The position numbers and the translations under genes are program-made. Shown piece after piece: positions 1 to 23,023 of a DNA stretch of 23,023 bases; the first letter of the stretch is position 1, and each line of letters begins with the position of its first letter. Origin of the DNA: a virus. The DNA is taken from IMG/VR virus record IMGVR_UViG_3300030451_005153, positions 1 through 23,023 of that record. One strand, 5' to 3'. Under the pieces are notes generated by a model, which was given only the letters and a program-made list of their open reading frames with translations, was not told where the DNA came from and made no database searches.

Positions 1-9
1 TAATGACAT
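1..9 (-). CDS. possible 5' end of next late gene (runs off window)
   Basis: On the minus strand an ATG lies directly after the TGA stop of the fibre-like gene (TGA then ATG TCA TTA) and the frame stays open to the window edge. A weak purine-rich sequence (GGGTGAAGTGA) precedes it. Other genes of this operon begin in the same abutting manner, which is the only support. Only three codons are visible, so nothing can be said of its product. Confidence 0.25.
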
Positions 10-900
10 TCACTTCACCCGATGCTTGAGCACTGCGAGGTTGCCACCATTGTACGCGAGGCTTGCCCCGTTGCTGTATGTGGTGTCGTGCACCATGTAG
101 TTTGTGCCGCTCGCCTTGTAGGGGTGCATGACGCCCTTGACGACCACACGAAGCCCGTAGACGACCAGGGCCGCAGGCTGGGTGCGCGGGTAGTACCAAG
201 CGCCCGAGATACCGCGCCAGAGCTGACCGCTTGCAACACTTGCACGAGGCAGAAGCCCATTGTCGGGCGTGTTGGCGTACCGCAGGCCGGCAGGCACCAC
301 ACTGCTCGATTCCATGTTTGTGAGCGGTTCACCGCGGTAGCTGCCGATTGTGGTCTTGAAGTCGCCCTGCCCGGTGACGGGCACAAAGTTCGCGCGCGCT
401 GCGCTGGTGATGTCCCATTCCAGGTAGAACACCCAGCAACCTCCCCAGGTGTCTTCTTTGGTGTCTGGGCTCGGTGCTGCACTGAAGGAGTAGTACCCGA
501 GGCTTCCTGCCGCGTCCCAATTGCTACCCTGCGTCGCTTTTACCGAGAGGTTCCAGTAGACGCGCAAGACCTCGCTGTTGGCAATGGTCAGCCCCGAGCC
601 AAAGCTCATGATGCTCGCATTGCCCGCACCGTCTTCGATGGCGTGAGGGTTGGCGGGCATGGCAGTCATGCCGTTTACGGTGACCGAGCTCGTGTGCTTC
701 CAGTCGTTCAGCCCGATGCCCTGCTCTTGCGCATGGCTGAGTAGCCAGTTGGTTGACGCGAACTGCGGCAGGTCATGAGCTGCGTCGCGGTGGTTGAACT
801 GGTTGAGGTCTGTCTGCGTGTAGCTGGAAAAGCGGTCGTTGAGGCTTGCCGCGTTGAGCGTGTCGCCGCCCTCAATGGGGCCGTCTGTAATGCGAGACAT
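10..900 (-). CDS. fibre-like virion protein, 296 aa
   Basis: I do not recognise a named family. The protein starts with a hydrophilic segment (MSRITDGPIEGGDTLNAAS) containing GGDTL, LNDRF and HDLP, which looks like a virion-anchoring N-terminus. It continues into a beta-rich body heavy in Gly, Ser, Tyr and Trp, as in fibre or head-decorating proteins. The start is ATG at 900, because GGAGG lies 8 nt upstream; the longer GTG start at 909 would sit on top of that ribosome binding site. The stop of the upstream gene overlaps this start (TAATG). Its N-terminus resembles that of the upstream 221-aa protein, so the two may be diverged copies. A role in attachment or the virion surface is inferred from position after the connector and nozzle genes. 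No enzyme motif was seen. Confidence 0.6.
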   Translation of the reverse strand: MSRITDGPIEGGDTLNAASLNDRFSSYTQTDLNQFNHRDAAHDLPQFASTNWLLSHAQEQGIGLNDWKHTSSVTVNGMTAMPANPHAIEDGAGNASIMSFGSGLTIANSEVLRVYWNLSVKATQGSNWDAAGSLGYYSFSAAPSPDTKEDTWGGCWVFYLEWDITSAARANFVPVTGQGDFKTTIGSYRGEPLTNMESSSVVPAGLRYANTPDNGLLPRASVASGQLWRGISGAWYYPRTQPAALVVYGLRVVVKGVMHPYKASGTNYMVHDTTYSNGASLAYNGGNLAVLKHRVK

Positions 901-1565
901 TAGCGCCACCTCCCGATTGCCAAGTAGCGCATGCTGTACAGGTGCGCCTGAGTGACGGGCATGCCGGCGCTTGTCGTGACGGCATCATCTTGAGACGGCT
1001 CGGTGATTCGCCACTGAAAGCGCAGGGCGATGTCTCCCTGCGGCACCAGGCTCGACCCGATGACACGGAAGGCCTCATGGCATCCGGGGCCGCGTTTTTC
1101 GGCGATGGTTACCCCGTTCGCGGTGATGCGCAGATTGAGGTATCGGGGCGTCTTCGGCCTCGGCACGTTCAGCCCGTCCGCCATGCTGCCGAAGATGTAC
1201 CCGTTGCCTGCCCACTCGACGTGGAGGTGACCACCCTTGAAGCCGGCAAGCACGACCGCGGTGCCGCTCGATGCGTTCTGCCAGCCCCCAGGGTACACGC
1301 GGAAGGCTGCAGCGTCCCAGGTGTTGGAAGGGCCACTGCCGACATAGACAACCGAGTTCTGCTGCCCGCCTGTCGGGTGTGATGGGTCGATGTAGCCGCG
1401 GAGGATGCCGTAGTCTTTGAGCCTCGACTCGGTAACGTAGGCCTCGGGCAGCTGGTCTCGGTCGAGCGTCGTGATGCTCGACTGCTGTGCGCGCAGCTCG
1501 TCGTTGATGGCGTCGGGGCTGAGTGTTCCGCCCGTTGTCGCGTCTCGCTGTGTCCACCGCTTCAT
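900..1565 (-). CDS. fibre-like virion protein, 221 aa
   Basis: This is a beta-rich protein of unknown family. The N-terminal part (residues 1-45) has GGTL, INDEL and DQLPEAYV, matching the order GGDTL, LNDRF and HDLP in the next gene. The body carries many Gly/Asn turns, and the C-terminus ends in a Tyr/Arg-rich strand (SMRYLAIGRWR). The ATG at 1565 overlaps the nozzle-like gene stop by 4 nt (ATGA), which favours it over the in-frame start 34 codons further upstream, located inside the nozzle gene. Context suggests a structural protein of the tail or a surface fibre, made in coupled translation with the nozzle-like protein. Whether it binds receptors or bridges tail and fibre cannot be told from sequence. 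Confidence 0.6.
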   Translation of the reverse strand: MKRWTQRDATTGGTLSPDAINDELRAQQSSITTLDRDQLPEAYVTESRLKDYGILRGYIDPSHPTGGQQNSVVYVGSGPSNTWDAAAFRVYPGGWQNASSGTAVVLAGFKGGHLHVEWAGNGYIFGSMADGLNVPRPKTPRYLNLRITANGVTIAEKRGPGCHEAFRVIGSSLVPQGDIALRFQWRITEPSQDDAVTTSAGMPVTQAHLYSMRYLAIGRWR

Positions 1566-3748
1566 GCGCGCCTTCCCATCACGACTTTGGTGCCCTTCGT
1601 GGTGAACTCGTACTCGTGGCCAACGAGGATGATGTCTGCCGTGGTTTCGAGCTCGAAGCAGAACCACGCCGCGGACATGTGCGCGACACTGTACCGCAGT
1701 GGTACCAGGCGCTCAGACTGGTAGGTCTCGGGCGCACCGAGCACCGTCTTGTCGAGGGTCGGCAGCACAACCGCGTCGGGGGGCTGGGCGAGGTAGGTAC
1801 GCTCAAGCACGGGCACCAGGTCGAAGTCCTTGTAGTGCCGCATCGTGATGGTGCTGTCGCCGGTCGTCATGACCCATATGGTGACGTAGGTGACCTGCTT
1901 CTGTAGCTGAGGGTCACCGGCAGACCACCAGGCCGACCGGTACACGCTCGTTGGTGCGCCCTTGAAGACCATCTCATCGGCTACAATGCTGCTGCCGAGG
2001 GCTCGCTTGCCCGACATGACGAAGAGGCCGCGTTGCGAGTCGGTGCCCCCTGCCTCGGCCCCGGTATGATGGCCGAAGATGATGGTGCCGTCTGCCCGAG
2101 TCGCCAGGGCTCCGACTGGGAATCCTCGGCGTGTGCTCCACGGGCTCAGGCGCTGCGAGTCGATGAGCGCAAGCCGGTCGAGGTGCAGAACGAGGCCGCG
2201 GTTCGGTCGGTCGTTGCCCTGAGCTGGGAAGAAGAGCTGATACTGCCGCTCGGACGCACTGAACACCGCAACAGCCCGGGGCAGGCAGTCGGGCGTCATG
2301 CGCTGGATGAACTCATCCTGCCCGATTGTGAGGTTGACCAGGTCCGCAATGGCGCCGCCCTCAAGGCCGCCTGTCAACCCGTACACACCATCAGTACCAA
2401 GGAAGACGACCCCGAGACCGGGCACCGCTGCGATTGTGTGAGGGCTCAGGCAGGTCACCGAGTTGCTGATTGTGGAGACCTGGAAGCCCTCCGCAAAGCT
2501 GCCGGTGACGACGTCGATGCCCCGCTCGCGGAAGACAAGCAGGTTCGTGTATGAGCCGAAGAGGCCGGTGATGGCACCGCCCTCGCTGCTGAGCTGCACA
2601 AAGTTCGCGGCCCCGAACTGCTCGATGAGTCCTGGCGCGCTGTAGTACAGGCTGAGGCCGTCATCGATACCGCCGTCGAGCCACAGACAGCCCCCGAAGA
2701 GCCCACTGAAGCGCGCGCGAGGGGCGGGCAGGGGGCCGGTCGCAATGTCGGGTTTGGGGCTGTTGAGGTCTGAGGCTCGGACTGCGTCAAAGAAGAGGTC
2801 TTCGGCGTTGTTCCGCACAACATCAAGCCGGTACAGCGTCGTGTCCCCCTCGTTTGCCCCGTCCTCGCTGTAGTTCTTCGTGCGGTAGATGACGCGGGCA
2901 ACGGTGCCCTCGGGACCAATGGGGAGACGGACACCGACGGCATGTCGGAAGCCTTCCGAGTTCGTCCACATGCCCCATGTGACCGTTGCTACTTCGCTGG
3001 CTGGTCCCTCGCTGCCCGTGGAGCTGATGAAGCTCACCGCGTAGCCGAAGAGCGACTGGTTGCCTCCGTCGACTGCCCCGGCTGCCTTGTTGCTGCCGAA
3101 GCCGAGCCCCCAGCGCGCACCGTCTGCAATCCCGCGCGGGTCAGATAGGCACCACAAAGTCAAGGCGCTGCCCATGATGGTCGGGTTGACCGTCGCCCCG
3201 CTCGGGGCGGGCATCGGGTTCACCCGCAGGGGCTCAGGTGAGCTCGGCAGCGACGCGAAGCCGAAAGCCCTGCAACACCTGGCAATGGCTGCCGTCGACT
3301 CGGACGCGTTGCCAAGGGGCCAAGGGTTCACGATGACAGGCCGGTCAACCCCGTTGGTGACGACTGTGCCGTACGGGGTGTCGGTGAACCAGCTGCCGGC
3401 CTCGGTGGGCGTTGGGATGTGTCGGTCGGCCTGCAAGGTGCGCAGGGTAGGAGCCCCTGCAGCGTCGTAGTAGAGCTGCAGCTTGCCGTCAGACTCGAAG
3501 AGCACCGCCTGCCGGGCACCGCCTGCGAGCTGCTGCGCGACATGCAGCGCGTAGATGGGGCCAGTGGTGGCGAAGGGGTCGAAGTCGTTGCGGCCCGTCC
3601 GGTACTGCTCATAGCCAACCCGAGACGACCAGCCGCCCGATACCCGGTCGAGGGTCCAGTTCTGCAGCTTGCCTGCATCCTGCGGGTTCTGCGGCAGCCT
3701 GGTGGCTACGCCGCCGGCAAGGGGCGTCTGATACTGCGACTGGTTCAT
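1562..3748 (-). CDS. tail nozzle-like / tail tubular protein B-like, 728 aa
   Basis: A large beta-rich protein with no membrane segments. It begins with a short arm (MNQSQYQTPLAGGVATRLPQ) followed by Arg-Val-Gly-Tyr-Glu-Gln, then repeated strand-turn units typical of propeller-like phage proteins, such as QAVLFESDGKLQLYYD near residue 85 and GVVFLGTDGVYGL in the second half. Length (about 730 aa) and position directly after an adaptor-like protein match podovirus nozzle proteins such as T7 gp12, which close the tail tube and carry fibres. That assignment rests on context and general character, not on a diagnostic motif. The ATG at 3748 overlaps the adaptor stop by 4 nt (ATGA), so production of the two is probably coupled. 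An alternative is another large beta-propeller virion protein. No protease or glycanase signature was seen. Confidence 0.6.
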   Translation of the reverse strand: MNQSQYQTPLAGGVATRLPQNPQDAGKLQNWTLDRVSGGWSSRVGYEQYRTGRNDFDPFATTGPIYALHVAQQLAGGARQAVLFESDGKLQLYYDAAGAPTLRTLQADRHIPTPTEAGSWFTDTPYGTVVTNGVDRPVIVNPWPLGNASESTAAIARCCRAFGFASLPSSPEPLRVNPMPAPSGATVNPTIMGSALTLWCLSDPRGIADGARWGLGFGSNKAAGAVDGGNQSLFGYAVSFISSTGSEGPASEVATVTWGMWTNSEGFRHAVGVRLPIGPEGTVARVIYRTKNYSEDGANEGDTTLYRLDVVRNNAEDLFFDAVRASDLNSPKPDIATGPLPAPRARFSGLFGGCLWLDGGIDDGLSLYYSAPGLIEQFGAANFVQLSSEGGAITGLFGSYTNLLVFRERGIDVVTGSFAEGFQVSTISNSVTCLSPHTIAAVPGLGVVFLGTDGVYGLTGGLEGGAIADLVNLTIGQDEFIQRMTPDCLPRAVAVFSASERQYQLFFPAQGNDRPNRGLVLHLDRLALIDSQRLSPWSTRRGFPVGALATRADGTIIFGHHTGAEAGGTDSQRGLFVMSGKRALGSSIVADEMVFKGAPTSVYRSAWWSAGDPQLQKQVTYVTIWVMTTGDSTITMRHYKDFDLVPVLERTYLAQPPDAVVLPTLDKTVLGAPETYQSERLVPLRYSVAHMSAAWFCFELETTADIILVGHEYEFTTKGTKVVMGRRA

Positions 3749-5112
3749 GAGAACGTCAGGGGGCCGTAGGGGTTGCGCACGAAGCGGGTGCCCGCGGTTG
3801 GTGTGCCCTTGATGATGCGTCGGGGCACCTCCTTCAAATACCGCTGTTCCATGGCTTTGAAGAGCACATCCTTCTTGCGCATGTAGACCGAGGCAAGGGC
3901 AGGGTTGTCGACCTTGAGGGTGAGCGCCTCAAGGGCAGCATAGGCGACTATCTGAGCGTAGGCGGCAGGCACCAGGGGGACGTCTTGGTCCTCCTGCATG
4001 CGAGGGGGCGCGACCACCATGCGGGTATCGATGTCCTGGTCGCCGCTTGGGTGGGGGTAGAGCTCGACCGACCGGTAGAGGCCGGCCTGGTTGAAGCTGT
4101 ACCGGATGGCCTCGGACTGAAAGGCCTGCCCGCTCAGGTGGGTCAGGCTGAGGTTCGGCTTGAGGGTCACACCGCCCGTCGGGGCTACGGTGTCGACTCC
4201 GACTGCAAGGGCATCGACCGCGTCTGCATGGGTGATGCGCACCGGTGCGAGGATGTTGGCCTCGGCGCAGGTGAAGTAGTACCGCCGGTAGAGCCCGGTC
4301 TGGTTGGGCAGGGTCTCGGGCGTCAGGGTCAGGGTCTGCGTATTGGTGAGCGTGAAGCTCGCGACCTTGCTGAGGGCAGACTCGAAGCCCGACGACACAT
4401 CTCGTCGGTAGGTCGGGTAGTTCTGCGCGTTCGGCCCCATGACGTTGCACATATAGACGTCGATGGTCCGCGCGCCTTGGGAGGCACCTGCTACCGTTGC
4501 AATCCCTCGGGGCACCTGGGGCGCTGGGATGCGGTCGCCCTCGCTGGGAAGGAATGCCTCGATGGTTCCGAGCAGGTCAGGGTCAAGGTTCGCGTCTTCG
4601 CGTTCCCACTTGCTCAGGAACATTGCTTTTGCAGGTATGCCAACCTTGGGGTCACTCACGTTCTGCAGCGTCATGCAGTCGGACGGCAGGCGCACCTCTC
4701 GCCGCTTGACGGTGACGGTGTAGGTGCCGCTTGCGCCGACGAAGGGCCGGCGCAGATACAACCTGGTGGCGAGCTCGACCCAGGCAACGCGGTGCCGGTG
4801 CGAGTTGCCCGCGGAGTCTTTGAAGGTCAGCTCAGCCCGGGCGAGGTTGCTGCCCGGTGTGATGGGGTCTGCCGAGATGGGCAGTCCGGTGCCTGTCACT
4901 GTGGCGCTGCCACTGGTAAAGGTCAGGCTCAAGGTGGTGTCGGTGTACACCTTGACGCGTCGCTCTTTGCTCGCGAAGGCCCAGGGCCGGTCTGTCAGGG
5001 TGCGCGTCTGCGCGTCGTTGAGCAGCGCGACGAGCTGTGTCCGATATGTCGGATTCGTAGGGTCGTAGTCCAGGAGGTTTCCGCAGAAGTCGAGTAGCTC
5101 GCCGAGATTCAA
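3745..5112 (-). CDS. head-tail adaptor / tail tubular A-like protein with large insertion, 455 aa
   Basis: Residues 1-55 (MNLGELLDFCGNLLDYD, LVALLNDAQTRTLTDRPWAF) form the helical start typical of connector proteins of the gp6/gp11 kind. Residues 370-430 (PPRMQEDQDVPLVP, AYAQIVAYAALEALTL, KKDVLFKAMEQRYLKE) form the matching helical end. Such adaptors are commonly about 150-250 aa; here a beta-rich stretch of roughly residues 200-350 separates the two halves, with two similar turns (TGLYRRYYF and AGLYRSVELY). The start is TTG at 5112: GAGGTGA lies just upstream, while the nearby ATG at 5124 reads ATG AGG TGA and stops at once. The gene lies between the capsid terminator and the nozzle-like gene, where a connector is expected. 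The adaptor call is fairly firm; the role of the insert (ring contact or fibre dock) is inference. Confidence 0.65.
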   Translation of the reverse strand: MNLGELLDFCGNLLDYDPTNPTYRTQLVALLNDAQTRTLTDRPWAFASKERRVKVYTDTTLSLTFTSGSATVTGTGLPISADPITPGSNLARAELTFKDSAGNSHRHRVAWVELATRLYLRRPFVGASGTYTVTVKRREVRLPSDCMTLQNVSDPKVGIPAKAMFLSKWEREDANLDPDLLGTIEAFLPSEGDRIPAPQVPRGIATVAGASQGARTIDVYMCNVMGPNAQNYPTYRRDVSSGFESALSKVASFTLTNTQTLTLTPETLPNQTGLYRRYYFTCAEANILAPVRITHADAVDALAVGVDTVAPTGGVTLKPNLSLTHLSGQAFQSEAIRYSFNQAGLYRSVELYPHPSGDQDIDTRMVVAPPRMQEDQDVPLVPAAYAQIVAYAALEALTLKVDNPALASVYMRKKDVLFKAMEQRYLKEVPRRIIKGTPTAGTRFVRNPYGPLTFS

Positions 5113-5132
5113 GGGTCACCTCATGGAAAGAA

Positions 5133-5166
5133 GGCCCCTTCGCCGTGGGAACAGAGCGAAGGGGCC
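5133..5166 (-). terminator. intrinsic terminator after the capsid/decoration genes
   Basis: An 11-bp perfect inverted repeat, GGCCCCTTCGC (5133-5143) and GCGAAGGGGCC (5156-5166), encloses a 12-nt loop. Read on the minus strand the stem is followed by TTCTTTCC, a short U-rich run. It lies between the decoration gene stop (5216) and the connector start (5112). This would lower readthrough from the highly expressed capsid genes into the connector and tail genes. No gene starts between the stem and the connector. Confidence 0.75.
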
Positions 5167-5193
5167 GGGGCAGCGCCTGCCGAGGACACGTGG

Positions 5194-5208
5194 CAGGGCA
5201 CCGCCCTG
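5194..5208 (-). other. small hairpin just downstream of decoration gene stop
   Basis: CAGGGC (5194-5199), a 3-nt loop and GCCCTG (5203-5208) form a compact stem eight bases beyond the decoration gene stop, before the larger terminator. It lacks a U-tract of its own. It may stabilise the 3' end of capsid mRNA or act with the terminator. Confidence 0.4.
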
Positions 5209-5215
5209 GGGGGGA

Positions 5216-5683
5216 CTAGTACTTCTTGATGACGAAGACCGGCGCGAGGTTGGCGGTGTCGGCAGCCAAGGCGATACCGCACACGCTACCCGTCGTGGTG
5301 CCAGGCACCTCGATTTCGGCGCGGCCTGCGGTGCCGATGGGACCGACGAGGGCACTGCCCGCAACGGTCGCACCTGCCACCTGGGCCTCGTCGACGTAGC
5401 CGGCCACGACGATGCGGACCTGCTCACCGGCTGCAGCGACGGCAGCAAGGGCCACACCGAATGCAGCAGCGTTGCCCTTCGTGCCGACCCCGACGCATTC
5501 CTTGACGTAAAGCGCACGGTCTGCGCCGGTCTTGGATGCGTCGAGCTCAACCCAGTCGCCCTTGGCAATGGCGCCGGAGCTGATGAAGGTCTCGACCTGG
5601 CGGCGGTTGCTGGTGTCGGCACCGGCCCCAGTAGGGGAGGTGATGCCGTCGCCGAGGAACTGGATGAGAGTTGAAGTAGCCAT
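5216..5683 (-). CDS. capsid decoration protein, 155 aa
   Basis: A small, Ala/Gly/Val-rich, beta-strand protein without Trp-rich or catalytic motifs. It shows the pattern of head decoration proteins placed next to the capsid gene: an N-terminal arm (MATSTLIQFLGDG), a segment with GAIAKGDWVELD around residues 37-48, then GVALAAVAAAGEQVRIVVAGYVDEAQ around residues 75-100. The latter resembles the DUF2190-type family in which each copy treats added elements as a reset of default value strands. It would bind the outside of the expanded head and stabilise it. ATG at 5683 follows GGAGGCCTGAGCC and lies 3 nt after the capsid stop, so capsid and decoration proteins are expected in similar amounts. A small minor capsid protein is the alternative. 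Confidence 0.7.
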   Translation of the reverse strand: MATSTLIQFLGDGITSPTGAGADTSNRRQVETFISSGAIAKGDWVELDASKTGADRALYVKECVGVGTKGNAAAFGVALAAVAAAGEQVRIVVAGYVDEAQVAGATVAGSALVGPIGTAGRAEIEVPGTTTGSVCGIALAADTANLAPVFVIKKY

Positions 5684-5686
5684 GGC

Positions 5687-6700
5687 TCAGGCCTCCGCGT
5701 CGAGAAGGACACCGTGCGAGGCAAGGTGACCGGTGACAAGCTGCATGCGGCAGAAGACCATAGCGGCCTCGGTCGCAGTGCCAGGAACGGGCATCATGTC
5801 GCCGACTTCGAAGAAGCCGTCGGTGTCCGCATAGAGCTGGAAGTTGCTGGAGCTCAGCACGTAGGCCGAGACAGGCTTCGCAGGAGACTGGGCGGTGAAG
5901 CCGAGGTTGGGCTCGACGTAGATGCGAGCACCGCGCCACATCGCCACCATGTCGCGGTCGAGGCTGTCACGGCCTTCTGCGCTGACGTAGTTGACGAAGC
6001 TCTGCTGCTTGGCCTGGAAGGCTGCGAAGCACTTCGGGCTCATGAGGATGATGTCAGGGAACTCGCCGGAGGGGTTCCGAATCTGACAGTCAATCATGAG
6101 CTGGTCGAGGTGCGACAGGGCGAAGCTGGCGCCCGAGTCGAAGAAGTTGTTGAACCAGTTCTGGGACCGGTAGGTGGTCTTCGCGAGACCGCCAACGGTG
6201 TTCTGCTGGGTGTTCGTGGCAATGCCTTCGAGCCATCCGGTGCCGGCTGCTGTGGTCATGCCGTTGAGGGTCTGCAGCGTTGTCAGGGTGGAGCTGTTGC
6301 CCACGATGACCTGCTTGCTGACTTCCTTCTTCAGCCCGAGCATCACGTTCTTCATCTTGCTTTCCAAGATGTTGACGACTGCAAGGTCACCCTTGTTCGC
6401 GGCCTTCTCGACTGCGCTGAGGATGATGGGCTGGGTGAAGTTCGCATACTCGAACTTGGCAGTCTGGAAGGGGTCAGTCACTGCCATGCTCACCGGCTCA
6501 AAGCCGTTGGTGAGCTCGGTGATGGAGCTGTGGTCACCGAAGATGACAGGCTGCTCGACGCGGAGACCGCCCGAGACCTTGACCAGGTTGCCCGCGCTTT
6601 CGATGGCGCGGAAGAGGGGATGCGAGAGGAAAGAGTTGTCAATCAGCTTGTCGCGCAGGAGCTGCAGCGTAGTGCTGATGACGCTTTGAGGTGCGGCCAA
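5687..6700 (-). CDS. major capsid protein, HK97 fold, 337 aa
   Basis: The length, gene position (scaffold before, decoration after) and the composition fit an HK97-fold major capsid protein. An N-terminal helical arm (residues 1-35, SVISTTLQLLRDKLIDN) precedes a strand region with FEPVSMAVTDPFQTAKFEYANFT near residues 67-90, which fits an E-loop and strand layout. The middle has DQLMIDCQIRNPSGEFPDIILMSPKCF near residues 200-230, a pattern seen in the P-domain/A-domain region of phage capsids. The C-terminus ends with MVFCRMQLVTGHLASHGVLL. The start is TTG at 6700, with GGGAGG 5 nt upstream; no in-frame ATG or GTG occurs nearby upstream. Rare TTG use in the most abundant virion protein is odd. 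No protease gene is present, so maturation cleavage is not implied. Confidence 0.85.
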   Translation of the reverse strand: MAAPQSVISTTLQLLRDKLIDNSFLSHPLFRAIESAGNLVKVSGGLRVEQPVIFGDHSSITELTNGFEPVSMAVTDPFQTAKFEYANFTQPIILSAVEKAANKGDLAVVNILESKMKNVMLGLKKEVSKQVIVGNSSTLTTLQTLNGMTTAAGTGWLEGIATNTQQNTVGGLAKTTYRSQNWFNNFFDSGASFALSHLDQLMIDCQIRNPSGEFPDIILMSPKCFAAFQAKQQSFVNYVSAEGRDSLDRDMVAMWRGARIYVEPNLGFTAQSPAKPVSAYVLSSSNFQLYADTDGFFEVGDMMPVPGTATEAAMVFCRMQLVTGHLASHGVLLDAEA

Positions 6701-6819
6701 GGTGGCCTCCCATAGCGGTTGGATGCTTGCGTATTCGGGGCGTGCTGCGGTCGTCGCAGTGCCGAAGGCGCAAGGCTCCGCTACGGGGTGGCCTCACATG
6801 GCTGCACTGTAGCACGGTG

Positions 6820-7638
6820 TCAGCGGCGATGCATAGCCTGGGCCATGGCGAGAATATCGGCTGCACTGGTGTTGCGCAGGTCTCCCCGCTTCGGCCTGCC
6901 TTGGCGTCCGCCCTTGCGGCTGGTGCCGGTGCCCTTGAGCGCTGCCTCTTTGGCTGCCCGCCGCTTTGCTGCCCGGGCTTCGCTGGCCTTGGCGGCCTCG
7001 GCCTTTGCTTTCTTGCCCTTGGCTGCCCAGTAGGCGGTTTCGAGGTCAAGCGATTCGTTGTTCTCAAGGAGGTGCTGCACCTCCGAGCGCAGCCCGGTGT
7101 CTGTCTCGAAGTCAGGGTGCTGCTGCAAGAAGCTCTTGTAGTTGTCCTGCGCTGCCATCTGCTCATACTCGGCCTGCATCGGCTCAAGCACCTGCTGCAG
7201 GCGCCTGGTGACCTCTCGCTCGATGCGCGCGTTGATGCTCGCCTCGTTGAACGGGTCGTATTCGGGCAGCTCGTCAGGGGTGGTGAGGGCTTCCTTGCCC
7301 CGCATCAAGGCTTCCCGCTCGCGCTTGAAGTCTTTGCGCTGCTCGGCAAGCTCCTGGGTCTTCCGGGTGTAGTCGGCCTGCATGCTGCGCATCAGCTTCG
7401 CAATGTCAGGGGGGACCGACTTGACGGCTTGCTCCCAGCTCAGGCCCCGCTTTTTCGGGGGCTCGTCACCCGTCTGCTCTTCCACCTCGACTTCTGCCCC
7501 GTCTTCCTCCATGGCAGCTTGCATCGCTGCGAGCTCGGGGTCAGGGGCTGCGGGTGTCGGCTCAGCTGCTTCCGGCTGGGTAGTGGTTTGCGCCTGCACT
7601 TCTGCAAGCACTTGCTCGGCAACGCTCTCATGTGACAT
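6820..7638 (-). CDS. capsid scaffolding protein, 272 aa
   Basis: Directly upstream of the capsid gene, this protein is almost all predicted helix with strong charge segregation. Residues 1-75 are acidic and Ala/Pro/Glu-rich (AEVQAQTTTQPEAAEPTPAA, then EEDGAEVEVEEQTGDE). The centre (about 85-200) is a charged coiled-coil-like stretch (MQADYTRKTQELAEQRKDF). Residues 215-272 are very basic (KAEAAKASEARAAKRRAAKEA), as in phage scaffold C-termini that bind capsid. The start is ATG at 7638, preceded by GAGGACAC, a leader shared with several other genes of this phage. It would direct procapsid assembly and leave before or during packaging. The separate 119-nt gap to the capsid start contains two weak hairpins. 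Confidence 0.8.
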   Translation of the reverse strand: MSHESVAEQVLAEVQAQTTTQPEAAEPTPAAPDPELAAMQAAMEEDGAEVEVEEQTGDEPPKKRGLSWEQAVKSVPPDIAKLMRSMQADYTRKTQELAEQRKDFKREREALMRGKEALTTPDELPEYDPFNEASINARIEREVTRRLQQVLEPMQAEYEQMAAQDNYKSFLQQHPDFETDTGLRSEVQHLLENNESLDLETAYWAAKGKKAKAEAAKASEARAAKRRAAKEAALKGTGTSRKGGRQGRPKRGDLRNTSAADILAMAQAMHRR

Positions 7639-7644
7639 GTGTCC

Positions 7645-8121
7645 TCACTGGATGAGCTTGATGGGTTGCCCGACCTGGCGATACCAGGAAGGGTTCCAGC
7701 CCGGTGCCTTGATGAAGGCGACAGGCCTGCCCAAGAAGGTGGTGCCAAGCTCAAGCACACTCACCCCTTGGATGCGGTTGACAAGGAAGGTACGCCAGCC
7801 CGGCAGCCCGCCCGTTGCTGTCGCTGACTGCGGGTCAACGTACAGGTGTAGGTAGGTGCGACCGTTCGTGCCCTTCCATATGGCATGAGGGTTCCCCACC
7901 CGCTGCCCCAGGGCGCCAGGTGTGCCCTCGGGCTGCCACTTGTCCTTGTAGAAGAAGGTCACCGGTTGCTTGCGCTCGATGGCCTGGGTCAGGTTGCCGA
8001 GAACGCCGCCCTCGTAGCTGCGGTAATACGCCTGCTTGCGCGTGGCAGGTATGACCGACTCGGGACGCTTGCCAAAGCCGAATATCTGCGCGAGGCGTAG
8101 CCTTATCGACTTAAAGGCCAT
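7645..8121 (-). CDS. WYL-domain-like protein in the head module, 158 aa
   Basis: Residues 45-133 follow the WYL domain layout: NLTQAIERKQPVTFFYKD (start helix and first strand), GQRVGNPHAIWKGTNGRTYL (the r-v-P..l.....yL pattern), then GWRTFLVNRIQGVSVLE and LGTTFLGRP, the usual frldRI..v.l....f..p ending. WYL domains are SH3-like folds, known mainly as ligand- or nucleic-acid-sensing parts of regulators. Here the domain stands alone, without a winged-helix part, between the acidic protein and the scaffold, and its N-terminal arm (residues 1-30) is basic. In this place it could instead be a small head or packaging-associated protein that borrows the fold. The start ATG at 8121 is 2 nt after the previous stop; no strong ribosome binding site is visible, so coupled translation is likely. 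Confidence 0.55.
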   Translation of the reverse strand: MAFKSIRLRLAQIFGFGKRPESVIPATRKQAYYRSYEGGVLGNLTQAIERKQPVTFFYKDKWQPEGTPGALGQRVGNPHAIWKGTNGRTYLHLYVDPQSATATGGLPGWRTFLVNRIQGVSVLELGTTFLGRPVAFIKAPGWNPSWYRQVGQPIKLIQ

Positions 8122-8123
8122 GC

Positions 8124-8633
8124 TTATCGCCGCATACGCTTAGCAAAGTCAAACTCTTCCTCTTCCTCTTCCTCTTCCTCGCCGTCGGGCATGATGACGG
8201 TCTCTTCCTCGACCACCTCTTCCTCAACCGGGGCATCGAGGAACTCAGCGAAGGCCTTGTCGGCTGCGAGCTGGGTGAGGGCTGCGGTGATGGCGGTGAG
8301 CTCGGCGTCGCCCTTGATGTCTTCGAGTTCCACGGGGAACGGCTTTCCGTAGTCGCTTGCTGCTGTTGCCATCATGGCAAGAAATCTTGCAACATCCGCA
8401 TCCATCTCTTCGACGTCGTCGGTGTAGCGCTCGGGCGTCAGGTCGAGCCCCATGACCTTCGCGGCCTTGCTGATGGCCCGGGTGAGGGCGGTGTAGACCT
8501 TCGCCGAGTAGGGCCGGTCTGGGATGGGAACAAGGCCTGCCATCTCCTGCCCGATGAGGTTGTCCTGTTCTTCGGCGATGGCGGCAAGGTCGGCAGGCAT
8601 GCCCTGGGGGGCGCTGGCAATCATGAGAGGCAT
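8124..8633 (-). CDS. acidic protein next to portal, unknown function, 169 aa
   Basis: A helical, acidic protein with no recognised domain. The N-terminal part (MIASAPQGMPADLAAIAEEQ) resembles the proline-rich ends of portal-module proteins. The middle is an amphipathic helix bundle around residues 40-135. The C-terminus has an unbroken run of nine Glu (residues 152-160) and then a short basic tail (FAKRMRR). Such an acid-run-plus-basic-tail layout suggests binding to basic capsid or DNA surfaces, but this is inference. The gene sits between portal and the WYL-like gene and its start overlaps the pattern TGACCCATG with the portal stop. Possible roles are portal accessory, minor head protein, or second scaffold factor; none can be decided from sequence. 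Confidence 0.6.
   Translation of the reverse strand: MPLMIASAPQGMPADLAAIAEEQDNLIGQEMAGLVPIPDRPYSAKVYTALTRAISKAAKVMGLDLTPERYTDDVEEMDADVARFLAMMATAASDYGKPFPVELEDIKGDAELTAITAALTQLAADKAFAEFLDAPVEEEVVEEETVIMPDGEEEEEEEEEFDFAKRMRR
8154..8180. repeat. hexanucleotide microsatellite encoding poly-Glu
   Basis: Four and a half tandem copies of a TCTTCC-type hexamer (27 nt) form the Glu run of the acidic protein. Each six-base unit codes for two Glu (GAG GAA on the minus strand). Repeats of this kind change copy number by slippage, which would change run length in steps of two residues without a frameshift. Confidence 0.8.
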
Positions 8634-8636
8634 GGG

Positions 8637-10334
8637 TCAGGTTCCTTCGGGGGGCATGCCCCCTGCAGCGGGGAAAGGCAGGGGGGCAGGTGGGGCAGGT
8701 GCCTCGACGGGTGCCGGTTCGGTCACCTCGGCAAAGGACTCGGGGAGCTGGTAGGTGCGGACGAGCTCGCCGAGCACTTGGCGAGGGTCGGCCCCGAGCT
8801 GGACCAGGATGGGTACCAGGCGCTCAAGAGCCTGCTGCTTCGTCAGGTCGCTCATCGGGGTGGTGCCCGCGTCGACTGCCCAGTAGCTGAAGTCACCGGT
8901 CAAGTCGTCGGCTGACAGGATGGTGGGGCCGACAGGGTTGGGCAGGCTGAGGGGCTCGGCCTCATCCCCGAGCACAACACTGAGCATGATGTTGTAGGTC
9001 TTCGCAATGCTCGTGATGACCGCGTCTCGGGTGCGCGCCATGCGCCCGACTTCGCTGCTGGTGTAGGCCGCCAGAAGCTGCTGCTCGGTGGCTGTGCTCT
9101 TCGTCACCTCGCCGCGGGTGAACGGTGCAAGCAGGCCGGCTTCGTTGATGTCTGCCTGCACGGTCTGCGCGTACAGGCTGATATCTGCGGGGATGGGCGC
9201 CTGGGGCACCGGCATCATGTTGCCCTCAAGGGGTGCGCCTGGTTGAAGGTCCACCTCGATGAACTCGCCGTCCAGTCCCTGCGCAATCTTCGCCGCACCG
9301 TCCTCGGACAGGAAGCCGGCCCGTACCATCCACTGCCGGGCCATGCGTCGCACACCCTGCGCCTGGTAGGTGCGCATGACGTTCAGCTCTCGGAACTGGT
9401 CAAGGCTCCGACGGATGAGCGAGTAGCCCCGCAGGGGCGTGTCAGGGTCGCGCGAGAAGTAGAGGGGAATGATGGGGACGACCGGCCGCCCGTTGGCTGA
9501 CTTGTAGGGAATGCCCGTTGTCTCGTGCTCTATCTCGGCATCGGGGCGCTCTTCGTCTGCGCCGGCATCGGGGTCGAGGGCACCCACCTGCACCTGCACG
9601 CCCTCGAAGAGCAGCTCTTGCCCGTCTGCGTAGTCGGGCGACCACACGACAAGAGCATCATCGAGCAGGTCATACAGCTCGACTACCCTGACCCACTGCT
9701 CCTCGGGTGGTGTCTGGGTGGGGTCTCCCAGCCCGAGCATCTGGTCCTTGCCTGCGATGCCGGTGCTCTCAATCCACTTGCTGTAGGCCCTCGCCCGCAG
9801 CTCATCGGCGCCCTTGCTGTATCGCTCCGAGGCTTCGAGCAGTGGCATGAGGTAGACGTGCCCCACGTACCGCTGCTGGTCCCAGCTGGTAGCCGTTGCG
9901 TCTACGATGACTTCCCAGGGCGACAGGGCTGCGCAGCTGATGCGCTTGAGCGGGTCTGCCCCCATGACGGGCGCAAGCTTGATGAAGCCTGCCGGGTAGA
10001 TGAGCGCCAGGCGGGTAGCGTCTTCGAGCTGCTCCCTGATGTTGAGCAGGTACTGGTTGGCCGTCGCCTCGGCGACCTCCGCGTTGCCCCGCCCTCGGAT
10101 GTCGGGCAGCACCTCGACCGAGGGGTTCTTCGCGTACAACGAGCCGAGGTAGCTCTCAACGACTGCGTAGGCCTTGGGCACCTCGGTGCGCAGGATGCCG
10201 TCCAAGGTTGGAGCGTTGGTCTCGAAGAAGCGGGTCATGTACAGGTTGCGCAGCTCGCGGAGCTCGTCACGTCGCCCGTCCCAGTAGAGGTCATGTTGCT
10301 GGCAGATGGCAGAACACTGCTCGGGGGTCAGCAT
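8637..10334 (-). CDS. portal protein, 565 aa
   Basis: Portal character comes from position (after large terminase), size and pattern. The N-terminal helix (QQHDLYWDGRRDELRELRNLY) is followed by a region with EVPKAYAVVESYLGSLYAKNPSVEVLPD near residues 50-80. A core of IPLYFSRDPDTPLRGYSLIRRSLDQFREL near residues 285-320 is followed by a long helical stem (LYAQTVQADINEAGLLAPFTRGEVTKSTATEQQ) near residues 405-440. The final 60 residues are Pro/Ala-rich and low-complexity (PAPVEAPAPPAPLPFPAAGG). It would form the dodecameric ring at one capsid vertex, through which the terminase pumps DNA and on which the connector docks. The ATG at 10334 has GAGGCGCCCCT upstream. Tail-end Pro/Ala tract may be flexible and not part of the ring. 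Confidence 0.85.
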   Translation of the reverse strand: MLTPEQCSAICQQHDLYWDGRRDELRELRNLYMTRFFETNAPTLDGILRTEVPKAYAVVESYLGSLYAKNPSVEVLPDIRGRGNAEVAEATANQYLLNIREQLEDATRLALIYPAGFIKLAPVMGADPLKRISCAALSPWEVIVDATATSWDQQRYVGHVYLMPLLEASERYSKGADELRARAYSKWIESTGIAGKDQMLGLGDPTQTPPEEQWVRVVELYDLLDDALVVWSPDYADGQELLFEGVQVQVGALDPDAGADEERPDAEIEHETTGIPYKSANGRPVVPIIPLYFSRDPDTPLRGYSLIRRSLDQFRELNVMRTYQAQGVRRMARQWMVRAGFLSEDGAAKIAQGLDGEFIEVDLQPGAPLEGNMMPVPQAPIPADISLYAQTVQADINEAGLLAPFTRGEVTKSTATEQQLLAAYTSSEVGRMARTRDAVITSIAKTYNIMLSVVLGDEAEPLSLPNPVGPTILSADDLTGDFSYWAVDAGTTPMSDLTKQQALERLVPILVQLGADPRQVLGELVRTYQLPESFAEVTEPAPVEAPAPPAPLPFPAAGGMPPEGT

Positions 10335-10343
10335 AGGGGCGCC

Positions 10344-11891
10344 TCAGAAGGGGAGGGAGTGGGAACGGATACGGCGTGCTTTGCTTCGACTGATGAGGTC
10401 GTCGATGCGCGTTCGGCCCGATTGTAGCGCATGGGTGCGCCAGCTCGACGGGATATCGCGCAGGCAGCGGTATCCTAACGCCATCGCCATAGCGCTGTCA
10501 TCATGCCCGCCCTTGGGCGCCTCGGGTGCGACCTTGCCCGCGGGAATGGTCAGGCTGCGCAGCTCCATCCACGTCACCCGGTCCATGACCTTGACGACCT
10601 GCAAAGACTCGCGCAGGCAGTCGAAGGCCTCAAGCTTGCTCTGCAGGGTGGTGACCCAGGGCTTCTGTTGAGGGCTGCGCCACTGGTAGCGGTAGCCGCA
10701 GTGGGTCAGCTCCAGAAGGAACGCGTGTCCGTGGTTGTTCGACTCCGCAAGCATCAGGGCGTTGTTGTACCTGCTGGCGACCTGGATGCACCGGTGCGCC
10801 CATGCCGCGGGTGTGACCTGGTTGTTCCGCTCGGTGTAGACCGGCTGCATGGTCGAGACCGACACGACGCAGAGGGCCGAGTAGTCACCGCCGACACCAC
10901 CCCCGATGTCGACGCCCATGACGTACCGGTCATGAGGGTGCGGTCCCTCGACTTCCCTGCCGTGCGCCTTGCCGTGTAGCTGGTGCTCAATCACGTGGAT
11001 GTCTTGCAGCACCTCCTCGCCGTAGTACCCGCCCTCCCTGCCGAGGAAGCAGTCATCAAGGCAGGCAGGGTAGTCGCGGCGGAACTTGTAGGGGCCAAGG
11101 GTGCCGAGCTCGCTCCGCCGCCAGGCGAGTTGCCCGTTGCTGAGGTTGTAGGCTTCGGCAAGCTCCGTCTCAGCCTCGGTGCGCTCAAAGTCATCCGGGA
11201 CAGGGTCGCAGTACCTCGGCTCTTCCCACCACCAGTGGGTGATGAGGTGCCAACCGTTCTCAGGCGCTCCTGCAATGAGCTGGCTAAACCGGTCGCCTGG
11301 GTTGTTCGCCGTACTTTCTACCATCAGCAGCCCGTTGCCTACTGCAGGCTTTGCCTGAGCCAGAAGCTCTTCCTGGTCGGGTGCAAAGGCGAACTCGGAC
11401 AGCAGTGCAGCAAGGGGCGTGAACGAACGCAGACCCGTTGCACTCCTTGCGGTGAACGCCTTCAGGGTTGCCCCGGTGTCCGCCAGGCGCAGCTCGCCCT
11501 TGGCCCTGGTGTCGAGCTTGCGCCGCAGGATGCTCGGGGGGTGGTGCATCCACCTCCGATTATCATCGAGCAAGGCCGTGGCAGACTCGGCCCGGAGTGA
11601 CACGAGGGCGAAGAGGGCAGCGGTGGGCGTCGCCGTCCACTGCTGATGCAGCACCATCTTGCAGCCCGTGGTTGCTGCCACCTGCCGCGCCTTGATGACG
11701 ACGATGCGCTTGTGCCCTCGCTTCACCGCGTTGAATATCTTCGTCTGCATCGGCAACGGGGCGAAGGGCACCTCGCGCTTGGTGTCCTTGTCCTGTACGC
11801 GGTGCAGCCTGCAGAACCGTGCAGGGTCGCTCACCAGCCCGCGCACCTGGTCATGCAGCTCGGCCGGTATCGTCGGCGAAACATAGGTCAT
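10344..11891 (-). CDS. terminase large subunit, 515 aa
   Basis: ATPase part: a Walker A-like motif KARQVAATT at residues 67-75 after the strand IVVI, a Walker B-type strand LAALLSEFAF with Glu166 at residues 161-169, and the coupling VEST at residues 191-194. The SE form of Walker B is known from other large terminases. Nuclease part (RNase H-like): Asp328 in VMGVDIG, Glu383 in LAESNNHGH, and Asp464/Asp465 in GGHDDSA. This gives the motor and cutter that cuts concatemers and packages DNA through the portal. The start ATG at 11891 is preceded by GAGAGGACACACTC, a leader also found on replication genes on the other strand. A small-terminase candidate lies immediately upstream. Packaging mode (headful or cohesive end) cannot be decided here. 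Confidence 0.95.
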   Translation of the reverse strand: MTYVSPTIPAELHDQVRGLVSDPARFCRLHRVQDKDTKREVPFAPLPMQTKIFNAVKRGHKRIVVIKARQVAATTGCKMVLHQQWTATPTAALFALVSLRAESATALLDDNRRWMHHPPSILRRKLDTRAKGELRLADTGATLKAFTARSATGLRSFTPLAALLSEFAFAPDQEELLAQAKPAVGNGLLMVESTANNPGDRFSQLIAGAPENGWHLITHWWWEEPRYCDPVPDDFERTEAETELAEAYNLSNGQLAWRRSELGTLGPYKFRRDYPACLDDCFLGREGGYYGEEVLQDIHVIEHQLHGKAHGREVEGPHPHDRYVMGVDIGGGVGGDYSALCVVSVSTMQPVYTERNNQVTPAAWAHRCIQVASRYNNALMLAESNNHGHAFLLELTHCGYRYQWRSPQQKPWVTTLQSKLEAFDCLRESLQVVKVMDRVTWMELRSLTIPAGKVAPEAPKGGHDDSAMAMALGYRCLRDIPSSWRTHALQSGRTRIDDLISRSKARRIRSHSLPF

Positions 11892-11917
11892 GAGTGTGTC
11901 CTCTCAAGACCTGCAGT

Positions 11918-12160
11918 CTACCACTGCTCCACGAGCTTGAGCACGTTCTTCAGCTCCTCGACGTCCGGTGTGTCCGTCGCCTTCTCCGCCCGCACTGCTG
12001 CCGCTTCCTTGCTCCATTCGAGCACCCGCCAGGCGCTATCGAGCTGCGCCTTGTTGGGGGCGCTCCGCCCCTGCAGCGTGCCCTCAATGCAGCTGATGGC
12101 CTCGGGGGCAAGCTTCGCGACTGCCTCAAGAATCTGCTCGGTTGTCATGGGGATAATCAC
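11918..12160 (-). CDS. putative terminase small subunit, 80 aa
   Basis: The first minus-strand gene after the divergent control region and directly upstream of large terminase, which is the usual small-subunit position. It is a short helical protein: MTTEQILEAVAKLAPEA, then NKAQLDSAWRVLEWSKEAAAVRAEK, then a C-terminal helix VEELKNVLKLVEQW. No clear HTH signature is visible, so the terminase assignment is positional. The start chosen is GTG at 12160, because GAGGAG lies 6 nt upstream; the ATG four codons further in (12148) has no ribosome binding site at the right distance, and the longer frame starting further upstream has none either. Family small terminases are often 140-200 aa, so this is short. 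It might instead be a different small packaging or regulatory protein. Confidence 0.55.
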   Translation of the reverse strand: MIIPMTTEQILEAVAKLAPEAISCIEGTLQGRSAPNKAQLDSAWRVLEWSKEAAAVRAEKATDTPDVEELKNVLKLVEQW

Positions 12161-12194
12161 CGTTTTCTCCTCAATGCCGTGCTGACGGGGGCTC

Positions 12195-12369
12195 TGACCC
12201 TGCACACCCGTAAACGCCCTGTTCATGGGGATAGTGCAGGGTGTGTAGTGTATATAGGAAATAAAAAATATAGAACATACAGTGTACTATGTGTACGGGG
12301 AAGTGGGGGGCCAAGGCGCCCTCCCTGCACTTGGGGCGGCTGGTGGGGGTCTTGGGGTGTGCAGGGTCA
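12195..12369. repeat. 15-bp inverted repeat bracketing the A/T-rich core
   Basis: TGACCCTGCACACCC at 12195-12209 is the exact reverse complement of GGGTGTGCAGGGTCA at 12355-12369. The arms are 145 nt apart and enclose the A/T-rich segment. Two more copies of the inner TGCAGGG, one per orientation, lie between the arms. The spacing is too long for a normal hairpin terminator and fits binding sites or an origin boundary. Confidence 0.65.
12267..12295 (-). promoter_or_regulatory. candidate sigma70-like promoter for late genes
   Basis: On the minus strand, TACACA (12290-12295, 4 of 6 matches to TTGACA) is followed after 17 nt by TATATT (12267-12272, 5 of 6 matches to TATAAT). Transcription would start near 12260, about 100 nt before the small-terminase GTG. 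Host sigma preferences are unknown, and A/T-rich DNA gives such matches easily, so this is a candidate only. Confidence 0.4.
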
Positions 12370-12417
12370 AAAGGGGCCGAACAGGGTGCTGACACGGTCT
12401 TGACAAGTTTGGTCCTT

Positions 12418-12459
12418 GTGGGCCATGTGTCCCAATGGTACAAGTGGGCCACCTGTCCC
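12418..12459. repeat. two-copy operator-like direct repeat before the early operon
   Basis: GTGGGCCATGTGTCCC at 12418-12433 and GTGGGCCACCTGTCCC at 12444-12459 match at 14 of 16 bases with a 26-nt period. The second copy contains GTGGGCCAC, an odd palindrome around a central G. They end 13 nt before the first early start codon, next to its ribosome binding site. A binding site for one of the small HTH/RHH proteins encoded downstream is the likely reading. The 26-nt period is not a whole number of helix turns, so cooperative binding on one face is not certain. Confidence 0.55.
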
Positions 12460-12462
12460 GAA

Positions 12463-12685
12463 GGAGCCAAACATGAACCGCACCGCAGTACAAACCATGA
12501 CCGCGCGCCAGTATGTCGAGAGCCAAGGAGTGACGCCCGAGAGCCTGTATGTCGACATCGCTGACGCTTTCATTGACTGGCTTCGTGAAAGCGGCCCAGA
12601 ACTTTCCTTTGAGGAAGAGCAAGACCGCGCTGACCGTTTTTTCGCCAACTACGCCCGGTAATGGAGCCAAACATGACCCGCACCG
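12463..12685 (+). repeat. duplicated start cassette (two 23-nt copies 200 nt apart)
   Basis: GGAGCCAAACATG followed by AACCGCACCG at 12463-12485 recurs at 12663-12685 with a single mismatch (ACCCGCACCG). Each copy comprises ribosome binding site, ATG and the first codons of a small gene. The two genes downstream are otherwise unrelated in sequence. Confidence 0.75.
12473..12661 (+). CDS. first early gene, small unknown protein, 62 aa
   Basis: A small acidic protein (MNRTAVQTMTARQYVESQGV, then TPESLYVDIADAFIDWLRE) of mixed helix character that ends in FEEEQDRADRFFANYAR. No known domain is recognised. The start chosen is ATG at 12473, 6 nt after AAGGAG; the longer frame begins inside the operator-like repeat without a ribosome binding site. 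It is the first gene after the control region, so it would be made early and in quantity. Its acidic, helical nature and position fit a host-takeover or regulatory peptide, but that is context only. The C-terminus overlaps no neighbour; the following gene starts 12 nt after the stop. Confidence 0.6.
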   Translation: MNRTAVQTMTARQYVESQGVTPESLYVDIADAFIDWLRESGPELSFEEEQDRADRFFANYAR

Positions 12686-12753
12686 AACACCTCGAAGCCG
12701 CAGCGAGCGCCCTGCTCATCTGCTCCGCTCTCTTCCTCCTCCTTTCCCTCTGA
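12673..12753 (+). CDS. tiny single-pass membrane peptide, 26 aa
   Basis: A 26-codon frame, MTRTEHLEAAASALLICSAL then FLLLSL, made of a short charged head and an unbroken hydrophobic segment (about residues 9-26). GGAGCC lies 7 nt before the ATG, in the second copy of the duplicated start cassette. The ribosome binding site, the tight fit between its neighbours (11 nt before it, 8 nt after it) and the clear membrane segment support a real gene, although such a short frame can occur by chance. A membrane-acting early peptide is the simplest inference; any target is unknown. Confidence 0.5.
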   Translation: MTRTEHLEAAASALLICSALFLLLSL

Positions 12754-12761
12754 GGTTCCCC

Positions 12762-13007
12762 ATGAGTACAGCCGAAGCCCTCCGCCTCTACTGCGACCCC
12801 GAGCGCACACCTGCCCGCAGCATGGCCGCACAGCTCGACCAGCTTGCCGCAGCGAGCTCGAAGCTCATCACCGAGATGAAAGACCTGAGCCCCGCGGACC
12901 TGTATCAGGCGCTCTACAAGCTCAACCGACAGATTGACTACACCTGCGGAGAAGTCGCCGGTGCAGTCATCGCCCTCGAAGACCTCCACAAGGAGCAAGC
13001 ACGATGA
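12762..13007 (+). CDS. small helical protein, unknown function, 81 aa
   Basis: An almost fully helical protein: MSTAEALRLYCDPERTPARS is followed by LDQLAAASSKLITEMKDLSP, ADLYQALYKLNRQIDYTCGE and AGAVIALEDLHKEQAR. Heptad-like spacing of Leu/Ile/Ala suggests a helical hairpin or small coiled coil. The start is ATG at 12762 with GAGG upstream; the longer frame to 12549 lies inside the preceding gene. The stop overlaps the next start by 4 nt (ATGA), so it is coupled to the RHH-like protein that follows and may be its partner, though no evidence beyond coupling exists. No known family is recognised. Confidence 0.65.
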   Translation: MSTAEALRLYCDPERTPARSMAAQLDQLAAASSKLITEMKDLSPADLYQALYKLNRQIDYTCGEVAGAVIALEDLHKEQAR

Positions 13008-13189
13008 ACACTACATCCTTCCGCCCTCGCCTCAGCGCCGAGCTTGAGCACAACATCAAGGCCGCGGCCGCCCTCGCAAAGCTCTCGGTGCCCCAGTACT
13101 TCGAGCAGGTCATCGGCCCGATGGTGCAGACCGACAAGAACCGCCGCATCGAGCGCCAGGCACTGCAGCGCATGGCAGGTGTAGAGTGA
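13004..13189 (+). CDS. ribbon-helix-helix-like small regulator, 61 aa
   Basis: The sequence FRPRLSAELEHNIKAAAALA followed by KLSVPQYFEQVIGPMVQ fits the ribbon-helix-helix layout: a short strand (about residues 4-10), a helix, a turn and a second helix ending in a hydrophobic stretch. This is the Arc/MetJ/CopG class, where a dimer reads DNA with a two-stranded sheet. The 61-aa length is normal for that class. AAGGAG lies about 8 nt before the ATG, which overlaps the previous stop by 4 nt. A likely target is the repeat at 12418-12459 or the inverted repeat at 12195-12369, but this is inference. The class call itself is made from pattern only. Confidence 0.55.
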   Translation: MNTTSFRPRLSAELEHNIKAAAALAKLSVPQYFEQVIGPMVQTDKNRRIERQALQRMAGVE

Positions 13190-13389
13190 GCGCAATGGAA
13201 TCCCTCTTGGTGGGGCTGCTGTCCTCGACCGACCGCCCCGAGGTGCGCCTGCGCTGGAACACTCGCACCCAGCAGTTCTCCTGCCGCATCTACGCCCGCA
13301 ACCGCGACAAGACCGGCCACGGTGTCGGCCCGACTGTTGCCGAAGCTGTGCAGGCTGCCACCGTCGACCGGATGGGGGGTGCAAAGTGA
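13186..13389 (+). CDS. small beta-beta-alpha protein, unknown function, 67 aa
   Basis: Strand-like segments VRLRWNTRTQQFSCRIYARN are followed by a helix from GPTVAEAVQAATVDRM, giving a beta-beta-alpha outline with basic strands. A GTG start at 13186 overlaps the previous stop (GTGA), with GGCAGG upstream; ATG at 13195 is an alternative start giving a protein three residues shorter. The final codons overlap the next gene's GTG. A later gene (82 aa) has the same outline, with RPTRLEAMAAATSHM where this one has GPTVAEAVQAA, so the two may be diverged duplicates. The basic strand pair suggests nucleic acid contact, but no family is recognised. Confidence 0.6.
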   Translation: MSAMESLLVGLLSSTDRPEVRLRWNTRTQQFSCRIYARNRDKTGHGVGPTVAEAVQAATVDRMGGAK

Positions 13390-13517
13390 CCCGCTCACAC
13401 GTTGCCCTCCTCCTTCTCGCCCTCGCCCTCGGCCGTTGCAGCTATGAGGCAGGCCTTCGCAAGGGCTCAGAAGATGGCTGGTGGCAGTGCATGGCCGAGC
13501 ACGGGGAGGTCGCATGA
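13386..13517 (+). CDS. small exported or membrane peptide, 43 aa
   Basis: A 43-codon frame with GTG start at 13386, overlapping the previous stop (GTGA) and ending in an ATGA overlap with the next start. The peptide has a basic tip (MTRSH), a hydrophobic stretch VALLLLALALG, then RCSYEAGLRKGSEDGWWQCM. The hydrophobic core looks like a signal peptide or membrane anchor. The Cys after GR resembles but does not fit a lipobox, because the preceding residue should be small and is Arg. The perfect overlaps on both sides and the short intergenic distances argue for a real gene. Its function is unknown. Confidence 0.6.
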   Translation: MTRSHVALLLLALALGRCSYEAGLRKGSEDGWWQCMAEHGEVA

Positions 13518-13745
13518 GCCCCGGGCAAGTCATGTACCGCGCCGTCTGCGCGCGTCTCGGGCTCGACCCCGACGCCCGCGGCACCTTTACCAATGTGGTC
13601 AACGAAGGTCGCCGGCTTGGCCTTTGTCATCACTCCAACTTGTCCAAATGGGCAAGCGGTCAAGCGCACCCGAGCCGGCGCAAGCTGCGCCAGTTTGAGC
13701 AGGCCTTCGGGTTCCGCCTGGTGACCACGTGGGAGGTCGCATGAG
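13504..13745 (+). repeat. 15-nt repeated gene junction (end of one gene, start of next)
   Basis: GGGAGGTCGCATGAG at 13504-13518 recurs unchanged at 13731-13745. Each copy serves as ribosome binding site, as the terminal codons for Glu-Val-Ala, and as the ATGA overlap with the next gene. So the 43-aa and 76-aa genes end in the same residues and hand over translation in the same way. Confidence 0.75.
13514..13744 (+). CDS. HTH (XRE-like) DNA-binding protein, 76 aa
   Basis: A helical protein whose second half holds a helix-turn-helix-like stretch: SNLSKWASGQAHPSRRKLRQ, followed by FEQAFGFRLVT. The SNLSKWASG core resembles the recognition-helix turn of XRE/Cro-type proteins, and RRKLRQFEQAFG resembles the following helices. 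The start is ATG at 13514, in an ATGA overlap with the upstream gene and with GGGGAGG upstream; the longer frame to 13481 lies inside the previous gene. Single-domain HTH proteins of this length in phage control regions are usually transcription regulators. Possible operators are the repeats at 12195-12369 and 12418-12459. Antirepressor or Cro-like roles are possible but not shown. Confidence 0.55.
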   Translation: MSPGQVMYRAVCARLGLDPDARGTFTNVVNEGRRLGLCHHSNLSKWASGQAHPSRRKLRQFEQAFGFRLVTTWEVA

Positions 13746-13989
13746 GCCGCCCCTGACACCCTGGTGTGCCTTCGCGCAAGGCTGGCAGCGCACCTGCCGC
13801 AAGCCCTACCGAGACGCCGAGGTCATGCCCGTCGGCGACTGCTGGCGCTACGACGTCCGCACCATGACCGGACACATCGAGGTCATCGGTGTGCGCCCTA
13901 CCCGCCTGGAAGCCATGGCGGCTGCAACCTCTCACATGCTCCGCGTCAAGGCCGAGCACGTGAGCAACAACCTGGGAAGTGACCTGTGA
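13741..13989 (+). CDS. small beta-beta-alpha protein, unknown function, 82 aa
   Basis: The N-terminal part has Cys/Trp (PPLTPWCAFAQGWQRTCRK). A strand pair, GDCWRYDVRTMTGHIEVIGV, is followed by a helix RPTRLEAMAAATSHMLRVKA. This is close in outline to the 67-aa protein encoded upstream. The start ATG at 13741 uses the repeated GGGAGGTCGC leader and overlaps the previous stop by 4 nt. The stop overlaps the following GTG (GTGA). No known family is recognised. A role in regulation or nucleic acid binding would be a guess from neighbours. Confidence 0.6.
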   Translation: MRPPLTPWCAFAQGWQRTCRKPYRDAEVMPVGDCWRYDVRTMTGHIEVIGVRPTRLEAMAAATSHMLRVKAEHVSNNLGSDL

Positions 13990-14483
13990 GGAAAGGACTG
14001 ACACCCGAAGAGCTTGAGCGCACCACCTACTACCGCAAGCGCTTCGAGCTCGGGCTCAACAAGACCGAGCGGGATGCCATCGTAGCCGAGGCCGCGAAAG
14101 AGATGGGCATCACACCCGACAGTGTGCGGCACCGATGGCATCGGCTCGGCATGTGCAAGAAATGGTCTTTCATGGAGCCCGTTGTGCTCAAGGCCGTCGC
14201 CAAGTACCCCTTCGATGCTGACCGCACCTTGGCCGCGAAGTACAACGTGAACTTCAGCAGCTTCGGACACGCGCGCATCCGGCTGGGCATCCCTCCGAGC
14301 ACCATGCGCCGAAGGGCCGCCCTGCGCAAAGAGGTTGCCATCTATGTGCGAGACTACCCGGAGCTGACTGCTGCCGAGGTGCGCGACAGCATCAAGGCCG
14401 ACGGTGACCACCCTTGGCGGTTTAGCGTCCACTGCATCAGCGAGCTCATGAGTGAGGTCTACGATGAACGCGCAGCATCCTGA
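13986..14483 (+). CDS. tandem HTH-like DNA-binding protein, 165 aa
   Basis: Three helix-turn-helix-like segments appear in order. Residues 29-55 read DAIVAEAAKEMGITPDSVRH with a following RWHRLGM. Residues 76-101 read DADRTLAAKYNVNFSSFGHA with a following RIRLGI. Residues 127-150 are ELTAAEVRDSIKADGDHPWR. The first two both end in R-LG-(M/I), suggesting an internal duplication. Highly basic with many Arg, it probably binds DNA or acts as replication initiator/regulator. The GTG at 13986 overlaps the upstream stop and has GGAAGTGA upstream. The C-terminus overlaps the primase-helicase start by 20 nt, so both products are probably made in coupled fashion. No named family is recognised. Confidence 0.6.
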   Translation: MRKGLTPEELERTTYYRKRFELGLNKTERDAIVAEAAKEMGITPDSVRHRWHRLGMCKKWSFMEPVVLKAVAKYPFDADRTLAAKYNVNFSSFGHARIRLGIPPSTMRRRAALRKEVAIYVRDYPELTAAEVRDSIKADGDHPWRFSVHCISELMSEVYDERAAS

Positions 14484-16752
14484 CGCCCGAGTCCGCTCGG
14501 TGTGGCCGACGCCGCCCGAGGGCTGCTGCTACGTCGAGCAGTCCCTCAAGGGTGGGGACTACATCAGCACCGGCTTCTTCCATCGGGGCAGCGTCGACAA
14601 GCAAGGCCGCGGCCGCAGTGTCGAGAACTGCCAGGGTGTGACCTCGCTGTTCTTTGACCTCGACCTGCTCGGCCTGGTGGATGCTGCCCGGCTTGCTCGG
14701 GGCGACATCCTGCCCGAGCGCGCTGCCGACCGAAAGAAGCACATGTACACGATGCCCGAGGAGCATCGGCAGGCCGGCCTTGACATCCTGCTGCAAGACA
14801 TCGGGCACATCCTTGAAACCGTCATGGGGGCACCGCCCACCCTGACCATCTGTAGCGGCTGGGGCTTCCACTTCCACTACGCAGTCGAGGAGGGCATCAG
14901 GAAGAACAAGGAAGCCCTGCAGCAGGTACACGCGGCAGTGGTGGACGTCTGCAACGCGCAGGCCTCCGAGCTGACGCAGGGCATGCACCCGCCCTTGACG
15001 ACCTATCACAAGGCCTTTGACCGGACGCACGACGTAGGCGCCAGGCTCGCCCGCGCACCGGGCAGCAACAACACCAAGGCCAAGCACCGAGTGCAGCCCG
15101 TCGAGGTGGTGTCCGCCTCCGACACCGTCATCACTGCAGACACCCTGGAGCTGCTCCGCAAGGCACACGTCAAGCAGGGTCAGCTCGGGGACAATGCCAA
15201 GGCTCAAGCGGCGCAGAAGCTTATCCCGACGCGTCGACGCCCTCGGCAGATACGCTCGGTTGACTGCGACTTCAGAACCCAGCGCCTAAGCGACGGCCGC
15301 ACGTGGCAGCAGTGCGCTGACGCCCTCGCCCCAGGTGAGCGCCTCAAGGTCATCTGTCCCTACGGCGGCACCTCGGTGGGCTCGGGCTTCTTCCACCGCG
15401 AAGTAGATGGGCGCATGCGCTACTACAGCGCACCGACTGCTACCACCTACTGGAACACCTACAAGCCTGCGAGCTCGCCGGGCCTGGTCGAGCTGATGCG
15501 CAAGCCGGCGAAGAAGGACGGCACCCAGGGCGCGCCCTACAACACGCTCACGAACCTGCGCGAGATGCTCACGCATGACGCAGCCTTCGACCTGTGGTTC
15601 GATGCCTTCCGCGAACAGGAGATGAACGGGCACCAGGTGCTCGACGATGGCATCTGGATTGACGTCATCGCGCACATGGAAGTCGCGTATCAGTGGCACT
15701 GGCGCATCGGCAAAGAGCTGATGTTTTCGGCAGTCGAGAGCGTCTGCCGGGCATCGACTCGCAACCCCGTGCAGGACTACGTCAAGGCGCTCGAATGGGA
15801 CGGCTGCCCGAGGATTGACCGCTGGCTCATGGAGGTCTGCCACACCGAAGACCTGCCCATTTACCGCATCTACGCGAGGAAATGGGCAGTGGGTCTCATG
15901 GCTCGGCTCTTCTCCCCCGGCTGTCAGCTACACACCTGCATGCTGCTCAGCGGCCCTCAGGGCTGGGGGAAGAGCAGCGTGTGGCGAGAGTGGGCGAACT
16001 GGCCTGGGCAGCCCGACTTGTTCTCAGACACTCGCTTCAACATCAAGGACAAGGACAGCTACTTACAGCTCTATTCTGCTCTCATCTATGAAGACGCGGA
16101 AATGGCAGGCTCAACCAACGCCGACCAAGAGACCCGCAAGGCCTTCATCACCTCAGCCATCGACCGGTTCCGCCCTCCCTTCGGCCGCAAGCTGAAGACC
16201 TTCCGCCGGCACACCGTCATCACCATGACCTCAAACGAGCAAGACGTGCTCAGAGACCGAACAGGCAGCCGTAGGTACTGGGTGGTGGCCTGCATGGGCG
16301 ACGGTGCGAACCTCGAATGGCTGCGCAAGTACCGGGACCAGCTCCTCGCCGAAGCCTACAAGGCATACACCCAAGGCGAGCAGTGGTGGCTCAACAAGAG
16401 CGAGGGCCGGCTCAACCGCAAAGCCAACGGCATCTTTCAATACCTCGACTGGTTCAGTCAGTGCGCTGCCTGCGCCTGGGAGCACAACGGGGGAGGCCGC
16501 GCCAACCGCTTCACCGCTGCCGAATTTGCTGACGCCATCGACAGCAACCTCAGCACTCAGCGCTTCGGCCTGTCCCTCAGCTCCGCACTGCACTCGGCAG
16601 GCTTCAAGCGGCACCGCTCGGGGGGCGTCACCTACTACTACAAAGACACCGACCGCCAGGCCGCGGACACCGGCCTGCTTGCCATCAAGGCACTCACTCG
16701 AAGCGACTACCAGCTCACAACACACGCGACACCCACAACCCAACAGACATGA
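14464..16752 (+). CDS. bifunctional primase-helicase (AEP primase plus VirE/SF3-like ATPase), 762 aa
   Basis: Primase part: FFDLDL with Asp65/Asp67, SGWGFHFHYA with His136/His138, and DVGARLARAPGSNN with Asp190, Arg194 and Asn202-203 follow the three archaeo-eukaryotic primase motifs. Helicase part: Walker A GPQGWGKSS at residues 497-505, an acidic Walker B-type strand SALIYEDAEM at 538-547 with Glu543/Asp544, TSN at 589-591 and GSRRYWVV with Arg603/Arg604 near 601-608, as in VirE/D5-like SF3 helicases. Between them, residues 265-330 look like a small Cys/His-rich or beta-rich linker domain. The start chosen is ATG at 14464 with GAGG 6 nt upstream; the longer GTG start at 14452 has none. It would prime and unwind DNA at a phage origin; the polymerase is not in this window. 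The call rests on motifs and order. Confidence 0.85.
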   Translation: MNAQHPDARVRSVWPTPPEGCCYVEQSLKGGDYISTGFFHRGSVDKQGRGRSVENCQGVTSLFFDLDLLGLVDAARLARGDILPERAADRKKHMYTMPEEHRQAGLDILLQDIGHILETVMGAPPTLTICSGWGFHFHYAVEEGIRKNKEALQQVHAAVVDVCNAQASELTQGMHPPLTTYHKAFDRTHDVGARLARAPGSNNTKAKHRVQPVEVVSASDTVITADTLELLRKAHVKQGQLGDNAKAQAAQKLIPTRRRPRQIRSVDCDFRTQRLSDGRTWQQCADALAPGERLKVICPYGGTSVGSGFFHREVDGRMRYYSAPTATTYWNTYKPASSPGLVELMRKPAKKDGTQGAPYNTLTNLREMLTHDAAFDLWFDAFREQEMNGHQVLDDGIWIDVIAHMEVAYQWHWRIGKELMFSAVESVCRASTRNPVQDYVKALEWDGCPRIDRWLMEVCHTEDLPIYRIYARKWAVGLMARLFSPGCQLHTCMLLSGPQGWGKSSVWREWANWPGQPDLFSDTRFNIKDKDSYLQLYSALIYEDAEMAGSTNADQETRKAFITSAIDRFRPPFGRKLKTFRRHTVITMTSNEQDVLRDRTGSRRYWVVACMGDGANLEWLRKYRDQLLAEAYKAYTQGEQWWLNKSEGRLNRKANGIFQYLDWFSQCAACAWEHNGGGRANRFTAAEFADAIDSNLSTQRFGLSLSSALHSAGFKRHRSGGVTYYYKDTDRQAADTGLLAIKALTRSDYQLTTHATPTTQQT

Positions 16753-16762
16753 GAGGACACCC

Positions 16763-17413
16763 ATGCAACTGTACGGAATCACCGAGACTTGCACCGACCT
16801 GTTCACCGCCCTCATCAAGGCTCAGTCCGAGATGGGCAGCGCCGTCAAGGACAGCAAGAACCCCCATTTTCGCAGCCGGTACGCCTCGCTGGCTGCCGTC
16901 ATCGACGCAGTCATCCCATGCCTCAACGCGAACGGTGTAGGCGTGCTGCAGCTGCCCAGCATCGAGGGCAGCGAGGTGCGGCTCACAACCATCCTGATGC
17001 ACAGCAGCGGGCAGCGCCTGTCCTCCACTGTCGGCGCCCCCCTGGGCAAGCGGCAGGACGCGCAGGCCGTCGGCTCGGCCATCACCTACCTGCGCCGCTA
17101 CTCCCTGCAGTCCATCATGGGGCTGCCTGTCGAAGATGATGACGGCAACGCGGCAAGCCGGCGACAGCAGCAGCGGCGCCAGGTGCCCGAGACTGCTGCC
17201 CCCACCCAGGCAGACAAGGACTGGGCGGCCCTCATTGCTGCCGAGCTCGAAGGCGCAGGGCTCTCGGTGCAGCAGTTCAACGTCTGGGCAATGAAGAGCA
17301 ACAGGCAGCCCCTGGGAGGCATGACGCCCCCCAACCTGAAGAACGCCTACTCATGGCTCGCGCATGGCAACGGCCTCGGGGTCATCAAGGCCACCATCAG
17401 CGAGCGTGTCTGA
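16763..17413 (+). CDS. erf: ERF-family single-strand annealing protein, 216 aa
   Basis: The N-terminal core matches ERF: LFTALIKAQSEMG near residues 13-25, KNPHFRSRYASL at 32-43, QAVGSAITYLRRYSLQSIMG at 101-120 and DDDGNAA at 125-131. ERF proteins form rings that anneal complementary single strands in phage recombination. After a basic Gln/Arg linker (residues 132-145) the C-terminal part (about 150-216) is a separate helical tail. The start is ATG at 16763 with GAGAGGACACCC upstream; the long upstream frame lies inside the primase gene. TGATG overlaps it with the resolvase gene that follows. With the RecE-like nuclease and SSB, it forms a recombination unit. Confidence 0.9.
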   Translation: MQLYGITETCTDLFTALIKAQSEMGSAVKDSKNPHFRSRYASLAAVIDAVIPCLNANGVGVLQLPSIEGSEVRLTTILMHSSGQRLSSTVGAPLGKRQDAQAVGSAITYLRRYSLQSIMGLPVEDDDGNAASRRQQQRRQVPETAAPTQADKDWAALIAAELEGAGLSVQQFNVWAMKSNRQPLGGMTPPNLKNAYSWLAHGNGLGVIKATISERV

Positions 17414-17880
17414 TGCTGTACATCGGCATTGACCCTGGCCCGGAGTTCTGCGGCCTGGTGGTGTACTATCTTCAAGAAGAATGCTCGGGGATTGTGATTG
17501 TGTCCCGCAGCAATGCGACGGTGCAAGAGGTGCGCGCTGTCATCGACGAGCTTGCAGCAGACTGCCCGACGGTTGCCATCGAGCACACCCACCCAGGCCC
17601 GCCGTCCTGGTCGGTCATCAAGACAACGGTCGTTCTCGGCCGACTGCTTGAGTACGCCGAGCTTCGCGGGCTGCAGACGGTCCCCGTACACCGCAAGGAC
17701 GTCAAAGCCTACCTCGGCAAGGCAGACAGCCACATACGGCGCAGTCTCATCGAGCAGCACGGCCTTGACCCTGACACCTTCCACTACACCAAAGAGACGG
17801 CGCTCAAAGGCGTCACCGGACACGCATGGCAGGCCCTGGCGGCTGTCATCACACTGCACGACGAGAGGACAACATCATGA
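17413..17880 (+). CDS. RuvC-like Holliday junction resolvase, 155 aa
   Basis: RNase H-like fold: the start LYIGIDPGPEFCGLVVY gives the first acidic residue, Asp7, and TVAIEHTHPGPP gives the second, Glu57. The C-terminal motif, where E. coli RuvC has D-A-A-D-A-L-A, reads HAWQALAAVI at residues 137-146. His137 matches the His seen at this place in some RuvC proteins, but the following Asp is replaced by Gln140. The fold call is strong; catalytic competence is less certain. It would cut branched intermediates before packaging. The start ATG at 17413 overlaps the annealing protein stop (TGATG), and the stop overlaps the next start (ATGA). This order, with the resolvase between annealing protein and exonuclease, is unusual. 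Confidence 0.8.
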   Translation: MLYIGIDPGPEFCGLVVYYLQEECSGIVIVSRSNATVQEVRAVIDELAADCPTVAIEHTHPGPPSWSVIKTTVVLGRLLEYAELRGLQTVPVHRKDVKAYLGKADSHIRRSLIEQHGLDPDTFHYTKETALKGVTGHAWQALAAVITLHDERTTS

Positions 17881-18713
17881 ACATGCCGACCCCCGAGGAT
17901 ACGCTCACCTGGTCAGACGCGGAGTACTTCGCCTTTGACGCGGTGAACGCGACCAGCCTCAAGCAGCTGCTCAAGAGCCCGCGGCAGTATCAGCACCACC
18001 TGCGCAACCCCAAGCCGAAGACCCTCAACATGGTGCTCGGCAGTGCAATCCACTGCATGACCTTCGAGCCCATGCACTTCGATGCCCGCTATGCGGTCTG
18101 GGAAGGGGAAAGCCGACGCACCAAGGCCTACCGAGAGTGGAAGGAGCGGCAGGAGATGGCAGGCCGCACCTGCATCACGGTGAGTGAGCATGAGACGGCC
18201 CGACGCGTTGCTGAGGCCGCAAGCCGTCACCCGCTGATGCTTGACCTGCTTGGGCACCCTGGTACCCAGCTCGAACGGGTGATTGTGTGGCAAGGCTTGT
18301 TCGGGCTGTGCAAGGCGAAGATTGACCTGTTGCACTGCTCCGAAGAGCATGGGCTCATTGTCTGCGACCTGAAGACGACCGGCACCGAGCTCGACGAGCA
18401 CACCCTGCAGCAGACCATGGGGCGGTATGCCGTCCACCTGCAGCTGTGGCACTACTTTGAGGCCGCCTGTGCCTACTACGGGCGCACCTCCGAGGTCACC
18501 TTTGACGCGCGGCTGATGGCCCTGTACGCGCAGACCTCAGCACCCTACGATACGACTGCCTGCGAGCTCGGCCCCGAGACCGTGGCACAAGTTCGCGAGC
18601 TGTACGCCGACCTTGCGCAGGTGTACAGCAATTGCACCGAGCTGGGCCGATGGCCCGGACAACCCGCAGAGCGCCTCATCGAGGTGCCTGCCTACTACAC
18701 CCAACTGAAGTGA
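17877..18713 (+). CDS. RecE-like PD-(D/E)XK exonuclease, 278 aa
   Basis: RecE/lambda-exonuclease-like residues are visible in order: NATSLKQLLKSPRQY near 24-38, GSAIHCMTFEP with His59 at 55-65, Glu133 in ERVIVW, Asp150 in KAKID, Asp164-Leu-Lys166 in CDLKTT, and Gln189/Tyr193 in LQLWHYF. These form the nuclease core that digests one strand of linear duplex DNA and leaves single strands for the annealing protein. Only the nuclease domain is present (278 aa), as in short phage forms of RecE. The start is ATG at 17877 after GAGAGGACAACATC, overlapping the resolvase stop. ATG at 17883 is an alternative. SSB follows 12 nt after its stop. Confidence 0.85.
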   Translation: MNMPTPEDTLTWSDAEYFAFDAVNATSLKQLLKSPRQYQHHLRNPKPKTLNMVLGSAIHCMTFEPMHFDARYAVWEGESRRTKAYREWKERQEMAGRTCITVSEHETARRVAEAASRHPLMLDLLGHPGTQLERVIVWQGLFGLCKAKIDLLHCSEEHGLIVCDLKTTGTELDEHTLQQTMGRYAVHLQLWHYFEAACAYYGRTSEVTFDARLMALYAQTSAPYDTTACELGPETVAQVRELYADLAQVYSNCTELGRWPGQPAERLIEVPAYYTQLK

Positions 18714-18725
18714 GGACACACGACC

Positions 18726-19118
18726 ATGCCCGCATACATCACCATCACTGCCCGACTGGCCCGAGACCCTGAGCTACGCGAGACCCCGCACGGCAAGAGC
18801 CTCTGCAAGCTCACCCTGCCCAACGACTCAGGCTGGGGCGAGAACAAGCTCACCACCTGGTGGAGCTGCACCATCTGGGGCAAGCGGGGCGAGACTGCTG
18901 CGCAGTACCTGAAGAAGGGCAGCTGGGTGACTGTCACCGGTGTGCCCAGCCTGCGCAAGTATGAGAAGAGAGACGGCAGCGAGGGCAGCTCGCTTGAAGT
19001 CGAGGTCAACGACTGGGGCTTCTGCGGCCCGAAGCCTCAGCAGAACCAGGGCAACGGCAACGGGTTCGGTCGAAAGGCCTACAACAACGATGCGCCGTCG
19101 CCCGACATTCCGTTCTGA
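18726..19118 (+). CDS. ssb: single-stranded DNA-binding protein, 130 aa
   Basis: A single OB-fold SSB: YITITARLARDPELRETPHG at the start, SLCKLTLPN and NKLTTWWSCTIWGKRGETAA in the body, then VTVTGVPSLRKYEKRDGS and LEVEVNDWGFCG. A Gln/Asn/Gly-rich linker leads to the acidic tip PSPDIPF, the usual protein-docking tail. Length and layout are those of bacterial and phage SSB. GAGGACACACGACC precedes the ATG at 18726. It would coat single strands made by the RecE-like nuclease and at the fork, and recruit partners through its tip. It is the last gene of the early unit, followed by a stem-loop. Confidence 0.93.
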   Translation: MPAYITITARLARDPELRETPHGKSLCKLTLPNDSGWGENKLTTWWSCTIWGKRGETAAQYLKKGSWVTVTGVPSLRKYEKRDGSEGSSLEVEVNDWGFCGPKPQQNQGNGNGFGRKAYNNDAPSPDIPF

Positions 19119-19152
19119 GAGCGGGTGAGGTTCGCCCGGAGTGACAACACCA

Positions 19153-19193
19153 GAAGCAGGCAGTGTAGCGTCAGAAGCTGCCTTGCCTGCTTC
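19153..19193. terminator. inverted repeat / probable bidirectional terminator at convergent junction
   Basis: A perfect 10-bp stem, GAAGCAGGCA at 19153-19162 and TGCCTGCTTC at 19184-19193, with a 21-nt loop. It lies between SSB (plus) and the membrane/coiled-coil gene (minus), beginning right after the latter's stop. No clear U-tract is seen on either side, so it may need a factor or act as a weak terminator. The long loop holds no obvious gene. Confidence 0.6.
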
Positions 19194-19523
19194 CTACGTC
19201 TTGCTTGCAAGGTCTCGGATGAGCTGCCCGAGCGTCTCGGTGAGCTGCCTGAGGTCTCGCTGTGTGTCACGCAACGCCTCATGCTGCAGCTCAAGTCGAG
19301 TGACCCGCGTCTGCATGTCATTGATGAGGGCCGAGTCTGCCGCCGCAGCAGGCTCGCGCTGATTTGAGAGTAGCTTGTCTTTCACCGTCAGGGCAAGCAC
19401 TGCGGACACAAGGCCGGCAAGACCGCCCCCACCGACTCCCCACATGTCGTGAGCAGTCTGCACCGGGGCTGCCGGTGCCAGCTCTTGCGCCCATGCTACT
19501 GCGAGCATGAGCAGGATGGACAT
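19194..19523 (-). CDS. membrane plus coiled-coil protein, likely lysis-associated, 109 aa
   Basis: A hydrophobic start (MSILLMLAVAWAQE) looks like a signal peptide with a possible cleavage after Ala12. A second hydrophobic segment, GVGGGGLAGLVSAVLALTV, spans about residues 29-47. The rest is a charged coiled-coil-like helix (INDMQTRVTRLELQHEALRD, then QRDLRQLTETLGQLIRDLA) from about 67 to 107. The layout suits a lysis-cassette membrane protein such as a holin or inner spanin, but no family is recognised. It lies at the end of the unit that carries the endolysin. The start is ATG at 19523, overlapping the upstream stop (TGATG); the longer frame to 19604 runs inside the upstream gene. Confidence 0.55.
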   Translation of the reverse strand: MSILLMLAVAWAQELAPAAPVQTAHDMWGVGGGGLAGLVSAVLALTVKDKLLSNQREPAAAADSALINDMQTRVTRLELQHEALRDTQRDLRQLTETLGQLIRDLASKT

Positions 19524-19738
19524 CACCCGTCGACCTGGTCGAGGGCTTCGCGGATGCCGGCGATGACCTCGGCCCGGCCCTTGATGATGGGCTCGACCGT
19601 CCAAGCAATGACAACATCACTGACGCGTTCCCACATCAGCCCCTTTGGCTCGATGACAGCATCAAGCGCCTCGGTGAGCTGCTCCGCGTTGCCGATGACA
19701 AGAGCGCGCCCGAGCTCGCGCCACAGTCTGGTCTTCAT
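19523..19738 (-). CDS. small unknown protein in lysis region, 71 aa
   Basis: A short protein with helical first half (MKTRLWRELGRALVIGNAEQ, then LTEALDAVIEPKG) and a moderately hydrophobic stretch VSDVVIAWTVEPII around residues 39-52. That stretch is short of a normal membrane segment. The start ATG at 19738 has GAGGAAG upstream and overlaps the previous stop (TGATG). The longer frame runs through the upstream basic gene and is a frame artefact. Its place between the basic protein and the membrane/coiled-coil protein suggests a lysis accessory or antiholin-type role, but this is inference only. Confidence 0.55.
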   Translation of the reverse strand: MKTRLWRELGRALVIGNAEQLTEALDAVIEPKGLMWERVSDVVIAWTVEPIIKGRAEVIAGIREALDQVDG

Positions 19739-20088
19739 CACTTCCTCCGAGGTGTTGGCTTGCTCTTCGCGCGCTTTCCGGCTCGCTTGCGAAAGAGGGC
19801 ATCTTGCACCTCCTTCTTTGTAGCACGGGTGGAGGGGGTCTTCTTCTTTGACACCACCTTGCTCGGTCGACAGTACTGGCTCTTGCTGTCGCCCGAGTGT
19901 CCGCAGGGCTTGCCGGTCTTCTTGTCGACCCACTTTTCCTTTGCCCACCGTCGCAGGCTCGCGCCCTTCTTCGTCTTCCGCACCTGCCCCTTGCCTTTGC
20001 GGCACTTGGCAACGGCCTGTGAAGCTCGGGCAGACGGCCACACCTTGTACTGCCGCTTGACCTTCTTCGTGCATGCATCATCTGCCAT
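19738..20088 (-). CDS. small basic Cys/Trp protein of an aquatic-phage-type family, 116 aa
   Basis: Strongly basic (Lys/Arg-rich throughout) with ordered Cys. The N-terminal half has CTKKVKRQYKVWPSARASQA, then VAKCRKGKGQ. The second half has RRWAKEKWVDKKTGKPCGHS and YCRPSKVVSKKKTPSTR. These VWPS-x-CRK and W-x-EKW...PCG...YCRPSK patterns resemble short domains I recall from marine phages and giant viruses (DUF5872-like for the second), function unknown. The C-terminus is a poly-basic tail. DNA or capsid association is plausible. The ATG at 20088 lies 2 nt after the endolysin stop, and the stop overlaps the next start. The family name is from memory and needs checking. Confidence 0.55.
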   Translation of the reverse strand: MADDACTKKVKRQYKVWPSARASQAVAKCRKGKGQVRKTKKGASLRRWAKEKWVDKKTGKPCGHSGDSKSQYCRPSKVVSKKKTPSTRATKKEVQDALFRKRAGKRAKSKPTPRRK

Positions 20089-20090
20089 GA

Positions 20091-20504
20091 CTACGCCCTC
20101 ACAAGCTGCCAGTGTGGCCCGTCCTTGAAGCTCGACCAGTCACCGCCCCACTCAAGGCGCAGCTCTTTGCTGACTCGGCCGGCCTTCTGCAGTCGGTTCC
20201 ACGTTGCCTTGATGTGGTCTGCCAGCGGATAGTAGTACTTCCAATCCCAGGACACACCGCCCACGTATGGCGCCGCATCTACGGCCATGCTGGGAATCTT
20301 GTTGTGGTAGCTCCGCGGGTACTTGAGCTGACTCTTGCCCTCCTCGTAGAGCTGGTTCTGCCTCGCCTCGTTGCGGTAGCCTTCGAGGATGGTGATGTCC
20401 TCGGGGCAGTCAGGGGAGGCAAGCGCCTCGGTGAACAACAGCACCAGGTCAGGGTGTGCGGTGTTCAGCCGCTGAAGGCTGCGGGATGAGTAGCGGTAGG
20501 GCAT
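20091..20504 (-). CDS. M15-family peptidase endolysin (L-Ala-D-Glu / D-Ala-D-Ala type), 137 aa
   Basis: A compact M15 (VanY-like) zinc peptidase. Zinc ligands are His67 in SYHNKIPS, Asp76 in MAVDAAPY and His131 in GPHWQL; the catalytic acid is probably Glu118 or Asp122 in LEWGGDW. The preceding GYRNEARQNQLYEEGKS, near residues 42-58, is the usual entry region. The canonical Gly of the SxHxxGxAxD motif is Ser72 here. Such enzymes cut peptidoglycan stem peptides and act as phage endolysins. No signal peptide or cell-wall-binding domain is present, so release probably needs a membrane protein, for which the 19194-19523 product is a candidate. The start ATG at 20504 is in a TGACCCATG junction with the upstream gene. 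Confidence 0.85.
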   Translation of the reverse strand: MPYRYSSRSLQRLNTAHPDLVLLFTEALASPDCPEDITILEGYRNEARQNQLYEEGKSQLKYPRSYHNKIPSMAVDAAPYVGGVSWDWKYYYPLADHIKATWNRLQKAGRVSKELRLEWGGDWSSFKDGPHWQLVRA

Positions 20505-20507
20505 GGG

Positions 20508-20762
20508 TCACTTCGCAATCTTGCTGACGGCCTTCTTGCTCCACATCTTGCAGCTATGGTAGCGCGCCTTGTTGGGTGGGCCTGGGTTGTCGCAGTTGTG
20601 GCGGTCCCTGAACGCTTTGCGCTTCTTCGGGTTGTCGCGCTTGATTTCCATGTCAGGATCACCGAAGCGCACGGTGTACTTCTTCCCTTCGTGGGTGCCT
20701 GTGGCCACGAACTTCTTGCGCCCGAAGCCTGGCTCACCCTTCCTTATGCGCCGCACCGGCAT
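20508..20762 (-). CDS. small basic conserved phage protein, 84 aa
   Basis: The sequence RKKFVATGTHEGKKYTVRFG then DPDMEIKRDNPKKRKAFRDR and HNCDNPGPPNKARYHSCKMW contains a pattern (xVRFGDP.M..K...P.+R..FR.RH.CD.PG...KARY.SCK.W) I associate with a family found in marine phages near structural genes, function unknown. Two Cys and a His around residues 55-71 could bind metal, giving a small Zn-like knuckle. The protein is very basic at both ends. ATG at 20762 overlaps the upstream stop (TGATG). A virion or DNA-binding part is plausible; no enzyme motif is seen. Confidence 0.6.
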   Translation of the reverse strand: MPVRRIRKGEPGFGRKKFVATGTHEGKKYTVRFGDPDMEIKRDNPKKRKAFRDRHNCDNPGPPNKARYHSCKMWSKKAVSKIAK

Positions 20763-21049
20763 CAGCCTGCCGCCCAGGCCTGCACCGCTGCCGTGATTCC
20801 GAGGTCATCAAGGTGCGACTTCAGCACCGGGCTTGAGCTGCCCGAGTCGATGCGCTCCTTGATGATGGCCTTGATGCTGTCCACTGTGTCCCAGGCGACC
20901 GCGCTGGTGATCATATAGGTGTCAAGCCCTTCGGCTGCGACGCTCTGCATGAGCGGAACTTGCAGGGGGCTCCATCCATCAATGTGAACGACCGGGCCGC
21001 CCTGCGGGTCATAGGCAACCTCAACGACGGTGAGAGATGTGTCGCTCAT
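20762..21049 (-). CDS. small unknown protein, 95 aa
   Basis: A beta-strand start (SLTVVEVAYDPQGGPVVHID), then an amphipathic helical part (MQSVAAEGLDTYMITSAVAW) and a C-terminal helix (DDLGITAAVQAWAAG). No domain is recognised. The ATG at 21049 overlaps the stop of the Ig/lectin-like gene by 4 nt (ATGA), and its own stop overlaps the next start, so it is translated with its neighbours. A virion chaperone or small tail protein is possible because it directly follows a receptor-binding-like gene, a common place for fibre chaperones. That is inference from position only. Confidence 0.55.
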   Translation of the reverse strand: MSDTSLTVVEVAYDPQGGPVVHIDGWSPLQVPLMQSVAAEGLDTYMITSAVAWDTVDSIKAIIKERIDSGSSSPVLKSHLDDLGITAAVQAWAAG

Positions 21050-22128
21050 TGCAACCTCTGCACTAGGATTCGGGTGAGAGTGAAGTCCGAGGCGTCACCT
21101 GCACTGATGAAGCAGCGGAGGCCATTGTCTTGGTAGTCAGGTGCAGCTTGAGCCAGTCCGACACTGTCCGAGCCGACCATCAAAGTGGTAGCTGCTCCGG
21201 ATGACGGCGTTGGCGGTGTGGTGCCGCTCGTGTCCATCACCTGCACAATCTCACCACCAGTTAGAATCAGCGTAAAGACGCGGCTCGTCTTGATGGCTGT
21301 GGTGGCCTGAATGGCTGATGCGCTGGTGTTACGACGCAATCGAATGCGCTCGTCTGCGCTATTATTCGCGTCCTCGGTCATAATCATGCGCGCTATGCCA
21401 CTGTTATGCGTCGTGTTATTGCCTCGATTTAGACCACAAAACACCGAACTGTTGCCCGCGCTGGTGTACACGAGGCTCGTGATGACGACGTGTACAGCGT
21501 ATTGATACGTCCTGACGTCTTCAACGGTATAGGACGACAACAGCGGGTCGATGTCGATAGACAGGGTCAGGGTGCCCGATGTGTCGGTGCCACCATCAAA
21601 GACGAGGCCGGTGCCGTTGGTGGGAGTGATTGTCCCATTCGCCCCACTGTAGGTCGAGACATCAGCCTGCACGCTCTTGCTCGATACTGAGATGGTGTTG
21701 CTGCCGTTGCTGAGGGCGCTGGCATTTGCCACGGTTGTCCAGTCGAGGTCGACCAGGTCAGTCCACTGACTCCCACCACTGCCCGCAATGCGCTCAGTGA
21801 AGCCGACGGACGTTGATAGGCCGCCCTTGGTGGCGGTGACTCGCACCTGCACGGCTTCGCCGGTCGTGCTGCCGCTCGGAGCAGTCCAGCTCGGAGTAGT
21901 GCCGGTTGCACCGGTGACGGTGACTGCGCTGCCGTCGCTCGCCTTCTCAACGGTTGTGCTGAGGGTTGCCCCGTCGGGGTTGCTGATAGAGAGCGACCGC
22001 GCACCGGCTGACACCGTATAGGCCTCGCCGTCGGTGCGACCGGTGACGGTGAGACCTGGCTCACTGCCGCCCGAGCTCGCGCCTCCGCTTGCCCCGGTCG
22101 TCGGGTCGAAGCATGGGGTGATGGGCAT
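21046..22128 (-). CDS. Ig-like/lectin-like virion surface protein, 360 aa
   Basis: The N-terminus (MPITPCFDPTTGASGGASSG) is a short anchor with a Gly/Ser linker. Residues 25-115 form an Ig-like (BIG2-type) repeat pattern: LTVTGRTDGEAYTVSAGARS and AVTVTGATGTTPSWTAPSGS. The remainder, about 120-360, is a beta-rich, Ser/Thr/Asn-rich, jelly-roll-like part, with TLTLSIDIDPLLSS and FTLILTGGEIVQVMDTSG as typical strands. No catalytic residues are visible, and a receptor-binding or head-surface role is inferred. The start is ATG at 22128, with GGAGGGAG upstream; the longer frame to 22347 lies within the next gene. The middle of the C-terminal part is visibly richer in A/T than its surroundings, which suggests a swapped module. 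Confidence 0.65.
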   Translation of the reverse strand: MPITPCFDPTTGASGGASSGGSEPGLTVTGRTDGEAYTVSAGARSLSISNPDGATLSTTVEKASDGSAVTVTGATGTTPSWTAPSGSTTGEAVQVRVTATKGGLSTSVGFTERIAGSGGSQWTDLVDLDWTTVANASALSNGSNTISVSSKSVQADVSTYSGANGTITPTNGTGLVFDGGTDTSGTLTLSIDIDPLLSSYTVEDVRTYQYAVHVVITSLVYTSAGNSSVFCGLNRGNNTTHNSGIARMIMTEDANNSADERIRLRRNTSASAIQATTAIKTSRVFTLILTGGEIVQVMDTSGTTPPTPSSGAATTLMVGSDSVGLAQAAPDYQDNGLRCFISAGDASDFTLTRILVQRLQ

Positions 22129-22129
22129 C

Positions 22130-22576
22130 CTACTCCCTCCAGCTGATGACCGACTGCGTAAACACTGGGACGGTGCCCGCGTTGTCGACCTTGGCAAACA
22201 GGTAGAGGTTGCCGTTGCCCGGCCCAGCAAGGAGCTGGAACAAGGGCAGACCGACCGAGAAGGCTGCAGACTGCACCGTCGTAGTCGTGACACCGGCAAC
22301 AAGGTCGGCCTCGGTGTCAGGAACAAGCACCTCGTCACCGTTGGCATCGGCGCAGATGCGCACCGTCACCTTCGTCGCGCTGGGGGCACCTGGGCTCGTC
22401 AACTTGACGTGAATGCCCTCGACGATTCCGCGGTAGTTGCGGCCGCCCTTTTGGAACTCGGGCAGGCGTGCTTGCAGGTCATGCACATGCACGTCCGAGG
22501 TGTTGAGGGCAGTGCCCAGGGCTTGGGAGCCCGTCACCGTCGAGCTATGCAGGAAGTTCGTGATGCGTGTCGGCAT
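22130..22576 (-). CDS. small beta-rich virion protein, 148 aa
   Basis: A beta-rich protein without membrane segments: HSSTVTGSQALGTALNTSDV, VEGIHVKLTSPGAPSATKVT, then GNLYLFAKVDNAGTVPVFTQ. The Gly/Thr/Val/Asp alternation looks like a structural or head-fibre protein. No family is recognised. The ATG at 22576 has GAGGAGAGACA upstream, one of the better ribosome binding sites in this operon. The stop is 1 nt before the start of the Ig/lectin-like gene, so the two are probably made together and may be assembled together. Confidence 0.6.
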   Translation of the reverse strand: MPTRITNFLHSSTVTGSQALGTALNTSDVHVHDLQARLPEFQKGGRNYRGIVEGIHVKLTSPGAPSATKVTVRICADANGDEVLVPDTEADLVAGVTTTTVQSAAFSVGLPLFQLLAGPGNGNLYLFAKVDNAGTVPVFTQSVISWRE

Positions 22577-22624
22577 TGTCTCTCCTCATTCGTGGACTGA
22601 CGACTTTCCTGAGCAGTCTATCAC

Positions 22625-23023
22625 CTACTGACCCGTCATCACCTGCTGAATCCGCTGCATGTCCTCGCGTCGGGCCTGCTGCGGGTCTGCGACCGGTGCC
22701 CGGGGCAGTAGCGCCCCTGCAGCCGCCTCGCCTGCTGTAGAGGGCAACGCGGCCCCAGGATAGACGGCTATCGGCGTGGCTTCCTCGCGCGGGTTCAGCT
22801 CGAAGGCCGAGGTGTAGCCGACAAGGGCAGACTCGATAGCATCGGGTGTCAGCTCTCGAATGATGCGCATGTTGCGCTCACCGGTGTCGCTCAGCTCGAT
22901 GACCTTGTAAAGAGGCAGCCCCCGCTCATCCCTGCCCCAGAGCAGGTGAGGTGTACCCTTGGGGGCTTTGGTCCAATACTCGGTGTCCTTGTACCTCAAC
23001 CCCTCGGGGGGCATGACCGTCTG
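22625..23023 (-). CDS. partial gene, C-terminal part of unknown protein (5' end outside window)
   Basis: The frame is open from the window edge to a TAG at 22625-22627. A candidate ATG at 23014 has no ribosome binding site, and the codons before it (CAG ACG GTC) stay open, so the true start is probably outside. The visible 132 residues include TEYWTKAPKGTPHLLWGRDE, RGLPLYKVIELSDTGERNMR and a helical segment, followed by a Pro/Ala-rich tail ending QQARREDMQRIQQVMTG. It is alpha-helical with a low-complexity C-terminus, resembling the ends of internal or portal-module proteins, but no family is recognised. It lies upstream of the small virion proteins of this operon. A 48-nt gap to the next gene holds a weak 5-bp stem only. 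Confidence 0.5.
   Translation of the reverse strand, partial: QTVMPPEGLRYKDTEYWTKAPKGTPHLLWGRDERGLPLYKVIELSDTGERNMRIIRELTPDAIESALVGYTSAFELNPREEATPIAVYPGAALPSTAGEAAAGALLPRAPVADPQQARREDMQRIQQVMTGQ

Follow-up and report, generated by a model that had tools for sequence, protein, structure and literature searches.

The window, a stretch of 23,023 nucleotides of viral DNA (IMG/VR record IMGVR_UViG_3300030451_005153), carries on its minus strand a head module with the gene order terminase, portal, acidic protein, WYL-domain protein, scaffold and capsid. The terminase large subunit (10344..11891; PHROG 2, E 5.7e-27; Pfam Terminase_6C) is followed by the portal protein (8637..10334; PHROG 156, E 2.9e-9), an acidic 169-aa protein with a poly-Glu tail and a conserved C-terminal RMR (8124..8633), the stand-alone WYL-domain gene under study (7645..8121), the head scaffolding protein (6820..7638; PHROG 3927, E 1.9e-4) and the major capsid protein (5687..6700; PHROG 9953, E 4.5e-18), with a head-tail adaptor of the SU10 type further along the same strand (3745..5112; Pfam PF24175, E 7.2e-7). 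The acidic protein matched no known family in Pfam; the WYL gene is always flanked by the acidic gene immediately upstream and by the scaffold gene immediately downstream. The pI of 4.05 and net charge of -26 of the acidic protein agree with the acidic portal-side neighbour of the preliminary description, and it might pair by charge with the basic WYL protein. Past the capsid gene, a 155-aa gene (5216-5683, minus strand) has a weak likeness to Phage_cement_2 (E 0.065) and possibly encodes a decoration protein, and a 207-aa ORF in another frame (5116-5739, pI 12) looks like a shadow ORF. On the strand opposite to the head genes lies a recombination-replication module (14452-19118, plus strand) comprising a primase/helicase, an Erf-like annealing protein, a Holliday junction resolvase, an exonuclease VIII and an SSB.

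The WYL gene has an ATG start, encodes 158 aa, begins 2 bases past the acidic gene and ends 6 bases ahead of the scaffold gene. Three parts can be distinguished on the minus strand: a basic N-terminal arm (residues 1-39, 8005..8121) with a short helix followed by an FGFG..P..VIP motif, modelled at low confidence; the WYL core (residues 40-124, 7750..8004), a helix followed by beta1-beta5 in Sm/SH3-like order, delimited by the Pfam match to residues 40-121 and the AlphaFold (AF2) model and including R74, Y90, R110 and R116 (full-length numbering); and a C-terminal extension (residues 125-158, 7648..7749; F..APGWNP.WY..VG.P), which the AF2 model and the family alignment present as one helix and one strand that are family-specific and distinct from WCX. 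Computed charges bear out the basic arm that had been claimed (net +6 in residues 1-38) and extend to the whole protein (pI 10.6, net +14) and to the family, which is basic throughout (+5 to +19 in 54/54 members). Pairwise comparison of the window gene with seven relatives gave dN/dS values of 0.07-0.24, approximate because dS exceeded 1 in every pair, and the gene is under purifying selection. The minus-strand reading is therefore the coding one, and an antisense artefact at 7645-8121 was rejected.

WYL domains, modules that bind nucleic acid, are familiar chiefly from bacterial gene regulators and from defence systems. Pfam PF13280 matched residues 40-121 of the window protein over profile positions 2-69 of 70 (E 4.6e-4), with a score of 20.6 bits that is 1.2 bits short of the curated cut-off of 21.8, and the PADLOC model for CRISPR-associated WYL matched residues 34-135 (numbered without Met) with an E-value of 2.4e-7. 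The Pfam cut-off was passed by orthologues at the same position, with 22.0 bits in L048, which is nearly identical to the window protein, 26.3 bits in L200 and 35.2 bits (E 1.3e-8), the clearest WYL score, in L302. Among divergent relatives, 21/22 presented a WYL match at E<=1 (best E 3.9e-5); members L182 (the same gene as L112), L116 and L242 had a weak or no PF13280 score by Pfam alone and were tied to the WYL family via the family alignment. Profile-profile comparison of the family with nine cellular WYL domains, drawn from E. coli K-12 and plasmids, scored 32.5; the highest score among 200 column shuffles was 18.1, and the reversed alignment scored 8.4. Chance resemblance was rejected on the basis of these controls and the orthologues above the cut-off, and the window gene is confirmed to contain a true WYL domain, in agreement with the layout originally read from the translation. 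Searches with the WYL protein against PHROGs and NCBIfam, and against PDB sequences with the single sequence or a profile, returned no informative match.

An AlphaFold model built from a 54-sequence alignment reached a mean pLDDT of 79, compared with 44 for a shallower alignment. Blocks of ten residues in the core scored 81-96, dropping to 58 in the beta1-beta2 loop and to 71 in the beta3-beta4 loop, and the N-terminal 30 residues are uncertain (51-63). The modelled core consists of helix 38-49 and strands 53-58, 70-83, 88-94, 107-112 and 116-123 (numbered without Met), that is, the helix and five-stranded Sm/SH3-like barrel of a WYL domain. All nine PDB matches at E<=0.001 in Foldseek were the WYL proteins CapW, BrxR and PafBC (probability 1.00), followed by further CapW entries and then DriD. 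TM-scores by query were modest for the nine best matches (0.42-0.46, with poor full-length rmsd), and because the query carries extensions while the matched proteins have several domains, the resemblance lies in fold and sequence jointly rather than in a tight superposition. The preliminary description had named a known head-completion fold as the outcome that would overturn the WYL assignment; WYL regulators came first, and this candidate was rejected, as the 50 best fold matches listed included no head-completion protein. In the viral library (BFVD), the third match was a "WYL domain containing protein" of an uncultured Caudovirales phage (TMt 0.70), so a WYL protein encoded by a phage has precedent. 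Geobacillus phage TP-84, another BFVD fold match, has no WYL domain by Pfam or by the WYL-family profile.

The head-module protein resembles WYL proteins of PF13280 (CapW, BrxR, PafBC and DriD) in domain order, fold, best PDB matches and the motifs R-x3-P, Y-L and R-x-[FY]-x3-R-I, but differs from them in a longer beta3-beta4 insert, a hydrophobic residue at the equivalent of R211, a location in a phage head operon and the lack of HTH and WCX. Neither the Pfam search nor the AF2 model revealed a second Pfam domain, an HTH or a WCX in the window protein, so that the reading of a stand-alone domain holds and the N-terminal HTH and usually C-terminal WCX of WYL transcription regulators are missing; a helix-turn-helix in the N-terminal arm was rejected, as the model has a short helix and a loop there. 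This absence of an output domain bears on the foremost alternative, in which the protein would respond to a nucleic acid or nucleotide by adjusting the translation or the timing of its portal, scaffold and capsid neighbours, or would bind late mRNA as the Sm-like Hfq does. Most known WYL proteins do regulate, with HTH-bearing architecture classes accounting for >90% of bacterial WYL sequences (PMC6789036), the WYL fold resembles that of the RNA chaperone Hfq, and the scaffold gene immediately follows the WYL gene in the tightly spaced operon. However, a regulator would not need to stay in the head operon, outside which the gene was never found, and regulation in either form, taken together, is considered unlikely. 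Two other WYL proteins are also among the closest known systems. RspWYL1, the accessory WYL1 of type VI-D CRISPR, acts as an accessory and is not obviously a transcription factor (PMC6547453), a likeness of description rather than sequence, but it stimulates Cas13d and is not part of a phage head. Bacillus phage G gp296 (L301, 5438-6049) is a phage WYL-like protein of 203 aa with no other recognised domain (PF13280, E 0.0012, 19.3 bits), but is encoded close to a UvrD-like helicase and at a distance from terminase and head genes, and was not matched by the profile of the head-module WYL family.

Residues R73, R109, R115, H91, W108 and P77 are invariant in 54/54 non-redundant members of the WYL family and Y89 is a tyrosine in 53/54 (all numbered without Met). 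By motif spacing rather than structural superposition, R73, Y89, R109 and R115 correspond to R181, Y196, R208 and R214 of PafB, whereas the equivalent of PafB R211 is L, I or A in 54/54 members and that of R204 is L, M or K in all 54. In PafB, ssDNA binding was lost in every variant tested there (R181A, R181A/R204A/R208A, R211A/R214A and Y196A; PMC11804915). As judged from the alignment, the WYL ligand site is partly kept, with three of the five PafB arginines and the tyrosine, and PafBC-like ssDNA binding may be lost or changed because the equivalents of R211 and R204 are replaced. The loss of one ssDNA-binding arginine in all members, together with the conserved C-terminal extension and a conserved, family-specific insert (DPxSxxxxGxxPGWR in the alignment), would suit a purely structural reuse of the Sm/SH3-like barrel as a ligand-free head or connector brick. 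We regard this as rather unlikely given the invariance or near-invariance of R73, Y89, R109 and R115 and the fold matches listed above, among which head-completion proteins were missing.

Exactly one WYL gene was found between the portal/acidic protein and the scaffold in 245/245 locus records without exception, a set in which records overlap, as the same contigs were fetched repeatedly, and which is a non-random sample of the lineage, as the capsid and WYL seed alignments were picked stepwise toward distant members. These records hold 122 distinct WYL gene sequences, and 41 are non-redundant with all six genes, counted by protein sequence and not by virus. Records fetched by the capsid protein, a search independent of WYL, show the same placement. 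The gene is thus fixed in the head module, as is expected for head assembly, which rejects a mobile moron gene, and the position between acidic portal-side protein and scaffold that the preliminary description gave for one sequence recurs throughout the metagenomic relatives. The genes are packed, with usually -1 to +10 bases from the stop of the acidic gene to the start of the WYL gene, and in L200 the WYL gene overlaps its neighbours on both sides. Mean identity is 60% for WYL and 57% for the scaffold, and WYL distances correlate with those of the head neighbours (r 0.50-0.82), values that fit vertical inheritance. The WYL gene belongs to the core of the head module of a large, uncultured phage lineage. 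Perfect retention at one locus, the mean identity and the low dN/dS are also unlike an arms-race gene and argue against a role in counter-defence or host takeover, in which the protein would be packaged with the DNA and mimic or disturb host WYL regulators or soak up a defence signal. CBASS, BREX and CRISPR systems are known from published work to be regulated by WYL proteins, the PADLOC model matched is the CRISPR-associated one and gp7-like proteins bring toxins into the heads of other phages (PMC6316719), yet we consider this reading improbable. Of the three alternatives, regulation is the likeliest, followed by structural reuse and then by counter-defence. Both functional suggestions of the preliminary description, an SH3-like fold put to use in the virion and a sensor coupled to head production, are thereby retained as candidates.

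Within the collection searched, no isolate phage presented a match to the WYL gene, E-values up to 1 giving only chance-level matches, and tblastn against isolate phages and plasmids yielded no WYL-gene relative. Roseobacter phage CRP-7, linked to the lineage by TerL only (26% identical), and Myxococcus phage Mx9, linked by capsid only (27% over a third), carry different small genes at this place and lack a WYL gene there, and the WYL function is therefore not a general one. Mx9 was the only isolate matched by the capsid protein (5687-6700) and none was matched by the portal (8637-10334), which places the lineage far from cultured phages.

With a probability of about 0.5, we favour a role as a minor protein of head assembly whose nucleic-acid binding would take place close to the portal, by analogy with SPP1 gp7. 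The gene of gp7 likewise follows the portal and precedes the scaffold, and gp7, a minor capsid protein, attaches to the portal and is directed to the procapsid interior (PMC6316719, where the title of a cited work calls it DNA-binding); the analogy is one of place and role alone, with no sequence relation claimed. A head-assembly role is suggested by the fixed gene place, nucleic-acid binding by the kept residues and positive charge, and action near portal or scaffold by the gene neighbours. The stand-alone WYL (Sm/SH3-like) domain, a constant element of the lineage's head-morphogenesis module, would be co-made with scaffold and portal and recruited to the procapsid by contacting the acidic neighbour, scaffold or portal. 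In the procapsid, the basic arm and WYL groove may bind nucleic acid, either the end of the packaged DNA or ssDNA where terminase cuts, and this binding could help packaging start, DNA retention or ejection. We infer that a nucleic-acid-binding minor head protein is the most economical model. A doubtful variant has the domain act as a nucleic-acid sensor in head assembly, which on binding ssDNA or a DNA end at the portal would license scaffold release or packaging; if true, a module of defence and DNA-damage regulators would work as a virion checkpoint.

The WYL domain itself is well known, and the variant found here lacks HTH and WCX and is fixed in a morphogenesis operon; searches of the open-access literature returned no description of a WYL protein in a phage head module or virion, and the preliminary description likewise knew of none. 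WYL domains have been held to be almost confined to bacteria, with 81 sequences from Eukaryota, Archaea and Viruses in a search yielding 15,079, and to occur mostly in combination with DNA-binding domains (PMC6789036). With a WYL gene fixed in a head operon, the domain would be seen to work beyond gene regulation and defence. Its invariant residues provide concrete, testable positions in a putative new factor for head assembly or packaging, and a phage "WYL" match need not mean defence or regulation. The WYL relatives are metagenomic IMG/VR contigs, with the addition of one head module of the lineage, including the WYL gene, in a MAG of candidate division WOR-3 (L302; CP070680.1, 489818-508348). 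This module, which may be a provirus or a binning stray, is a possible clue to the host.
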